Assembly (NCBI RefSeq): GCF_003574315.2
Contig: NZ_AP025739.1
Span: 620,001-684,000, forward strand
From: Capsulimonas corticalis
GTDB taxonomy: Bacteria > Armatimonadota > Armatimonadia > Armatimonadales > Capsulimonadaceae
Length of the DNA: 64,000 bases
Reading direction: 5' to 3'
Below the pieces are notes generated by a model. It was not told where the DNA came from and searched no databases. It saw nothing but the letters and a program-made list of their open reading frames with translations. This document shows positions 1-64,000 of this stretch, piece after piece. How positions within the stretch are numbered: position 1 is the first letter of the stretch; each line of letters starts with the position of its first letter. The position numbers were made by a program, and so were the translations under genes.

Positions 1-826
1 CACGGCGAACCAAGTGATCTTTAAGTTCCTGAACGCGCGCCGTCACCGTCTCAAAGTCCGAATTCTGGCCGCACTGCAAAATCACGCGGCACTGAGTCAG
101 TAATTCCGGCATCGCTTCCAGTAAAGATAAGTTAAGCTTGCGCGCGCCCCGCGCCCCGCCCGTCACATACACCGTCGGCAGCGCGTCGTCCGCCGGATCG
201 AAGCCGCAAAACTCCCGCGCCCGGTCTCGGTCGCCGCCAAAGATCACCTTGCGCACCGGATTCCCCGTGACAAAGGCGCGGGGCCGAATGCGCGGCGGCA
301 GCTCCTCCAGAGCGCCCTCAAAGCTCAGCGCGATCCGCGCCGCGAAGCGCGCGTTGATCTGGTTCGCCAGCCCCACCTGCACCGTCTGCTCGTGCGTGAG
401 CACCGGCGCGCGCAGCGACCATCCGGCGATCACCGGCGGCACGCTCACATACCCGCCCGTCGCGAAGACCACATCGGGACGAAACTTTCGCACTTCGCCC
501 AGCGCCTGCCCGACGCCCACCGGAATCCGAAACAGATCCATCAGGTTCTGAAGCGACAGCATCTTGTACCAGCGCGACGCGCGGCGCAGCTTGCCGCTCT
601 GGACGCCCGCGAAGGGCACGCCTGCGCTCGCCGCCAGCCCCTTCTCCACGCCGCCCTCACTGCCCACGTACAAAAAGGTCGGAGTCCAATCGGCGCTCTC
701 GGATTGCTCCCGAATCGTCTGGATCACCGCGAGCGCCGGGGCGACATGGCCGCCGGTCCCGCCGCCCGTCACCAAAATGCGCAGCTCGCGCTTGCCCGTG
801 TCCTGAGCCTTGCTTTGTTTCGTCAT
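1..826 (-). CDS. murG: MurG, UDP-GlcNAc:lipid I GlcNAc transferase (3' end outside window)
   Basis: MurG transfers GlcNAc from UDP-GlcNAc to lipid I at the cytoplasmic face of the membrane, making lipid II. About 275 residues are visible and the C-terminus lies beyond base 1. The N-terminal GT28 domain shows the loop TGGGTGGHVAPALA near residue 20 and FATGGYVSVP near residue 120. The start is ATG at 826, which overlaps the ftsW stop as ATGA, so the two genes are translationally coupled. Two usually conserved stretches are unusual: THEQTVQVG replaces the common HEQN-type motif, and TGGARGARKLN replaces GGSQGA. The gene still reads as MurG by order and overall similarity. It is the last visible gene of the dcw cluster; murC and ftsZ would be further left, outside the window. 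Confidence 0.93.
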   Translation of the reverse strand, partial: MTKQSKAQDTGKRELRILVTGGGTGGHVAPALAVIQTIREQSESADWTPTFLYVGSEGGVEKGLAASAGVPFAGVQSGKLRRASRWYKMLSLQNLMDLFRIPVGVGQALGEVRKFRPDVVFATGGYVSVPPVIAGWSLRAPVLTHEQTVQVGLANQINARFAARIALSFEGALEELPPRIRPRAFVTGNPVRKVIFGGDRDRAREFCGFDPADDALPTVYVTGGARGARKLNLSLLEAMPELLTQCRVILQCGQNSDFETVTARVQELKDHLVRR

Positions 827-2187
827 TCGTCGCGATCGACCGTCAGGTGACGCTTCTTTGCGCGGTCCACCCGGCGCGGCGCGGGGCCGGTACGCGGGCG
901 ACGCCGGTCGATCTCCGCGCCGCGCGTCAGGCGCGACGCCTCGCGGCTGTACGCGGTCAGCGTGTCGGGCGTCACGCGCGGCGCATAGGGCGCGCGGTCC
1001 CAGCGGCGCTCAAAGGCTTCCTCGCCCGGCGACACGGCGCGCTCCTCGGGCTTGCCGCGCCCTTCCGGATACTTCGAGATATTGAGCAGGATCCCGATGC
1101 CGATCATATTGAGCACCAGCGACGATCCGCCGTAAGAGATAAACGGCAGCGGCACGCCGGTGTTCGGAATGGACGACGTCGCGACGGCGATATTGATCAC
1201 CGATTGCAGGCACACCAGCGTCGTCAGGCCCACCGCAAGCAGCGCGCCGAACGGGTCTTTGGTTCCATGCGCGATCGAATAACCGCGCGCGGCGAGCAGG
1301 GTGAAGACGATCAGCAGGGCCATCGTCCCGATCATCCCCCACTCCTCCGCGATCACCGCGAAGATAAAGTCCGTCGGCGCCATCGGCAGGAAGAACTTCT
1401 CACGCCCCTCGCCCAGCCCGACGCCCGCCAGACCGCCGGAGCCGAGCGCGAGCAGCGCGTGCCAGACTTGATAGCCATTGTTGAACTGATCGGCCTTGGG
1501 ATTGAGAAAGGCCGTCATCCGGTCCATGCGATACTGCTTGCTGAAGACGTAACCTGTGACGATCACGCCGACCACGCCGAGCACGCCGCCCATATACTTG
1601 GGGCGCGCGCCGGCGACAAAGAGCATCACCAGTCCTGTTCCGCACAGCACGATCGCCGTGCCCAGGTCCGGCTCCTTGGCGATCAGCCCGCAGACCACCG
1701 CCATCACGATCAGCGGCGGCAGCACGCCCAGCTTGAAGTTGCGCATGATCTTGGGGCCGGCCGAGCAGATCTGCGCCAGATAGATCACCAGCGTCAGCTT
1801 CGCCAGCTCCGACGGCTGGAACTGAAACGGGCCGACGCCCAGCCAGCGCCGCGCGCCGTTGAGCGAGTGACCGATGTGCGGCACGAAGACCGCGATCAGC
1901 AGGATCACGGAGACGCAGACCGCCGGGAAGGCGTTGCGCCGCCAGCGCCAGAACGGGATGTACGCCGTCAGGACCATCGCCAGCGCGCCGATGCCGCCGA
2001 ACAGCGCCTGCCGCTTCACAAAGTAAAAGGCGTCGTTGTGGCGCGTTTCGATCGCCAGCGCATAAGAAGCGTCGAAGACCGTGACGATCCCCATGCCGAT
2101 GAGCATCATCGTCACCAGCAGGAGCAGCACATCCATCCGCTGCTTGACCGGTCCGGCCGAGGCCGGTTTTGTCTTCGCGATATTCAT
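823..2187 (-). CDS. ftsW: FtsW, SEDS-family peptidoglycan polymerase of the divisome
   Basis: A 454-residue SEDS family protein, predicted to polymerise lipid II into septal glycan together with its class B PBP partner. There are about ten hydrophobic segments. The signatures RRWLGVGPFQFQPSELAKL and NTGVPLPFISYGGSSL are typical of the FtsW/RodA/SpoVE family. A hydrophilic, Arg-rich C-terminal tail of about 75 residues follows the last membrane segment and is longer than in many homologues. The FtsW call over RodA rests on position between murD and murG and on the ftsI-like gene in the same cluster. Both ends overlap neighbours by 4 bp (ATGA), which implies coupled translation. Confidence 0.93.
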   Translation of the reverse strand: MNIAKTKPASAGPVKQRMDVLLLLVTMMLIGMGIVTVFDASYALAIETRHNDAFYFVKRQALFGGIGALAMVLTAYIPFWRWRRNAFPAVCVSVILLIAVFVPHIGHSLNGARRWLGVGPFQFQPSELAKLTLVIYLAQICSAGPKIMRNFKLGVLPPLIVMAVVCGLIAKEPDLGTAIVLCGTGLVMLFVAGARPKYMGGVLGVVGVIVTGYVFSKQYRMDRMTAFLNPKADQFNNGYQVWHALLALGSGGLAGVGLGEGREKFFLPMAPTDFIFAVIAEEWGMIGTMALLIVFTLLAARGYSIAHGTKDPFGALLAVGLTTLVCLQSVINIAVATSSIPNTGVPLPFISYGGSSLVLNMIGIGILLNISKYPEGRGKPEERAVSPGEEAFERRWDRAPYAPRVTPDTLTAYSREASRLTRGAEIDRRRPRTGPAPRRVDRAKKRHLTVDRDE

Positions 2188-3518
2188 AACGCCACGCGCT
2201 CCAGCCGCCGCACGGCTTCCTTGAACTGGTCGCCCCGGTCCTCAAAATCTTTAAACATATCGAATGACGCGCACGCCGGCGCGAGGACGACCACGTCCCC
2301 CGGCCGCGCCAAATCCCGCGCCTGCTCCGTCGCCGCCTGCAAGCTTTCCGCGCGATGCGTCGCCGTATATCCGCCCGCCCGTAACGCTTCATCGATCTGC
2401 GGCGCGGACCGCCCGATCAGCACCACCGACCGCACATCGCCGTCCCGCACCGCCCGCGCGATCGTACTCAGATCGCCGCCCTTGAACACGCCGCCCATCA
2501 CCACCACGGCGGGCTGCTCGATCGCCTCCAGCGAGCGCACAAAGGCGTCGGCGTTGGTGCACATCGAGTTGTTGATATAGCGCACGCCATCGATCTCCGC
2601 GACCGGCTCCAGGCGATGCACGACGCCCCGGAACTCGGCCGCCGCCCTCTGGATCGCCTCCGGCGGAACGCCGAACGCGCGCGCCATCAGCGCCGCCGCC
2701 AAAACGTTTTCCTGATTGTGAGTCCCGATCAATTTTAACCCGGAAACCTGTACAAATTCCGAAAGCCGCTCGGATATATTTTTATGGCTGAACGCTTCGA
2801 CCTTCGCGGCGACTTTTCCCAGCCGCGCATCTCCCAAAAGCGCCTCATTTATGACCGCCGTATCGCTCGGTCCCTGGTTTTCAAAGATGCGCCACTTCGC
2901 CGCCGCGTACTCCTCGGGCGTCTGCCGATCGCCATGATCGGGCGTGATATTGAGCAGGGCCGCCACGCGCGGCCGGAACTCCTCAATCCATTCCAGCTGG
3001 AACGAGGAAATCTCCGCGACGATCACATCTTCCGGCGCCGCCTCAAACGCGGCTTTGATCAGCGGCAGCGCGATCTCCCCGGCGGCGATATTTCCCGCGA
3101 CAAACGTCTTCAGCCCCGCCGCCCGGGTCATTTCGCCCAGCAGCGCCGTGGTCGTCGTCTTGCCGTTGGTCCCCGTAATCGCCATCATCGGCGCGCGCGC
3201 CACACGGTACGCCGCCTCAATCTCGCTCCACACCGGCACGCCCGCGCGCACCGCGTCCTGCAGCACAGCCGCATCGCGCCGCACCCCCGGGCTGGTGATC
3301 AAACAATCCAGCTCGGCATAGTCCACAGCGGCGCCGCCCACACGCGGCTCAATCCCCAGCGCCCGCGCCGCCGCGACCGCCCCGGCGATCTCCGCCTCCG
3401 GCTTGCTGTCGTAAAGGCGCACCGTCGCGCCCAGCGCCGTCAGCACCTCCGCGCACGCCATCCCGCTGCGCGCGAGGCCAAGAACGGCGATTGTTTTATT
3501 GGCGAACTCTTCTTGCAT
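2184..3518 (-). CDS. murD: MurD, UDP-MurNAc-L-alanine:D-glutamate ligase
   Basis: MurD adds D-glutamate to UDP-MurNAc-L-Ala in the cytoplasm using ATP. The 444-residue protein has an N-terminal Rossmann-like nucleotide-sugar domain beginning TIAVLGLARSGMA, the ATP loop GTNGKTTTTALLG in the Mur ligase central domain, and YINNSMCTNADAF leading into the C-terminal domain. The reading frame stays open upstream to 3653, but that extra peptide is a translation of the GC-rich repeat at 3570-3644. I therefore place the start at the ATG at 3518, directly before the conserved N-terminus. The stop overlaps the ftsW start by 4 bp. The 166-nt gap to mraY is the largest break in the cluster. Confidence 0.93.
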   Translation of the reverse strand: MQEEFANKTIAVLGLARSGMACAEVLTALGATVRLYDSKPEAEIAGAVAAARALGIEPRVGGAAVDYAELDCLITSPGVRRDAAVLQDAVRAGVPVWSEIEAAYRVARAPMMAITGTNGKTTTTALLGEMTRAAGLKTFVAGNIAAGEIALPLIKAAFEAAPEDVIVAEISSFQLEWIEEFRPRVAALLNITPDHGDRQTPEEYAAAKWRIFENQGPSDTAVINEALLGDARLGKVAAKVEAFSHKNISERLSEFVQVSGLKLIGTHNQENVLAAALMARAFGVPPEAIQRAAAEFRGVVHRLEPVAEIDGVRYINNSMCTNADAFVRSLEAIEQPAVVVMGGVFKGGDLSTIARAVRDGDVRSVVLIGRSAPQIDEALRAGGYTATHRAESLQAATEQARDLARPGDVVVLAPACASFDMFKDFEDRGDQFKEAVRRLERVAL

Positions 3519-3569
3519 AGTGTCTATCTTGCCTGGCAAAATCCCAGCGGCGCTTCGGGCGCTTCCATA

Positions 3570-3644
3570 CAAACCCACCCCCGGCCTTCGGCCGCCCCTC
3601 CCGCCCGAGGGAGGGGTCGCGCGAAGCGCGGGGGTGGGTTTGCC
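3570..3644. repeat. GC-rich palindromic repeat, short form (copy A)
   Basis: A palindromic element lies in the mraY-murD gap. Its outer ends are CAAACCCACC and GGTGGGTTTG, and inside are the small hairpins GGCCTTCGGCC and CGCGAAGCGCG. It is the same family as the copies around the arabinose genes (45.1-54.0 kb) but lacks their 50-nt core. It is transcribed with the dcw genes, so it could form a strong mRNA hairpin between mraY and murD. Confidence 0.85.
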
Positions 3645-3684
3645 AGGGAGCACGCAAAACGCCGGGTGAGGGCCATCCTCACCC

Positions 3685-4722
3685 TCAAATAATCCACGTC
3701 ACAAACCGCCGAGCGAGCAGCAAGCCCACGGCGAGCGCCAGCACCCCCACGATCCAGAAACGGGCGACGACGACTGTCTCCGGCCACTGCATCTCCTCGA
3801 AGTGATGATGGATCGGGGTCCGGCGAAACACGCGGCGACCGATCGCCTTGCCGCCCGTCAGCCGCACGACACCCACCTGGATAATCACGCTGAACAGTTC
3901 CAAGAGGAAGACAAGGCTAAAGATCAGCAGCAGGATCTCTTGTTTGCCGATGATCGCCATGGCCGCGAGCGATGCGCCGATCGCCAGCGAGCCGGTGTCG
4001 CCCATGAAGACTTTGGCGGGATGCGCGTTGAACCAGAGAAACCCGAGGCATCCGCCGGCGAGCGCGTAGCCGAACCACGGAAGCTGCTCGAAGCCGGGAG
4101 CCAGCGTGTAGACCGTCCAGGAGACGCCGAGCGCCGCAAAGATCGTCAGGCCGCCGAGCAGACCGTCCAGGCCGTCCGTCAGATTGGTGGCGTTGGACAG
4201 GCCCATGATGAACAGCATCGCGATCACATAATACGCGATTCCGAGATCGACCAGATGCCCCGGCCAAATTGCGACCTGCGTGGTAAAGCCAGGCAGCGCC
4301 GTTTCGTACAGCCAGAAGACGAAGCCACCGGCGATTACGAACTGCCAGAGCAGCTTATGGCGGGCTTTGAGGCCCAGCGATTTGCCGCGCTTAATGCTGA
4401 GGTAATCGTCGAGGAAGCCGATGGCGGAGTGACCGATGAACACAAGCGTGACGGCCAGCAGTTCGGATCCCAGCGGGTGCGGGGGATGCCCAAGCAGCAG
4501 CGAAACGACCAGGGACACGAGGACCCCGATCACGATCATGACGCCGCCCATCGTGGGCGTCCCCTGCTTCTTCGCATGCGAACTTGGCGCGTCCGTATTG
4601 ATGTTCTGGCCGAACTTTAACTTGTGCAGCCACGCGATCACACGCGGGCCGGTCGCTAGCACGACGAAGAAGGCGACGAGCAGCGCGATCAAATTTTGCG
4701 CGGACAGTGGAGAGTTAGCCAT
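3685..4722 (-). CDS. mraY: MraY, phospho-MurNAc-pentapeptide translocase
   Basis: MraY is the integral membrane enzyme that moves phospho-MurNAc-pentapeptide onto undecaprenyl phosphate, forming lipid I. The 345-residue protein has about ten transmembrane segments. Family landmarks are all visible: the Asp pair in GFLDDYLSIKRG, NATNLTDGLDGLLGG, the catalytic-loop MGDTGSLAIG, and the histidine-rich RTPIHHHFEE near the C-terminus. The start ATG overlaps the end of murF by 8 bp. The reading frame ends 41 bp before the palindromic repeat in the murD leader. Confidence 0.96.
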   Translation of the reverse strand: MANSPLSAQNLIALLVAFFVVLATGPRVIAWLHKLKFGQNINTDAPSSHAKKQGTPTMGGVMIVIGVLVSLVVSLLLGHPPHPLGSELLAVTLVFIGHSAIGFLDDYLSIKRGKSLGLKARHKLLWQFVIAGGFVFWLYETALPGFTTQVAIWPGHLVDLGIAYYVIAMLFIMGLSNATNLTDGLDGLLGGLTIFAALGVSWTVYTLAPGFEQLPWFGYALAGGCLGFLWFNAHPAKVFMGDTGSLAIGASLAAMAIIGKQEILLLIFSLVFLLELFSVIIQVGVVRLTGGKAIGRRVFRRTPIHHHFEEMQWPETVVVARFWIVGVLALAVGLLLARRFVTWII

Positions 4723-6109
4723 GGTCCACCGTCGTTTCCGCCATCGGCTTCGTTTCCAAATTCTGCTCTAAGTTCTGAATCGCAGACGCGATCTTTTCCA
4801 TCGCCATCGCGCGCGATCCCTTCACGAGCGCGACATCGCCGGCGCGCCACTCAAAATCTTTTGCCGCGAACGCGGCGGCTTCCGCGCTGTCCGCGAAGCG
4901 CCGAGCCGCGCCCGCGATATCCGCCGCAAGCTCCCCGACCGTGTAGAGCGCATCGACGCCGCCCAGCTCCGCGATCGCTTCGCCCAGTCCAATGTGGGCC
5001 GCGCGGGACACGTCGCCCAGTTCCTTCATATCGCCCAGAAACGCGATCTTGCGGCCGGAGCCGTGCGAGGTCAGCGTCTCCAGCGCGCTGCGCACCGACG
5101 CCGGCGCGGCGTTATAGCTATCGTTGAGCACCGTGACGCCGCGTGACGCCAGCATGACGACTTCCATCCGCATCGGCGGCGGCGCGTAATTTCTTAAAGC
5201 CGCCGCGACGTCATCGGGAGCGATTCCCAGCGTCACAGCGACGGCGTAGGCGGCGAGCGCATTGCCGATATCATGGCGCGACGGGCTCGGGACCGTCACG
5301 GGTGTGACGCCGACCGTGACACGCCATGTTCCATTTTCAAAAAGCGGATCGCGGCCTTGAATATCCGCGCCGTCTTCCAATCCGTAGCTCACCACGCGCG
5401 CCTTGGTCTTCGCTTTCAAATGGCCGAAGAACGCGTCGTCGTGGTTCAAAACGAGAAAGCCGCCCTCGGGGACATAATCCGCGAGTTCGCCCTTGGCGTC
5501 GGCGATCGCTTCTCGCGAACCGAGAAGTTCGCGATGGTTGTCGGCGATCACGGTGATCAATCCCGCCGTCGGGTTCGCGATCCGGCAAAGGTAGTCGATC
5601 TGGCCGACGCCGCGCATTCCCATCTCCACAATGGCCGCCCGATGCTCGGGCGTCAATTGCAGCAATGCTTTCGGAACGCCGGTCTCGTTGTTCTGGCTGG
5701 CGGGCGTCTTCAGGACCAGCCCCAGCGGCGCGAGCGCGGCGAACAGCATCTCTTTGGTGGTCGTCTTGCCGACGCTGCCGGTAACGGCGATCACAGGAAT
5801 AGCGAAACGATCGCGCCAGAGACGAGCTATTCTTCCATAAGCGATCTCGGTATCTTCCACAATAATCTGCGGCAGCCGGCTATTCTCGATGGGGTGGGAA
5901 ACGATCAGCGCGGCCGCGCCGAGCTCTTCCGCGCGCGCGGCGTGCGCGTGGCCGTCGGCCTTTTCGCTGACCAGCGCCACGAAAAGGTCGCCCGGCTGCA
6001 AAGTGCGCGTGTCGGTCGAAACTCCGGAAAACGTCCGTGTTCCCTCGGCTTCATGAAGCGTCGCGCGAGGCGTCAGCGCCCCCGCAACCTCCGCGAACGT
6101 CAGCTGCAT
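4715..6109 (-). CDS. murF: MurF, UDP-MurNAc-tripeptide:D-Ala-D-Ala ligase
   Basis: MurF joins D-Ala-D-Ala to the UDP-MurNAc-tripeptide, completing the cytoplasmic pentapeptide precursor. The 464-residue protein carries the N-terminal Mur ligase domain (GVSTDTRTLQPGDLFVAL), the ATP loop TGSVGKTTTKEM and the C-terminal NDSYNAAPASVRSALE segment that distinguishes MurF. It overlaps murE by 10 bp and mraY by 8 bp, consistent with one polycistronic message. Confidence 0.95.
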   Translation of the reverse strand: MQLTFAEVAGALTPRATLHEAEGTRTFSGVSTDTRTLQPGDLFVALVSEKADGHAHAARAEELGAAALIVSHPIENSRLPQIIVEDTEIAYGRIARLWRDRFAIPVIAVTGSVGKTTTKEMLFAALAPLGLVLKTPASQNNETGVPKALLQLTPEHRAAIVEMGMRGVGQIDYLCRIANPTAGLITVIADNHRELLGSREAIADAKGELADYVPEGGFLVLNHDDAFFGHLKAKTKARVVSYGLEDGADIQGRDPLFENGTWRVTVGVTPVTVPSPSRHDIGNALAAYAVAVTLGIAPDDVAAALRNYAPPPMRMEVVMLASRGVTVLNDSYNAAPASVRSALETLTSHGSGRKIAFLGDMKELGDVSRAAHIGLGEAIAELGGVDALYTVGELAADIAGAARRFADSAEAAAFAAKDFEWRAGDVALVKGSRAMAMEKIASAIQNLEQNLETKPMAETTVDHG

Positions 6110-7632
6110 TGCTCAAGAACCTCACGCGCCACCTGGCGGTCGTCGAACGGAATCTTATGGTGCGCGAACTGCTGCCCGGATTCGTGCCCCTTGCCGGCGA
6201 TCACTACCAGATCGCCGGGCTGCGCGATTTCGCACAGCGCCTGCTTGATCGCCAGCCGCCGATCCACCTGAGCGAACACACACGCGCCGTCCACGCCGCT
6301 GGGGATCCCCTTGACGATCTCCTCAAGAATCGCGTCGGGATTCTCCGTGCGCGGGTTATCGCTAGTAACGATCGTGATGTCGGCCAGATCGAATGAAATC
6401 TTGCCCATGATCGGGCGCTTCTTGGGATCGCGGTCGCCGCCGCATCCGAAGACCGAGATCAAGCGGGCGGGTTTGAGCGCCCGCGCCGATTCCAGCACGC
6501 GCTGAAGCCCATCGGGGGTGTGCGCGTAATCCACGATAATATGGAATCCGCGATCTCCCGTCTCCACCGTCTCAAACCGGCCGGGAACGCCGCCGAGCGC
6601 CTCCAGACCGTTCTGGATCGCGACCGGCGGCACGCGCATCGCGATGGCCGCGCCCGCCGCCGCCAGGGCGTTCGCCACATTGAACAGGCCGCCCAAGCGC
6701 AAACTCACGGGAATGACGACCGTGCTTCCTACGGGAGGCTGATAGAGGATATCAAAGCGCGTTCCACCGGGGCTGACCTCATGGATTCGCGCGCGGATCG
6801 TCGCGGTGTCGTCCTCCATGGAATAGCGCAGCGCCGGCCGGCCGGCCGCTTCCAGCGCGGCGAGAATTCGCACGCCGTACTCATCGTCGCCGTTGACGAC
6901 GCCGGTGAAGACCTTCTCGGGAAAGGCGTCGGGATACTCGGTAAAGAGTCGCAGCTTCTGCTCGAAGTACGCCTCCATCGTGCCGTGCGTATTGAGATGG
7001 TCCTGGGTCAAGTTCGTAAAAACGCCGATATCGAACGCGCAGCCCGTGGTGCGCCCTTGCAGGGCGCCTTCGGAGGAGACCTCCATGACGACGCGGCGCA
7101 CGCCCTGCTCCAGCATCTCGGCGAACATCCGCTGCAAGTCCGCCGACTCCGGGGTCGTGCGCTCCAGCGGGACGGGCTTGCCGTTGATCATGCCGCCGAG
7201 CGTGCCGATCAGCCCTGTCCGGTCGCCAAGTATCCGAAAGATGCTCTCGATCATATGCGCCGTCGTCGTCTTACCGTTCGTGCCGGTGACGCCGATCAGC
7301 TGCAATTGCCGGGAAGGCTCATCGTAAAAATGGGACGCCAGCACGGGCAGCGCCGCTCGTGTGCTCGGGACCGCGATCACCGGAACGCCCTGATCGCCAT
7401 ACCACGCCGTGCGGTCGCTGTCGATCGCCAGCGCCGCCGCGCCGCGCCCGAGCGCCTCCGCGATAAAGTCATGCCCGTCGCTCTTCGCCCCGCTGAGGGC
7501 GATAAACAACGCGCCCGGAACGACCTGCCGGGAGTCGTAGGCGAGCGCCGCGATCTCCACATCCTCGCCGTATCGCTGGCTGTCCGGCAAAAGCGCGGCC
7601 AGCTCACTGAGTGTCTTTAATGTCATAGTCAT
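6100..7632 (-). CDS. murE: MurE, UDP-MurNAc-dipeptide:meso-DAP ligase
   Basis: MurE adds the third residue of the stem peptide. The 510-residue protein has the N-terminal domain motif DSRQVVPGALFIAL, the ATP loop GTNGKTTTAHMIES, and TSDNPRTENPDAIL in the C-terminal domain. The DNPR motif is the known signature of enzymes that add meso-diaminopimelate rather than lysine, so a DAP-type wall is expected. Two nearby ATGs (7632 and 7626) give almost the same protein. The best upstream AGGAAA lies about 15 nt away, so the ribosome site is weak. It follows a 79-nt gap holding a hairpin. Confidence 0.95.
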   Translation of the reverse strand: MTMTLKTLSELAALLPDSQRYGEDVEIAALAYDSRQVVPGALFIALSGAKSDGHDFIAEALGRGAAALAIDSDRTAWYGDQGVPVIAVPSTRAALPVLASHFYDEPSRQLQLIGVTGTNGKTTTAHMIESIFRILGDRTGLIGTLGGMINGKPVPLERTTPESADLQRMFAEMLEQGVRRVVMEVSSEGALQGRTTGCAFDIGVFTNLTQDHLNTHGTMEAYFEQKLRLFTEYPDAFPEKVFTGVVNGDDEYGVRILAALEAAGRPALRYSMEDDTATIRARIHEVSPGGTRFDILYQPPVGSTVVIPVSLRLGGLFNVANALAAAGAAIAMRVPPVAIQNGLEALGGVPGRFETVETGDRGFHIIVDYAHTPDGLQRVLESARALKPARLISVFGCGGDRDPKKRPIMGKISFDLADITIVTSDNPRTENPDAILEEIVKGIPSGVDGACVFAQVDRRLAIKQALCEIAQPGDLVVIAGKGHESGQQFAHHKIPFDDRQVAREVLEQCS

Positions 7633-7664
7633 TTACAAGCGAAAATTTCCTGCCGGATTTCGGA

Positions 7665-7689
7665 GTTCCCGGTTATGAAACCCGGGAAC
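7665..7689 (-). other. hairpin in the ftsI-murE intercistronic gap
   Basis: On the minus strand GTTCCCGG pairs with CCGGGAAC, with two more A-T pairs beyond a one-base bulge and a TCAT loop. No U-run follows, so it is not a clear terminator. It could be an RNA processing or stability site inside the dcw message. Confidence 0.45.
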
Positions 7690-7711
7690 CCTTAATTTAT
7701 ACCCGATAGCC

Positions 7712-9619
7712 CTAATCCACAGGCGCCGAAATGGTGGGCTTTGTGGCGGGCGCGGCGATGCCGATGGTGTCGATCGAGACGTGTGTCGGCGGGAGCTTCT
7801 TCTTTTTGTGGTCCGCCCAGTCCACCAGATCCGGCGCATCCGGCGTCAGGTGCATCTCCAATACGGCCATTTTCGCCAGGTTGTGCACGACGGGCGCGGC
7901 GACGGCGGCGCCCCAGTGCACGCCCTGCGGTTCGAAGACGGCGCAGAGGATGACCAGGCGCGGCTTGGACAGCGGGACCATGCCGATGAACGATGCGACA
8001 TATCGAGGATCGCGGTATCCGTGCGGGCCGGCGACCTGCGCGGAGCCGGTCTTGCCGCCGACGCTGAATCCGGCGATCTGCGCGGGCTTCCCGGTTCCCT
8101 CCTGCACGACCGTGCCGAGCATGGAGCAGACCGTTTCGGCCGTCTGCGGATCTACCACCTGTCGGATCGCTTCCGGCTGAACCTGCGTTTCTTCCTCGCC
8201 TTTGCGCGTCGCCTTGATGATATGGGGCCGCATCATCACGCCATGATTGGCGATCGCGCCATACGCGGTCGCCATTTGCAGCGGCGTCACGGCGACGCCC
8301 TGACCAAACGTAATATTCGCGAACTGAATTTTAGACCAGCCGACGCTGCCGGTGTACTTGTTAAACTCGTCGGGAGACTTCAGCCAGGACTTCTGCTCGC
8401 CGGGCAGGCCGCTATGCGCGTAGTCCATAAATCCGAAGGCCTGCAAATACTTGTACAAGTTATCCGGGCCAATCTTTAACCCGAATTGCGCCATGCCGAT
8501 GTTGCAGGACTCTTTGAGGACGCCGCGCAGGTTCTCCGTGCCATGATGTCCGTAGTAGGGCGGATCCTGGGCGCAGTGGATCGTGTGGCCGCCATATTGC
8601 CATACGGCGTTGCAGGTCACATAATCGTTCATGACGCCCAGCCCCTTGGTCTGGACGACGGCCGCCGATGTGATCGTCTTCATCGTCGATCCCGGCTCAT
8701 ACAGGTCGGACACGGCGCCGTTGCGCCAGAGCGCGGACGCCGCGAGTCCCTGCGCCTGAGTCAGCGGTCCGGGCGGCTTGGGGGAGTTAGGATCGAAGGT
8801 CGGCGCATTCGACAGCGCCAAAATCTCGCCATTGCGCGGATCGAGGATGATCACGACGCCGCTCTTAGCGTTGTGAGCTTTGACGGCGGCGGCGAGTTCG
8901 GTGTCGGCGGCGTGCTGGAGGCTTTTGTCGATCGTGAGCACGAGATCGGCGCCGTTCACCGGTTCCGTCTGGCGACGGATCGTGCCGGGAAGGAACCGCC
9001 CGACCGGGTCGACTTCGCCGACCAGCAGCCCGTCGCGGCCGCTCAGCAGCTTGTCCTGGCTGTGCTCCAGTCCTTCCACGCCATTGGAATCGCGATCGGT
9101 GAAGCCGAGCATCTGCGCCGCCAGCGAACCGTTGGGATAGGAGCGGCGGGTGTCGGGGCCGACGCCGATTCCGCGCAGGCGCAGATCCTTGACCTGGTTT
9201 CCAAGCTCCAGCGAGGCGTGGCGCATCAGCGAAACATAGCGGCGGCGCTTGTTGGGGCCGGGATCGAGCTTCTGCTCCAGAAGGGTCTGATCCATGCCGA
9301 GCAGCGGCGCCAGCGAGGCGGCGACCGCCGCGCGGTCCTGCACGTCGCGCGGGTCGGCGTAGATTTCTTTGGCGGGGACATTGATGGCGAGGACATCGCC
9401 GTTGCGGTCGACAAGCTGGCCGCGGCTGGCGGGCAGAATATTCTTGTTGACGCGGACGGCGTCCGCCTGCGCCACAAAATAGGAGTGCCGGATCGTTTGC
9501 AGATAAAACAAACGTCCGGCTAACAGGAGATTCGCCGCCGCCACCGCCGCGAAGACCGCGACGGCGCGCGGCCTAATGACCGAAAGATGCTGATGGGATG
9601 TTGACTGAGTTCGCGCCAC
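7712..9619 (-). CDS. ftsI: class B penicillin-binding protein (FtsI/SpoVD-type transpeptidase)
   Basis: Septal peptidoglycan transpeptidase, membrane anchored with the catalytic domain outside the membrane. The 635-residue protein has one N-terminal transmembrane helix (about residues 17-40), a PBP dimerisation domain (about 55-220) and a transpeptidase domain. The three active-site motifs are STMK at about 311, SCN at about 371 and KTG at about 523. There is no PASTA domain; the tail is short and Pro-rich. The start is GTG at 9619 with GAGGG 9 nt upstream, inside the end of the ftsL-like gene (47-bp overlap). Its place in the dcw cluster argues for the division enzyme rather than the elongasome PBP2. 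Confidence 0.92.
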   Translation of the reverse strand: MARTQSTSHQHLSVIRPRAVAVFAAVAAANLLLAGRLFYLQTIRHSYFVAQADAVRVNKNILPASRGQLVDRNGDVLAINVPAKEIYADPRDVQDRAAVAASLAPLLGMDQTLLEQKLDPGPNKRRRYVSLMRHASLELGNQVKDLRLRGIGVGPDTRRSYPNGSLAAQMLGFTDRDSNGVEGLEHSQDKLLSGRDGLLVGEVDPVGRFLPGTIRRQTEPVNGADLVLTIDKSLQHAADTELAAAVKAHNAKSGVVIILDPRNGEILALSNAPTFDPNSPKPPGPLTQAQGLAASALWRNGAVSDLYEPGSTMKTITSAAVVQTKGLGVMNDYVTCNAVWQYGGHTIHCAQDPPYYGHHGTENLRGVLKESCNIGMAQFGLKIGPDNLYKYLQAFGFMDYAHSGLPGEQKSWLKSPDEFNKYTGSVGWSKIQFANITFGQGVAVTPLQMATAYGAIANHGVMMRPHIIKATRKGEEETQVQPEAIRQVVDPQTAETVCSMLGTVVQEGTGKPAQIAGFSVGGKTGSAQVAGPHGYRDPRYVASFIGMVPLSKPRLVILCAVFEPQGVHWGAAVAAPVVHNLAKMAVLEMHLTPDAPDLVDWADHKKKKLPPTHVSIDTIGIAAPATKPTISAPVD

Positions 9620-10190
9620 TGCTCGCCACCCTCGGGAACTGATCGCCCGCCTGACCGATTGTAGTAGAGTTAGCCTGCACGGCGGCGCCGTTCTGACCGA
9701 TGTAACAGACCTGGTTCGCGCCGGGCGTCATGCCCAGCGACTTGGCCTGCGCGACAATGCGGTCGGGGCTCTGGACCTGGGCAAGCTGAGCGCGCAGCGT
9801 CTGATTGTCCTGGCTGAGCTGGCGAAGCTGAACGCGGGCGTGCGACTGCGCCAGACCCAAATTGGTGACGCGGGCGTAGGCGGCGAGGTAAATCACAAGA
9901 ATGGCGCAGAAGATTGTGGTACAGGTTCCCGCCGCCATCATGAGGCGCGCTTCCGAACGCGCCAGACGGTCGACGGATTTGCGCTTCTGCGACGGCCTTA
10001 CGCTCGCCGGCGCGGACTCGGCGGTCCGGTACGGCGACGGCGCGGCGGCCGGCGATATGTATAAAGATCGTTCCGCTCTCCGCGGTGTCGATGCGACACT
10101 GCGTGGTACTGTCACGGCTTGCGTTTCCAGCATAGCGTACTCCCTGGCGCTTCGTCCCAAAGTTGCAGGTTGGTCTTCAGTCAGCGGCAT
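9573..10190 (-). CDS. ftsL: FtsL-like divisome protein
   Basis: A 205-residue bitopic protein with a Pro/Ala/Ser-rich cytoplasmic part of about 85 residues, one transmembrane helix (about 88-108, TTIFCAILVIYLAAYARV) and a short coiled coil (LRQLSQDNQTLRAQLAQV) typical of FtsL/DivIC. FtsL works with FtsB and FtsQ to activate FtsW-FtsI. Sequence conservation is low, so the call rests on topology and on its place between rsmH and ftsI. The Gln/Asn/Ser-rich C-terminal tail of about 60 residues is longer than usual. It starts 4 bp after the rsmH stop. Confidence 0.75.
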   Translation of the reverse strand: MPLTEDQPATLGRSAREYAMLETQAVTVPRSVASTPRRAERSLYISPAAAPSPYRTAESAPASVRPSQKRKSVDRLARSEARLMMAAGTCTTIFCAILVIYLAAYARVTNLGLAQSHARVQLRQLSQDNQTLRAQLAQVQSPDRIVAQAKSLGMTPGANQVCYIGQNGAAVQANSTTIGQAGDQFPRVASSGANSVNIPSASFGH

Positions 10191-10194
10191 TGGT

Positions 10195-11130
10195 TTACAA
10201 TCGTCGGGCCACCCGTAGTTTTGCGCTTCTGGCGCGCGGGTTGGCGCTGATTTCGCCGGCGTCCGGCGTCACGGGCTTCTTCGTCACCAGTTCCACGATC
10301 GCGGGGGGCCGCACACCGTACGGCCCCTCGCCGGCTCCTCGCCCGGAAAGCCTCGTGAATAACTGTTTGACGATTCTGTCTTCGAGCGAGTGATAGGAAA
10401 GCACCGCGATCACGCCGTCTTTACCTAGACGGTCTATTGTGCTTTCCAGCGCATGTCCGAGAATGGACAATTCGTCATTTACGGCGATCCTCAGCGCCTG
10501 AAAGGTGCGCGTCGCCGCGTGCGTGTCGGGCGGCCGGGCCGCGGCGGGGATGGCCGCATGCACGGTCTCCACCAGCTGTCCCACCGTCCGGTAAGGCTCG
10601 GCCGCTCTGCGCTCCACCACGAAGCGCGCGATCCGAGAGGCCCACTTTTCATCCGAGTTATCGCGAATCAGCGTGGTGAGCGCCCGCTCATCCAGCGTGT
10701 TCAACAGATCCGCCGCCGTGTCGCCGCCATGCGTCGTATTCATCCGCATGTCTAACTCCGCGCCGGGATCCTTGAACGAAAATCCCCGCGACGGCGTATC
10801 CAATTGGTGCGACGAGACGCCCAGATCGAACAGCGCGCCGTCAATCTTGTCGATTCCAACGCCATCCAGCGCCTGCGCGATCGCATCAAACCGAGAATGC
10901 ACGAGCGTAACGATCTCGCCGAACGGCGCCAGATTTCGTCCGGCTTCCGCGAGCGCCGCCGGGTCCTGATCGATCCCAATGAGCCGTCCGCCCGGCGCCA
11001 GATGCGCCGCCACCGCAGCAGCGTGCCCCCCGGCGCCCAGCGTTCCATCCACAAAAATTTTGCCGGGCCCCGGCTCCATCAGCTCCACGACCGCGTCACG
11101 GAGGACTGGAATATGGTAAGGTAGGTCCAT
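10195..11130 (-). CDS. rsmH: RsmH, 16S rRNA (cytosine1402-N4)-methyltransferase
   Basis: RsmH (MraW) uses SAM to methylate N4 of C1402 in 16S rRNA, fine-tuning the P-site. The 311-residue protein has the SAM-binding loop VDGTLGAGGHAAAV near residue 28, the FDLGVSSHQLD motif and the C-terminal YHSLEDRIVKQ signature. Its partner RsmI, which methylates the 2'-O of the same nucleotide, is encoded 1.6 kb upstream at 12708-13568. The start overlaps the mraZ stop by one base (TAATG). Confidence 0.96.
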   Translation of the reverse strand: MDLPYHIPVLRDAVVELMEPGPGKIFVDGTLGAGGHAAAVAAHLAPGGRLIGIDQDPAALAEAGRNLAPFGEIVTLVHSRFDAIAQALDGVGIDKIDGALFDLGVSSHQLDTPSRGFSFKDPGAELDMRMNTTHGGDTAADLLNTLDERALTTLIRDNSDEKWASRIARFVVERRAAEPYRTVGQLVETVHAAIPAAARPPDTHAATRTFQALRIAVNDELSILGHALESTIDRLGKDGVIAVLSYHSLEDRIVKQLFTRLSGRGAGEGPYGVRPPAIVELVTKKPVTPDAGEISANPRARSAKLRVARRL

Positions 11131-11558
11131 TACGCAATCCCGACTTCACGAGCCGAGAAGCTGATCATCTCATCGGTCAGTTCGTCGTTGTATCGTTCCC
11201 ATGCGTCGCTCGCCCAGATTTCGATCCGCGCGCTCGCGCCGACGATCACGACATCGCCCTGCTCGCCGATCTTCGCCCAGTCCCGCAGTTTGCTGGGGAT
11301 GGCGACGCGTCCCTGGCCGTCCACGCTGGACTCGGTCGATGTAAAAAACCGCTGCAATCGGATGGTGTGCTCGTCGAGCTGGCGCTGCTTGTTCAGGGTA
11401 TCGCTGAGCTGCTTGTAAGCCGCCTCGGTATACACGAAAATACAGCCGCCGACTCCTTTAGTCATGTAGAAGCGTTCACCCAAGGAAGATCGAAACTTGG
11501 TCGGGATGATCACGCGCCCCTTGTCGTCAACGCTGTGGTCGAACTCCCCCTGAAACAC
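11130..11558 (-). CDS. mraZ: MraZ, transcriptional regulator of the dcw cluster
   Basis: MraZ is a ring-forming DNA-binding repressor of the mraZ promoter and also acts on nucleoid and ribosome biology in some species. The 142-residue protein has two SpoVT/AbrB-like repeats marked by HSVDDKGRVIIP and SSVDGQGRVAIP. Two adjacent GTG codons are possible starts. I chose the one at 11558 because it gives the usual MF-x-G N-terminus and leaves GGAGG 7 nt upstream; the one at 11561 leaves only 4 nt. The upstream DNA carries a matching operator. Confidence 0.94.
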   Translation of the reverse strand: MFQGEFDHSVDDKGRVIIPTKFRSSLGERFYMTKGVGGCIFVYTEAAYKQLSDTLNKQRQLDEHTIRLQRFFTSTESSVDGQGRVAIPSKLRDWAKIGEQGDVVIVGASARIEIWASDAWERYNDELTDEMISFSAREVGIA

Positions 11559-11594
11559 CACTCGTCCTCCACTCAGTCACCACTTCCCACCACT
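11558..11594 (-). promoter_or_regulatory. candidate MraZ operator: four AGTGG direct repeats
   Basis: Reading the minus strand, AGTGG occurs four times with 10, 11 and 11 bp between starts (plus-strand CCACT at 11590, 11580, 11569 and 11558). Helical-turn spacing of GTGG-containing repeats ahead of mraZ matches MraZ boxes described in other bacteria. The repeats begin just after the predicted transcription start and run into the start codon, a position suited to autorepression. Confidence 0.75.
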
Positions 11595-11603
11595 TTCGTC
11601 ACA

Positions 11604-11633
11604 ATCATACGGTATATCCACGAAAATTGTCAA
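11604..11633 (-). promoter_or_regulatory. sigma70-type promoter of the dcw operon
   Basis: On the minus strand TTGACA (11633-11628) is separated by 18 bp from TATGAT (11609-11604). Transcription should begin near 11597, giving a leader of about 40 nt that consists largely of the MraZ repeats. Confidence 0.8.
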
Positions 11634-12140
11634 GGCGTCTCCATAAATATTTTTTTAATATTTACCGACAATGTAATGCTACATTTCGTTTTACGCACAG
11701 ATGTTCTCCACTAGATATTGACAAATTGATGAACAGGACACCAGATACTGATCCAACTTAATTTTATGGCGCTCTGCTAAAGATAATTTAGAAAAATGGG
11801 ACGCGCCACCACTGTCACACTTTGGGGGTTTGTGAGCTCGGCGGGATAAGACGGATGTTCGGAGAGGATTTTGCGCCCTCTCAGAGTGAAATGTTCGCCC
11901 CCTCGCAATGGGAACGTGGTATTTCGTGTCAAAGCAGGCGAGCAAATGAAAATCGACGGGCGATTCGGAGTGTAACGCCGCCGCGCGCCGAGGGACTGCG
12001 CGCCCGCTCGTCATGGAAAATGACGCCGCGCCGGGCGTAATGCGTTCGTTGAGACAAATTGTTAAGAGAAGATTAAAAAATTAAAATCTGTACTCGAAAA
12101 ATAAAATTCGCGTTTGCGGGCGATCCCGGCCATCGACGGC
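11634..12140. other. gene-free interval, no supported feature
   Basis: About 500 bp between the dcw promoter and the terminator of the 12200 gene. It is AT-rich from 11640 to 11800 (with ATATTTTTTTAATATTT at 11648) and GC-richer after that. Short open frames exist but have no ribosome site or recognisable sequence. The AT-rich part may serve as an UP-like or bending region for the mraZ promoter. Confidence 0.5.
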
Positions 12141-12176
12141 AAAAAGGCTCCCCAACCGCTCAGCGGTCGAGGAGCC
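12141..12176 (-). terminator. intrinsic terminator
   Basis: On the minus strand GGCTCC (12176-12171) pairs with GGAGCC (12151-12146), with an inner AGCGGT/ACCGCT-type hairpin, followed by a TTTTT run. It lies 24 bp after the stop of the gene ending at 12200. Confidence 0.8.
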
Positions 12177-12199
12177 TTTCTTAAGGTCAATAGCGAAGA

Positions 12200-12571
12200 T
12201 CAGTGGTGCGCGACGGCGTTTTGCGCGCGCTCGATCTGCCGGCGGCGCTGGCGCTGGACCTGGAGCGGCTGAAGGTCGACACATCGCGCGATCGCTTCCA
12301 GGCCCCGGGCGCGCACGGCTTCGAGGACGACTGGCAGCAGCTTCTGCTCGATATAGTCCGCGTACAGCTCGTTGTAGTTAGCGGCTTCCACGGCGGCGGT
12401 CCACTTCACGCCGAAGCGACGCTCGCCTTCCGGGAAGACGAAAATCGTCGGACCGGTCCCGGTGCTCCACTCCACAATGGCGCGCGTGGCGCTGCGCGCC
12501 TTCCAAGAGTCCGCCTGGGTCCGCAGCGCCTCGATATCGTAAACCGGCTCCTGATGTAACTTTCGCTCCAT
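12200..12571 (-). CDS. hypothetical protein, 123 residues
   Basis: I do not recognise this protein. It is soluble, charged and mostly alpha-helical in appearance, with no signal peptide or membrane segment. A Trp- and Gly-containing middle (IVEWSTGTGPTIFVFPEGERRFGVKW) lies between helical ends, and the C-terminus is Arg/Gln-rich. I chose the ATG at 12571, preceded by AGGAG about 12 nt upstream; an in-frame TTG at 12592 would overlap that site. A good terminator follows. Open frame plus terminator suggests a real monocistronic gene. Confidence 0.65.
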   Translation of the reverse strand: MERKLHQEPVYDIEALRTQADSWKARSATRAIVEWSTGTGPTIFVFPEGERRFGVKWTAAVEAANYNELYADYIEQKLLPVVLEAVRARGLEAIARCVDLQPLQVQRQRRRQIERAQNAVAHH

Positions 12572-12707
12572 GCGCGCTTGTTTCTCCTGCAAAAAACTGG
12601 TTGGGCAGCATTTCGCCCATCTCGCCGATATTATAGCACACTCACACGCGGTTTATGACCGTGACCTACCCCCGGCAACGCGAAGCGCCGGGGGAGATCA
12701 TATAGGG

Positions 12708-13568
12708 TCACTTTTTCAAAGCCAGCATCGCCGCATACACATCGCGCTTTGAGAGTTTCAAATCCGTGCTGACCTGACGCACGGCGTCGCGCTCGCTGGC
12801 GCCGCCGGCGACGGCGGATTTGAGGGCCGCGAGCATGCGTTCTTCGGGGCTGAGCTCGATCTCTTCGGGCGCCGTCACCGTGGCGGCGTCCCGGCCGGCG
12901 ACGACGATGGTGATTTCGCCGCGCGCTTCGTTCTTGATGAAGTGGGCCAGCACCTCGCTCAAGGGACCGCGCACAAACTCTTCGAACTTCTTCGTCAGCT
13001 CGCGCCCCACGGCGGCGGGGCGGTCGGGACCGAAGATGTCGCGCATGTCCGCGAGCGTTTCCCGGGTGCGGTTGGGCGCTTCGTAAAAGATCAGAGTGCG
13101 GGTTTCCTCGGCGGCGAAGGCGGTGAGCTTCTCGCGGCGGTCGGATTTCGTGCGCGGTAGGAATCCTTCGAAGGCGAAGCGCGCGGGGGGCAGGCCGCTG
13201 CCCACCAGCGCGCTCAGGACGGCGCTGGCGCCGGGGATGGGGACGACGGTCACGCCGGCCTCGATGGCGGCCCGGACCAGCTCGACGCCGGGATCGGAGA
13301 CGCCGGGAGTGCCGGCGTCGGTCACCAGCGCGATCGACTGCCCGTTTTCGGCCATCCGATGCACGAGGTGATCCGCGCGGTCGGCTTCGCTGTGCTGGTG
13401 GAAAGAGATCAGCGGCGTGGTGATTTCAAAGTGGGCGAGCAGCTTGAGGGTGTGTCGGGTGTCTTCGGCCGCGACAAGATCGGCTTCCTTGAGGATGCGC
13501 AGGGCGCGCAGCGTGATATCCTCCAGGTTGCCGATCGGGGTCGCGACGATGTAGAGAGTTCCTGGCAA
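12708..13568 (-). CDS. rsmI: RsmI, 16S rRNA (cytidine1402-2'-O)-methyltransferase
   Basis: RsmI methylates the ribose 2'-OH of C1402 in 16S rRNA, the nucleotide that RsmH also modifies. The 286-residue tetrapyrrole-methylase-fold protein has GTLYIVATPIGNLEDIT at the N-terminus, AEDTRHTLKLL, the SAM-site stretch LVTDAGTPGVSDPG near residue 80 and VPIPGASAVLSAL. The family N-terminus fits only the TTG at 13568, so the start codon is TTG, 4 bp after the stop of the parvulin gene. The two are probably co-transcribed. The C-terminal helix ends shortly before a GC hairpin at 12668-12693 that lacks a U-run. Confidence 0.93.
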   Translation of the reverse strand: MPGTLYIVATPIGNLEDITLRALRILKEADLVAAEDTRHTLKLLAHFEITTPLISFHQHSEADRADHLVHRMAENGQSIALVTDAGTPGVSDPGVELVRAAIEAGVTVVPIPGASAVLSALVGSGLPPARFAFEGFLPRTKSDRREKLTAFAAEETRTLIFYEAPNRTRETLADMRDIFGPDRPAAVGRELTKKFEEFVRGPLSEVLAHFIKNEARGEITIVVAGRDAATVTAPEEIELSPEERMLAALKSAVAGGASERDAVRQVSTDLKLSKRDVYAAMLALKK

Positions 13569-13572
13569 GGCG

Positions 13573-15246
13573 CTACTGCGCCGGCTTCGGAGCGGGCGCG
13601 GACGGCGCGGTTCCCGCAGTCGCCTTCACGCCGCTCGCCGGGGGCGTGGTGATGTGGATCGCGCCGGCAGGGACACCGGTCGGCGCCGTCACTACGGTTG
13701 GAGCGCCGGCGGGGCCGCCCGGCATGCCCGGTCCGCCGAAGTTGTTCGCCGGCTGCGGGTGCTGCTTCTGGTAGTCCGCCATCCACTGCTGCTCCTGCTT
13801 GACGAGCTCCGGATGCTTCATCTGCATGTAGTTCATCATCAGCATCTGATGCAATTGCTGATCGTCCCATGCCTGCTTGGAAGCCGCCTGGAACTGCTCG
13901 ATCGCCTGGGCGTCGTTCTTCTGCTTCATGTAGAGCTGGCCGAGCGTCATGTGCAACTGCGCGTCGTCCGTGTGCGCGAGCGCCGCCTTGAAGTAGTTGA
14001 TGGCGTCGTTGTCCTGGTGCAGCTGGCCGGCGATCTGGCCCATCAGGATATTGATGGACGCCGCATCGCTGCTCTTGGGATTCTTCGCGAGCGCCGTCTG
14101 GTAGTCGGCCAGCGCGGCCTTCATCAGCGCGTCTCGGCTTGGCTGATCCTTCGCGGAAAGCGACTGCATGATGGAGTGGCCGCCTCGAATCGCGGGGTCG
14201 TTGATGGTGATCTTGACGCCGGGATCGTCCTTCAGTCCTTTTTCAAAGGTATCCCACGCTTTGCCCTGCTGGGCTTGCGTGTACTGGGCCGTCAGGCTCG
14301 CCTTGTTCTTGTCGAAGTCCTTTGGCAGGTTGTCCCGAACTTCGTCCAGTTTGATGATGAAGTAACCGTACTGGGGAGACTTCACCAGATCCGGCGTCAC
14401 CTGTCCCGGCTGAAGCGTGAACGCGGCCTTCTTGAACTCATCGACATACGTGGTGTTCTGATCGATCCAGCCGTCGTCGCCGCCCTTATCCTTGGTGCCT
14501 GGATCTTCCGAATACTGCTTGGCGAGCGCGGCGAAGTCCGCGCCCGGCGCCTTGGCCTTCGCCAGGATGTCCTGCGCCTGCTTGAGCGCCTGCTCGTCGC
14601 TGCGCTTCTTGTTGTCGATCAGGATATGGCGGGTGTGGTACTGGCGGTAGGAGTTACGGACATCTTGTTCGGTCACGGGAACCGCGTTCTTGACCTTGTC
14701 CTGAAGCTTCTGAAGCAGCACGGACTGGCGCAGGGCGTCATTGTCCACGCGCTCGGTGAATGTCGGCTCGCCGGCCTTGGCGTACGCCGCATCGATATCG
14801 GCGATCGTCGCCGTCTTCGGCAGGCTCAGCTTCGTTCGGATGTCATACTGCGTGGCGATATTCTCGCGCGCCTTCGCGAGTTCCGCGTCGGAGACCGTCA
14901 AGCCCTGCTTTTCCGCCGTCTGCATATCCAATTTGGTCTGCATGAGCTGATCGAAGCCGCGCACGCCCAGGAAACCGTCCTGCATGATGCTGGAAGGCTG
15001 TCCCGACATTTGCTGCATCTGGCGCAGGTTTTCAATTTCCTTATCATACTCGGAGCGCTTGATGTCGAGACCATTGACGGTCGCCACCACCTCATCTCCG
15101 TTCGCTGCGGAGTTGGAGACTGCGGCGCCGCCGCGCAGGCTGCTTCCCAAGTTACTGAATGTGGTGATAACCATGGCGACGGTAACGAACCCCATAACCC
15201 ATGGCGCGCTGCGCTTGAACGACTCGCGCATCGTATTCAAAGACAT
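13573..15246 (-). CDS. membrane-anchored parvulin-type peptidyl-prolyl isomerase with TPR tail
   Basis: A 557-residue SurA/PpiD/PrsA-like folding factor that should act outside the cytoplasmic membrane. Order: cytoplasmic stub and transmembrane helix (about 14-34), SurA-N-like helical chaperone domain (about 50-200), parvulin domain (about 205-320, with YHTRHILIDNKK, DFAALAKQYSED and KGGDDGWI), TPR-like helices (about 380-500) and a Pro/Ala/Gly-rich tail. The TPR extension after the isomerase is not part of classic SurA, PpiD or PrsA and may bind client proteins. The start ATG at 15246 has AGGAAG 7-8 nt upstream. It precedes rsmI by 4 bp. Confidence 0.85.
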   Translation of the reverse strand: MSLNTMRESFKRSAPWVMGFVTVAMVITTFSNLGSSLRGGAAVSNSAANGDEVVATVNGLDIKRSEYDKEIENLRQMQQMSGQPSSIMQDGFLGVRGFDQLMQTKLDMQTAEKQGLTVSDAELAKARENIATQYDIRTKLSLPKTATIADIDAAYAKAGEPTFTERVDNDALRQSVLLQKLQDKVKNAVPVTEQDVRNSYRQYHTRHILIDNKKRSDEQALKQAQDILAKAKAPGADFAALAKQYSEDPGTKDKGGDDGWIDQNTTYVDEFKKAAFTLQPGQVTPDLVKSPQYGYFIIKLDEVRDNLPKDFDKNKASLTAQYTQAQQGKAWDTFEKGLKDDPGVKITINDPAIRGGHSIMQSLSAKDQPSRDALMKAALADYQTALAKNPKSSDAASINILMGQIAGQLHQDNDAINYFKAALAHTDDAQLHMTLGQLYMKQKNDAQAIEQFQAASKQAWDDQQLHQMLMMNYMQMKHPELVKQEQQWMADYQKQHPQPANNFGGPGMPGGPAGAPTVVTAPTGVPAGAIHITTPPASGVKATAGTAPSAPAPKPAQ

Positions 15247-15313
15247 CTTTTTCTTCCTACTTCAGGCCTCGCCGCCTGTTCGAGATTCGTGCCAAAACGA
15301 GAGGTGGCCCGGA

Positions 15314-15476
15314 GGCCCTCACCCGGCCCTTCGCCAACTCTCTTCATTCGGGGAGAGGGTTAGGAGTAAGATTGGGATCTTTGATCCAAAAGATCTTATC
15401 ACTAAAACTCTGACTCCCCCTCTCCCAATTTTGGGAGAGCCCGGTACCCGCTTGCGGGTGGAGGGGGGTGAGGGCC
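15314..15476. repeat. 163-bp palindromic element with 11-bp terminal inverted repeats
   Basis: The ends are GGCCCTCACCC (15314-15324) and GGGTGAGGGCC (15466-15476). Internal palindromes include GATC-rich TGATCCAAAAGATC and CTCTCCCAATTTTGGGAGAG. It fills the gap between the parvulin gene and the sugar isomerase gene and differs from the arabinose-region repeat. It looks like a small non-coding mobile or REP-type element. Confidence 0.6.
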
Positions 15477-15482
15477 AATCGC

Positions 15483-16328
15483 CTATCCCACCAGCTTAAT
15501 CAAGCCTTCCAGACATGCGCGCGACGATGCTTCCTTGGTCCCGTGGCCGCCGTAGTGCGTCTCCAGAGACAGATAACCGTCGTAGCCCGAATCGCGCAGG
15601 GCCTGGATCTGGCCGGGGAAATCGATGGAGCCCTGCCCCACCACGGTCCATTCCGGCGTAATCTTTCCCGTGGGAACGACGGCGTCCTTCACGTGCACAT
15701 GTACGATGAAGTCCTTGATCGCTTCGTAGCCCGTGGGAAACGGCTTCTCGCCATCGAAAAAGGCGTTGCCGGGATCCCAGATGGAGCGCAGGGCTTTGGA
15801 GCCGACTTCTTCCAATACGCGCGCCGTCTGCGCGCCGGTTCCAAGATAACAGGAATGCTCGTTCTCCAGCCCCAGAATGATCCCCTCGCGCTCCGCCAGC
15901 GCCACGGGCTCGGCGAATGCGTCCACGATCAATTCTTCCACCTGCGGCGTCAGCGCACCGCGCTTCCAGAAGGAAAAGACCCGGACAAGGTTGGTGTCGA
16001 AAAACTTGGCCGCCGCGATCGCCCGCTCCAGAACCGTGATCTGATCGCCCAAGCCCCGTGCCGAGGCGCTGTGCATGGCGCCCAGCGGACCGTCCACTTC
16101 CTCGCCCGGCAGGTCACACTTGTAAAACGGGGAGGCAATGCCGACAACCTGCATGCCGCGCGCATCGATCAGATCCTTAGCTCGCCGCCAGTAATCCTCG
16201 GGCGCATCGACGATGTTCTTGTCCCAAATCTGCCGCAGTTCGACGCCTTGGACGCCATATTCGGCCATCACCTCGAGCGCATGGCCCAAGTCGGCGTCAA
16301 TTTCATCCGTAATGACCGCTAGCTTCAT
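15483..16328 (-). CDS. sugar phosphate isomerase/epimerase-like TIM barrel
   Basis: A 281-residue protein of the xylose-isomerase-like TIM barrel family (COG1082 type), probably a cytoplasmic sugar isomerase, epimerase or inosose dehydratase relative. Metal-ligand segments typical of the fold are visible: LGLENEHSCYLGTG near the middle, RSIWDPGNAFFDGE, and DYIV-like FIVHVHVKDAVV, then YLSLETHYGG near the end. The exact substrate cannot be told. The frame is open upstream to 16490, but MKLAVITDEID at 16328 has GGAGGGAAAGAG directly before it. The gene ends 7 bp from the 163-bp palindromic element. Confidence 0.85.
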   Translation of the reverse strand: MKLAVITDEIDADLGHALEVMAEYGVQGVELRQIWDKNIVDAPEDYWRRAKDLIDARGMQVVGIASPFYKCDLPGEEVDGPLGAMHSASARGLGDQITVLERAIAAAKFFDTNLVRVFSFWKRGALTPQVEELIVDAFAEPVALAEREGIILGLENEHSCYLGTGAQTARVLEEVGSKALRSIWDPGNAFFDGEKPFPTGYEAIKDFIVHVHVKDAVVPTGKITPEWTVVGQGSIDFPGQIQALRDSGYDGYLSLETHYGGHGTKEASSRACLEGLIKLVG

Positions 16329-16438
16329 CTCTTTCCCTCCGTCCACTGTCGCCGTGTCCGTGTTTGGGCCCTGAGCGTAAATCCAAATATGGAAACTGCT
16401 CCCGTAAAAACTCCTAATTTTAGCCGAAAGACAGGTGT

Positions 16439-16466
16439 TTGTCAACTTGCGGGGATTGGGTAGAAT
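16439..16466 (+). promoter_or_regulatory. promoter for the acidic orphan gene
   Basis: TTGTCA (16439-16444) is separated by 16 bp from TAGAAT (16461-16466), 36 bp before the ATG at 16502. Confidence 0.55.
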
Positions 16467-16501
16467 GGCAGCAAAGAACGAAGGGAGCACTCGGCTTCAA
16501 A

Positions 16502-17110
16502 ATGAGCGATCCAAGATTAGACAAACACACCGGCGTCCATCACGAACTATTTGACGAAAATACCGCGCAGGTCGGCGCGCTGGGCGACATCGTGGAGGCG
16601 CACGCTGGCGACGCCATGTTCCTGACGCCCGCGGAAAAGAGCGTCGGCGGCGCGGACGGCGGCGAGAGCGATTTCGAAAGCGAGATGCTCGCCACGGATC
16701 CGGACGAAGACGCCGGCGACGACGCCTCCGATCGTTACTCCAACGCCAGCGGCGAAAGCGCCTGGGGCACGGATCAAACCGGCTCTGTCGAAGGCATCGC
16801 GCGCGGCTTCGGCACCCACCTTCCGCAGGACCTCGGTCGTGACGGCTTCCAGGTCGAAGAGATCCCGGATCAAGCCCTGCAATATCAAGGACGCGCCGTC
16901 GTGGCCGGCGAAGAGCTGGACGACTACGATGACGACGATGAGACCAACGGTAAATACGACTCAGAGGAAGCCCTTGCGCACGCGTCCGAACCCGGCGTCA
17001 ACGTCGTCCAGGGCTCCGCGAACGAAGCATTCCCCGAGCGCATCCCCGTCGCCATCCGCCACCCAGACTCCAGCGACGACGCTCTGGACGCCACGCGCGA
17101 GATGAAATAG
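16502..17110 (+). CDS. acidic hypothetical protein, 202 residues
   Basis: Not recognised. The 202-residue product is very rich in Asp, Glu, Gly and Ala (for example EELDDYDDDDETN) and has almost no hydrophobic runs, so it is probably soluble and largely disordered. There is no signal peptide. The ATG at 16502 follows AAGGGAG by about 14 nt and a promoter by about 36 bp; upstream codons in the same frame have no ATG. Such acidic proteins can act as cation buffers or chaperone-like linkers, but nothing here shows a role. Confidence 0.65.
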   Translation: MSDPRLDKHTGVHHELFDENTAQVGALGDIVEAHAGDAMFLTPAEKSVGGADGGESDFESEMLATDPDEDAGDDASDRYSNASGESAWGTDQTGSVEGIARGFGTHLPQDLGRDGFQVEEIPDQALQYQGRAVVAGEELDDYDDDDETNGKYDSEEALAHASEPGVNVVQGSANEAFPERIPVAIRHPDSSDDALDATREMK

Positions 17111-17137
17111 CATGAAATAGCGCGGCCGAGATCAATA

Positions 17138-17185
17138 GGTCCGCCCTATCCGCACAAGCTTCACTTGTGCGGATAGGGCGGGACC
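17138..17185. other. very long perfect hairpin (18-bp stem)
   Basis: CCGCCCTATCCGCACAAG (17141-17158) pairs perfectly with CTTGTGCGGATAGGGCGG (17164-17181) around the loop CTTCA, with further pairing GGT/ACC beyond a one-base bulge. It lies 28 bp after the stop of the acidic orphan and 41 bp before the next gene. No U-run follows on either strand, so it may be a rho-independent-like barrier or a protein or RNA processing site. Confidence 0.7.
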
Positions 17186-17225
17186 GACGGCAGGAGCCGG
17201 GCCGCGCGAGGGCGAATAAGCCCTT

Positions 17226-17987
17226 ATGAAACCCATCTTCCCCCATACCCTGATTCTGACGATCCTTCTCACGCCCCTCGCCGCCCACGCCGGCGGCGTC
17301 CCGCCGATCTCTCCCGATCGCCCCGGCTTCACGAATGGTTCAGATACCGTCGTCCCCGGACTGACGCAGCTGGAAATGGGAATCGCGCAGACCGACTTCG
17401 CCGCCGCTTCCGGCGGCGGACACGCTATCGACTATCCCGAAGCCCTCGTGCGCCATGGACTGACGCCCAATCTCGAACTGCGCGCCGCACTGCCCGATTA
17501 CACCCATCAGGACGGGACGCCCTCGGGATACGGCGACGCCTCCCTCGGGGTGAAGTACAAGTTCTTCCAAAGCCGCGACGGCAACACGAAAGCCGCCCTG
17601 ACGCCCGCCGTCTCCCTCCCCACCGGCGGCGCCCAGCATGGAACGGGACAGACCGATCCCTCGCTGACCCTCGCCGCCCAGACCGCCAGCGGCGCGCGCT
17701 GGGGACTGAGCGCCAACCTCGCCCTCGCCGATCCCACGCAAAACGGCGGGCGCAGCCTGCAAACGGCGCCCAGCGTGTCCGCCTCATACCAGCTCACCCC
17801 CGCTCTTTCCACCTACGGCGAACTCTATGACAACTTCCCCCAGCACGGCGGCTCCGCGCCCATTGCCGACGGCGGGTTCACCTTCGCCTCCAGCGCCAAT
17901 TTGCAATATGACCTGGAAATGGGCGTCGGCCTCGGGAGCGCCGCCCCCATCCGGTTCTTCGGCGGCGGCGTATCCGTGCGCTTTTGA
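17226..17987 (+). CDS. secreted beta-barrel protein, MetA-pathway transporter-like
   Basis: A 253-residue outer-membrane-type protein with a signal peptide (MKPIFPHTLILTILLTPLAAHA, cut about residue 22) and a mature part starting GGVPPISPDRPGFTNGSDTV, the hallmark of the 'putative MetA-pathway of phenol degradation' barrel family. The rest alternates short amphipathic strands and turns and ends in an aromatic residue (VSVRF), as expected for an outer-membrane barrel. The substrate is unknown. This supports a diderm envelope. No Shine-Dalgarno is obvious ahead of the ATG. Confidence 0.78.
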   Translation: MKPIFPHTLILTILLTPLAAHAGGVPPISPDRPGFTNGSDTVVPGLTQLEMGIAQTDFAAASGGGHAIDYPEALVRHGLTPNLELRAALPDYTHQDGTPSGYGDASLGVKYKFFQSRDGNTKAALTPAVSLPTGGAQHGTGQTDPSLTLAAQTASGARWGLSANLALADPTQNGGRSLQTAPSVSASYQLTPALSTYGELYDNFPQHGGSAPIADGGFTFASSANLQYDLEMGVGLGSAAPIRFFGGGVSVRF

Positions 17988-18397
17988 GCGCGCGATTGTG
18001 AGGCAGAGGCTCAAAGCCGAAATGCGCCATTTTGCACCATAGTTAAAAATATGGTATCAAATGTGAAATTTTCCGCTTGACAAATGGCGCACCACATGAT
18101 ATAGTTTAAACAGTTCGACGAGAGAAATGAAATCCAGTTTCGATATGAATTTTCGGATTTCTTTATGAAAACGATTGTTGGATCGGCAACTTTGGTACAC
18201 ACAGAACTCGTCTCAACATTAATTATGGTACAGAACCACACAAGTATGGAGGTTTTTTGGATTTCTGAAGTAATTATCACTATTGCGATCTAGTCTAAAA
18301 TGGCGCAGGTCGCACCGTTCGTAGTTTTTCGTTCACGCCGAAGCGTCCTCATGGGCGGCGTTATGATTATCGGCCTTAGCCGGTCAAGGAGAGAAGT
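17988..18397 (+). promoter_or_regulatory. promoter and ~285-nt leader of the first DUF1559 gene
   Basis: TTGACA (18077-18082), a 17-bp spacer and TATAGT (18100-18105) form a good promoter pointing right, with a start near 18113. That leaves about 285 nt of untranslated leader before the ATG at 18398. The leader is AT-rich, then GC-rich, and ends with a small hairpin CGGCCTTAGCCG just before the ribosome site AAGGAG. I could not match it to a known riboswitch class. Confidence 0.6.
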
Positions 18398-19285
18398 ATG
18401 ATTCGCAAAGAGACCCAATCAGCAAAAGGGTTTACACTGATTGAATTACTAGTTGTTATCGCTATAATAGCAATACTTGCCGCCATCTTGTTCCCCGTCT
18501 TCGCCAAGGCAAGAGCTAAGGCCCGGCAGATTGCATGTATTTCCAACGAAAAACAGATCGGTCTCGGAATGATGCAGTATGTGCAGGACTATGACGAGCG
18601 TGCTCCGTTCTACCGTGTTGTTATCGACCCTGCCAACGACTGGTGGACCACCAAGATGCTCACTTGGAAGGATTGCATCTATCCCTATATTAAGAGCGGC
18701 GGACGGCCCTATAATAACGGTCAGCCCTATGCGGATCATGGAAGCGGCGGCGTGTTCTACTGTCCGGAGAATAGCGCTTCGTGGTCCGCGAAAGATGTCT
18801 GGTGGCATCTCAAGTCGTACGACCTCCCCGGCAGCGCCGGAGATGAAACCTCGCGCTTCCCCCGTGGTTACGCCGTCAACAAAGACGCCGGCATTAACGA
18901 GAATGGAACTTCAAGCCGGTTCTGGCCGTGCGTCAACGACTCGCCGTGCGGATCGGGGTCTATCGCGATCATCCAGAGCCCGGCCAGCACCATTATGGTG
19001 GCCGAATCCCGCCTCCCCTTCGCCGACACCAATGCAGGCTTCACCGCTTACCAGTGTACGAGCGACGGCGTCCCCGCCACCGGACAGTCAACGTCCTGCA
19101 TTCAGGGGCACGGAGCCGGCATCACCAACTATGTCTTCTTCGACGGGCATGCGAAAGGGATTCGCGCCACCAACGCCATTAAGGACGATCTGTGGGACGC
19201 CTACTCAACCACGGGATACGGTCCGGGCCAGCAGCAGAGCGATCTGTCGGGAGCCGGAGCCATCAAGGAATGGTCGGGACAATAA
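18398..19285 (+). CDS. DUF1559-type prepilin-like protein
   Basis: A 295-residue protein with a type IV pilin-like N-terminus: short basic leader, then KG^[24 protein letters not shown], the prepilin peptidase site followed by the hydrophobic helix. The C-terminal domain is of the DUF1559 (SBP_bac_10) kind found in large numbers in Planctomycetes and Armatimonadetes, ending with the H-x(n)-DG motif [14 protein letters not shown]; here ten residues separate H and DG rather than the usual nine. Several Cys residues could form disulfides. It probably forms surface pseudopili or matrix. AAGGAG lies 8 nt before the ATG, and a tiny lipoprotein gene follows after 5 bp. Confidence 0.9.
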
Positions 19286-19290
19286 TTCGA

Positions 19291-19497
19291 ATGAAATCAC
19301 CCCTCTGCACATGGCGAAATCGGGCCGTCTTGACGGGCGCCCTGGCATTCGCAGCTTGCATGTCGGGATGCGCCCATCACGACGCGGCTCCCTCGGGGCC
19401 GGCGCCGATTGTGAATGCTCCCGCCGGCGCGCCCAACCATATGACGCCAGAGATGCAAGCGCAAATCGAGCACTATAAGTCGCTCTCCGGTAAATAA
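19291..19497 (+). CDS. small lipoprotein, 68 residues
   Basis: A signal peptide with lipobox-like ACMSGC places the lipid-modified Cys near residue 27; the mature part is only about 42 residues, Pro/Ala-rich, then HMTPEMQAQIEHYKSLSGK. It begins 5 bp after the DUF1559 gene and is surely in the same transcript. A second DUF1559 gene at 22659 is also followed by a tiny lipoprotein gene (23654). The function is unknown; the repeated pairing suggests a role with the pseudopilin. Confidence 0.75.
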   Translation: MKSPLCTWRNRAVLTGALAFAACMSGCAHHDAAPSGPAPIVNAPAGAPNHMTPEMQAQIEHYKSLSGK

Positions 19498-19512
19498 TCC
19501 GGCTCTCCCGCC

Positions 19513-19547
19513 ACTGCCCGCAGGGAAATCCCTCCGGGCAGTATTTT
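19513..19547 (+). terminator. intrinsic terminator
   Basis: ACTGCCCG (19513-19520) pairs with CGGGCAGT (19535-19542), followed by ATTTTC. It is 15 bp after the lipoprotein stop. Confidence 0.7.
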
Positions 19548-19628
19548 CTGACCGAGAAACACTGCGAAGGCGCCGCAATTTGTTTTATTCGAAACATTTG
19601 CAATTCAAACACTCAGCGAGGATTCTTC

Positions 19629-20639
19629 ATGCGGAAAAACAACGTCGTTTCCAACACATCCATCGTGACGGCCATGGCGGCCCTCTCCCTCTTCGCCTGC
19701 GCCCCCGGCGCGCAGGCGGCCGGGCCGGACAAAACCCTGGCGATGGACTGCTACAACAATGGTTTCTATAACGGCAACGGAACCTTCTACAACACCAACA
19801 CTCACACGACCGGAAATCAGTTCTGGACCTACGCGGAAGAGATCGAGCTGATGGAGGACGCCGCCGCCGTCAACAGCAAATACAGCAGCGCGGTGACAGC
19901 CCTGTGCAACGGCTTTATCGCCGCCTACGGGACCGACTGGTCTGGCAACACCTTCAACGACGATATCCTCTGGGCCTGCATCGCCTTCGCCCGAAGCGGC
20001 AACGCCACATTCAAATCTTACGCCGTCAACAATTTCAACAAAGTCTGGGCGCGAGCCTACGACACCAACGTCATCTCCGGCCTCTGGTGGACGACCGCCA
20101 AGACCTCCAAAAACGCCTGCGTGAACGGCCCCGGCGCCATCGCCGCTTACCTCGTGGGGAATACGTCCGCCGCCAATACGCTTTGGACGGGCTTTCTCAC
20201 CAACTCCCGCGTGTGCGATCTCTCCAAATACCGAATCGCCGACCACATCAATAGCGATGGTACGGTGGGCTGGGCCGAATTCACGTATAACCAGGGAACG
20301 CTGATCGGCGCGGGAGTGCTGCTCGGGCACAGAGCCGAAGCCAAGATGGCGATGCAGGAGACGCAAAATGCGCTCTGCACGAATGGGATTTTGAATGTGG
20401 AGGGAACGGGGACAAACGACGCGGCGGGCTTCAAGGGCGTCTTCGCCCGATGGGCCGGCAAGTACGCCGCCGGCGACACCACCTTCAACGCCTGGCTCGA
20501 CGCCAACGCGAACCAGGCGTGGGCCGAACGCAACTCGTCGGGACTAGTATGGTCGAACTGGGGCGCCCGCACCTCGGACGGCACGGTGTATTCGTGGGAA
20601 TGTTCCTCGGGAGCGTCCATGATCGTGAACGCTCCGTAA
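19629..20639 (+). CDS. secreted GH76-family glycoside hydrolase
   Basis: A 336-residue protein with a signal peptide (cut after AQA near residue 30) and one GH76 (alpha-1,6-mannanase type) domain. The Asp pair D111-D112 in TFNDDILWACIAFAR matches the catalytic DD of the family, and the stretches QFWTYAEEIELMEDA and GLWWTTAKTSKNACVNGPGA are typical. It should act on fungal or bacterial alpha-mannans outside the cell. A terminator separates it from the DUF1559 pair. The stop is 8 bp from the convergent Uma2 gene. Confidence 0.85.
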   Translation: MRKNNVVSNTSIVTAMAALSLFACAPGAQAAGPDKTLAMDCYNNGFYNGNGTFYNTNTHTTGNQFWTYAEEIELMEDAAAVNSKYSSAVTALCNGFIAAYGTDWSGNTFNDDILWACIAFARSGNATFKSYAVNNFNKVWARAYDTNVISGLWWTTAKTSKNACVNGPGAIAAYLVGNTSAANTLWTGFLTNSRVCDLSKYRIADHINSDGTVGWAEFTYNQGTLIGAGVLLGHRAEAKMAMQETQNALCTNGILNVEGTGTNDAAGFKGVFARWAGKYAAGDTTFNAWLDANANQAWAERNSSGLVWSNWGARTSDGTVYSWECSSGASMIVNAP

Positions 20640-20647
20640 CACAGCCA

Positions 20648-21241
20648 TCAGTCGTTGAGGATGTCGGGCGCGAGCGCGACATCCTCATACAACTCAGCCA
20701 AAGAAAGCGTGACATCAATCGCGGAGAGCGAAAACGCGCCGCTCAGCCCTTCTTCCGTGTGAACGAGCCAATCGACATCATTATGGCGCGTGTAAATTTC
20801 CACACGCGCCATATCCTGATTGATAATGACATAGTGCTCAAGCGACTCTATCTGCTGATAGAGCCGCCATTTGGGACCACGATCTTTAGACTCGGTTGAC
20901 CCAGAAAGTATCTCAAAAATCACCGATGGATTGAGTAAAGTATCGAGATATTCTCCATCTGCGTAATTGGGTTCTCCACAGACGACGGTAAGATCCGGAT
21001 AGAGGAAGTTTGCCGACCGCACCCGAACTCTAAGGTTTCCGCCTTTCGGTTTGCAAGGCTTTCTCCGTAACGCGTTGCTGAGATCACGTGTCAGATTTAC
21101 GACGATTGTTTCATGGCGGCCGCTCGCGCCAGACATCGCCAGCACTTCACCCGCGATATATTCGCTTTTGAAATCCGCCATTCGATCTCTTACGAGATAT
21201 TCTTCTGGTGTGATAAATGGTTCCGAGGGTTGTGCAGCCAT
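20648..21241 (-). CDS. Uma2 family protein (DUF820, restriction-endonuclease-like fold)
   Basis: A 197-residue member of the Uma2 family (PF05685). Visible are the helical N-terminus with ITPEEYLVRDRMADFKSEYIAGEVL, the catalytic-type YPDLTVVCG and VIFEILSGSTESKDRGPK motifs of the PD-(D/E)xK fold. Such proteins occur in many copies in cyanobacteria and other large genomes, and their role is not established. AAGGA lies 8 nt before the ATG. It is a single gene, convergent with the GH76 gene. Confidence 0.88.
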   Translation of the reverse strand: MAAQPSEPFITPEEYLVRDRMADFKSEYIAGEVLAMSGASGRHETIVVNLTRDLSNALRRKPCKPKGGNLRVRVRSANFLYPDLTVVCGEPNYADGEYLDTLLNPSVIFEILSGSTESKDRGPKWRLYQQIESLEHYVIINQDMARVEIYTRHNDVDWLVHTEEGLSGAFSLSAIDVTLSLAELYEDVALAPDILND

Positions 21242-21316
21242 GGAATTGTCCTTTACTGCTCAATGTTACCACAGAATCTTCACCAGAACCAACCTTGAAT
21301 GAACAAGCGGCTCTCA

Positions 21317-22303
21317 CTACGAGAACCCGAGCACGGGGTGCGGGGTGTAGGGGTCTTCTAAGGATTTGATTTCTTCGGGCGTCAGCGTGATCGACAGGGC
21401 GGCGATGGCGTCTTCGAGGTGGCGCGGTTTGGTGGCGCCGACAATCGGCGAGGTGACGCCGGGCTTTTGCAGGAGCCATGCAAGGGCGACCTGGGCGCGC
21501 GGGAGGCCGCGCAGTTCGGCGATTTCGCCGACGCGCTCGATCACTTGCCGATCGGCGTTCTCGGTGCGGCTGTACATCGTCTTCCCGAAGGTGTCCGTTT
21601 CGCCGCGCGCCGTGCTCGGCTCGCTTTCCCAGGCGCGCGCCAGTCGGCCGCGCGCCAGCGGGCTCCATGGGAGCACCCCGATCCCCTCAGCGAGGCAAAG
21701 CCCCATCATCTCCCGCTCTTCTTCTCGGTACAGCAAGTTGTAATGGTTCTGCATCGAGACGAACTTACTCCAGCCATGATGCTCGGAGAGATAAAGCGCC
21801 TTGCAGAACTGCCAGGCGTACATCGACGACGCGCCGATATAGCGCGCCTTGCCGGCCTTCACCACGTCGTGCAGCGCTTCCAGGGTCTCTTCGATCGGGA
21901 CTTCGTGATCCCAGCGATGGATCTGGTAGAGATCGATATAATCCGTGCCGAGACGCTGCAGGCTGGCGTCGATCTCCGCGAAGATCGCCTTGCGCGACAA
22001 TCCCGCGCCGTTGACGCCGGGACGCATGCGGCCATGGACTTTGGTCGCGATCACCAGGTCCTCGCGCTGCGCGTACTCTTTGATCGCCCGGCCCAGAATC
22101 TCTTCGCTCGATCCCGCCGAATAAACGTTGGCGGTATCAAAAAAGTTGACGCCAAGCTCCAGAGCGCGCGCGATATACGGGCGGCTCTGCTCGTCATCCA
22201 GACTCCATGGGTGAGCCCCGCGATTGGGATCGCCATAGCTCATGCATCCCAGACAGATACGCGATACCTTCAGACCTGATTTGCCAAGGTTGACATACTC
22301 CAT
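21317..22303 (-). CDS. aldo/keto reductase
   Basis: A 328-residue (beta/alpha)8 NADPH-dependent oxidoreductase. The catalytic tetrad is visible: Asp and Tyr in FFDTANVYSAG, Lys in VIATKVHG and His in YQIHRWD. The C-terminal SPIVGATKPRHLEDA segment is the usual cofactor-binding end. The frame is open upstream to 22462, but MEYVNLGKSGLKVSRICLG begins at 22303 with AAGGAT upstream. It is most like the YajO/YdhF-type reductases; the substrate is unknown. Confidence 0.9.
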   Translation of the reverse strand: MEYVNLGKSGLKVSRICLGCMSYGDPNRGAHPWSLDDEQSRPYIARALELGVNFFDTANVYSAGSSEEILGRAIKEYAQREDLVIATKVHGRMRPGVNGAGLSRKAIFAEIDASLQRLGTDYIDLYQIHRWDHEVPIEETLEALHDVVKAGKARYIGASSMYAWQFCKALYLSEHHGWSKFVSMQNHYNLLYREEEREMMGLCLAEGIGVLPWSPLARGRLARAWESEPSTARGETDTFGKTMYSRTENADRQVIERVGEIAELRGLPRAQVALAWLLQKPGVTSPIVGATKPRHLEDAIAALSITLTPEEIKSLEDPYTPHPVLGFS

Positions 22304-22576
22304 GCAGTGATATCCTTTATGGTGATTGATCGAAACTCTGGACGCCGGTCCCAGCGAGGCGTGCGGAAACGACGGGGAGCACGCCCGAAACCGGGATCGG
22401 CGGCTCGCAGACTCTCTCGTTTGATAAACGCCATTGGGAGTAATTCGTTCCTTTCGTAACATTCCCTTAACATTCGCCGCTCGCAGCGGTCCATAAGATG
22501 CGCTATCGCTCGTGTCGTAAGATAACGATTATTAGCAAAATCTAATATACGCATGGATAAAGTTAATATTCTCTTA

Positions 22577-22595
22577 ACACATCCGTCGGATGTGT
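22577..22595. promoter_or_regulatory. 19-bp palindrome ahead of the second DUF1559 gene
   Basis: ACACATCCG-T-CGGATGTGT is a perfect 9-bp inverted repeat around one base. It sits 64 bp before the DUF1559 start and just upstream of a possible -10 TAGAAT (22602), where a dimeric regulator would bind. No good -35 is visible. Confidence 0.5.
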
Positions 22596-22658
22596 GCTGG
22601 TAGAATCAAGGGGTCCCATGATTCTCGATACGAATATCCTTTCGGGAGATAATGAAAT

Positions 22659-23525
22659 ATGAACACTCGACGCCAAGGCTTTACGCTGATTGAATTACTC
22701 GTCGTAATCGCCATAATCGCGATTCTTGCGGCTATCCTTTTCCCGGTCTTCGCCCAGGCTCGCGAGAAGGCCCGCGCCATCTCCTGCGCCTCCAATCTTC
22801 GCCAGCTCGGAATCGCTTACGTTCAGTATAATCAGGACTACGACGAATATACGCCGGTCATCTCCAAGCAGAAGCTGCCAGGGGGAATCGACGGCACGGG
22901 TTACGTGCAAACGTGGTACATGCTGCTTCAGCCTTACGCCAAGAGCATCAAGCTGTTTGTTTGCCCGGACCGCACCCAGCCGTCCACCGCCAATGGATGC
23001 GACGATAACTTCTATAACAACGATGTTTGCTTGGGTTATGGATACAACGACGGCGTTGTGAGCGATGGCGGATACGGCCTGATCGGCGCGCAGATCAAAG
23101 ACGCGAACAATAAAGCGCTGCGCCCCGGCCGCAACATCGCTCAGTTCGACAGCCCCTCCAATATGGTCGCGTTCGGCGACACCTACGACAACCCTGGATA
23201 CTCTGTCGCGCTGGACAACATCCTGGCGGGCACCCTGCCGGCGACCACCGGAACTTCGTCGCTTCGCCACAACCAGCGCTTCAACTTCTGCTTCGTGGAC
23301 GGCCATGTCAAAACGATCGCGTTCCAGGCGGGATTATTCAACGGCAAGTTTATTGGACGGCCGGCGAACCAGAGCGACGCTTTGAAATGGTGCTATAGCT
23401 CCACTGCGGTCGGAGATTACAGCCAGATCTCAGGCGGCGCCTCTGGCTATCCCCTCAACGGCGATGGCGAAACGTGCGCTCAGGTGGTGAGCGATATCTA
23501 CGCTACCGGCACGGTAACTCCGTAA
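22659..23525 (+). CDS. DUF1559-type prepilin-like protein
   Basis: A 288-residue paralogue of the gene at 18398. The N-terminus MNTRRQG^[11 protein letters not shown] has the prepilin peptidase site, then the hydrophobic helix, the conserved [21 protein letters not shown] stretch and a C-terminal [14 protein letters not shown] that fits H-x9-DG exactly. GGGAG lies about 11 nt before the ATG. A 42-bp hairpin and then a tiny lipoprotein gene follow, the same arrangement as at 18398-19497. Confidence 0.9.
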
Positions 23526-23544
23526 TCGGAACGTGTCGTCAAGA

Positions 23545-23586
23545 GGAAGCCGCCCCCAGCCTTGGCAGAGGCGAGGGGCGGTTTCC
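23545..23586 (+). terminator. strong hairpin after the DUF1559 gene
   Basis: GGAAGCCGCCCC pairs with GGGGCGGTTTCC, with an inner AGCC/GGC stem. No U-run follows, so it may be a partial terminator or a 3' stability element that sets the ratio between prepilin and lipoprotein. Confidence 0.5.
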
Positions 23587-23653
23587 AATCCATGCCGGCT
23601 CCGAATCGCAATTTTTGAATTTGCCCGACGATTCCATAGACAGGAAAGACCCC

Positions 23654-23848
23654 ATGAAGGCTCTTGGATCTTCGGCCGGAGCGCTGGCGGTCGCCGCCGG
23701 CCTTCTCGCCATTTCACTGGCCGGATGCGCGAGCAACAGCGCCTCATCACTCCCTCCCGGCACGAACGTGACGCCTCCGCAAAGCGCGGCGACCATCGCC
23801 CAGGAAGAGCAGATGCGCCAGCAGCACAACGCTCAGAAGAATCAATAA
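23654..23848 (+). CDS. small lipoprotein, 64 residues
   Basis: MKALGSSAGALAVAAGLLAI precedes a canonical lipobox SLAGC (Cys near residue 25). The mature part of about 40 residues is Ser/Pro/Thr then Gln-rich. AGGAAAG lies about 6 nt before the ATG. It shows little sequence likeness to the lipoprotein at 19291, but has the same size, order and position behind a DUF1559 gene. Confidence 0.78.
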   Translation: MKALGSSAGALAVAAGLLAISLAGCASNSASSLPPGTNVTPPQSAATIAQEEQMRQQHNAQKNQ

Positions 23849-23959
23849 TCGATGTTGCGCACCTAAGGCTGGCGATGGAAATCGCCACGGAAGGAATGCG
23901 CAGCATCCATCAATAAACCCCTTTACGACGCCTCGCGCGTACACCTCGGAGGATCTATT

Positions 23960-24958
23960 ATGCACGCACGTCTCGGCCTTGCCGTCTTTGGCCTCGCCGC
24001 CCTCGCCACTCTTTCCCCCGCGCACGCGGACGCCCCGGCGGCTCCGGCGGCCCCTCTGCTCACGGCGACGACGCCGGTCGCCGTTCCCGGCGGACCGGGC
24101 AAGTTCGACTGGATGATGATCGACGCGGCCCGGCATCATTTGCTGGCGTCCCATCCCAGTCACAAGACACTCGTGATCTACGATCTCGTCAAGGGCGACG
24201 TGAAGCAGATCGACACGGACGGCGCGATCAACGGCGAGGCCGTGGATGAAGCCGACAACAAACTGTTTGTCGGCGGCGGCAACCAAAAGGTCGTGGCGTT
24301 CGATCTCACCACCCTCGACAAGCTCGGCGAGGTCGCGCTGACCGGCCCCGCCGACGCCATTCTCTTCAACGCGAAAAACGGCGTCCTGTACGCCGACCAT
24401 GACGACGGCGCCGAAGTTTGGATGATCGACCCGAAGACGCTCAAGATCAATGGCTCCGTGGCGATCGCCGACGCTCCCGAGGCCATCGAATACGATCCTG
24501 CGACCGACCGGCTGTATCAGAACATCAAGCCATCCAACTGCGTCCAGGTCATCAACCCGGCGACCAACAAGGTGGAGGCGACCTGGCCGACCGCGCCGAT
24601 GACTTCCCCGCATGGCATCGCGATCGACAGCGCCGGCGGCCGGATCTTCGCCGCCGGGCAGGGCAAGGTCGATCTGATGGATATCAAAACCGGCAAAGTG
24701 CTTGCGACCGTGGATATTGAGCCGGGATATGTCGATCAAATCGCATTCGACTCCAGCCGCAAGCGTCTTTACTGCGCGAGCAGCGCCGGGGTAATCTCCG
24801 TGGTGGATGAGACGGCGGACGGCGCGACGCTCGCCGGCAAAGTCACGGTCCCGAAGGGAACGCATACGCTCGCCGTGGATCAGTCCACGGGCGATGTCTG
24901 GATTTCTTACTCCGACGCCGCCGGCAGCAATCTCCAGAAGTGGTCGCCCGCGAAATAA
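23960..24958 (+). CDS. secreted YncE-like beta-propeller protein
   Basis: A 332-residue protein with a signal peptide (cut after AHA near residue 23) followed by repeated blades of the YncE/YVTN type, for example KTLVIYDLVKGDVKQ, EVWMIDPKTLKINGS, CVQVINPATNKVEAT and KVDLMDIKTGKVLAT. The likely fold is a seven-bladed propeller acting outside the membrane in binding; no enzymatic motif is seen. GGAGG lies about 9 nt before the ATG. The Tat metallophosphatase follows after 26 bp, so the two may be co-expressed. Confidence 0.85.
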   Translation: MHARLGLAVFGLAALATLSPAHADAPAAPAAPLLTATTPVAVPGGPGKFDWMMIDAARHHLLASHPSHKTLVIYDLVKGDVKQIDTDGAINGEAVDEADNKLFVGGGNQKVVAFDLTTLDKLGEVALTGPADAILFNAKNGVLYADHDDGAEVWMIDPKTLKINGSVAIADAPEAIEYDPATDRLYQNIKPSNCVQVINPATNKVEATWPTAPMTSPHGIAIDSAGGRIFAAGQGKVDLMDIKTGKVLATVDIEPGYVDQIAFDSSRKRLYCASSAGVISVVDETADGATLAGKVTVPKGTHTLAVDQSTGDVWISYSDAAGSNLQKWSPAK

Positions 24959-24984
24959 GCCGCAACATCAATATCGAGAGTCCC

Positions 24985-26490
24985 ATGTCACAAATCACAC
25001 GCCGTCAATTTCTTCAGTCCGCCGGAGGCATTACCTTCCTGGCGCTGATGCCCGTCGGTCGCGGCCTCTTCGCCGCGACCGACCCCACCCTGCCCCGCTT
25101 CACCGCGCTGCCCTATCTCCAGCCGGGATACGCCAGCCATCTCAAGCATGGCGAGGAAAGCGTCGTCATCGCCTGGCAGACCGAGCACACCCCGACCGAT
25201 TTCCAGCTCCAGTTCGGCCCCACGAACGCCTACGGCAAAAAGGGCGCGATCACCCGCACCGAGCGATGGCAGGGTCCCAATGACGCCGATCGGCGCTTCA
25301 ATTACGCCGCGTCGCTGACGGGCCTGCATCTGAACACACGGTATTCGTATCGCCTGGTCGGCAACGGCAAGACGATCGCCGAAGGCGAATTCACGTCGCG
25401 CAAAGGGCGCGGCGAGAAGGTCAAATTCGTCGCCTTCGGGGATAACTCTTACGGCGATCCCGGCGAGCTGGCGGTCGCCTATTACGCCTATCAGTCGCAC
25501 CCGGATTTTATCATGAACACCGGCGACAACGTCTATGAAAGCGGCCTGGATCACGAGTACGCCAAGTACTTCTTCCCGGTTTATAACGCCGATGTGGCCG
25601 ACCCCAAAGTCGGGGCGCCGCTGCTGCGCTCGGTCCCGTTCTATACGGTCCTCGCCAACCACGACGTCCACCACAAAGATCCCAACAAGCGGCCCATCGC
25701 CAACTTTGACAAGGACCGCGACGCCCTTGCCTACTACACGGCGATGCACCTGCCCTTGAACGGCCCCAAAACCACGGGCAGCTCCACGCCCACGATGGGC
25801 GACGCCGCGCTTATCAGCGACTTCCACGAATGCGCCGGTCCTCGCTACCCGCAGATGGCGAACTATTCGTTCGATTACGGCGACGCGCATTTCCTGTGCC
25901 TGGACTCGAACGTCTACATCGACCCCACCAACGCCGCGCTGCGCGACTGGATCTCCGCCGATCTGAAGGGAACAGACGCCCTCTGGAAGTTCGTCGTCTA
26001 CCACCATCCGGCGTTCAATGTGGGCGACAATCACTACAAAGAGCAGCAGATGCGCGTGCTCTCCCCGCTCTTTGAAGCCCATGGCGTCGATTTCTGCCTG
26101 CACGGCCACGAGCACACCTACCAGCGCACCATGCCCCTGCGCTTCGCGCCAACTGACACCACCAACGCCAACCCGAACCACGCCGACGACCGTCGCGTCC
26201 CCGGAACCTTCACGCTGGACACGAAGTTCGACGGCGCCGCTCACACCAAGCCTGACGGCGTCCTCTACATCACCACGGGGGCCGGCGGCAAGGAGCTCTA
26301 CGATCCCGGCTTCGACACCGATCCGACAAAGTGGCTCCACGAAGACGACAAAAACGTCGCGTACGTCTCCAAGTTCGTCTCCAGCGTCCACTCCTTCACC
26401 GTCATCGAAATCGACGGCCCCTCGCTCACACTCACACAGATCGACGAAAACGGCGTGGAACTCGACAAGATCCACGTCACCAAGGCGTAA
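24985..26490 (+). CDS. Tat-exported metallophosphatase (purple acid phosphatase-like)
   Basis: A 501-residue protein. The twin-arginine signal ITRRQFLQSAGGITFLALM is followed by an FN3-like domain (about 45-140) and a calcineurin-type metallophosphatase domain. Metal-ligand motifs in order are FGDNSYGD, NTGDNVYESG, LANHDVHH, VVYHHPAF and HGHEHTYQR, the set expected for PAP-like enzymes. It should hydrolyse phosphoesters outside the cytoplasm, perhaps for phosphate supply. I chose the ATG at 24985 because the Tat motif begins there; the frame is open 45 bp further upstream. A strong terminator follows. Confidence 0.9.
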   Translation: MSQITRRQFLQSAGGITFLALMPVGRGLFAATDPTLPRFTALPYLQPGYASHLKHGEESVVIAWQTEHTPTDFQLQFGPTNAYGKKGAITRTERWQGPNDADRRFNYAASLTGLHLNTRYSYRLVGNGKTIAEGEFTSRKGRGEKVKFVAFGDNSYGDPGELAVAYYAYQSHPDFIMNTGDNVYESGLDHEYAKYFFPVYNADVADPKVGAPLLRSVPFYTVLANHDVHHKDPNKRPIANFDKDRDALAYYTAMHLPLNGPKTTGSSTPTMGDAALISDFHECAGPRYPQMANYSFDYGDAHFLCLDSNVYIDPTNAALRDWISADLKGTDALWKFVVYHHPAFNVGDNHYKEQQMRVLSPLFEAHGVDFCLHGHEHTYQRTMPLRFAPTDTTNANPNHADDRRVPGTFTLDTKFDGAAHTKPDGVLYITTGAGGKELYDPGFDTDPTKWLHEDDKNVAYVSKFVSSVHSFTVIEIDGPSLTLTQIDENGVELDKIHVTKA

Positions 26491-26511
26491 TTTGGCGGCG
26501 AACAAGAGTAT

Positions 26512-26546
26512 ACGGCGCGTTCCCCATGGGAAACGCGCCGTTTTTT
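26512..26546 (+). terminator. intrinsic terminator
   Basis: ACGGCGCGTT (26512-26521) pairs with AACGCGCCGT (26532-26541), and TTTTTT begins within the last pair. It ends the metallophosphatase transcript. Confidence 0.88.
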
Positions 26547-26588
26547 CATGCCGTCTCGCAAATCTGTCCTGCGGGTACACTATGGGAT

Positions 26589-28763
26589 ATGAGCGATGCA
26601 AAGTTCGACCAAATCCTGCGCGGCGCGGATCCGCGGGAGTGTATCGTCGCGCTGGAAACCGGCGACCGCGACGCCACCTTGTTTATCCGTAACGCGGACG
26701 GGGTTTCCCAGGTCAGCGTCCCATTTGTTCCCTGGCTGATTACCGACAGCGCGCAGTCGTTCCCTGGCGCGGAAGTGACGGAGCTGGAAGGCGAAGGACA
26801 TCGCTTTCTGACCCGCTTTCCCAGTGGCTGGCGAGCGTATCAAGAGGCGAAGCGCGCTCTGCGCGATACTCCCCAGGTCTCGGTGATGCAGTACGGCAGC
26901 GCGGCCAAGCAGTTTCTCATCGCCGGCGGATATACGCTCTTCAAAGGCATGGCGTTTGACGATGTCGTGCGCATGCAGATCGATATCGAAACGACCTCGC
27001 TCGATCCCATGGCCGTGGGCGCGGGCATCTTCCTGATCTCCATCTCCGACACGCGCGGGTTCCAAACGGTGCTGAGCGGGACCGAATCGTCAATGCTGCG
27101 CGAGCTGCTGGCGATTGTCGCCGAGCGCGATCCCGATGTCATCGAAGGCCACAACTTCTACTCCTTCGACGCGCCTTATATCCTGGCTCGCTGCGCGGAC
27201 CTGGGCGTCGCGCCCACGTTTGGGCGTCTCGGCGTCCCGGCCAGTGTCGGCATGGAGCGCAACTGCGCCATCGGCGGCAACTCGCGTCCGTACACCCCGA
27301 TCTACTTCCATGGGCGGCACATCCTCGACACGCTCTTTCAAGTGCAGCGCTTCGACTGGGCGAAGGCGCAGTTGTCGTCTTACGGTCTGAAGGAGTGCGC
27401 GCAGACTTACGGCATCGCGCCGCCGGACCGTGTCTATTTAGACCGCTCGGATATCGTCGAGATTTACAAAGCCGATCCCGAAAAAGTAAAGACTTACGCC
27501 TTGCAGGACGTTCAGGAGACGGGGGCGCTGGCGGCGCTGGTCGCGCCAACGGAGTTCTACCAGACGCAGATGGTTCCGGACACCTTTCAGAGCGTCGCGG
27601 TGACCGGCAGCGGCGAGAAGATTAACTCCATCTTTGTCCGCGAGTATTTACGGCAAGGCCGCGCGATCCCCAAGCAAAAACCGTCCAAGCCCTACCCCGG
27701 CGGCTACACCGAAGTGCGCGTCACCGGCGTCATCCGCCCCATCGTCAAGGCCGACGTCGAAAGCCTCTACCCCAGCCTCATGCTCGTTAACAAGATCGCG
27801 CCCGCCTCCGACAGCCTGGGCGTCTTTCTGCCCCTGCTCGCCGAACTCACCAATCGCCGCCTCGAAGCCAAGCGCAAGCTCAAAACCGCTGGCGAAGACA
27901 CGCACGAGCACCACTACTGGGACGGCCTGCAAAACTCGTTCAAGACCCTGATCAACTCGTTCTACGGCTACATCGGCGGCCCGTTTTATTTTAACGACTT
28001 CGACGCCGCCCGCCGCGTGACCGAGGCCGGACAGGAGATCGTCAAGCAGATCGCCGCCGACCTGGAAACGCACGGGTCGCGCGTCATCGAGATCGACACC
28101 GACGGCGTTTACTTCCAGCCCCCGCCCGATGTCCGCACGCCCGAGGAAGAGTACGTCTACGTCGACAAGATTGGGAGCGCCCTGCCGCAAGGCATTCGCC
28201 TCGCGCACGACGGCTCCTACGCCGCCATGATCTCCCTGAAGATGAAGAACTACGTGCTGGAGGAGCACGGCGGCCGCAAGATCTTCAAAGGCTCGTCCCT
28301 GCGCTCCCGCTCCGACGAGCGCTACGGCCGCCGCTTCCTCAACGACGCCGTCGATCTCTTGTTAGCCGACCGTCTGGACGATCTCGCGCAGCTCTACAAA
28401 GATCTGATCGTCAAGATCGAGGCCGACCAGATGCCCATCGACCAGCTCGCCAAACGCGAACGCGTCACCGAGAAGTTCCTGAACTCCGAGATGCGTAAAC
28501 GCGCTGCTGAGGCGATCAAAAACGCCGACATCAAACAAGGCGACTTCGTCGCCTTGTATCAAAGAGCGGACAAATCCCTCGCCCTTCTCGAAGACTACAA
28601 CCACGACGCCGACACCGAATACTACGCCGCCAAACTGCACAAATTCGCCTCCCGCCTTCGCGAAGCCGTCGGCGAAGACCAGTTCGACACGCTTTTCCCC
28701 AAGCCGCTCCCAATCAAAAAGCGGCCCGATCCCTCGCAGATGACGATGGATTTATTTGGCTAA
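26589..28763 (+). CDS. family B DNA polymerase with 3'-5' exonuclease
   Basis: A 724-residue B-family DNA polymerase. Exonuclease motifs: Exo I D132-I-E134, Exo II N189...D194 (GHNFYSFDAPY) and Exo III Y303...D307. Polymerase motifs: A at D389 (DVESLYPSLM), B at K452-G460 (KTLINSFYG), C at D503-T-D505, and KMKNY near 551-555. All catalytic Asp residues are present, so it should be active and proofreading. Motif C reads DTDG instead of the common DTDS. The N-terminal domain is short. It is comparable in size to E. coli Pol II (783 residues) and may serve repair or translesion synthesis. The ATG at 26589 has TACACT 7 nt upstream and no Shine-Dalgarno. Confidence 0.9.
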   Translation: MSDAKFDQILRGADPRECIVALETGDRDATLFIRNADGVSQVSVPFVPWLITDSAQSFPGAEVTELEGEGHRFLTRFPSGWRAYQEAKRALRDTPQVSVMQYGSAAKQFLIAGGYTLFKGMAFDDVVRMQIDIETTSLDPMAVGAGIFLISISDTRGFQTVLSGTESSMLRELLAIVAERDPDVIEGHNFYSFDAPYILARCADLGVAPTFGRLGVPASVGMERNCAIGGNSRPYTPIYFHGRHILDTLFQVQRFDWAKAQLSSYGLKECAQTYGIAPPDRVYLDRSDIVEIYKADPEKVKTYALQDVQETGALAALVAPTEFYQTQMVPDTFQSVAVTGSGEKINSIFVREYLRQGRAIPKQKPSKPYPGGYTEVRVTGVIRPIVKADVESLYPSLMLVNKIAPASDSLGVFLPLLAELTNRRLEAKRKLKTAGEDTHEHHYWDGLQNSFKTLINSFYGYIGGPFYFNDFDAARRVTEAGQEIVKQIAADLETHGSRVIEIDTDGVYFQPPPDVRTPEEEYVYVDKIGSALPQGIRLAHDGSYAAMISLKMKNYVLEEHGGRKIFKGSSLRSRSDERYGRRFLNDAVDLLLADRLDDLAQLYKDLIVKIEADQMPIDQLAKRERVTEKFLNSEMRKRAAEAIKNADIKQGDFVALYQRADKSLALLEDYNHDADTEYYAAKLHKFASRLREAVGEDQFDTLFPKPLPIKKRPDPSQMTMDLFG

Positions 28764-28777
28764 GATCGCATTCGGTC

Positions 28778-28815
28778 TTGACAGTTTTCGATTCTGTAAT
28801 TATAATTATTTCAGT
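28778..28815 (+). promoter_or_regulatory. consensus promoter overlapped by an Rrf2-type operator
   Basis: TTGACA (28778-28783), a 17-bp spacer and TATAAT (28801-28806) form a perfect sigma70 promoter. The 23-bp site TCTGTAAT-N7-ATTTCAGT (28793-28815) covers the -10 box and closely matches the perfect inverted repeat ahead of the next gene (29271-29293). The predicted start (about 28813) lies only 3 nt before the ATG. Confidence 0.82.
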
Positions 28816-29247
28816 ATGGCGGCAAGCAGCAAATTTTCCATCGCGGTTCACGTTCTTTCCTGCCTGGAGTACTCCGACCGGCAGTGGGGCCAGCCCCAGA
28901 TGAACTCGGCGGACCTCGCTCTGAGCGTGAACACCAATCCGGTGATCATTCGTAACCTTTTGAGCGAGCTGAGCAAGGCGGGCCTGGTGATCTCGAAGGA
29001 AGGAAAAGGCGGCGGAGCGCGTCTCGCCAGAGCGGCGTCCGCGATTACGCTCGACGAAGTTTACGCGGCGGTCGAGCGCGCCGAAATGCTGGCGCGCAAT
29101 CCGCGCCCGGCGCATCTGCCGTGTTCAGTGAGCTGCGGCGTTAAGAACGCGCTGGAGCCTGTGCTCGGCAGCGTCAATCACGCCATACTGAGCGCACTGA
29201 AGGAAAAAAATCTCAGCGAGATCGTCGATCAAATTATGGGCGTCTGA
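28816..29247 (+). CDS. Rrf2-family transcriptional regulator
   Basis: A 143-residue Rrf2-type winged-helix repressor. The HTH spans about residues 5-65 (SKFSIAVHVLSCLE, NTNPVIIRNLLSELSKAGLV) and is followed by the wing KEGKGGGARLA. Two Cys, C103 and C107 (LPCSVSCGVK), lie where many Rrf2 proteins place redox or metal-sensing cysteines. The ATG at 28816 sits 9 nt after a perfect -10 box and lacks a ribosome site, so translation is probably leaderless. It very likely represses itself and the adjacent aldo/keto reductase through the shared CTGTAAT operator. Confidence 0.9.
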   Translation: MAASSKFSIAVHVLSCLEYSDRQWGQPQMNSADLALSVNTNPVIIRNLLSELSKAGLVISKEGKGGGARLARAASAITLDEVYAAVERAEMLARNPRPAHLPCSVSCGVKNALEPVLGSVNHAILSALKEKNLSEIVDQIMGV

Positions 29248-29270
29248 TCGGCGCTTATTATTTGCCGAAA

Positions 29271-29293
29271 ACTGTAATTTATTTTATTACAGT
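29271..29293 (+). promoter_or_regulatory. perfect 23-bp operator ahead of the aldo/keto reductase
   Basis: ACTGTAAT-TTATTTT-ATTACAGT, a perfect 8-bp inverted repeat with a 7-bp centre. A possible promoter (TTGCCG, 17 bp, TATTAC at 29285) overlaps it, so a bound repressor would block RNA polymerase. Confidence 0.8.
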
Positions 29294-29316
29294 TAATAAT
29301 GATAAGGAGAAAACAA

Positions 29317-30369
29317 ATGCGTTATCAGATCTTTGGAAGACGGACCGGCCTGCGCGTTTCGGAGCTGTCGCTCGGATGCGGGACGTTTGGCACAACCTGG
29401 GGCTACGGCGCGGAGCCGGCGGAGGCGCGCCGGATCTTTGACAGTTACGTGGAAGCGGGCGGCAACTTCTTCGACACCGCCGACGCCTATCAGTCGGGAG
29501 AATCCGAGCGCCTTCTCGGCGAGTTCATCGCCGCAAACCGTGATGATTTCGTCGTTGCGACCAAATATACAATGGCGATCGCGCCGGGCGCCGGGATCTC
29601 CGTCACCGGCAACAGCCGCAAGAACATGGTCCGGGCGGTCGAGGCGAGCCTGAAACGGCTGAACACGGATCGGATCGATCTTTACTGGGTTCACCACGCC
29701 GACGAAGTCACGCCGATGGATGAGATCATGCGCGGCCTCGACGATCTGGTCCGCGCCGGCAAGATCCTCTATATCGGCCTTTCCGATTTCCCGGCGTGGC
29801 GGACGGCCTATGCGGCGACGCTGGCCGATATGCGCGGCTGGGCGCCGCTCGCCGGCCAGCAGATCGAATACAGCCTGGTCGAGCGCACCCCGGAGCGCGA
29901 CCTGCTGCCGATGGCGCAGGCGTTTGGTCTGGGAACGGTCGCATGGTCTCCGCTGGGCGGCGGCCTGCTCACGGGCAAGTATCGAAGCGGCGACAAAGAC
30001 GCGCGGTCCGGGTCGAACCTCGCCGCCCTGCTGCACGTCGAAAATGACGCCCGCAAAACCGCAACTCTGGATGCGCTGGAGACCGTCGCGGAGGAAATCG
30101 GATTCGATCCGGGGCAGACGGCAATCGCCTGGGTGCTCGCCAAAGGACACATCCCCATCCTTGGCCCGCGCACGCAGGCTCAGCTCGCCGGCAATCTCGG
30201 CGCCGTAAACGTGACGCTTTCCGCCGACCAAATCCAGCGCCTCGACGACGCCAGCGCGATCTCTCTGGGATTCCCGCACGAGCTGAAGACACGCTTTGCG
30301 GAAGTGCGAGAAGGCACGATGGGCGGCGTCCCGCATCTGTTCGACCTCTCGCCCATCCCCGTGCGATAA
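29317..30369 (+). CDS. aldo/keto reductase under Rrf2 control
   Basis: A 350-residue NADPH-dependent aldo/keto reductase. Tetrad residues are seen in FFDTADAYQSGE (Asp, Tyr), VVATKYTM (Lys) and YWVHHAD (His). It resembles general stress and aldehyde reductases such as YajO and the voltage-gated channel beta-subunit group. The ATG at 29317 has AAGGAG 7 nt upstream; an ATG at 29299 precedes that site and is unlikely. The operator shared with the upstream Rrf2 gene suggests induction by an electrophile or redox signal sensed by the two cysteines. Confidence 0.9.
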   Translation: MRYQIFGRRTGLRVSELSLGCGTFGTTWGYGAEPAEARRIFDSYVEAGGNFFDTADAYQSGESERLLGEFIAANRDDFVVATKYTMAIAPGAGISVTGNSRKNMVRAVEASLKRLNTDRIDLYWVHHADEVTPMDEIMRGLDDLVRAGKILYIGLSDFPAWRTAYAATLADMRGWAPLAGQQIEYSLVERTPERDLLPMAQAFGLGTVAWSPLGGGLLTGKYRSGDKDARSGSNLAALLHVENDARKTATLDALETVAEEIGFDPGQTAIAWVLAKGHIPILGPRTQAQLAGNLGAVNVTLSADQIQRLDDASAISLGFPHELKTRFAEVREGTMGGVPHLFDLSPIPVR

Positions 30370-30374
30370 AAAAT

Positions 30375-30419
30375 CGCCCTTCTCACGCCGACCAAGGGCG
30401 TGAGAAGGGCGCAGTTTTT
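30375..30419 (+). terminator. intrinsic terminator
   Basis: GCCCTTCTCACGCC pairs perfectly with GGCGTGAGAAGGGC (30376-30389 with 30397-30410), then GCAG and TTTTT. It closes the aldo/keto reductase transcript. Confidence 0.92.
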
Positions 30420-30477
30420 CGATTGTGTAATTCTGTAGTAAGGCCGGCGAAATGCATGAAGACGAGAAAGGCGGCGC

Positions 30478-31503
30478 TCAGAACGCGCCGTCGGGGGCGC
30501 GGAAGAATTCGCTGAGCAGGTTTGTCAGCAGGGTCGGGCGCTCGTCCAGGAAATAGTGGCCGCTGTTCTCGATCTTGATGACGCGCGTATGCTTCGCCTG
30601 ACGCGGGAGTGCGTCTTTGAGCCAGGCGTACCCCGTAGACCCCAGGCCGAGGATCGGCATCTTCAGGTTGTTGTATTTCTTGTTGTCGACGATATCCTTG
30701 GGGAAGGCCTGGAACCAGGAGTCCCCGCCATGGATGCCGGCCTGCGTCGCATAGGCGGAGGTGAAGACGGCGCGGTCACGGGCGTCAATGGAGCTCGAAT
30801 CCTTGGTGAGATAATCGAACGCCCAGTTCTGCAAGATCCCATAGCGGCCGGCAAACAGCTTTTCCGGCAAATCGGGGACCTGCATCACCGAGAACCACCA
30901 GGGGAAGAGCGGATGCGCGGCATCGATCTTCTTGCCAAATTTCCCATACTCAGGCAGGATCGGGATCGATTTGAAGGCGTCGTAGGGGTGGGGAACGTCC
31001 ATCACGGCCAGTTTTCGAGTCGCCTCGGGATGGTTCGCGGCGAAGCTGAAGGCGACCATCGAACCGATATCATGGCCGGCGATATTGACTTTAGTATATC
31101 CCAGGTGGCGCACCAGTTGGTAAACGTCCTCGGCCATCGTCTTCTTGTCGTAGCCGCCGGCGGGTTTGTCCGTGGCGCCCATGCCGCGAATGTCCACCAC
31201 GATGACATGGAAGCGCCGCCCCAGCGCCGGCATGACTTTGTGGTACTCCCACCACGTCTCCGGCCAGCCGGGCAGCAGCACGAGCGGCGCGCCCTTGCCG
31301 CCCGCGACATAGTGCATCTGGATTCCATTGACCTTCGCGGAGCCGTTCTCAAAGCCAGGAAGCGTCTTCACAAGCGCGGCGTCCGATGTATCGAATTGGC
31401 CGCTCCCCTGCCCCATCGCCGCGCCATGTCCCGCAAGCGCGAACGCCGCCGCCAGCCCCGCGCCGCCTATTCGTATTCGCCGAGAGAGATTCCCAAGTTT
31501 CAT
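30478..31503 (-). CDS. exported alpha/beta hydrolase, epoxide-hydrolase type
   Basis: A 341-residue alpha/beta hydrolase with a signal peptide (about residues 1-31). The oxyanion region LPGWPETWWEYHKV is of epoxide-hydrolase type. The nucleophile elbow is GHDIGS with D145 rather than Ser, which points to epoxide hydrolase or haloalkane dehalogenase chemistry; the C-terminal GHYFLDERP holds the general-base His. The ATG at 31503 has AGGAAA 8 nt upstream; an ATG further up at 31536 would give an unusual extension before the signal peptide. It is transcribed away from the large BTAD/NB-ARC regulator and may be its target. Confidence 0.85.
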   Translation of the reverse strand: MKLGNLSRRIRIGGAGLAAAFALAGHGAAMGQGSGQFDTSDAALVKTLPGFENGSAKVNGIQMHYVAGGKGAPLVLLPGWPETWWEYHKVMPALGRRFHVIVVDIRGMGATDKPAGGYDKKTMAEDVYQLVRHLGYTKVNIAGHDIGSMVAFSFAANHPEATRKLAVMDVPHPYDAFKSIPILPEYGKFGKKIDAAHPLFPWWFSVMQVPDLPEKLFAGRYGILQNWAFDYLTKDSSSIDARDRAVFTSAYATQAGIHGGDSWFQAFPKDIVDNKKYNNLKMPILGLGSTGYAWLKDALPRQAKHTRVIKIENSGHYFLDERPTLLTNLLSEFFRAPDGAF

Positions 31504-31619
31504 TGGAGGTTTCCTTTCCATATTTCGTAGCATCATTAGTATCCCGGGCAGGTATTATCAAGGCATTATAAATTCGGCCGAAACGCGTTCCCATGGATCA
31601 GGAACGAGGGAATCTCGCC

Positions 31620-34600
31620 ATGCCTTTATCGGAAACCGGAGCTCCGCCGCTCGCGATCGCCCTGTTCGGCCCCATGCGCGTCACCACGAACGGGAGTCCC
31701 GCGCCTCGGCTGCGCTCCCGCAAAACCCTCTGGCTCCTCGCGCTGCTGACCCTGCGCCACGGCCGGCCGATCGAGCGCGAATGGATTGCGGGAACCCTGT
31801 GGCCCGAGACGACCCAGAGTCAGGCGTACGCCGGTCTGCGGCCGATCCTCACCGAACTGCGGCAAATGCTTCAAGCCGAGAGTCATCGTCTCCAATCCCC
31901 GAGCCGGCATACCCTTCTTCTGGATCTGGATGGCGCGGAGATCGACGTGATCACGTTCGACGCCGCGATGGCGTCCCAGAATCCGGCGGCGATCGAGCGC
32001 GCCGCCGCTCTGTATCACGGTCCGCTGCTGGAAGGGTGTTTCGAGGAATGGGCGCTGCCGGAGCGCGCCCAGCGGGAAAAGCAGTGCCTGACCGCCCTGC
32101 GAATGCTGTCGCAAAACGCCCTCGCCGCCGGAAACGCCGGCGCCGCGGCAGAGTTTTGCCGGCGCGCGGCGGCCATCGATCCATGGCGCGACACAGCGCA
32201 GCGCGAATGGATGGAGGCCCTGGTCCAGGCCGGAGACAGCAACGCGGCGCTTCAGGTCTACCGAGACTTCGTCCATCTTCTCAGCAGCGATCCCCAGGCG
32301 GCGCCCGACGCCCAAACCACCCTCCTTTACACACGTCTGCGCAAGGAAGCGCGCCGCCGCAACGCGCCGCCGGCGCCCGCCGGCGGGGAAGGCGAGACGG
32401 AGAAAACGGCTCCTCAGAGCGCCGGATATCTGCCCAGCCCGTTGACGGAGATGATCGGCCGGGAGGACGAGCGGGTGGATCTGGCGGCCAGGCTGGGACG
32501 CTCCCGGCTGGTGACCATTACCGGCCCGGGCGGCGTCGGCAAGACGCGCCTGGCGATCGGAGTCGCAAACGATGCGCTCGCGCGCTATCCCGACGGCGTT
32601 TGGATGACGGCCCTGGAGACGCTCACGGACGGCGCCATGGCCGCGTCCTGCATCGCCTCCCACCTGGGAGTGCGTGAAGAGGCCGCGCGCGCCCCGCTGG
32701 AAAGCCTGACGGACCATTTGCGCCACAAAAAGCTCCTGCTGGTGCTCGACAACTGCGAGCATCTTCTGGACGCCTGCGCGCGGATCGCGGCGCATCTGCT
32801 GCGAGAATGCCCGGGCGTGCGGATCCTGGCGACGAGCCGCGAAGCGCTGGGGATCGTGGGAGAAACCGCCTGGACGACTCCTTCGCTGGATGTCCCCGCG
32901 CCGGACCATCTTCCGGCGGGACACGCGACACAAGTCCGCGTCCTCTCAGGCTATGAAAGCGTGCAGCTATTTGTCGAGCGGGCGCAGGCGGCGAACCGCG
33001 CGTTCGCGCTGACGGGAAACAACGCGCTCTCGGTCGCCCGGATCTGCTATCAGACGGAAGGGATCCCGCTCGCCATCGAACTCGCCGCCGCGCGCATCAA
33101 GTCCATGACGCCCCAGCAGATCGAAAACCATTTGGACGATTATCTAGGGCTCCTGAGCCTCGGCGGACGCGCTTCGGCCTCCCGCCAGCAAACGCTGCGC
33201 GGGACATTCGATTGGTCTTACGCCCTGCTCAATGACCAGGAGCGTCGGCTGCTCGCCCACCTTTCGGTCTTTGCCGGCGGCTGGAGCGTGGAGGCGGCGG
33301 AGCAAGTCCATTCCGGCGAGTCCGCCCCCAGTACGCAAATCCTCAATTTGCTGACTTCCCTGGTGGATAAATCCCTGGTCGTGTTTGAAGACCAGGAATG
33401 GAACGGAAATGGCCGCTACCGTCTGCTGGAGATGGTGCGTCAATATGCATCCGAGCGCTTGCTGGAAAGCGGAGAGCTGGATCAAGTCCGAGCACGGCAT
33501 TGCGATTGGTGTCTCTCACTCGCGGAAGAGGCGGAGGCGCACGCCAATCAGCCGGACTCACACTTATGGAACGCTCGGCTGGAGAAGGAGCACGGCAATC
33601 TGCGCGCGGCGCTGCGGTGGTCCGCTCAGGACACGCGGCGCTCCGGAGCCTACTTAAAACTGGCCGGCGAGATGCGAACTTTCTGGTACATGCAGGGATA
33701 TTACTCGGAGGGCCTGGAACATCTGCGAACGGCCTTAGAGGGGACGGATCCGCAGCCCCCGGCCATCGCGCGAGGGACGGCGCTGAACGGCTTAAGCGTC
33801 CTGCTGTATTGTCAAGGGCGACAGATTGAGGCGAGAGAAGCGCTGCGGGAGGCGCTGGAGATACACAGAGCGCTGGAAGACACGGCGGGAATCGCCCGGT
33901 CTCTCGCCAATCTCGGCAATATCGAATGCGCGCTGGGAAATTACGCCTCGTCCATGACGCTCTTTGAGGAAGCGCTCGCGATTCGCCGTGAAATTGACGA
34001 CAAGGCGGGAATCGCTTCGTCGCTCATCGCGCTCGGCGCGATATCGATCGTGAGGGGCGATTATCTGACGGCGAGAACCCAGTACGCGGAGGGCCTGAAG
34101 ATGCGAAGAGAGATCGGCGTCACGCATCTGATCGCGAATGCGCTTACCAAGTGCGGAGATATCGATCATCTCCAAAAGGAGTACGCGTCGGCCCAGCGGC
34201 AGTATGAAGAGGCGCTGGCGATCTATGGCGCAAGCGGCAACCGACGCGGCGTGGCCGACTGCCTGGGCTGTCTGGGCAACGTCGCGCTCGCGCGAGGCGA
34301 TGAGGTTTCCGCGCGCGCTTTTTATGACGACAGCCTGCGCGTTCGCCGAGAGCTGGGAGAGCAAAGAGGCGTCGCCACGCTGCTGTCCTGTCTCGCCAGC
34401 GTCTCCCAATCCGAGGGCGACTACGAAACGGCGCGAACCATGCATCAAGAAAGCCTGAGCCTCCAGCGAGAGCTGGAAGACAAACACGGCATCGCCCGAA
34501 GCCTTCAGGGGCTGGCGGAAGCCCTGCTGGCGCAAGGCCGCGCCGGAGAGGCGGCGACGCTCTTTGGGGCGTCTCACGGGCTGCGCGCCAGTCTTACCGC

Positions 34601-34781
34601 CGCTCTCACGGCGCGCGAACAAGAAACCGATCAACACCACATCGATCAATTGGGCCAAGCGCTGGCGCCGGACGCCGTCGCCCAGGCCTGGGAACGAGGC
34701 CGCGCGATGACCTGGGCGCAGGCGGTGGAGCACGCCCTTGCGGACGATCGGGCCGCTGGCGAACTTCCCGCGCCTCAGTAA
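31620..34781 (+). CDS. BTAD-NB-ARC-TPR transcriptional regulator (AfsR/SARP-like)
   Basis: A 1053-residue STAND-type regulator. Order: winged-helix DNA-binding domain (about 5-95, IALFGPMRVTTNG...), BTAD helices (about 100-245), NB-ARC ATPase with P-loop GPGGVGKT at 302-309, LLLVLDNCEH (Walker B) and ILATSREALG, a winged helix, then about eight TPR units spaced about 40 residues apart (each with G-AR/ASL-LG-IA). ATP-driven oligomerisation on ligand binding is the known mechanism. I chose the ATG at 31620 because GAGGG lies 10 nt before it; an ATG at 31593 has no ribosome site. A close paralogue occupies 61876-64000. Confidence 0.88.
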   Translation: MPLSETGAPPLAIALFGPMRVTTNGSPAPRLRSRKTLWLLALLTLRHGRPIEREWIAGTLWPETTQSQAYAGLRPILTELRQMLQAESHRLQSPSRHTLLLDLDGAEIDVITFDAAMASQNPAAIERAAALYHGPLLEGCFEEWALPERAQREKQCLTALRMLSQNALAAGNAGAAAEFCRRAAAIDPWRDTAQREWMEALVQAGDSNAALQVYRDFVHLLSSDPQAAPDAQTTLLYTRLRKEARRRNAPPAPAGGEGETEKTAPQSAGYLPSPLTEMIGREDERVDLAARLGRSRLVTITGPGGVGKTRLAIGVANDALARYPDGVWMTALETLTDGAMAASCIASHLGVREEAARAPLESLTDHLRHKKLLLVLDNCEHLLDACARIAAHLLRECPGVRILATSREALGIVGETAWTTPSLDVPAPDHLPAGHATQVRVLSGYESVQLFVERAQAANRAFALTGNNALSVARICYQTEGIPLAIELAAARIKSMTPQQIENHLDDYLGLLSLGGRASASRQQTLRGTFDWSYALLNDQERRLLAHLSVFAGGWSVEAAEQVHSGESAPSTQILNLLTSLVDKSLVVFEDQEWNGNGRYRLLEMVRQYASERLLESGELDQVRARHCDWCLSLAEEAEAHANQPDSHLWNARLEKEHGNLRAALRWSAQDTRRSGAYLKLAGEMRTFWYMQGYYSEGLEHLRTALEGTDPQPPAIARGTALNGLSVLLYCQGRQIEAREALREALEIHRALEDTAGIARSLANLGNIECALGNYASSMTLFEEALAIRREIDDKAGIASSLIALGAISIVRGDYLTARTQYAEGLKMRREIGVTHLIANALTKCGDIDHLQKEYASAQRQYEEALAIYGASGNRRGVADCLGCLGNVALARGDEVSARAFYDDSLRVRRELGEQRGVATLLSCLASVSQSEGDYETARTMHQESLSLQRELEDKHGIARSLQGLAEALLAQGRAGEAATLFGASHGLRASLTAALTAREQETDQHHIDQLGQALAPDAVAQAWERGRAMTWAQAVEHALADDRAAGELPAPQ

Positions 34782-34789
34782 GCTCTGCG

Positions 34790-35710
34790 CTATTGAGCGC
34801 CGCCCGCCTTCATAAACCCCTGCCCCCCAAGCCAGTACAACAGATCCGCCGTCCAGGGATGGACGTGGGTGAAGGGCGGCGTGTCGTCGCCCAGTCCGAC
34901 GCCATGTCCGCCATGTTGGTAGATGTGCAGGTCGAAGGGGACATGGTTCTTTTGGAGCGCCTGCGCGAACATCAGGCTGTTCTCCACGGGAACGACATTG
35001 TCTTCCTGGGTCGCCCAGACAAAGCATGGGGGCGTCTGAGCCGTCACCTGCTGCTCGCTGGACATGCGCGCAATCGCCGCAGCGCTTGCATTGGCTCCCA
35101 GCAGGTTGTCGCGGCTGCCCTCATGCGTGAACGGCTTAGCCATGGTGATTACCGCGTAGCAAAGCACGCCCAGATCCGGACGCGAGCTTTCACGCTCGAT
35201 CGGATCGGCCGCCTTGGGGTCGCCGGCGTCAAAATGGGTGGCGAGGCTTGACGCCAGATGCCCGCCGGCGGACGATCCCATGACGCCCACGCGATGCGGA
35301 TCGATCTTCCAATCGGCTGCCTTCGCCCGAATCGTCCGGATCGCCCGCGACGCATCCCCCAACTCCACCGGATCGTGATAGCCATGCGATCCCAATCGGT
35401 ATCTGAGCACGAACGCCGCGATCCCATGCTGATTGAGCCATAGCGCATAGGCCGATCCTTCATGGTCCATGACCACGCCGGCGTAGCCGCCCCCCGGCAG
35501 AACCAGCATCGCCGCGCCCGTCGCCTTGCCGGCGTCCGGCAGGTAAGGCGTCAGCGTCGGAATATCGTCCGGCGTCGTCCCGTGCGCCCCGGGAGCGTCG
35601 CCGGCCCAGAGACGCATCTCCGCCGGAGCGGGCGTCTCTGCGCGTGTGTTGGACGCAGTATTAATGGTTAACATCGTTAGTCCTAAGAGTAGAAAGGTTT
35701 CGATTTTCAT
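34790..35710 (-). CDS. exported alpha/beta hydrolase, acetyl-xylan-esterase-like
   Basis: A 306-residue esterase with a signal peptide (about residues 1-24). It shows the oxyanion loop LVLPGGGYAGVV, the nucleophile GSSAGG (Ser), an Asp in ATQEDNVVPVE and the His in YQHGGHGVG. This arrangement is typical of the BD-FAE/acetylxylan-esterase-type 'esterase/lipase' group that removes acetyl groups from plant polysaccharide, which fits the other secreted carbohydrate enzymes here. It is convergent with the BTAD regulator with 8 bp between stops. Confidence 0.85.
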   Translation of the reverse strand: MKIETFLLLGLTMLTINTASNTRAETPAPAEMRLWAGDAPGAHGTTPDDIPTLTPYLPDAGKATGAAMLVLPGGGYAGVVMDHEGSAYALWLNQHGIAAFVLRYRLGSHGYHDPVELGDASRAIRTIRAKAADWKIDPHRVGVMGSSAGGHLASSLATHFDAGDPKAADPIERESSRPDLGVLCYAVITMAKPFTHEGSRDNLLGANASAAAIARMSSEQQVTAQTPPCFVWATQEDNVVPVENSLMFAQALQKNHVPFDLHIYQHGGHGVGLGDDTPPFTHVHPWTADLLYWLGGQGFMKAGGAQ

Positions 35711-35784
35711 AAGCGTTTGAAGACGGCGCGACTGACCAGAGAGTCTTTCCAGTCACAACTCGACAGAGCGGCCGGAATTGGTGT

Positions 35785-36264
35785 TTAGATAGCGCCGTCT
35801 CCTTCGATCATCAATCGATACAAATACCACTCCTTCATACGATTGGCGCCCAGCCCTTCGTAGACCTTCTGGGCGTTGACGTTCCAGTCCAAACACGTCC
35901 ACTCCATTCGGCCGCAGCCGCGTTCATGGGCGAGGGCGATGCAGTGGCTGAGCAGCGCCTTGCCGACACCGCGCTTGCGGTGGTCGGGGAGCACGAAGAG
36001 GTCTTCCAGGTAAAGGGTCGGCTTGGCGAGGAAGGTGGAGTAGGTCTCGAAGATGAAGGCGTAGCCGACCGGGCCGGGCGCGCCGTCGATTTCGGCGAGG
36101 TAGGCTTCAAACTTCGGCCGGTCGCCAAAGCCATGGTCGATCAGGCGGGCGCGCGCGTCGGCGTCGGGCGGCGGCAGGCGCTCAAAGTCGGCGAGAGCCG
36201 TGATGAGCGAGATCAGCGAATCGGCGTCGGCGCGCTCAGCGCGCCGGATGATCGGAGTTTCCAT
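35785..36264 (-). CDS. GNAT family N-acetyltransferase
   Basis: A 159-residue GNAT enzyme. The N-terminal IIRRAERADADSLISLI, the central LYLEDLFVLPDHRKRGVGKALLSHC (acetyl-CoA loop RKRGVGKA) and the C-terminal LDWNVNAQKVYEGLGANRMKEW match the diamine/spermidine acetyltransferase-like group. The substrate is not established. It lies alone between the esterase and the acyltransferase, both of which are on the same strand but with gaps of 74 and 22 bp. Confidence 0.88.
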   Translation of the reverse strand: METPIIRRAERADADSLISLITALADFERLPPPDADARARLIDHGFGDRPKFEAYLAEIDGAPGPVGYAFIFETYSTFLAKPTLYLEDLFVLPDHRKRGVGKALLSHCIALAHERGCGRMEWTCLDWNVNAQKVYEGLGANRMKEWYLYRLMIEGDGAI

Positions 36265-36286
36265 GGTGTGGTTGTACCCGAAAGTG

Positions 36287-37579
36287 TCAACGGCAGCCGG
36301 AAGAATCCAATAGCGCCTGGACGGCGAGCTCTAAATCGTCGGTGCAGCGCGCAACGGTGGCGCGGCGGCTCAGACGGTAGGTCTCCGTGTAGCGCGCCAG
36401 ATCGATCGGAGCCCCGACGCGCACGATGGCCTTGCGCATGCCGCGCAGGCGCGCCTCGCCAAAGACTTCGATCTCCAGCCGGCGAATGTTGTCCGCCATC
36501 CGCTCGGGCGTGGGCTTGGCGCGCACATAGTTGTCTTCCACGGCGATCCAGTTGGCGACGCGGTTCAAATCACGCACCAGAGGCTTCACGCGCGCGGCTT
36601 GCTCGCGATGCAGCTGTTCCCGGTAACGCGTCCGCTCGGCGTGCGGATCGTCGCTGGTGACCTCATAAACGTGGTTCATGATGGCGCGCATCCGCTCCGG
36701 CAGCGTCATCTCTCCCGTGAACGCAAACCCCGTCAGCGCCGCCGCGCGGTCGAGCAGCACGGACTTCATCAGCTCCATCCGCCCGGTCAGGTCCGCGCCG
36801 GGGCGCACACGCTCGGCGGGATCGACTTTGACACCGTATTCGTCTTCCAGATCGCCGAGCATCGCGATGCCGATCCGGCGCAGACGGTCATACGAATTGC
36901 CGGTCATCGATTCGCGTCCCAGCACCGCGCGCTCCAGGCCGGTCAGGGCGCGGTCGATCGGGACGGTCATATCCTCGACAAAGCAATAGCGCACGGCGAC
37001 CGGCAGCAGCGCAATGGTTTCGCCTTCCCGCCCCTGCTTGCGCAAATCATCCATCGCCCAGAACGCCAGCTGCGCGACGCCCGATTGGAACGGCAGCAGT
37101 GTGTCGTTCTGCGAATAAACCTCGCCTTCGGGAAAGATCACGACCTTGCCGCCATTCTCGGCGAGCAGATCCCGAGTCATCCGAAACGATTCCCGGTCCG
37201 CCGTTCCGCGCACAACGGAATATGCGCCCAGCCGTTCGATGATCATGCCCCATAAGCCGAACCAGGAGTTAAAATTCTCGCGGCAGGCCAGATAATAAAA
37301 CGGCAGATCCGCCGCCTGGGACAGGGCAAACAACAAAGCGGGATCGCAATTGGTGGGGTGGTTAGGAGCGATCAACAGACGACTGCCGCTCAGAGATCGC
37401 ATCAGCGCCAGATCGGCGGGCGAAATCTCCACTTCGGACACGGCGCAGCCATGGCGCAAAAGCATCGGCAGCATCCGATACACAAGACGCAGGAGCGTGG
37501 AATTCAAATGGGGTGGACGAAAATCCATGCCCTCCGCGCGGCGTGGCGCCGCAGAAACGCCGGGGCCTGAAAGTGTCAT
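36287..37579 (-). CDS. 1-acyl-glycerol-3-phosphate acyltransferase-like protein (PlsC family)
   Basis: A 430-residue protein whose N-terminal half is a PlsC-type acyltransferase domain with [10 protein letters not shown] (the NH-x4-D catalytic motif, about residue 80) and [13 protein letters not shown] (the EGxxS-like substrate motif). The C-terminal half of about 200 residues is helical, charged and unassigned, roughly doubling the usual PlsC length. A lipid acyl transfer at the inner face of the membrane is likely. Start uncertain: I chose ATG 37579; TTG 37621 or ATG 37528 are also possible, none with a strong ribosome site. Confidence 0.8.
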
Positions 37580-37723
37580 ATGGAATTCATTCGTGACGGC
37601 TTCGAAAAGTTCCTGCCGCAATCACCGCATTTGAGCCTTTTTGCAGTAAAATACCCTATAGGAAAATACATACAAAATGTACGCCCCGCCGTTCACCCCA
37701 CGCTCGGTTTACAGGAATTAGCA

Positions 37724-38401
37724 ATGAATACGATCCGTACTCGCGCAGCCTTTACTTTGATTGAGCTCCTCGTCGTCATCGCCATCATCTCGATCCTCGC
37801 CGCCATTCTCTTCCCGGTCTTCGCGAAGGCCCGGGAGAAGGCCCGGCAGATATCCTGCATGAGCAATTTGCGGCAGCTGAATTTAGGATTTCAGCAGTAC
37901 ACTCAGGACAATGACGAGATCCTTCCGGGATCGACGGATAGCGGCCGAGGAGGAAGCGGAATCCTTGGCGGCTGGACATACTTCTCCGCTGTCCACCAAT
38001 TCGATCCGTCGCTCGGCAGCGTCTACCCCTATGTCAAGAGCGCGCAGATCTATGTCTGCCCAAGCGATTCCGACGGCCAGAACGGCCGCCAAAGTTACGC
38101 AATCAACGGATGCGCGCAGCTGGATCCGATCAACAATGTCAATCAGGGAAAAACGCTGGCCTCTTTCGACGCCCCGGCCGACAATATGCTGCTCGGAGAG
38201 GAAGCCGACCAGAACAACCAGGCGAAATCCACGGATGACGGTTTTCTTGTGGGATCAGGCAACTACTTCTCTTCCCGTCACACCGGCGGTTCGAACGTTT
38301 CGATGATCGACGGCCACACCAAGTGGTTCGGCTACGACACCCTGAACACGCGGCGTATTATGGACGGAGGCGATGGCAAGTCGGCGTGCGCCGGCGGTTA
38401 G
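37724..38401 (+). CDS. DUF1559-type prepilin-like protein with Ala at -1
   Basis: A 225-residue third family member. The N-terminal TRAA^[18 protein letters not shown] has Ala, not Gly, before the processing site; the remaining helix and [21 protein letters not shown] stretch are conserved. The C-terminal [14 protein letters not shown] fits H-x9-DG. AGGA lies 8 nt before the ATG at 37724. Unlike the copies at 18398 and 22659, it has no small lipoprotein gene after it, but a clear terminator. The product is shorter, with fewer loops between the two conserved ends. Confidence 0.9.
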
Positions 38402-38415
38402 GATGGGGCGCCGCA

Positions 38416-38450
38416 GGACGAGAGGTCATCCCTCTCGTCCCTTATTTTTT
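38416..38450 (+). terminator. intrinsic terminator
   Basis: GGACGAGAGG (38416-38425) pairs with CCTCTCGTCC (38431-38440), followed by CTTATTTTTT. The T-run overlaps the stop of the convergent M48 gene. Confidence 0.9.
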
Positions 38451-39713
38451 GCCTAGCGCGAAGTCGATTCGCTCCTGCAAAGGCGGGTGGGAAAATAGCC
38501 AGAACTTGATGAACGGCGGCGGGTTGGGATCGGACAGGTTCTGCTCGGACAGTGACACGAAGCCGCGCGCCATCGCCGCCCGGTCGCCCGTGACTTGCAG
38601 GCCGTAGGCGTCCGCCGCATGCTCCACACGGCGGGACTGCCAGTTCACGATCGGCTCGGAGAAGAAACTGAGCGCGCTGACGACAAGAAAGATCGCCGGG
38701 ATCGCGGCGTAATCACGCGCGTCGCGCAATCTCCAGCGATCTCCCCAGCGCGCGATCAACCGATCGTAACACCCGCGCGCCAGCGGCAGCGCGATCAGCA
38801 ATCCCGCGAAGGTTTCCAGAAATCCCCAATAGAGATGCTTGAGCACATAGTGCCCCATCTCGTGCCCCACAATCGCCACGACTTGATCGGGCGGCATCTT
38901 CTTCAGTGTGGTGTCCCAGAGCACGATCCGCGCCGACGTCCCCACCCCGTTCACATAGGCGTTGGTCTCATCGGTCTGCCGGCTCTTGTCCGCCACCAAA
39001 ATCGGCGCATCCGGAATGCCGGCCGTCGCCGCCAGCGCTTCGATCCGTGTTTTCAAGGGGCCGGGCGCCATCGGCGTGAATTTATTGAAAATAGGATCGA
39101 CGATCAGGGGCGACGCGAACATGCCGACGGCGATCAGCGGTATGCACGCCAGCCACAATCCTAGCGGCCAGCGGCGCGGCGAGCGCCCCATCAGCCAGAA
39201 GACGAGCCAGAGCACGGGAACGGTCGTCGCCACGTCCACCAGATGCGACTTCGCGACATCGCCCATCCACGCCCCGAAGCTTTGATGAGAAAGGCCGTAA
39301 GCGTGGTCGAGCCAGTAGCCGCTGTACAGAATGAGCGGGAGGCGAATCACCCAAAACGCCAGCGTGAATAGCACGTAATACCAGAGCAGCGTGAGAAACC
39401 GCCGCTGGGAGAGCCGTTCCGCCAGATCCCGCAGGCGCGCGGATAGCCCCGTCGTCAGCAGCGCCCAGAGCGCCAGCAGTCCGTACGCCGTCCCCGCAAA
39501 ATACAGAAGATACCGGGTCTGGGAGTATCGACGGGCGGCGGGAGTGACAACCGGCGGCCGCACTTCCTCAGACGACGCCCCAAGAGACGCCCGCGCCAGC
39601 GCGCCCGACGGCGAGACCAGTTCCGGCGGCGCGGAGCGCATGCCCATTCGCGGCGGAGCGGCGCCAATGGGAAGACAGCAAAGCAGGAGCAGAAGCGCGA
39701 GCAGAGTACGCAT
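38442..39713 (-). CDS. M48 family (Ste24/HtpX-like) membrane metalloprotease
   Basis: A 423-residue zinc protease of the membrane. Signal or first helix at residues 1-20, an insert rich in Pro/Ala, several transmembrane segments, then the zinc motif HEMGH at 284-288 (IVGHEMGHYVLKHL), with the third ligand Glu in RRVEHAADAYGLQ. NAYVNGVGTSARIVLWDTTL before the motif is typical of the Ste24 branch. It should degrade or process misfolded membrane proteins. AAGG lies about 8 nt before the ATG at 39713, and a divergent TPR gene starts 50 bp away. Confidence 0.9.
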   Translation of the reverse strand: MRTLLALLLLLCCLPIGAAPPRMGMRSAPPELVSPSGALARASLGASSEEVRPPVVTPAARRYSQTRYLLYFAGTAYGLLALWALLTTGLSARLRDLAERLSQRRFLTLLWYYVLFTLAFWVIRLPLILYSGYWLDHAYGLSHQSFGAWMGDVAKSHLVDVATTVPVLWLVFWLMGRSPRRWPLGLWLACIPLIAVGMFASPLIVDPIFNKFTPMAPGPLKTRIEALAATAGIPDAPILVADKSRQTDETNAYVNGVGTSARIVLWDTTLKKMPPDQVVAIVGHEMGHYVLKHLYWGFLETFAGLLIALPLARGCYDRLIARWGDRWRLRDARDYAAIPAIFLVVSALSFFSEPIVNWQSRRVEHAADAYGLQVTGDRAAMARGFVSLSEQNLSDPNPPPFIKFWLFSHPPLQERIDFALGKK

Positions 39714-39762
39714 GGGAGGCCTTTCGAAACACAGCGGCGGGGCTTCGGGTACAATTCTACCC

Positions 39763-41016
39763 ATGAATACGACGGAACGGAAACTGGTGTTCGCGCCCTG
39801 GGGCTCGGATACATACGGCGATGATATTTTGCTCTTCGAGCACGGCCTGCTCTTCGGCCTTGAGCTGGCGGTGGAGACCGCCGGCGGGATGAGCTTCGCC
39901 GATGTCCACGAGGTCCTCGGCGGCGCGGACAAGCGGGAGCGCCCCATGCCGGCGCTCGCCGAGGCCGACGTGCGCGCCCTGGCGGCCCGGGCGAAGTGCG
40001 ACGTCTTTGTCGACGGTATGTTTCAGTGCAAGCGCGATCCGGAAACCGGCGGCCTGACCGAAGTCATCGTCGCGATGCGTCTATTTTTCCCCAAGGAAGA
40101 CAAATTCGAAGCGCCCGACGCCCTGCTGTTCCACACGTTTCAGCCCGAAGGAACGCCCGCCAAGCTCACGCCGGACTACGATATTTTTATCGCCCTGCAA
40201 TATCAGCTCAGCGAAGCGCTGTTCGCCGCGCTGAAGATCAATCCGCCGATCTCATTCACAACGGACACGCTGCAAGTCACGCCGCGATGGGACGCCTATG
40301 AGCTTTTGATCAAGGGCAAGCGCTTGACCCAGATCGCCGAAAACAAGCTGGGCTACTACGAGCAGGCCCTCCAGCGCGATCCGCAGTTCTTCCTCGCGCT
40401 TTACAATAGCGCCATGCTTTACAAAACCCAGACCGATTACCACAGCGCCCGCAACCGACTGATGCGCGCCGCCAGCGCCACCGAGGATCCCCGCCTGCTC
40501 GGCGACGTTTACTTCGAGCTCGGCTTGGCGTCGATCTATCTGGGCGACACCAAAACTGCCCGCAACTTCTGGGAAAAAGCCTTGGAGTACGGCGGTGAAA
40601 ACCCGTCGCTTTACGTCAATATGGCCGGCACTTACGAGCAGGAAGAAAAGTGGGCGGAGGCGCGCCAGCTCAACGAGATGGCGCTGGACAAATTCCCGGA
40701 TTTCCACAAAGCCATCGTCAATCTGGCGCGCCTGCACGCCATGATGGGCCAGCTCGACCAGGCGATCCCCCTCTACGAACGCGCCCTGGAACTCCAGCCC
40801 GACGACGCCCTCCGCCACTCCGTCCTCGGCGGCTGCTACCTCGCCGCCGACCGCATCGAAGACGCCCGCGCCCAATTCGAACGCGCCGTCGAAATCGACC
40901 CTGAAAGCGATCCCGGCAAATACGCCCAGCAGGAGCTCACAAAGATGGGCCCGGCGAAGCCCGAAGGTGGGGACGATGACGAAGGGAAAAAAAAGAAACG
41001 GTGGGGACTTTGGTAG
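39763..41016 (+). CDS. TPR repeat protein, 417 residues
   Basis: A soluble protein with an unassigned alpha/beta N-terminal domain (about 1-165) and a C-terminal array of TPR units (from about 200 on, for example GYYEQALQRDPQFFLALYNSA and AIPLYERALELQPDDALRHSVLGG), ending in a Lys-rich tail KKKKRWGLW. No enzymatic motif is seen; protein-protein binding is expected. The ATG at 39763 lies 7 nt after TACAAT with no ribosome site, so a leaderless transcript is likely. Confidence 0.75.
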   Translation: MNTTERKLVFAPWGSDTYGDDILLFEHGLLFGLELAVETAGGMSFADVHEVLGGADKRERPMPALAEADVRALAARAKCDVFVDGMFQCKRDPETGGLTEVIVAMRLFFPKEDKFEAPDALLFHTFQPEGTPAKLTPDYDIFIALQYQLSEALFAALKINPPISFTTDTLQVTPRWDAYELLIKGKRLTQIAENKLGYYEQALQRDPQFFLALYNSAMLYKTQTDYHSARNRLMRAASATEDPRLLGDVYFELGLASIYLGDTKTARNFWEKALEYGGENPSLYVNMAGTYEQEEKWAEARQLNEMALDKFPDFHKAIVNLARLHAMMGQLDQAIPLYERALELQPDDALRHSVLGGCYLAADRIEDARAQFERAVEIDPESDPGKYAQQELTKMGPAKPEGGDDDEGKKKKRWGLW

Positions 41017-41060
41017 GGCGCCGAGTTAGGTTTTTCGATGCTCGATCAAAAGGGATCGCG

Positions 41061-41254
41061 AATATAAAATCCACGCGTTTGCATCGCGGATGTAAAATCC
41101 ACGTATGGGAAGCCTTCGGCTAATTGTCCGTGCCGGACAAACAAATCTCTGTGGTCGATAAACCATCGTTTGTCCGTCTGGCACGGACGGTTAGCCCGAA
41201 GGGCTCCAAGGCGTAGGTTTTATACCCGCGATGCAAACGCGTGGAATTTCTATA
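41061..41254. repeat. long inverted repeat (cruciform, about 190 bp)
   Basis: The outer arms AATATAAAATCCACGCGTTTGCATCGCGG (first half at 41061-41089) and the reverse complement at 41226-41254 pair with few mismatches. Inner arms GCCTTCGGCTAATTGTCCGTGCC (41112 on) and GGCACGGACGGTTAGCCCGAAGGGC (41180 on) also pair, leaving a loop of about 40 nt. No open frame spans it. It may be a MITE-like non-autonomous element or a large RNA hairpin between convergent genes. Confidence 0.75.
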
Positions 41255-41291
41255 CCTGCTTGATTACTCACTCCCACAAACAATATCGATC

Positions 41292-42293
41292 TCAGCCCAC
41301 AATCTCCACCACAACCTTCCCCAGCGCGCCCTTTTCCACCTCCGCGTGCGCGTCCATCGCCGTTTCCATCGTGAAGCGGCGCTCGTTTAAGAGCGGCGTT
41401 AGCTTTCCTGCCTCGGCGAGCTTAGTTGCTTCGCGCAGGATCTCGCCGTGGTGGGCGCGGCCTTTGCCGGTGAGCAGCGGCAGCAGGGTGAAGACGGCGG
41501 AGTAGGTGGCGGCGCGGAAGGACAGGGGCGAGAGGTCATAGGGGCCGCGTCCCAGACAGCTGACCGCGTGGCCGGTGTAGGTCTTGACGGCGCGGAAAGT
41601 GTCGTCCAGCGTAGTTCCGCCCACGGTGTCGTAGACGACATCGAATCCCTCGCCGTCTGTATACACGGTGACGTACTCTTCCACGGACATGGCTTTGTAA
41701 TCGATCGGCGTCGCGCCGAAGCGCTCGGCGATTTCTTTCTTTTGCGGCGAGACGGTCGCGAACACCTCGGCGCCTAGGGCGCGTGCGAGCTGCACCGCGA
41801 CATGGCCCACGCCGCCCGCGCCGCCGTGGATCAGAACTTTCTGCCCAGCCTGCACGTGAGCCTGGTCCACCACTCCCTCCCAGGCCGTGATGAACACCAG
41901 CGGCAGAGCGGCGGCCTCGCGCATCGTAAGATTGGCGGGCTTGCGCGCGAGCAGACGGGCGTCCACGGCGGCGAACTCCGCGAGCGTTCCTGGAATTCCG
42001 GCGACGCCGCCCGTCATGCCGTAGACCTCATCGCCGATCTGGAAATCGTCAACGCCAGGCCCGACGGATTCGACGACGCCGGTGAGATCCATTCCCAAAA
42101 CTGCGGGAAGGGGGTTCTTGGCGTGTCCGCCCCTGCCGGCTCGGATTTTCGTATCGAGCGGATTGACGCCGCTGGCGTGAATCCGCACCAGCGCTTCGCC
42201 CGCTCTCGGTTCGGGACGCGCGATCTCGGTGAGTTGGAGCGGCCCATTCTCTTCGCTGAGAACAAGCGCGCGCATTGTGTGATTACCAGACAT
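41292..42293 (-). CDS. NAD(P)H:quinone oxidoreductase-like MDR enzyme
   Basis: A 333-residue medium-chain dehydrogenase/reductase of the zinc-independent quinone oxidoreductase type. GMDLTGVVESVGPGVDDFQIGDEVYG is the GroES-like catalytic domain and LIHGGAGGVGHVAVQLARALGAE the NADPH-binding Rossmann loop. The Zn-binding Cys cluster of alcohol dehydrogenases is absent. It should reduce quinones or enones in the cytoplasm. AAGGAAT lies about 8 nt before the ATG at 42293. Confidence 0.9.
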   Translation of the reverse strand: MSGNHTMRALVLSEENGPLQLTEIARPEPRAGEALVRIHASGVNPLDTKIRAGRGGHAKNPLPAVLGMDLTGVVESVGPGVDDFQIGDEVYGMTGGVAGIPGTLAEFAAVDARLLARKPANLTMREAAALPLVFITAWEGVVDQAHVQAGQKVLIHGGAGGVGHVAVQLARALGAEVFATVSPQKKEIAERFGATPIDYKAMSVEEYVTVYTDGEGFDVVYDTVGGTTLDDTFRAVKTYTGHAVSCLGRGPYDLSPLSFRAATYSAVFTLLPLLTGKGRAHHGEILREATKLAEAGKLTPLLNERRFTMETAMDAHAEVEKGALGKVVVEIVG

Positions 42294-42403
42294 GATTGTG
42301 ATTCCTTCGTGAGTGATTTCGCCGTTTTGAGCCGATTGGCGTTCTCAGGCGCTGCCCTGACAATGAAAGCGGTTACACCGCGCCGCCAATTTGTCGAAAA
42401 TCC

Positions 42404-42432
42404 TCGACTTCGGGCGGGGGATACGATATAAT
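42404..42432 (+). promoter_or_regulatory. promoter ahead of the small membrane gene
   Basis: TCGACT (42404-42409), 17 bp, TATAAT (42427-42432). The ATG follows after only 8 nt, so the transcript would be leaderless. Confidence 0.5.
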
Positions 42433-42440
42433 CAAAACAG

Positions 42441-42764
42441 ATGCAGCCGCCCAACCGTTCCCAGCTCACCCTTTTCCTCCTCGTTGTCTCCCCAGGCGCG
42501 GTGATTACCGCCGTCTGCGGCTTCTACGTATTCCAAGACTGGGCAGCGCTGAGCCGGACATTTCACACATTTGAGACACTGAGCGCGGGAAAGAGCGATC
42601 TGCGCTCCGTCTTTGTCGCGGAATCGATGCAGAATGTGTACCGGATCAACTGCTTCGCCGAGGGGGTCGGCGCGCTGCTGGGCGCGGTGATTATGGCGAT
42701 CGGAATCGTCGGAATGTGTCTATGCGGCCGACCGCAATCAGGCGTCACACACGCCGAACGTTAA
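42441..42764 (+). CDS. small membrane protein, 107 residues
   Basis: Not recognised. Two hydrophobic segments, about residues 8-30 (LTLFLLVVSPGAVITAVCGFYVF) and 74-96 (GALLGAVIMAIGIVGMCLCG), flank a polar part of about 40 residues. It is probably a real gene: a TATAAT box lies 8 nt before the ATG, and the next gene follows 21 bp later with a good ribosome site. No function can be assigned. Confidence 0.6.
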   Translation: MQPPNRSQLTLFLLVVSPGAVITAVCGFYVFQDWAALSRTFHTFETLSAGKSDLRSVFVAESMQNVYRINCFAEGVGALLGAVIMAIGIVGMCLCGRPQSGVTHAER

Positions 42765-42785
42765 CACGCCGCAAAGGGGCAATCA

Positions 42786-43895
42786 ATGCAGAAACTGATC
42801 GGATCGACCGGCGCGCGGCTTACCCTCGCCGCCGGATTAGGATATCTTACCCTCGTGTCAGCGCACGCGGAGGAGTGGAAGGCCAATGACAAGGCGGCCG
42901 CGCAGCTTCAGCCGGCGCAGACATTCGATGGATTCTCCGTGCGCCTTCCCGCATCGGTCGCCTCGCCCACCGTCGCCGATATCGCCGACGGAAAAGGCAA
43001 GAGCTACACCTGGAGCCTGAGCCCATCCGATGACAAGGGCGGCGTGTTCATCATCCGCACACGCCCGCTCGCCGCCGGCCAGACGCCGGATCAGATCCTG
43101 ACGGACTGGACCACGCGCTCGGTTCTGACGCGCCTGGATGATGTCGGCAAATCGCCCGCGCAGTCGGGGACTGTGGGCGAGGGGACATTCACGCGTCTGT
43201 ACTATCATGGCCGGGAGAAGACGGGGGCAAAGGACCTCGTACATGGCTTCGTTTATGTCGGAGTCGCGCAGAACCATGTCTTCGTGATCGAATCGCAGGA
43301 TCCAACAGGCAAGTATACCGCGAGCCTGCCGCAGACGGAAGCGGCGGCGCTCACGCTCAAGGCCATCGCTCCGGATGTCCCGAAGCCGATAGACACCGGC
43401 AAAGAACTGTCGAGCGACGCGCATGCGGCGGATCTGGGCGCCGAAATTCAGACCGATGGCTATGCGCTGCGTCCGCCCAAAGGCTATGTGCGCGGCGAGC
43501 TTCCCATGGGCGACCAGGGCGTGTCGGTCACGGCCTGGGAAGGTCAGCCCAATGAGATGGGCATGCGCCCGATGTTCGTCTTCCGCACTACGCCGGTCAA
43601 AGGCGCGCACGCGGTGTCGCCGATCGAAGACGGTCTCGATACCGGCGTGGAGATGCTGCGCCGCTTCATCCCCAGCGTACAGGTTGACGCCACGCAGTAC
43701 GGCATGGTGCACGGGCTGGAGTGCGCGTACACCACCTACACCGCGGCGCCGAACGCGCAGAATTTCCATGGCGTCATCTATTCCATTCACGATGGCGACA
43801 AGGTGATCATCGCGGGCGGGATCGACACCGCGCCGACCTCGGACAAGAGCGTGCCGATCATCGAAGCCGCCTGCCGATCGATTCGCAAGCCATAA
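42786..43895 (+). CDS. secreted protein with two similar domains, 369 residues
   Basis: Not recognised by family. A signal peptide (cut after AHA, about residue 28) precedes two domains of about 150 residues that look like an ancient duplication: each starts DG-(F/Y)-(S/A)-(V/L)-R-x-P, has F-x(I/F)RT-x-P, then a (V/G)HG(F/V)(V/I)Y segment and VFVIES/VIIAGG, and ends in a short helix (AAALTLKAI, EAACRSIRK). It could be a periplasmic or extracellular binding module. AAGGGG lies 7 nt before the ATG. A 14-bp-stem hairpin follows at 43967. Confidence 0.7.
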   Translation: MQKLIGSTGARLTLAAGLGYLTLVSAHAEEWKANDKAAAQLQPAQTFDGFSVRLPASVASPTVADIADGKGKSYTWSLSPSDDKGGVFIIRTRPLAAGQTPDQILTDWTTRSVLTRLDDVGKSPAQSGTVGEGTFTRLYYHGREKTGAKDLVHGFVYVGVAQNHVFVIESQDPTGKYTASLPQTEAAALTLKAIAPDVPKPIDTGKELSSDAHAADLGAEIQTDGYALRPPKGYVRGELPMGDQGVSVTAWEGQPNEMGMRPMFVFRTTPVKGAHAVSPIEDGLDTGVEMLRRFIPSVQVDATQYGMVHGLECAYTTYTAAPNAQNFHGVIYSIHDGDKVIIAGGIDTAPTSDKSVPIIEAACRSIRKP

Positions 43896-43966
43896 CCGCC
43901 TGCCCGTTTGAGCACAAACGCCTGCTCCGTCGATAAGAAGAATATCACACCGTTTCGACGCCCCTC

Positions 43967-44002
43967 GCCGCTGCGACGCCCTGTGCCGTCGCAGCGGCGA
44001 AC
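43967..44002. other. hairpin with 14-bp stem
   Basis: TCGCCGCTGCGACG (43967-43980) pairs perfectly with CGTCGCAGCGGCGA (43989-44002) around CCCTGTGC. No U-run follows. It sits between the stop of the two-domain protein and the next start, and may act as a terminator-like or stabilising structure. Confidence 0.6.
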
Positions 44003-44020
44003 GGCTGTATCATACCTGTC

Positions 44021-45094
44021 ATGAGCGCAACAAAAACGACAATTTGGGACTGGATCCGCGACCTCGCCAAAGAGGCGCACGCCAATCGCGACGCCGATCG
44101 CTACCACATGGTCCGTCTGTTCTACGACGCCATGCAAATGATGTCCACGGATCCCAAGCAATCGCAGGCCATGCTGACCCAGGCCCGGCGCGAGGCCGTG
44201 CTGCTTTCACACGACTGGTTCATGCTGCTTTGCGATCACTGGCTCTGCCAGATCGCGGTGAACAAGCTGCCGGACTATGAACGCGCGCGCACGCTCGCCG
44301 AGGAGGCCGTCCGCGAGGCGATGTCTCCCAAATACAACGGCCTGCCGCAGCGCGTCTGCGTGTTTGACGATCTGGTCGGCGTTTACCAGGGCCTCGACCC
44401 GCTAGGATACGCCGCCGAGATCGAGGACGCCTGCGCGCAGATGGAGCGCTACCAGCCCGATCCCTACAGCTGCGCCCACTGCCTGCGCGCCATCCGGATC
44501 GACCACGATCTGGAGCACGGACGCCTGGAGGAAGCCAAATCGGGCGCTCTCGCGGGCCTCAAGGCGCCCGAGCGCACGGACCACTATCCGCCGCTCTACT
44601 ACCTGAGTCTCTGCCACATCGCCTTCGCCGAAGGCGACTTCGCGGGAATGGCGCACTGGGCCGGCGCCGGCCACGTTTTCCATGGCCGGATGGGCGAGGA
44701 GCGCACGAACATCGAACTGATGATGTGGTCCGCCCTCGCGCACGCCCGCCTCGGCGACCGATCAAAAGCGCTCGCTTCCTACCGCGCGGCCCGCTTCGCC
44801 GCCAAAACGCTGGGCCGCGCCATGTCCCCGCGTTACTACGATGCGCTCGCCGAATATCAGAAGGCCCTCGGGCGCGACAAACTCGCCCTGATCGCCCGCG
44901 ACCAGCAGCTCCCCACCCTCGGCGGCGCCACGCATCTGGAATGCCAGTGCCGCCTCGACCGCCTGCGCCTGCTCGTCAAACTGGGACGGCCGTATGACGA
45001 AGAACTGGACGCCCTGCGCGCGATCGCCGCAAAACTGCGCGATCCGGCGGCGGTGCTGGCGATGGCGGGGGAGGCCCTCACTCACTCTCCGTAG
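44021..45094 (+). CDS. helical-repeat protein, 357 residues
   Basis: Not recognised by name. It is soluble and almost entirely helical with TPR-like pairs: AHANRDADRYHMVRLFYDAM, SHDWFMLLCDHWLC, YPPLYYLSLCHIAFAEGDF and RSKALASYRAARFAA. Several Cys and Trp are spread through the middle. There is no catalytic signature. The ATG follows TATCAT after 7 nt without a Shine-Dalgarno, so the transcript may be leaderless. It ends 19 bp before the palindromic repeats of the arabinose region. Confidence 0.7.
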   Translation: MSATKTTIWDWIRDLAKEAHANRDADRYHMVRLFYDAMQMMSTDPKQSQAMLTQARREAVLLSHDWFMLLCDHWLCQIAVNKLPDYERARTLAEEAVREAMSPKYNGLPQRVCVFDDLVGVYQGLDPLGYAAEIEDACAQMERYQPDPYSCAHCLRAIRIDHDLEHGRLEEAKSGALAGLKAPERTDHYPPLYYLSLCHIAFAEGDFAGMAHWAGAGHVFHGRMGEERTNIELMMWSALAHARLGDRSKALASYRAARFAAKTLGRAMSPRYYDALAEYQKALGRDKLALIARDQQLPTLGGATHLECQCRLDRLRLLVKLGRPYDEELDALRAIAAKLRDPAAVLAMAGEALTHSP

Positions 45095-45112
45095 TGACCT
45101 CCCCCCTCCCGT

Positions 45113-45331
45113 GGCAAACCCACCCCGGCGCTTCGCGCCACCCCTCCCGCCGACGGGAAGGGTTATTTCAGAGCGTGTTGTCGCAAGCGATGTCCGTAAG
45201 AGGCAATCTTACAAACCCTTCCCGTCGGCGGGAGGGGTCGGCCGAAGGCCGGGGGTGGGTTTGCCCCGGAGGGGTGGCGCGAAGCGCCGGGGTGGGTTTG
45301 CCACGGGAGGGGGCGGCCGAAGGCCGGGGAT
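45113..45331. repeat. GC-rich palindromic repeat with core (copy B)
   Basis: Arms GGCAAACCCACCCCGGCG and CGGGGGTGGGTTTGCC flank a core of about 50 nt (45163-45214) with hairpins including GTAAGA...TCTTAC. Two further half-modules with CGCGAAGCGCCGGGGTGGG and GGCCGAAGGCCGGGG follow to 45331. It lies just upstream of the arabinose promoter region. Confidence 0.88.
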
Positions 45332-45336
45332 AGGTC

Positions 45337-45378
45337 AAATCTAAACGTATAGATATTTTGCAAATTATGGTGTATAAT
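45337..45378 (+). promoter_or_regulatory. promoter region of the arabinose operon
   Basis: TATAAT (45373-45378) has no recognisable -35 box at 16-18 bp. In its place is an imperfect palindrome AAATCTA-N6-TAGATATTT (45337-45358) with ACGT at its centre. This would suit a regulator of AraC or AraR type, but the sequence match to known sites is only loose. The ATG of araA is 82 bp downstream. Confidence 0.5.
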
Positions 45379-45459
45379 GCCTGAAACAGCGTTCGCGCGC
45401 ACCCTTGTATTGCAACGACGCCCTTGCGCCCGCGCCAACATTCACCAGGAGCACCCATC

Positions 45460-46956
45460 ATGTCGGATTTGAAACAGCATGTCGTCTGGTTCGTCACCGG
45501 AAGCCAGCACCTTTACGGACCGGAGACACTGAAGCAGGTCGCCGCGCATTCGCAGCAGATCGCGGAAGGGCTGAACGCGGACGCGGCGATCCCCGCCAGG
45601 ATCGTCTTCAAGCCAGTGCTGACGACGCCGAGCGAGATTCATAAGCTGTTGCGCGACGCGAACTCCGACGACGAGTGCGCGGGCGTGATCACGTGGATGC
45701 ACACATTCTCGCCCGCCAAAATGTGGATTGCCGGTCTCTCTGAACTGCGCAAGCCGCTGCTGCACCTGCACACCCAGTTCAACCGCGACATTCCGTGGTC
45801 CAGCATCGACATGGACTTTATGAACCTGAACCAGGCCGCGCACGGCGACCGGGAGTACGGGTTTATCGGAACGCGCATGGGAATCGCCCGCAAGGTCGTC
45901 GTCGGCTACTGGGAAGATCCGGCGATTCGTAAGTCCATCGGCGATTGGACCCGCACGGCGGTCGCGTACACGGAAGGCCGCCGCTTGAAAGTCGCCCGGT
46001 TCGGCGATAACATGCGCGAAGTGGCCGTCACCGAAGGCGACAAGGTCGAAGCGCAGATCCAATTGGGCTGGTCGGTCAACGGCTTCGGCGTCGGCGATCT
46101 CGTCGAACGAGTCAACAGCTTCTCCGACGCTGAAGTCAACACACTGATGGCGGAATACGCCGATCTGTACGACTTCGCCGACGGGCTCAAAGGCGAAGGT
46201 CCCGGACGCGATTCCGTCCGTGTCCAGGCGCGCATCGAGCTGGGCCTGAAATCGTTCCTGACCGAAGGCGGCTTCGGCGCTTTCACCACCACCTTTGAAG
46301 ATCTGCACGGCCTCAAGCAGCTCCCCGGCCTCGCCGTCCAGCGCCTGATGGCGCAGGGCTACGGCTTCGGCGGCGAAGGCGACTGGAAGACCGCCGCCCT
46401 CGTCCGCGTGATGAAGATCATGGCGACCGGCGTCGGCAAGGGCACCTCCTTCATGGAGGATTACACCTACCATCTAGAACCCGGCAACGAACTGGTTCTC
46501 GGCGCGCACATGCTGGAGATCTGCCCGACCATCGCGGCGACCAAGCCGCGCATCGAAGTCCACCCGCTGGGCATCGGCGGCAAGGAAGATCCTGCCCGAC
46601 TCGTCTTCGACGGCGCGTCCGGCCCCGCCATCAACGCCTCCCTGATCGACCTCGGGACCCGCTTCCGCCTGATCATCAACGCGGTGGACGCCGTCGAGGT
46701 CACCCAGTCCATGCCCAACCTCCCGGTCGCCCGCGTCCTCTGGAAGGCCCAACCCTCCCTGCGCGTCGCCGCCGAAACCTGGATCCTCGCCGGCGGCGCC
46801 CACCACACCAGCTTCTCACTGGACCTGACCGCCGAGCAGATGATCGACTGGGCCGAGCTGAACAAGATCGAGTATCTCTTGATCGACAACAGCACGACAT
46901 CGCTTGGCTTCCGGAACGAACTGCGCTGGAGCGACGCGGCTTGGCGCGGGCGGTAG
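45460..46956 (+). CDS. araA: L-arabinose isomerase
   Basis: AraA converts L-arabinose to L-ribulose with a Mn-type metal in the cytoplasm. The 498-residue protein has [17 protein letters not shown] at the N-terminus, the [17 protein letters not shown] stretch, and [25 protein letters not shown] with the metal and active-site Glu/His residues. The frame is open 12 codons further upstream, but the ATG at 45460 has AGGAG 9 nt before it. It is first in the araA, adh, araB, araD, abf series. Confidence 0.96.
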
Positions 46957-46989
46957 GAGAATGCCCCCCGGCCCTTCGGGTGCTCCCGA

Positions 46990-47178
46990 GCAAACCCACC
47001 CCGGCGCTTCGCGCCACCCCCTCCCACCGACGGGAAGGGTTTGTAAGATGGCCTCTTACGAAAAGTGTTTGCGATAACACACTCTGAAATAGCCCTTCCC
47101 GTCGGCGGGAGGGGTCGGCCGAAGGCCGGGGGTGGGTTTGCCCGGGAGGGGTGGCGCGAAGCGCCGGGGTGGGTTTGC
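46990..47178. repeat. GC-rich palindromic repeat, core inverted (copy C)
   Basis: The arms have the same order as copies B and F (CGCTTCGCG on the left, GGCCGAAGGCC on the right), but the core (47040-47091) is the reverse complement of the core in D: it starts TTTGTAAGATGGCC and ends CACACTCTGAAATA. It lies between araA and the dehydrogenase gene. Confidence 0.88.
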
Positions 47179-47233
47179 ATTGGGCGCCCGAAGGCCGCAA
47201 GGATTTGCCAACAAACAGCAAGAAAACAACACC

Positions 47234-48274
47234 ATGAAATCCATCAAACTCACCGGCCTGCGCCGCATGGAGATGTTCGACGTCCCGAAGCCGGAGCTCG
47301 CCTCCGACCATGATGTCCTGATCAAAATGGCCGCCATCGGCATCTGCGGATCGGATGTCCATTATTTTGCCGAAGGCGGCATTGGCGTCCAAGTCGTGCA
47401 GTATCCTTATGCGGCCGGACATGAAGGCGCGGGGGTCGTCGAAGCGGTCGGGGCGGCGGTGACGCAGATTAAAGTGGGCGACCGGGTCGCCTTCGATCCG
47501 GCGATTTCCTGCTGGGAGTGCGACCAGTGCCTCGCGGGGCGCAGCCACACTTGCCGCCGTCAAAGTTTTTTGGGCTGTCCGGGGCAGGTGGAAGGGTGCC
47601 TGGCGGAGTATCTGGTGCTGCCGGACCGCAACTGCTTCCCGATCCCGGATTCGATGACGCTCGAAGAGGCCGCCATTGCCGAACCATTGAGCATCGGCCT
47701 GCACGGCATCGCGCTGTCGATACCGCTGGCGGGCGCCAAGATCGGGATTTTGGGCGCGGGGCCCATCGGCTTGAGCGTTCTGCTTCCCGCGAAGGCGATG
47801 GGCGCGGGCAGGGTCTATATGACGGACAAGATCGACGCCCGTCTCGATGTCGCCTCCCGCGCCGGCGCGGACTGGGTGGGCAACCCGGACAAGATCGATG
47901 TCGTCCAAGCCGTCGCCGAACGTGAACCCGGTCTGCTCGATGTCGTCTTTGAATGCAGCGGCAAGCAAGAAGCCATGGATCAGGGCGTCGAACTCCTGAA
48001 GCCCGGCGGTAAACTGATGCTGATCGGCATTCCCGGTGCGCACAATCGCGTCTCATTCGACATCAACCAATTGCGGCGCAAAGAAATCACCGTGCAGAAT
48101 GTCCGGCGCCAGAACGAACAGGTCCAGAACGCCATCGATATGATCGCCAATCGCACGATCGACGTCAGCGTGATGATCACACATCGATTCCCCTTCGAGC
48201 GAACGCAAGAAGGGTTCGATATGGTGACCGATTACCAGGACGGCGTTGTGAAGGCGATGGTTTTGGTGGGGTGA
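47234..48274 (+). CDS. zinc-dependent sorbitol/polyol-type dehydrogenase
   Basis: A 346-residue zinc MDR of the sorbitol/L-arabinitol/xylitol dehydrogenase type. Catalytic zinc ligands lie in GICGSDVHYF and AGHEGAG; the structural-zinc Cys set is CWECDQCLAGRSHTC; the NAD loop is ILGAGPIGLSVL. It should interconvert a polyol and a ketose in the cytoplasm. It lies between araA and araB, where it is not part of the classic pathway, so it may let arabinitol or xylitol feed into the same route. Only a weak ribosome site (AAGAAA) precedes the ATG at 47234. Confidence 0.88.
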   Translation: MKSIKLTGLRRMEMFDVPKPELASDHDVLIKMAAIGICGSDVHYFAEGGIGVQVVQYPYAAGHEGAGVVEAVGAAVTQIKVGDRVAFDPAISCWECDQCLAGRSHTCRRQSFLGCPGQVEGCLAEYLVLPDRNCFPIPDSMTLEEAAIAEPLSIGLHGIALSIPLAGAKIGILGAGPIGLSVLLPAKAMGAGRVYMTDKIDARLDVASRAGADWVGNPDKIDVVQAVAEREPGLLDVVFECSGKQEAMDQGVELLKPGGKLMLIGIPGAHNRVSFDINQLRRKEITVQNVRRQNEQVQNAIDMIANRTIDVSVMITHRFPFERTQEGFDMVTDYQDGVVKAMVLVG

Positions 48275-48275
48275 G

Positions 48276-48501
48276 GGCAAACCCACCCCGGCGCTTCGCG
48301 CGACCCCTCCGGGGCAAACCCACCCCCGGCCTTCGGCCGACCCCTCCCGCCGACGGGAAGGGTTATTTCAGAGTGTGTTATCGCAAACACTTTTCGTAAG
48401 AGGCCATCTTACAAACCCTTCCCGTCGGCGGGAGGGGGCGGCCGAAGGCCGGGGGTGGGTTTGCCCCGGAGGGGTCGCGCGAAGCGCCGGGGTGGGTTTG
48501 C
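48276..48501. repeat. GC-rich palindromic repeat with core (copy D)
   Basis: Two modules in a row: a short one (48276-48311) and a full one with the core at 48364-48415. The core contains the hairpins GTGTT...AACAC and GTAAGA...TCTTAC. It lies between the dehydrogenase gene and araB, and the last module ends 36 bp before the araB start. Confidence 0.88.
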
Positions 48502-48537
48502 TCATCCAATTTTTCTCATTCACAGGAGTTCCTACCC

Positions 48538-50205
48538 TTGTCACAATACACCATCGGTCTTGACTACGGAACCAGCTCGGTCCGGGCGGTCCTTGTCGAT
48601 ATCCAGTCCGGCGAAGAGCTGGCCTCGTCTGTCTTCCCCTACCCGCACGGCGTCGGCGGCGTGGTGATCGATCCCCGCGATCCCGATGTTGCACGTCAAC
48701 ATCCACGCGATTATTTGGATGGCGCGCAGGCCGTGATTACCGGCGTGCTGGATCAGGTAAAGGGGCGGCCGGGGTTTAGCGCCAATCAAGTGATTGGCCT
48801 GGGCGTCGATACGACGGGGTCCACGCCGATCCCGGTGGATGCGCAGGGGACGCCGCTGGCGCTGACGCCGGAGTTTGACGGCAATCTGGCGGCGATGGTC
48901 TATCTCTGGAAGGATCATACGGGACACGCCGAGGCCGCGCAAATTACAAAAACGGCTTCCGAGATTCGGCCACAGTATTTGCTGAAGTGCGGCGGGATTT
49001 ACAGCGCCGAATGGTTCTGGTCGAAGATCCTACGCTGTCTGCACGCCAACCCCGAAGTATTTAACGCCGCGTATACCTGGGTCGAACACGCCGACTGGTT
49101 GCCCGCTGTGCTGACGGGCACGGCGCATCCCGACAAGATCCAGCGCGGGATCTGCGCCGCCGGACATAAGGCGATGTTCCATCCCAGCTGGGGCGGCTAT
49201 CCGGACGCAGAGTTTTTGACGGCGCTCGATCCCAAGCTGGCCCGCGTCGGCGCCAGCCTCCCGAATGTCGCTTACGCCGCCGGACAGGTGGCGGGAACGC
49301 TCAGCCTGGAGTGGGCGGAGCGCACGGGCCTGAGTGAAGGGATCGCGGTTTCTGTCGGCGCGTTCGACGCGCATCTGGGCGGCGTCGGCTCCGGCATCAA
49401 GCCGGGCGCGCTGGTCAAGAACATCGGAACTTCGACCTGCGATATGATGATCGCGCCGCTGGATCAAGAACTCGCCGATATCCCCGGCCTCTGCGGCATC
49501 GTCCCCGAATCGATCCTGCCGGGCTACTATGGCCTGGAGGCTGGACAGTCGGCTGTCGGCGATATCTTCAACTGGTTCGTCAACGGCATTCAGCCGGGCG
49601 GCCTGGGTCATGAAGAACTGACGGCCATTGCCGAAAAACTCGCCCCCGGCGAAAGCGGCTTGCTCGCCTTAGACTGGCACAACGGCAACCGTACGATCCT
49701 GGTCGATCAGCGCCTCACCGGCGCCGTTCTCGGCCTGACCTTGCAGACAACGCCCGCCGAGCTGTATCGCGCCTGGATTGAAGCGACGGCGTTTGGCGCG
49801 CGCGTCATTATGGAGCGTCTGGAAGAATACGGCCAAAAAGTGGAGCAGATCATCAACTGCGGCGGCATCTCGGTCAAGAACCCGATGGTGATGCAGATCT
49901 ACGCCGACATCATGGGCCGCCCCATCGCCATCTCCCGCTCCACGCAGACCGCCGCGCTCGGTTCGGCTGTCGCCGCCGCCGTCGCCGCCGGGGCCTTCCC
50001 GGGCTTCGCCGAGGCGACCGAGAAGATGACCGCGCTGAACCCGCGCATCTTCGAGCCGAACTTGGAAAGCCAGAAGACCTATGACCGGATCTACGCACAG
50101 TATAAGAAGATCCACGACGCCTTCGGCGTCCAAGGTTCACAGGGCGATCTGTTCGGCGTGATGAAAGAGCTGCTCTCGATCCGCGACGAGGTGCGCAATG
50201 TCTAA
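48538..50205 (+). CDS. araB: ribulokinase
   Basis: AraB phosphorylates L-ribulose to L-ribulose-5-phosphate. The 555-residue FGGY-family kinase has YTIGLDYGTSSVRAVLVD at the N-terminus, IGLGVDTTGSTPIPVD and the C-terminal domain stretch EQIINCGGISVKNPMVMQIYADIMGRP. The start codon is TTG at 48538 with AGGAG 9 nt upstream; the family N-terminus leaves no ATG nearby. Its stop overlaps araD by 8 bp. Confidence 0.95.
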   Translation: MSQYTIGLDYGTSSVRAVLVDIQSGEELASSVFPYPHGVGGVVIDPRDPDVARQHPRDYLDGAQAVITGVLDQVKGRPGFSANQVIGLGVDTTGSTPIPVDAQGTPLALTPEFDGNLAAMVYLWKDHTGHAEAAQITKTASEIRPQYLLKCGGIYSAEWFWSKILRCLHANPEVFNAAYTWVEHADWLPAVLTGTAHPDKIQRGICAAGHKAMFHPSWGGYPDAEFLTALDPKLARVGASLPNVAYAAGQVAGTLSLEWAERTGLSEGIAVSVGAFDAHLGGVGSGIKPGALVKNIGTSTCDMMIAPLDQELADIPGLCGIVPESILPGYYGLEAGQSAVGDIFNWFVNGIQPGGLGHEELTAIAEKLAPGESGLLALDWHNGNRTILVDQRLTGAVLGLTLQTTPAELYRAWIEATAFGARVIMERLEEYGQKVEQIINCGGISVKNPMVMQIYADIMGRPIAISRSTQTAALGSAVAAAVAAGAFPGFAEATEKMTALNPRIFEPNLESQKTYDRIYAQYKKIHDAFGVQGSQGDLFGVMKELLSIRDEVRNV

Positions 50206-50914
50206 TCTGACCATCGACGAACTCAAAGAGTCCGTCTACACCGCCAACATCGCGCTCGTGCAGGCCGGCCTCGTCGTCCTGACCTGGGGCAACGCCAGCG
50301 CCGTGGACCGCGAACGCGGCGTCGTCGCCATCAAACCAAGCGGCGTCGCCTACGATGTCCTGACGCCCAAGGACATCGTTCTCGTCTCCCTGGAGACCGG
50401 CGAACTGCTGCCCGGCGAGACAATGCGCGCGTCGTCGGACACGCCCACGCACGTCCATCTTTATCAGCAGTGGCCCGAAATCGGCGGCATTGCGCACACC
50501 CACTCGCGCAACGCCACCAGCTGGGCGCAAGCCTGCCGCGAAATCCCCTGCTACGGGACCACGCACGCCGACACCTTCTACGGCCCCGTCCCTCTCGCCC
50601 GCCCACTGACAAGCGAAGAAATCGACGCCGGCTACGAACTCAACACCGGCGTCTTGATCGTGGAGCACTTCCGCGAAAACCATCTCGACCCCGACCACGT
50701 CCCCGGGATCATCCTTTCCTTCCACGCCCCGTTCGCCTGGGGCAAAACGGCGGCGAAGGCCGTGGAGCACGCCATCGTCCTGGAAGAAGTCGCCGGCCTC
50801 GCACTGCGCACCGAGCAGATCAACGCGCAGGCGGCCACGACGCCGCAGTCGATCCTGGACAAGCACTTTCGGCGTAAGCATGGGGCGGATGCTTATTATG
50901 GGCAGCCGAAGTAG
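50198..50914 (+). CDS. araD: L-ribulose-5-phosphate 4-epimerase
   Basis: AraD interconverts L-ribulose-5-phosphate and D-xylulose-5-phosphate, the last arabinose-specific step before the pentose phosphate pathway. The 238-residue class II aldolase-fold protein has LTWGNASAVDRERGVVAIKPSG, the zinc-His pair in GGIAHTHSRNATSWAQA and a further His in LSFHAPFAWGK. It overlaps araB by 8 bp and is followed by repeat E and the GH51 promoter. Confidence 0.95.
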   Translation: MSNLTIDELKESVYTANIALVQAGLVVLTWGNASAVDRERGVVAIKPSGVAYDVLTPKDIVLVSLETGELLPGETMRASSDTPTHVHLYQQWPEIGGIAHTHSRNATSWAQACREIPCYGTTHADTFYGPVPLARPLTSEEIDAGYELNTGVLIVEHFRENHLDPDHVPGIILSFHAPFAWGKTAAKAVEHAIVLEEVAGLALRTEQINAQAATTPQSILDKHFRRKHGADAYYGQPK

Positions 50915-50973
50915 GGGGTGGGCTCTATTCCCCCCCGCTTGGGTAAGTTTCCCCTTTTTCCGCTTCGGCCCAT

Positions 50974-51050
50974 GCAAACCCACCCCGGCGCTTCGCGCCA
51001 CCCTTCCCGTCGGCGGGAGGGGTCGGCCGAAGGCCGGGGGTGGGTTTGCC
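50974..51050. repeat. GC-rich palindromic repeat, short form (copy E)
   Basis: A core-less copy like A: GCAAACCCACCCCGGCGC ... GGCCGGGGGTGGGTTTGCC with the inner arms CGCGAAGCG-type and GGCCGAAGGCC. It lies 60 bp after the araD stop, ahead of the GH51 promoter. Confidence 0.85.
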
Positions 51051-51160
51051 AGGTCGAAGCCGGGAAAGGGGACAAACGAGCCAAAGCGAGTTGAGGGGAT
51101 GGGGCTTATTCTTCACGCAAACCAATCCAAACCACATCAAACCCAACCAAAAATTGGTCA

Positions 51161-51189
51161 TTGACACGGTACTTTCAACACGATATAAT
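51161..51189 (+). promoter_or_regulatory. promoter of the GH51 arabinofuranosidase
   Basis: TTGACA (51161-51166), 17 bp and TATAAT (51184-51189), a perfect sigma70 consensus. The GH51 gene therefore has its own strong promoter besides any read-through from araD. Confidence 0.85.
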
Positions 51190-51253
51190 GCATTCACCAC
51201 AAACGGACTGTCGCCGCCCGGGTATTTCCGCGCCGCGCGTCCCGAGGAGCGAC

Positions 51254-53821
51254 ATGATTTCTAAACGTTTCAACATTTCCCGATCGCTCGCCGCCGCCGC
51301 CGTCTTCATCAGCGCCTGCGGCGTCGCGGCCCCGCAGGCGCGCGCGGCGGAGGCGGCCGCCGGTTACTGGCCTTTGGATGAGGGGACGGGAACCACGACG
51401 GCCGACGCCGGCGGGCAGGGCGCGACGGGGACGCTGATGGACGGCGCCGGGTGGGCGACGGACGCCAAAGTTGGCAAGTCCGCGCTGGCGCTGGGAGGAC
51501 ACGGAAGCGTCGATGTGGCGAACTCCGTGATCGACACCAGTCAAAGCTTCACGGTGTCGGCCTGGGTCAAGCTGAAAACCGTCGGCGGTTTTCAGACATT
51601 CGTGAGCATCGACGGGGATAAGATTAGCGGCTTTTTCCTGCAATTGCGCTCCTCGGGCAACTTTGGATTCACCCATTACGAAGCCGACAATCCGGACTCG
51701 CGCTCCGCGATCGCCGGGGCGCTGGCGCAAACCGAGCCGAACGTTTGGTATCACCTGATCGGCGTTTACGACGCCGACGCCAAGCAAATCAAGCTCTATG
51801 TCAACGGCGTTCTCCAGGACACCGCGCCGCTGGATAAATCCTGGCGCGCGCAGGGACATCTGGAGATCGGACGCGGCAAGTACAACGGCGCGTCCGTGGA
51901 CTTCTCCGACGCCGAAATTGACGATGTGCGCGTCGCCCAGGGCGTTCATGTTGATCCCGCCGTGCTCGCCAGTGTGAAGGAGGACACTCCCTCCCTGCCG
52001 GCGACGATGACGATCGATTTCACGCAGAACGGCCCGAAGGTCAGCCCTCTAATGTATGGCCTGATGATCGAGGACATCAGCCACTCCATCGACGGCGGCC
52101 TGTACGCCGAGCTGATCCGCAACCGCGCCCTGAAGGACGACGGGAATAAGCCGGTCTACTGGGACGCCTACCCCAGCAGCAGCTTCGCATCGATCGCCGT
52201 CGATACCCGCCAGCCCGTCCCAAATACGGCGCTGACCTCCAGTCTGCGCCTTGACGCAAGCAGCGCCGGCGGCGGAATCGCCAATGAAGGTTACTGGGGG
52301 ATCCCTGTGGCGCCAAGCACGAAGTACCGCGCTTCGTTCTATGCGAAGTCCGACGGCAAGTACAGCGCGCCGCTGACGGTCTCGATCCAGAGCAATGACG
52401 GAGCGGCCACATTCGCCACGGCGACGGTCGCCGGCGTGACAGGCGATTGGAAGAAGTACACCGTCACCCTGACCACGGATAAATCTGCTCCCAAGTCTCA
52501 GAACAACAAATTCGTGATCGCCGCCGGCGCTTCGGGCGCGCTCTGGTTCACGCAAGTGTCGCTTTTCCCGCCGACCTTCCATGACCGGCCGAACGGAACG
52601 CGCGTCGATCTGATGAAGCATCTCGACGCTATCCATCCCGCGTTCCTGCGCATGCCGGGCGGCAACTATCTGGAAGGCAACACGATCGCCGAGCGCTTCG
52701 ACTGGAAGAAGACCATCGGGCCGATCGAGCAGCGTCCCGGACACCAGGATCCATGGGGCTATCGCTCCAACGACGGCTTCGGCTTGATGGAATATTTAGA
52801 ATGGTGCGACGACCTGAAAATGGAGCCGCTGCTGGCGGTCTTCGCGGGCTTTGCTCTGGGACACGAACACGTGAGCACCGCCGCCGAAGTGCAGCCGTAC
52901 GTTCAGGACGCCCTGGATGAGATTGAATATCTCATCGGCGGCCCCGACACCCAATGGGGCGCCGAGCGCGTGAAGGACGGTCACCCGAAGCCGTTCTCGC
53001 TGCACTACGTGGAGATCGGCAATGAAGACTTCTTCGATAACTCCGGCAGTTATGAAGTCCGCTACGCCGCCTTCCACGACGCCATCAAGGCAAAATATCC
53101 GCAACTCTTATTAATCGCGACGCGCAGTGACGTCAAGTCCCGCAAGCCCGATGTCATCGACGATCACTACTACCAGTCGGCGCGATCCTTCGAGGCCGAT
53201 TGGCGCCATTACGACAAGAGCGACCGCACCGCACCGAAGGTCTTCGTCGGCGAGTACGCCAGCCAGGAAGGAGTCCCGACGCCAAATCTGAAGGCCGCGC
53301 TCGGCGACGCCGCCTTCATGGCCGGCTTCGAGCGCAACGCCGACGTGGTCCAGATCGCATCCTACGCGCCGCTGCTGGTGAACGTCAACCCCGGCGCCTC
53401 GCAGTGGGGCACCAACCTGATCGGCTTCGACGCGCTGAACAGCTACGTTTCACCCGCGTACTACACACAGCAGCTCTTCAGCCTCTACCATGGCGACACC
53501 GTCGTTCCCGCGACCGTCGAACACGGCGGCGCGCTGTCCTATGTCGTCAGCAAAGTGAGCAAAATGGGCGTGGTGTACGTGAAAGTCGTCAACCCAATGG
53601 CCTCGCCGATCACGACGACGATCACCCTGAACGGCGCCAAATCCATCGCCACGAAGGGATCGGCCATCGTCCTGACATCCGCGAACGACACGGACACCAA
53701 CACGATCTCCGAACCGAAGAAGGTCGTCCCGGTCACGTCGCCGCTCAAGAGCGTCGGCAAGACGTTCCAATACACATTCGCCGGAAACTCGCTGACGGTG
53801 CTGACGCTGTCGGTGAAGTGA
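51254..53821 (+). CDS. secreted GH51 alpha-L-arabinofuranosidase with LamG module
   Basis: An 855-residue enzyme. The signal peptide ends near residue 32, then a LamG/concanavalin-like module (about 35-235), a beta-sandwich linker region, and a GH51 catalytic TIM barrel and C-terminal beta domain. The acid/base is E591 in YVEIGNEDFF and the nucleophile E667 in VFVGEYAS, typical of GH51. It should release L-arabinose from plant arabinan or arabinoxylan outside the cell, feeding the isomerase pathway encoded upstream. GAGGAG lies 5 nt before the ATG at 51254. Confidence 0.92.
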   Translation: MISKRFNISRSLAAAAVFISACGVAAPQARAAEAAAGYWPLDEGTGTTTADAGGQGATGTLMDGAGWATDAKVGKSALALGGHGSVDVANSVIDTSQSFTVSAWVKLKTVGGFQTFVSIDGDKISGFFLQLRSSGNFGFTHYEADNPDSRSAIAGALAQTEPNVWYHLIGVYDADAKQIKLYVNGVLQDTAPLDKSWRAQGHLEIGRGKYNGASVDFSDAEIDDVRVAQGVHVDPAVLASVKEDTPSLPATMTIDFTQNGPKVSPLMYGLMIEDISHSIDGGLYAELIRNRALKDDGNKPVYWDAYPSSSFASIAVDTRQPVPNTALTSSLRLDASSAGGGIANEGYWGIPVAPSTKYRASFYAKSDGKYSAPLTVSIQSNDGAATFATATVAGVTGDWKKYTVTLTTDKSAPKSQNNKFVIAAGASGALWFTQVSLFPPTFHDRPNGTRVDLMKHLDAIHPAFLRMPGGNYLEGNTIAERFDWKKTIGPIEQRPGHQDPWGYRSNDGFGLMEYLEWCDDLKMEPLLAVFAGFALGHEHVSTAAEVQPYVQDALDEIEYLIGGPDTQWGAERVKDGHPKPFSLHYVEIGNEDFFDNSGSYEVRYAAFHDAIKAKYPQLLLIATRSDVKSRKPDVIDDHYYQSARSFEADWRHYDKSDRTAPKVFVGEYASQEGVPTPNLKAALGDAAFMAGFERNADVVQIASYAPLLVNVNPGASQWGTNLIGFDALNSYVSPAYYTQQLFSLYHGDTVVPATVEHGGALSYVVSKVSKMGVVYVKVVNPMASPITTTITLNGAKSIATKGSAIVLTSANDTDTNTISEPKKVVPVTSPLKSVGKTFQYTFAGNSLTVLTLSVK

Positions 53822-53853
53822 CGGAGTGACCTATCCCCGGCCGCCCCTCCCTT

Positions 53854-54036
53854 GCAAACCCACCCCGGCGCTTCGCGCCACCCCTCCCGCCGACGGGAAG
53901 GGTTATTTCAGAGTGTGTTATCGCAGACAGCTTTCGTAAGAGGCAATCCTACAAACCCTTCCCGTCGGCGGGAGGGGGCGGCCGAAGGCCGGGGGTGGGT
54001 TTGCCACGAGAGCACGCGAAGCGCGGGAGTGGGTTT
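53854..54036. repeat. GC-rich palindromic repeat with core (copy F)
   Basis: A full copy with core at 53904-53955 in the B/D orientation, closed at 54005, then a half-module (CGCGAAGCGCGGGAGTGGGTTTG) to 54036. It fills the gap between the convergent GH51 and sulfatase genes. Confidence 0.87.
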
Positions 54037-54043
54037 GAATCCC

Positions 54044-55582
54044 CTACCCCTCGTTATCCGTAACCGAATTCCCGGGGCGCGGGTCCGTGCGATTGTAACC
54101 CTGGCTGAGCTGGCGCCGGGAGCGCTGCTCTGTTTCGTCGGGGTCGCCGGCGACTTCTTTGAGCAAACGCGCGTGCATCGATTTCAGGCGCGCTTGATGC
54201 TTGGGATCTGCGGCGAGGTTGGTGAACTCTCCAGGATCGGCCGCGAGGTTGTAAAGCTCATGCTCAGCGGGATGGTCCTTGTCGATCACGGTATGGTAAA
54301 CATACTTCCAGTCGCCGGCGCGGCACATCACGTAGCCCGACGCCGTATTGTGAGCGTAATACTCGCTGACCGCGAAGTCTTTCCAGGCTGTTTTATCGTG
54401 ATCCATCCAGCGCGTCATGGAGTCGCCGTTCCAGTCGTCCGGCGCGTGTGCGCCCGCGATGTCCACGACCGTTTGGACAAGATCGACATGCGACGAAGCG
54501 CCCTGGCGGCGCTGGCCGCCTTTCCAGCGCTCCGGCCAGGAGATGACCAGCGGAACCCGGCTGGACTGTTCGTACATGCAGTTCTTCCACCACATGCTAT
54601 GCTCGCCCATGTTTTCTCCGTGGTCCGAGGAGTAGATGATCACGGTGTTCTCGGCAATCTCAGGATGCGCGCGCAGGGCCGCAAGCACTTTGCCGATCTC
54701 GTTGTCGGCCCAATTCGCCAGCCCATAATAAAGCTCGCGTCCCTTACGCACAACATCGTCGGGAACGCCGATCTCCTCAAACCCGGCGCGCTGAACTTTG
54801 TAATTCAGCGGCAGGCGATCCAGGAACCCGTCGGGAATCTTCGGATTCTCCACCTTCCCCTCGTAACGCCGCCAGTAATCTTCCGGGACGACCAGCGGAA
54901 AGTGGGGCGCGAGATAGCCGACGAAGAGAAAGAAGGGCTCGTCGCTCGCATGATCCTGAGACAGAAACTCGACGGCGCCCGCCGTCACCCTCCGGTCATG
55001 CTCCACCGTACTGCCGCGATTTCCGGGATGAAATCCCTGGAAGCGCGGAGATAGCTGCTTCTGCTCAAGATAAGTCGGCGGGCGGCGGCGACCCAGCCCC
55101 GTCTGATACCAGTTGTTGAAATCGCCGCCGACCTCGGTGAAGCCATATCGGCGATTGTAATCGTAGTGCTGTTTTCCGCAGAGAAACGATTTGTATCCCG
55201 CCGCATTCAGCACGCGGGGAAGCGACGCGATCTCTGGATCCGGCAGCTGCGAAGTCAGCCCCCAGGCGTCGACATGCGACACATACTTCCCGGCGGTCAG
55301 AGAAAGTCGGGAAGGGGCGCAAAGGGGAGAGTTACAGTAGTGAGTATCGAAGGTGATCCCCTGCTTCGCCAGAGCGTCGATGTTCGGCGTCTGAATCACC
55401 GTGTTGCCGTAGTATCCCGCGACCGAATGGTTATGCTCATCGGACATAATCCATAAAATATTGGGTTTTGAACGGCGTTTCGCAGTCGCCGCGGAGCTGC
55501 TCCTGGGAAGAGCGAGCCCGCAAACTCCCGCCGCAGCGGCCCCTAGAAAATCCCGCCGTGAAATGGGCCGTGTCTCCTGCAT
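54044..55582 (-). CDS. Tat-exported sulfatase (formylglycine type)
   Basis: A 512-residue type I sulfatase. The twin-arginine signal ISRRDFLGAAAAGVCGLA precedes the mature protein. C88 in LCAPSR (C-x-P-x-R) would become the catalytic formylglycine, which requires an FGE maturase encoded elsewhere. Further family motifs are ILWIMSDEHN, GKQHYDY and IIYSSDHGENMGEH. A choline-sulfatase or polysaccharide-sulfatase role is likely; the substrate is not known. GGAG lies 7 nt before the ATG at 55582. Confidence 0.9.
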   Translation of the reverse strand: MQETRPISRRDFLGAAAAGVCGLALPRSSSAATAKRRSKPNILWIMSDEHNHSVAGYYGNTVIQTPNIDALAKQGITFDTHYCNSPLCAPSRLSLTAGKYVSHVDAWGLTSQLPDPEIASLPRVLNAAGYKSFLCGKQHYDYNRRYGFTEVGGDFNNWYQTGLGRRRPPTYLEQKQLSPRFQGFHPGNRGSTVEHDRRVTAGAVEFLSQDHASDEPFFLFVGYLAPHFPLVVPEDYWRRYEGKVENPKIPDGFLDRLPLNYKVQRAGFEEIGVPDDVVRKGRELYYGLANWADNEIGKVLAALRAHPEIAENTVIIYSSDHGENMGEHSMWWKNCMYEQSSRVPLVISWPERWKGGQRRQGASSHVDLVQTVVDIAGAHAPDDWNGDSMTRWMDHDKTAWKDFAVSEYYAHNTASGYVMCRAGDWKYVYHTVIDKDHPAEHELYNLAADPGEFTNLAADPKHQARLKSMHARLLKEVAGDPDETEQRSRRQLSQGYNRTDPRPGNSVTDNEG

Positions 55583-55722
55583 CTCTATTCTCCTTACGAG
55601 GCCGTCGAATCGGATGGTATTCGACGCAAACCTTCTTATATCATTTTATCCGTTCTTAATGCAAGTATCTATATCATAAAAGTACACATATGCTCGATAT
55701 TCGTGACTTCAAAACATTTGCG

Positions 55723-55754
55723 TCAATCTCTGTGAAATTTTTCACAGAGATTGA
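55723..55754. promoter_or_regulatory. perfect 14-bp inverted repeat (candidate operator)
   Basis: TCAATCTCTGTGAA (55723-55736) and TTCACAGAGATTGA (55741-55754) flank ATTT. It lies between the divergent sulfatase and membrane gene pair, 103 bp before the latter. It could be an operator for a dimeric repressor, or a hairpin in the leader of the membrane genes. Confidence 0.65.
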
Positions 55755-55856
55755 ACTTATCGATCGGTCTGTCTGTTGATCGGAACATAGCCGGTTTGCA
55801 AGTGAAGGCTCATCCTGAGGAGGTTTTCCCCTCACCAATCACGAAGGAGCAACAAC

Positions 55857-56648
55857 ATGTTCAAACAGCGGAGTTCGTGGGCGTCCAGCCTTGTCACCGG
55901 CCTGATCGGCTGGAACGGCTTTTTCATCATCGTCGCCCTGGCGTTCGGCCTTTCGGTCTCGCCGGTCACGCTTTTCCTGGCCGGCTCCCTCGCCGCCGTC
56001 GCCCAGATCGTCATCCTGCGACTGCTGTTCTTTAAGATCCATCTGGACCGAAATCTTGGCTACGGCGCGGTCTTTGGGACGATCAGCGCGGCGATGCTGA
56101 TCGTCGTCGACTTCGCGCTGTTCCCCGCGCTGACCGAGCATCTCGTGATCTGGTTCCTCACCGCCGTCTATATCGGCCCCGCCGTCGGCGCGTTCCTCAG
56201 CTACTTTTACAAGGACGACCGTGAGATCGAAGCCGAGGCGCCGGCCGGGCAGCCGGTCGATTATGGGCGCGACGGCCACTGGCTGGAGCCGTTCGCTTTC
56301 GGCGCCGTCGCCTACTTACTCGTCTTCATGCCCCATACCGGCGATATCGCCGTATCGGCATTGATGGTCGGCGCGATGAGCGGCGTCTTCGCCGCCGGCG
56401 CCAGCCACTTTGTTCTCTTCTCCAAGGCGCGCCGCCCCATCCTGCCCTTCACCATCGGTCTCCTTGGCGGCGCGCTGCAGGGCGCGGTCACCGGCCTGCT
56501 GTTTCGACATTATGCGAACGCGCTCTGGCTTTCGCCCATCGCCCTCGGCGCCGCGTCCGGAGTTTTGACCTATTTGATGACGATCACGCGCGGCTACACG
56601 CTCGCGCGAGCGGAAGATCTCGCTGAGGCTGCGGGGGACGCCGCATGA
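55857..56648 (+). CDS. polytopic membrane protein, 263 residues
   Basis: Not recognised. About seven hydrophobic segments, with a cytoplasmic or periplasmic acidic loop (DDREIEAEAPAGQPVDYGRDG) near the middle. No transporter signature is evident. AAGGAG lies about 9 nt before the ATG at 55857. The next gene starts inside its stop codon (ATGA), so the two form one operon and perhaps one complex. Confidence 0.72.
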   Translation: MFKQRSSWASSLVTGLIGWNGFFIIVALAFGLSVSPVTLFLAGSLAAVAQIVILRLLFFKIHLDRNLGYGAVFGTISAAMLIVVDFALFPALTEHLVIWFLTAVYIGPAVGAFLSYFYKDDREIEAEAPAGQPVDYGRDGHWLEPFAFGAVAYLLVFMPHTGDIAVSALMVGAMSGVFAAGASHFVLFSKARRPILPFTIGLLGGALQGAVTGLLFRHYANALWLSPIALGAASGVLTYLMTITRGYTLARAEDLAEAAGDAA

Positions 56649-57097
56649 CGACCGTGGCCCTCGTCTCCTTTCTCTGCCGCGTGCTGCACATCGCGTCCAC
56701 CTGCACCTCGCTCGGCGGTCTCTTCTACGCCCGCATGGTGCTCTGGCCGACACTGGACACACTGGCGCCCGACGTTCGCGAGACGTTTCTCGCGCAGGCG
56801 ATCCGCCGCTTCGCCGTCATCAAATGGACGGGCGTGGCGACGGTCGCCGTCACGGGCGTCATCCAGTGGTATTTGACCTTCCCGCACATCGTCAACCAGA
56901 TGCATTATGTGCTCTTCTTCGCGGTCAAAATGACGGGCGCCGTCGGCCTCTTCAGCATCACCTTCCTGCTGGCCCTCCCCACCGAAAACCTGCGCCAGAT
57001 GCGCCTTCAGCGCGCCTTCTGGTCCGGTCTGAATATCGTCTGCGGCCTGACGATTCTGATCGGCGCCGCGCTGATGCACTCCGCCGCGCGGCGATAA
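56645..57097 (+). CDS. four-helix membrane protein, CopD-like
   Basis: A 150-residue protein with about four transmembrane segments. RVLHIASTCTSLGGLFYARMVL and IKWTGVATVAVTGVIQWYL resemble the CopD-like/DUF4149-type membrane domain, where a His and a Cys-containing first helix may bind a metal or haem; the match is only approximate. It overlaps the upstream membrane gene by 4 bp. Confidence 0.65.
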   Translation: MTTVALVSFLCRVLHIASTCTSLGGLFYARMVLWPTLDTLAPDVRETFLAQAIRRFAVIKWTGVATVAVTGVIQWYLTFPHIVNQMHYVLFFAVKMTGAVGLFSITFLLALPTENLRQMRLQRAFWSGLNIVCGLTILIGAALMHSAARR

Positions 57098-57133
57098 GCC
57101 AAAGTTGTGATACACTGAACACGGAGGCTCACC

Positions 57134-58003
57134 ATGTCATTTTACGCTTTTAACATCGCCGTCAAAGGCCCGACGCAAGAGGAAATCGCAAGCTATCTGG
57201 AATCTCTGGGCGAAGCCGGCGCGGTGACGCCGACGGAAAACGGAACCACGGTCTTCTCATCGGATGACTGCTCAGAAAAGAACCATATCGAGCGCCTGGC
57301 CCGAGCGGCCTCCCAGCGCTTCGCCTGCCCCGCTCTCGCCATGCACAACTACGACGACGCGATTCTCTGGTATCAATTGATCGTCAACGGCGAGCAAGCC
57401 GACGAATACGATTCCTGCCCCTCCTACTTCGACTTCGGCTTTCAGGACAATCCGCCGCGCGGCCCGGAAGGCGGAAACGCCCGGCTCCTCTGCGAGACAT
57501 GGGGCGCCGAGTCCCTCTGGATCCCGCTCGTGGAAAGCATCCTGCGCAGCCATAACGTTCCCGGCCGAGATATTCCGGACTTCGACGCCCAAATGCAAAG
57601 TTTTCTGGAAGGCGCGCCCATCCACGCCACGTTTCCTCCCAATATGCCTTCCGGCATGCAAAGCGATATCTTAAACCGCCTGAGCGACCTCGCCTCCAGC
57701 ATCTCAAAAACACCCGAATCTTATCTTGGAAATCCCGATTCCCTCTTCACCCGCGCCGTCCAAATGCTCCCGCCCGCCGCGCGGGACACATTCATGGCGA
57801 AGTTCAACAACGCCTGCATTGAAGCCGGCGTCGGCGAGCAAGCCGCGGATTCCTCACTCCAATCCGGATTCAGCGACGAACGCGAACGCCACGCCGCCCT
57901 CGCCGCCGCGCTCGGCCTGCCGCGCATCGTCGCCTCCCTCTGCGGAATGCAGGAAGAGGATTTGGTCCCCGAAGGAACGATATTCGTTGGGGAAGGTCAG
58001 TGA
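57134..58003 (+). CDS. hypothetical protein, first of a tandem pair (289 residues)
   Basis: Not recognised. A soluble protein without signal peptide, opening MSFYAFNIAVKGPTQEEIASYLESLG. It is closely related to the next gene: residues 40-80 are almost identical in DNA as well as protein. The middle contains several Cys and Trp; the C-terminal third (ALAAALGLPRIVASLCGMQEEDLVPEG) is also shared. An extended -10 (TGATACACT, 57109) and GGAGG upstream of the ATG support expression. A protein-interaction or immunity-like role is only a guess. Confidence 0.72.
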   Translation: MSFYAFNIAVKGPTQEEIASYLESLGEAGAVTPTENGTTVFSSDDCSEKNHIERLARAASQRFACPALAMHNYDDAILWYQLIVNGEQADEYDSCPSYFDFGFQDNPPRGPEGGNARLLCETWGAESLWIPLVESILRSHNVPGRDIPDFDAQMQSFLEGAPIHATFPPNMPSGMQSDILNRLSDLASSISKTPESYLGNPDSLFTRAVQMLPPAARDTFMAKFNNACIEAGVGEQAADSSLQSGFSDERERHAALAAALGLPRIVASLCGMQEEDLVPEGTIFVGEGQ

Positions 58004-58012
58004 GGAATACCG

Positions 58013-58801
58013 ATGTCATTTTATGCCTATAACATCGCCATCAAGGGGCCGACGCAGGCCGAAACGGCGAGTTACTTTGAGGGATTGGGCGAGATTGGAG
58101 TCGTCACACCCCAGGAAAACGGGACGACGGTGTTTTCGTCAGAAGACTGCACGGAAAAGAACCACATCGAGCGCCTGGCCCGAGCGGCCTCCCAGCGCTT
58201 CGCCTGCCCCGCGCTCGCCATGCACAACTACGACGACGCCCTTCTCTGGTATCAATTGATCGTGAACGGCCAACTTGCCGACGAATATCATTCTTGCCCG
58301 GCATATTTTGACTATGGCGGCCGAGCCAACATCCCGGAGGAGCCAGACGGCGGCAATGCGCGAACACTCTGCGCGACGTGGGGAATAGACAACGCGTGGA
58401 TTCCGCTTATCGAAGGGATTTTTCGAGAAACGAAGAACACAACGCGAGATTCTCCGGAATTGAGCGATGAAATACGGAATTTTCTGTGGCGTGGCGGTGA
58501 GCTTCCCTCAGCAACTTCTGAAAGCGAAGGCTCTCAATTCGCACGCGCTCTTCAGGCGCTGCCGCAGGCAATGCAGGACGACTTCCTGTCAAATTTCAGC
58601 CAGGCGTGCATCGCCGCTGGCGTCGGCGATCGAACTTCGGAAGCCGCGAGCCGCTTCGGATTTCTGCAAGAACGCGGGCGCCACGCCGCCCTCGCCGCGG
58701 CGCTGGGATTACCGCTGTCCGTGCTCTCATTATGCAGCGTGGAGGAAGAAGACATGATCCCCGAAGGCTCCATATTGATCGGGATAGACGAGGAAGAGTG
58801 A
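58013..58801 (+). CDS. hypothetical protein, second of a tandem pair (262 residues)
   Basis: A paralogue of 57134-58003 that begins 9 bp after it, so the two are co-transcribed. It opens MSFYAYNIAIKGPTQAETASYFEGLG. The first about 120 and last about 60 residues are conserved between the copies; the middle (about 120-190) is divergent and shorter here. It ends in an acidic IDEEE tail. GAGGAATACCG precedes the ATG. Confidence 0.72.
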   Translation: MSFYAYNIAIKGPTQAETASYFEGLGEIGVVTPQENGTTVFSSEDCTEKNHIERLARAASQRFACPALAMHNYDDALLWYQLIVNGQLADEYHSCPAYFDYGGRANIPEEPDGGNARTLCATWGIDNAWIPLIEGIFRETKNTTRDSPELSDEIRNFLWRGGELPSATSESEGSQFARALQALPQAMQDDFLSNFSQACIAAGVGDRTSEAASRFGFLQERGRHAALAAALGLPLSVLSLCSVEEEDMIPEGSILIGIDEEE

Positions 58802-58836
58802 TCACGGAATCGTCAAAATACAACGGTCGATGACGC

Positions 58837-59685
58837 CTATGGCTCCTCGGCGCGTCTTCGGTAGCCGCGCGGGCTCATCCCGGTGTGCCGCTTGAACCAG
58901 TGGGAGAAGTATGGAGGGTCCATCCCCAGGTCGGCGGCGATGGAGAAAATTGGCTGCGCCCCCCGATCCAGCACACCTTTGGCGTGGGCGAGCCGTTGCT
59001 GGTCGAGGAAGCGCGCGGGGGGAACGCCCATCTGGGCGCGGAAGAGATGGGCCATTCTTGACGCGGAGAGTCCGCCGACTTTCACCAGATCCGCAGGCCG
59101 GATCGGCTGGTCGAGACGTTGCGAGATGAAGTCCATCACGGCGAGGACGCGGCCGTCCAGGCGCGTTCGGCCTACCGGGGCGTTCTGCGTATCGCACCAG
59201 AGTAGAGCCTCCTCCAGATCGTTCATGGCGAAGTCGATGCGCTGGCGCAATCCGCCATTCGCCACTCGCACGGCCTCCACCAGACATCGAACGATCTTTT
59301 CCCGCACAATCGGCTCATTGAGCTGGAGGCGCATCACGCCCGGCGCAACTTCAGGCCAGGTAAGCCAGGGCAGCCATTCCGGTCGCGGATGAAAGTGGAT
59401 CCATAACTGATCCCAGAGATCATCCCGATCCTCTGAGGTGTAGTCATGCGGAACTCCAGGACGAACAAGCACCAGATCGTGTCCTTCGATGATCACCGGA
59501 TCGCTCTTGGTGTCGAAGCGGCCCGCGCCCGCGAATGCGGCGAGGAGAAGCCAGTCAGTCGTCCCATGCTCCCGCCAAACCCGGAAGCTGGGAGGGTAGT
59601 CCCCTCGCCCAGCAAGCAAGCGCTCCACGACCGGCAACAGAGTATGAACGTGGTTCGTATTAGGATTCTTGCGTTCGTCTCTCAT
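58837..59685 (-). CDS. AraC family transcriptional regulator
   Basis: A 282-residue AraC-type activator with an N-terminal cupin-like sugar-binding domain (about 25-165, HDLVLVRPGVPHDYTSEDRDD) and a C-terminal double HTH (about 180-280, with VGGLSASRMAHLFRAQMGVPP and the AraC signature SIAADLGMDPPYFSHWFKRHTGMSPRGYR). It is divergent from the GH27 galactosidase gene, which it probably controls in response to a sugar. The start follows TATGAT after 9 nt with no ribosome site, so the transcript may be leaderless. Confidence 0.9.
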   Translation of the reverse strand: MRDERKNPNTNHVHTLLPVVERLLAGRGDYPPSFRVWREHGTTDWLLLAAFAGAGRFDTKSDPVIIEGHDLVLVRPGVPHDYTSEDRDDLWDQLWIHFHPRPEWLPWLTWPEVAPGVMRLQLNEPIVREKIVRCLVEAVRVANGGLRQRIDFAMNDLEEALLWCDTQNAPVGRTRLDGRVLAVMDFISQRLDQPIRPADLVKVGGLSASRMAHLFRAQMGVPPARFLDQQRLAHAKGVLDRGAQPIFSIAADLGMDPPYFSHWFKRHTGMSPRGYRRRAEEP

Positions 59686-59810
59686 TCAGCACTCATCATA
59701 GCAGAGATTCACAAGTTTTCAGCCGTAAAACGCATGGACGCGAAGCGAAAAAATCTCTATATTATTTGTGAGAAGCATTCAGTCACCCCAGAAAAAGGCA
59801 AACAAAGTCC

Positions 59811-61820
59811 ATGATCGTTCCCATCACCCGATTCCGGAAGCGGCGAAATAACGCAATTTGCGCCGCAATCACATTGCCCGCCCTGCTCGCCTCCGTAGCG
59901 TCCGTTCACGCGCAAACCGCCGCCGATCTGGCCGCCGCGACGCCGCCCGCGCACGCCGTCTGGCTTGAGACGACCGACATCAGCCAGATGCAGGCCGGAT
60001 GGGGCGCCCCGGCCGTCGACAAGACCATTGACGGGCATCCGCTCACGCTCAAAGGGACCGTCTTCCCGCACGGCGTCGGCACGCACGCCCCCAGCTCGTT
60101 CCATGTGCTGCTGCATGGGGGAGCGACTCGCTTCAGCGCGGTTGTCGGCGCGGACGATGAGACGCAGGGCCATGAGGCTTCCGTGACGTTCCAGGTGGTT
60201 GTGGACGACAAAACCGTCGCGCAGACGCCCGTGCTGCGCCCTGGCGACGCCCCGCAGCTGATCTCGGTCGATCTGACCGGCGCGAAAGATCTGCTCCTGA
60301 AGGTCGGCGACGGCGGCGACGGGATCAGCTTCGACCACGCCGACTGGGGGGGAGCCGCGATCACGCTGGCGAGCGACGCATCGCCCAAACCGGAGGCGTA
60401 TGTGATCCCGCAGACCCCGCCGCGTCTCGTGATCCCCACGCCCGATCCCAAGCCCGCGATCCATGGCCCGCGCATCACCGGCGTGACGCCCGGCCATCCG
60501 TTCCTGTTTCGCATTCCCGCGACCGGCGACGGGCCGCTGACCTTCAGCGCCAAGAACCTGCCCGCCGGCCTGACCCTCAGCTCCGGCACGGGCATCATTA
60601 CCGGCGCTCTGACGGCGGCGGGAACGACGGATGTCACGCTGACCGTGCGCGGCGCCAAGGGCACGGCCACGCGCACGCTGACCATTATCGGCGGCGACAA
60701 AAAGGTGGCGCAAACGCCGCCGATGGGATGGAATTCCTGGAATGTCTGGGGAACCAGCGTCACCGAGGAGCGCGTGAAGGCGTCCGCCGATCAGATGCTT
60801 CAGAGCGGCCTCGCCGGTCACGGCTATGGCTATATCAACATCGACGACGCCTGGGAGGCGGGCCGGGACGCCGACGGCAAGATTCAGACCAATGAGAAGT
60901 TCCCGGATATCAAGGCGCTGGGCGACTATATCCACGGACTGGGCCTGCGCTTCGGCATTTACTCTTCCCCGGGTACGAAGACGTGCGGCGGCTACACCGC
61001 GAGCTACCAGCACGAGCAGCAGGACGCCGATTCGTACGCCGCCTGGGGCGTCGATTACCTCAAGTATGACTGGTGTTCGTATGAAGACGTCGCGAAGGGC
61101 GACCACTCGCTGCCGTCCCTCCAAAAGCCGTATCTGGTCATGAGCGACGCGCTGAGCAAGGTCAACCGCGATATCGTTTTCTCCTTCTGCCAGTACGGTA
61201 TGGGCGATGTCTGGAAATGGGGCGCGGAAACCGGCGGCAACTCCTGGCGCACCACCGGCGACATTCAGGACAACTGGGGAAGCCTGCACGATATCTACAC
61301 CCATCAAGCGGGCCACGAGGTCTACGCCGGTCCCGGCCACTGGAACGACCCGGATATGCTGATGGTCGGTATTGTCGGCTTCGGCAACACCCATCCCACC
61401 CATCTCAAGCCCAACGAGCAGATCCTGCACATGTCGATGTGGTGCCTGCTCTCCTCGCCGCTGCTGATCGGCTGCGATATGACCCGGCTCGACCCGTTCA
61501 CCCTCGCCTTGCTCTCCAACGATGAGGCGCTCGACATCAACCAGGACCCGCTCGGCAAACCCGCCGCCCGCGTGACGACCGCCGATGACAAGGATGTCTG
61601 GGCGCGCCCGCTCTTCGACGGAACCCACGCCGTGGGTCTGGTGAACGGAACCGACGAGCCCGCGACGATCACCGCCCGCTGGTCGGACCTCGGCGTCAAA
61701 GGCAAGCAGCCCGTGCGCGATCTCTGGCTGCACAAGGACCTCGGCGCGTTCGCGGACAGCTACAGCGTGGAAGTCCCGGCGCACGGATGCGTGCTGCTGA
61801 AGATTGGCAAGAGCAAGTAG
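59811..61820 (+). CDS. secreted GH27 alpha-galactosidase with NPCBM domain
   Basis: A 669-residue enzyme. Signal peptide (cut near residue 35), NPCBM-type carbohydrate-binding module (about 45-185, VWLETTDISQMQAGWGAP ... FPHGVGTHAPS), an Ig-like putative domain (about 215-300), then the GH27 barrel starting TPPMGWNSWN. The nucleophile is D420 in YLKYDWCS and the acid/base D484 in WRTTGDI. The C-terminal beta domain closes the protein. It should cleave alpha-galactosides of plant polysaccharide outside the cell. The ATG at 59811 has no clear ribosome site. Confidence 0.93.
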   Translation: MIVPITRFRKRRNNAICAAITLPALLASVASVHAQTAADLAAATPPAHAVWLETTDISQMQAGWGAPAVDKTIDGHPLTLKGTVFPHGVGTHAPSSFHVLLHGGATRFSAVVGADDETQGHEASVTFQVVVDDKTVAQTPVLRPGDAPQLISVDLTGAKDLLLKVGDGGDGISFDHADWGGAAITLASDASPKPEAYVIPQTPPRLVIPTPDPKPAIHGPRITGVTPGHPFLFRIPATGDGPLTFSAKNLPAGLTLSSGTGIITGALTAAGTTDVTLTVRGAKGTATRTLTIIGGDKKVAQTPPMGWNSWNVWGTSVTEERVKASADQMLQSGLAGHGYGYINIDDAWEAGRDADGKIQTNEKFPDIKALGDYIHGLGLRFGIYSSPGTKTCGGYTASYQHEQQDADSYAAWGVDYLKYDWCSYEDVAKGDHSLPSLQKPYLVMSDALSKVNRDIVFSFCQYGMGDVWKWGAETGGNSWRTTGDIQDNWGSLHDIYTHQAGHEVYAGPGHWNDPDMLMVGIVGFGNTHPTHLKPNEQILHMSMWCLLSSPLLIGCDMTRLDPFTLALLSNDEALDINQDPLGKPAARVTTADDKDVWARPLFDGTHAVGLVNGTDEPATITARWSDLGVKGKQPVRDLWLHKDLGAFADSYSVEVPAHGCVLLKIGKSK

Positions 61821-61832
61821 GTCAGACAAGAA

Positions 61833-61862
61833 GACTGCCGGCGATTTCCCCCGCCGGCAGTC
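61833..61862. terminator. bidirectional hairpin between convergent genes
   Basis: GACTGCCGGCG (61833-61843) pairs with CGCCGGCAGTC (61852-61862). It separates the GH27 gene from the convergent regulator. The U-runs on both sides are short, so termination strength is uncertain. Confidence 0.65.
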
Positions 61863-61875
61863 TCAAATATGGCGA

Positions 61876-64000
61876 TTAAGGCGCCGCAATCTCCCCCGCC
61901 GCTTCGGCTTCCAGGCGATCCCGGCGCGCGGCGATCCCCGCGAGGTCGCGGAGTAAATCGGCGACGGCTTGGCGGCTGTCCAGCTGCCGGAAGATCGCCA
62001 GGCTTTCTTCAAGCAGCCGCTTGGCCTGCGCATAGTCGCGCTGCTCTCCGGTCACCAGTCCCAGGTGACGCAGCAGATGGGCGACGCCCTGCCGGTTTCC
62101 CAGTTCCCGAAAGATCGCCAGGCTCTCCGAGTACAGCGCCTGCGCCGTCTCATGATCGGATTGGGCCTCCGCGACCTTCCCCAGCTCCTGGAGCGCCCAG
62201 GCGGCGCCTTGACGGCTCCCCAGCTCCCGGAAAATCGTCAAACCTTCCTCCTGCACCGACCAGGCCAGCGGCAGGTCCCCCTGCATGGCGGCCAAATGGC
62301 CCAGGTGGTGGAGCGCCCAGGCGATCCCTTCCTGGTCGCCCAGCTCCCGCTGCATCGCCAGGCCGTCCTCATACAGCCGCTTCGCTTCTCCGTAATCGCC
62401 CTGATCGCGCATGACGCGCCCCAGGTGATGGAGGAGCTGGGCGACGCCGCGCCGGTTGCCCGCTTCCCGAAAGATCGTCAGGCTCTCGGTATACAGGGCC
62501 CGCGCCGCGTCCTGGTCTCCGCGCGCGCCGAAGACATCTCCAAGATCGTTGAGCCCCCAGGCGGCGCCGGACTGATCTCCCAGCTCCCGGTACATCGCCA
62601 CCCCCTGCTCGTGCAGCGTCTGGGCTTCCGCGTAGTCGCCCTCATAGTAGGCCAGCACGCCGGCGGCGCGAAGGGCTTTGGCGCGCACGGGCGTTTGCCC
62701 GGAATCCGTATTTCTTCCCAGCGCCGCCGAAAGAGCGGCGCGTCCTTCCCGGTAATATCCGCGCAGCTCCCAGAATGGCCCGAGCGCGCCGGCCATCCGC
62801 AGCCCAATCCCCGCCTCGTCCGGCGTCTTCCCAAGCCAGGCCAGCGCCGCGCGCAGATTGTCGTGCTCCGTCTCCAATCGGTCCACCCACTTCGCCTGCT
62901 CCGGGCCTCGGAGGCCCGCCTCGGCGTCTTCCGCCAGTGCCAGAAACCATGCCTGATGCCGCGCCCGTACAGTCGCCGCGGCGCCGCTCGCCTCCAGCCG
63001 TTCGGAGGCGTACTGCCGCACCATCTCCAGCAGGCGATAACGGCCGCCCCCGGTCGCGTGGGCGTCGAAGGAGGCCAGGGACTTGTCCACCAGGCTCTTC
63101 AGCAGATCGGCCGCCGGAAGCGCCCCAGGCTCGTCGCCGAACCAGACCGCCTCCGCCGCGTCCCGCGTCCAGCCGCCAGCAAAAACGGAGACGCGCTCCC
63201 ATAGCAGCCGTTCGGGTTCGGTGAGAGGCGCATAGGACCAGTCCAGGGCCGCGCGCAGTGTCTGCTGGCGGGGCGCCGATGTCCGGTTCCCACCCGTGAG
63301 CAGCGTCAGATCCTGGTCCAGCCGCTCGGCCAGCTGCTCCGCCGTCATTCCCCGAACCCGCGCGGCGGCAAGCTCCAGGGCGAGCGGGATTCCCTCCAGG
63401 CGCGCGCAGATCTGAGCCACCGCCAGCGCGTTGTCGCGCGTCAAAGCAAACGTATTCCGCACCGCCTGCGCCCGCTCGACAAAAAGCTGCACGCTGCCGT
63501 AGCCGGCCATCACGTGCAGCAAGGCCGTTCCAGGCGCCGGCAGATGCGCGGGATCCGGCGACGTGAGCGCGGGAACAACCCAGGCCGTCTCGTCCGCCAG
63601 CCCCAGCGCCTCACGGCTGGTCGCCAGGATGCGCAGCCCCGCGCACTCTCCGAGCAGATGGAGGGCCGCCCGCGCGCTCCCCGCCAGGACATGCTCGCAG
63701 TTGTCCAGCACCAGCAGCAGACGCTTCGAACGCAAGTGTGCCGTCAGCGCCTCCAGCAGCGCCTGATTCGGCGTCTCCTTCATCCCCAACGTCGCCGCAA
63801 TCTGACCGGCGACGTGCGCGCCGTCCGTGAGCGCCTCCAGCGCCACCATCCATACTCCGTCGGCAAACTCGGGAGCGACTTCCCGGGCCACCGCGAGCGC
63901 CAGGCGTGTCTTGCCGATCCCTCCCGGCCCCGTCAGCGTCACCAGTCGCGACCGGCGCAGCCGCGCCGCCACTTCTTCCCGCTCGTCTTCGCGCCCAATC
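61876..64000 (-). CDS. NB-ARC/TPR regulator (5' end outside window)
   Basis: At least 707 residues of a STAND ATPase paralogous to the regulator at 31620-34781. The frame runs open past base 64000, with IGREDEREEVAARLRRSR at the edge, so the N-terminus and any BTAD or HTH domain lie outside. Visible are the P-loop GPGGIGKTR, LLLVLDNCEH, ILATSREALG, a winged-helix region and TPR units such as GVAQLLHHLGRVMRDQGDYGEAKRLYEDGLAMQRELGDQEG repeats. It ends 13 bp after the terminator hairpin. The target is unknown. Confidence 0.85.
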   Translation of the reverse strand, partial: IGREDEREEVAARLRRSRLVTLTGPGGIGKTRLALAVAREVAPEFADGVWMVALEALTDGAHVAGQIAATLGMKETPNQALLEALTAHLRSKRLLLVLDNCEHVLAGSARAALHLLGECAGLRILATSREALGLADETAWVVPALTSPDPAHLPAPGTALLHVMAGYGSVQLFVERAQAVRNTFALTRDNALAVAQICARLEGIPLALELAAARVRGMTAEQLAERLDQDLTLLTGGNRTSAPRQQTLRAALDWSYAPLTEPERLLWERVSVFAGGWTRDAAEAVWFGDEPGALPAADLLKSLVDKSLASFDAHATGGGRYRLLEMVRQYASERLEASGAAATVRARHQAWFLALAEDAEAGLRGPEQAKWVDRLETEHDNLRAALAWLGKTPDEAGIGLRMAGALGPFWELRGYYREGRAALSAALGRNTDSGQTPVRAKALRAAGVLAYYEGDYAEAQTLHEQGVAMYRELGDQSGAAWGLNDLGDVFGARGDQDAARALYTESLTIFREAGNRRGVAQLLHHLGRVMRDQGDYGEAKRLYEDGLAMQRELGDQEGIAWALHHLGHLAAMQGDLPLAWSVQEEGLTIFRELGSRQGAAWALQELGKVAEAQSDHETAQALYSESLAIFRELGNRQGVAHLLRHLGLVTGEQRDYAQAKRLLEESLAIFRQLDSRQAVADLLRDLAGIAARRDRLEAEAAGEIAAP

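Follow-up and report, generated by a model that had tools for sequence, protein, structure and literature searches.

The rrf2 gene and the aldo/keto reductase (AKR) gene directly behind it probably make up a thiol-switch module with two genes and two operators, of the SifR/HypR/YwnA type (we would put the probability at about 0.78), in which an autorepressor would be freed by modification of cysteine C103 and the AKR would be induced. Both genes are located within the window, by which we mean the whole 64-kb stretch of DNA that was analysed. Two operators were recognized, O1 in front of rrf2 and O2 between the two genes. Their common core, exact at O2 and with one mismatch at O1 (TGTAA-N9-TTtCA), is TGTAA-N9-TTACA, the operator bound by SifR of Streptococcus pneumoniae and derived from HypR of Staphylococcus aureus (PMC9218516). 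HypR, as described in PMC9218516 and PMC6943732, senses hypochlorite.

Genes, promoters and operators

Both inverted repeats put forward in the original prediction were found (Table 1). The one ahead of the AKR gene, ACTGTAAT-N7-ATTACAGT, is a perfect 8-7-8 repeat inside the 69-bp gap between the genes, and the other, TCTGTAAT-N7-ATTTCAGT, lies over the consensus -10 box of rrf2. O1 also spans the predicted transcription start, and its last base stands just before the rrf2 ATG. The flanking bases of O1 and O2 are identical. Since the ATG follows the predicted start by ∼3 nt and O1 ends before it, the rrf2 message is probably leaderless. The rrf2 promoter is a perfect consensus of the sigma-70 type, with 0.5 sites of any kind expected in the 2-kb stretch that was scanned. 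It starts 15 bp past the stop codon of the gene directly upstream, which encodes a polymerase II-like member of the Family B DNA polymerases (9.8e-21; 26331-28763).

Table 1. Features of the rrf2-AKR region (positions within the window)
Feature	Position	Strand	Details
rrf2 promoter, TTGACA-N17-TATAAT	28778..28806	+	-35 box 28778-28783, -10 box 28801-28806; 12/12 in consensus scan
Operator O1, TCTGTAAT-TATAATT-ATTTCAGT	28793..28815	.	covers TATAAT, abuts rrf2 ATG
rrf2, 143 aa, predicted SifR/YwnA/HypR-like repressor	28816..29247	+	C16, C103, C107
Operator O2, ACTGTAAT-TTATTTT-ATTACAGT	29271..29293	.	perfect inverted repeat, between rrf2 and AKR
AKR ribosome-binding site, AAGGAG	29304..29309	+	7 nt before ATG
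Aldo/keto reductase (AKR), 350 aa	29317..30369	+	Pfam PF00248 (Aldo_ket_red), 4.8e-72
Terminator-like hairpin after AKR	30375..30411	+, reads on both strands	15 pairs, T-rich tails

The AKR protein combines the superfamily domain with residues D53, Y58, K83 and H127, which we take to be the catalytic tetrad, and its solved relative is 4xk2 (4.4e-62). Its gene is preceded by a good ribosome-binding site. The promoter of the gene has no clear consensus match. Because the best candidate reaches only 8/12, the action of O2 on this promoter is less sure. The hairpin behind the AKR gene is modest evidence for a terminator, with 2.2 such sites expected by shuffling. Across this two-way hairpin lies, in convergent orientation, the gene for an alpha/beta hydrolase resembling haloalkane dehalogenases or epoxide hydrolases (30478-31536, minus strand).

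Family and cysteines of the Rrf2 protein

Membership of the protein in the Rrf2 superfamily is evident from its match to Pfam PF02082 (4.4e-26 over residues 4-138). Sequence and predicted fold agree on YwnA (1xd7; 7.8e-16 by sequence) and BC1842 (1ylf) as its closest solved relatives, the AlphaFold model (pLDDT 88.7) giving 1ylf and 1xd7 as the best Foldseek matches. The recognition helix region reads SVNTNPVIIR, compared with SVNTNPVVVR in YwnA. The best specific NCBIfam match is the HypR model NF041852; its 48 bits fall below the cutoff of 180, so that the protein is not assigned as a HypR equivalog. The models for IscR, NsrR and RirA match at 24–31 bits, far below their cutoffs.

The protein has three cysteines, C16, C103 and C107, the first of which had been missed in the original prediction. 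The same prediction had drawn attention to C103 and C107 as lying in the region where Rrf2 proteins sense redox or metal signals. Both are indeed present there, but only C103, kept in 33/33 compared homologues, is general. In the model it directly precedes the long dimerisation helix (104-129) and so stands at its N-cap, like C102 of SifR and the conserved cysteine of YwnA. A cysteine at this place characterizes the SifR/YwnA/HypR group. The second property of this group, the TGTAA-N9-TTACA operator at the targets, is likewise present. Judged by its sequence, the protein belongs to the HypR/SifR group of thiol-based repressors. However, it carries NPRPAHLPC in place of the HxxPNPxC single-cysteine motif of the SifR/YwnA monothiol cluster, together with the clade-conserved C107, and is therefore a relative rather than a strict member of that cluster. 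With positions equated by sequence offset, no counterpart to C33, the additional redox cysteine that HypR has in its DNA-binding half, was found.

Among the compared proteins, C107 is limited to the small clade formed by the window protein and its Herbaspirillum relatives (support 100/98) plus one unrelated protein. Within the clade, C107 and the surrounding VSCG occur in all four compared members, and C107 is also found in a fifth Herbaspirillum-type sequence. In the sample of Burkholderiales, C-X3-C members were found in 2/399 genomes.

Operators in the genome and in homologous loci

When up to 3 mismatches are allowed, the motif CTGTAAT-N7-ATTACAG is found in the 64-kb window only at O1 and O2, where 0.35 matches are expected; 5/100 shuffles of the window reach two matches. 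Perfect 8-7-8 repeats number eight in the window, so that a single one is not rare. The search of the whole genome (7,645,051 bases, one contig) for the operator, suggested in the original prediction as a check, gave a divided answer. The exact core occurs five times, compared with once for a reversed-pattern control, but with 2 mismatches allowed no genome-wide excess over the control was found (10 vs 12). A large regulon was rejected on the latter count, which points instead to a local two-site module. O2 accounts for one of the five exact cores, and another belongs to a paralogous rrf2-ywnB pair, where the site CTTGTAAC...ATTACAAG lies between both genes. The remaining three are situated inside a large ORF (1392613), beside a sigma-factor-like gene (3262532) and at the start of an ORF (1895444); an obvious link of these three to the module was looked for and none was seen.

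The recurrence of the sites was assessed in 33 homologue loci, of which 13 (counting the window itself) belong to the window's phylum, 7 to Bacteroidota and 3 to Herbaspirillum; the other 10 come from plasmids of several phyla. A single-protein scan of genome contigs with the window Rrf2 yielded 10 loci. Sites with at most one mismatch were counted within 60 bp before or 140 bp after rrf2, and the expected numbers were obtained from dinucleotide shuffles. Of the 33 loci, 18 carry a site immediately upstream of rrf2, compared with 0.17 expected, and 15 carry one downstream of it (0.15 expected), in most cases ahead of the next gene. The loci are not independent, three being from Herbaspirillum and three from Elizabethkingia. 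These counts are on the low side: the exact site of Elizabethkingia falls just beyond the 60-bp limit, and some Herbaspirillum half-sites read TGTAT or TGTC. Because the sites are conserved in homologue loci, the operator pair is clearly above chance.

The arrangement at O1 is reproduced in the Herbaspirillum and Sphingobacteriaceae homologues, in which the core also ends 2 bases before the rrf2 ATG. Sites of the form ACTGTAA...TTACAGT or ACTGTAAT...TTACAGT abut the ATG in Sphingobacteriaceae, where in 3/4 loci a further site precedes the gene for an NAD(P)H-binding reductase resembling YwnB. In Herbaspirillum, CTGTAT...ATACAGT abuts the ATG and more sites precede a gene for MFS efflux. The genes after rrf2 in the plasmid loci include those for F420-reductase-like proteins, SDR proteins and other oxidoreductases. 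Since sites before and after rrf2 recur in several phyla, the two-site layout is, on this comparative evidence, an old recurring module with interchangeable targets: a YwnB-like reductase, an SDR, an efflux pump and, here, an AKR.

Two side observations concern individual loci. In three Sphingobacteriaceae loci (L039, L041 and L043) the O1-like site begins directly after a TAnnTTTG box, the promoter type of Bacteroidota, and would therefore cover the transcription start and not the -10 box. A paralogous rrf2 (L019; G000:C1:3690828-3691223, minus strand) has a counterpart, L018, in another genome of its genus, and this L018 gene seems to start at AUA: AAGGAG is followed after 8 nt by ATA CGC ATC GCA AGC, and no ATG, GTG or TTG occurs from the upstream in-frame stop to this ATA. 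In L019 both the ATA and the AAGGAG ahead of it are retained, but here an ATG also lies in frame 36 nt farther upstream. Homologues carry ATGCGTATTGC at the position of this start. Before the L018 gene, over the ribosome-binding site region, lies a 32-bp palindrome, CTTGTTATGGATC-TTGAGAA-GATCCATAACAAG, longer than the usual operator; it may represent a variant of the operator or else form a hairpin in the RNA.

Conservation of the operator ahead of orthologous gene pairs, which the original prediction demanded, thus holds for rrf2 and the gene next to it. It does not extend to the pairing with an AKR: a second rrf2-AKR pair was not found among the AKR homologues from the window's phylum and plasmids, nor did a search of the literature retrieve one, and the pairing is consequently left without comparative support. 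The AKR homologues compared (44–64% identity; loci L022–L034 of the phylum, and plasmids) have other neighbour genes and lack the site, so that the sites appear to travel with rrf2 and the AKR would be a target gained in this lineage. Its best matches are to Rhizobium and Paraburkholderia (61–64%, vs 55% within the window's phylum). The closest Rrf2 proteins are those of Herbaspirillum (50–53% identity), with none above 40% in the examined genomes of the phylum. Horizontal gain is likely; the GC content of rrf2 and the AKR gene is ordinary (0.60 and 0.65, respectively, vs 0.62 for the window).

Proposed mechanism, alternatives and related systems

In the mechanism that we favour, the reduced Rrf2 dimer would bind O1 and O2 through their common core. 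At O1 it would cover the -10 box and the point where transcription of its own gene begins, and at O2 it would block the putative AKR promoter, repression being the presumed direction of control. An electrophile (a quinone, an alpha,beta-unsaturated carbonyl or a reactive aldehyde) or an oxidant would then modify C103; the modified protein would dissociate from its sites, allowing synthesis of the NAD(P)H-dependent AKR, which might then reduce the carbonyl compound. In this small clade C107, one helical turn past C103, may allow a reversible state, either a C103-C107 disulfide or one of the sulfenamide type. The signal could also come from another class of compounds; HypR responds to hypochlorite and SifR to quinones. 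The mismatch in one half-site of O1 speaks against the scheme. Autorepression coupled to control of the adjacent reductase, the central proposal of the original prediction, is supported by the recurrence of the layout across phyla and by the HypR/SifR core.

One alternative supposes that the window and Herbaspirillum proteins are dithiol switches, in which oxidation joins C103 to C107 by an intramolecular disulfide and the inducer is an oxidant or a reactive sulfur or chlorine species, not an electrophile. The conservation of C107 in a well-supported clade, together with VSCG in its four compared members, argues for it. However, the sequences are very few, those of Herbaspirillum are closely related, and almost every other member that has these operators lacks C107; a disulfide across C-X3-C at the start of a helix would presumably also require local unwinding. 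We regard this alternative as tentative and on balance unlikely. Somewhat more doubtful still is the broader proposal that the window and Herbaspirillum proteins constitute a distinct operator-sharing dithiol class, whose reversible C103/C107 switch would respond to a different signal from those sensed by SifR and HypR and drive varied outputs (AKR, MFS pump).

Two other explanations appear far less probable. It is very unlikely that the AKR is not a target at all and that O2 acts only on rrf2 or some distant gene, or arose as a palindrome by chance. The siteless AKR homologues and the frequency of perfect 8-7-8 repeats in the window would agree with such a view, but O2 is placed immediately before the AKR gene, shares its flanking bases with O1, and has counterparts after rrf2 in other loci, usually before a reductase or transporter gene. 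Metal sensing through the cysteine pair, which the original prediction had allowed for, is at least as improbable. The idea of an iron-sulfur cluster or metal ligated by C103 and C107, with the protein acting like NsrR, IscR or RirA, draws on the common superfamily, the weak matches to those three models and the presence of RsrR and IscR among the fold matches. Yet cluster-binding proteins of this superfamily use three cysteine ligands in the connector and C-X3-C supplies two; an Fe-S site was rejected because the sensing region contains no third cysteine. Moreover, the homologues sharing the operator keep C103 only, and the operator core is that of non-cluster thiol sensors.

The thiol-switch reading places the pair beside several described systems. 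SifR, a monothiol quinone sensor (PMC9218516), has the same operator, its C102 caps the long helix at the place of C103, and it controls NAD(P)H-dependent reductases as predicted here, although its targets are YwnB, CatE, YhdA and Fre, and the window differs in its second cysteine C107, its local two-site form and its phylum. In HypR-MerA (PMC9218516, PMC6943732) the same core operator accompanies an Rrf2 regulator beside a reductase. C99 of HypR, which by family position probably corresponds to C103, is paired there with C33, whereas the window protein has only C16 and C107 besides C103, and the HypR target is a flavin disulfide reductase, not a putative AKR target. YwnA-YwnB of Bacillus subtilis (1XD7), the best solved relative, is also a pair of regulator and reductase, but with a single conserved cysteine and an NmrA/SDR-type enzyme. 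The rrf2-MFS loci of Herbaspirillum (L035–L037 and L061) share with the window the C-X3-C with VSCG and operators of 21–23 bp that abut the ATG and recur before the next gene; their target, in contrast, is an MFS efflux transporter.

The mechanism itself is no surprise: it is a known type of gene switch, of which this is a new and slightly unusual example. In other bacteria, DNA switches of this type have been shown to be bound by proteins that sense reactive chemicals such as quinones and bleach. The operator code of HypR and SifR, known from Firmicutes, is now extended to a poorly studied phylum. The layout is old and modular, with one site on the start of the regulator's own gene, another on the next gene and a target that changes; its conservation may therefore offer a simple way to predict the regulons of many uncharacterised rrf2 genes.
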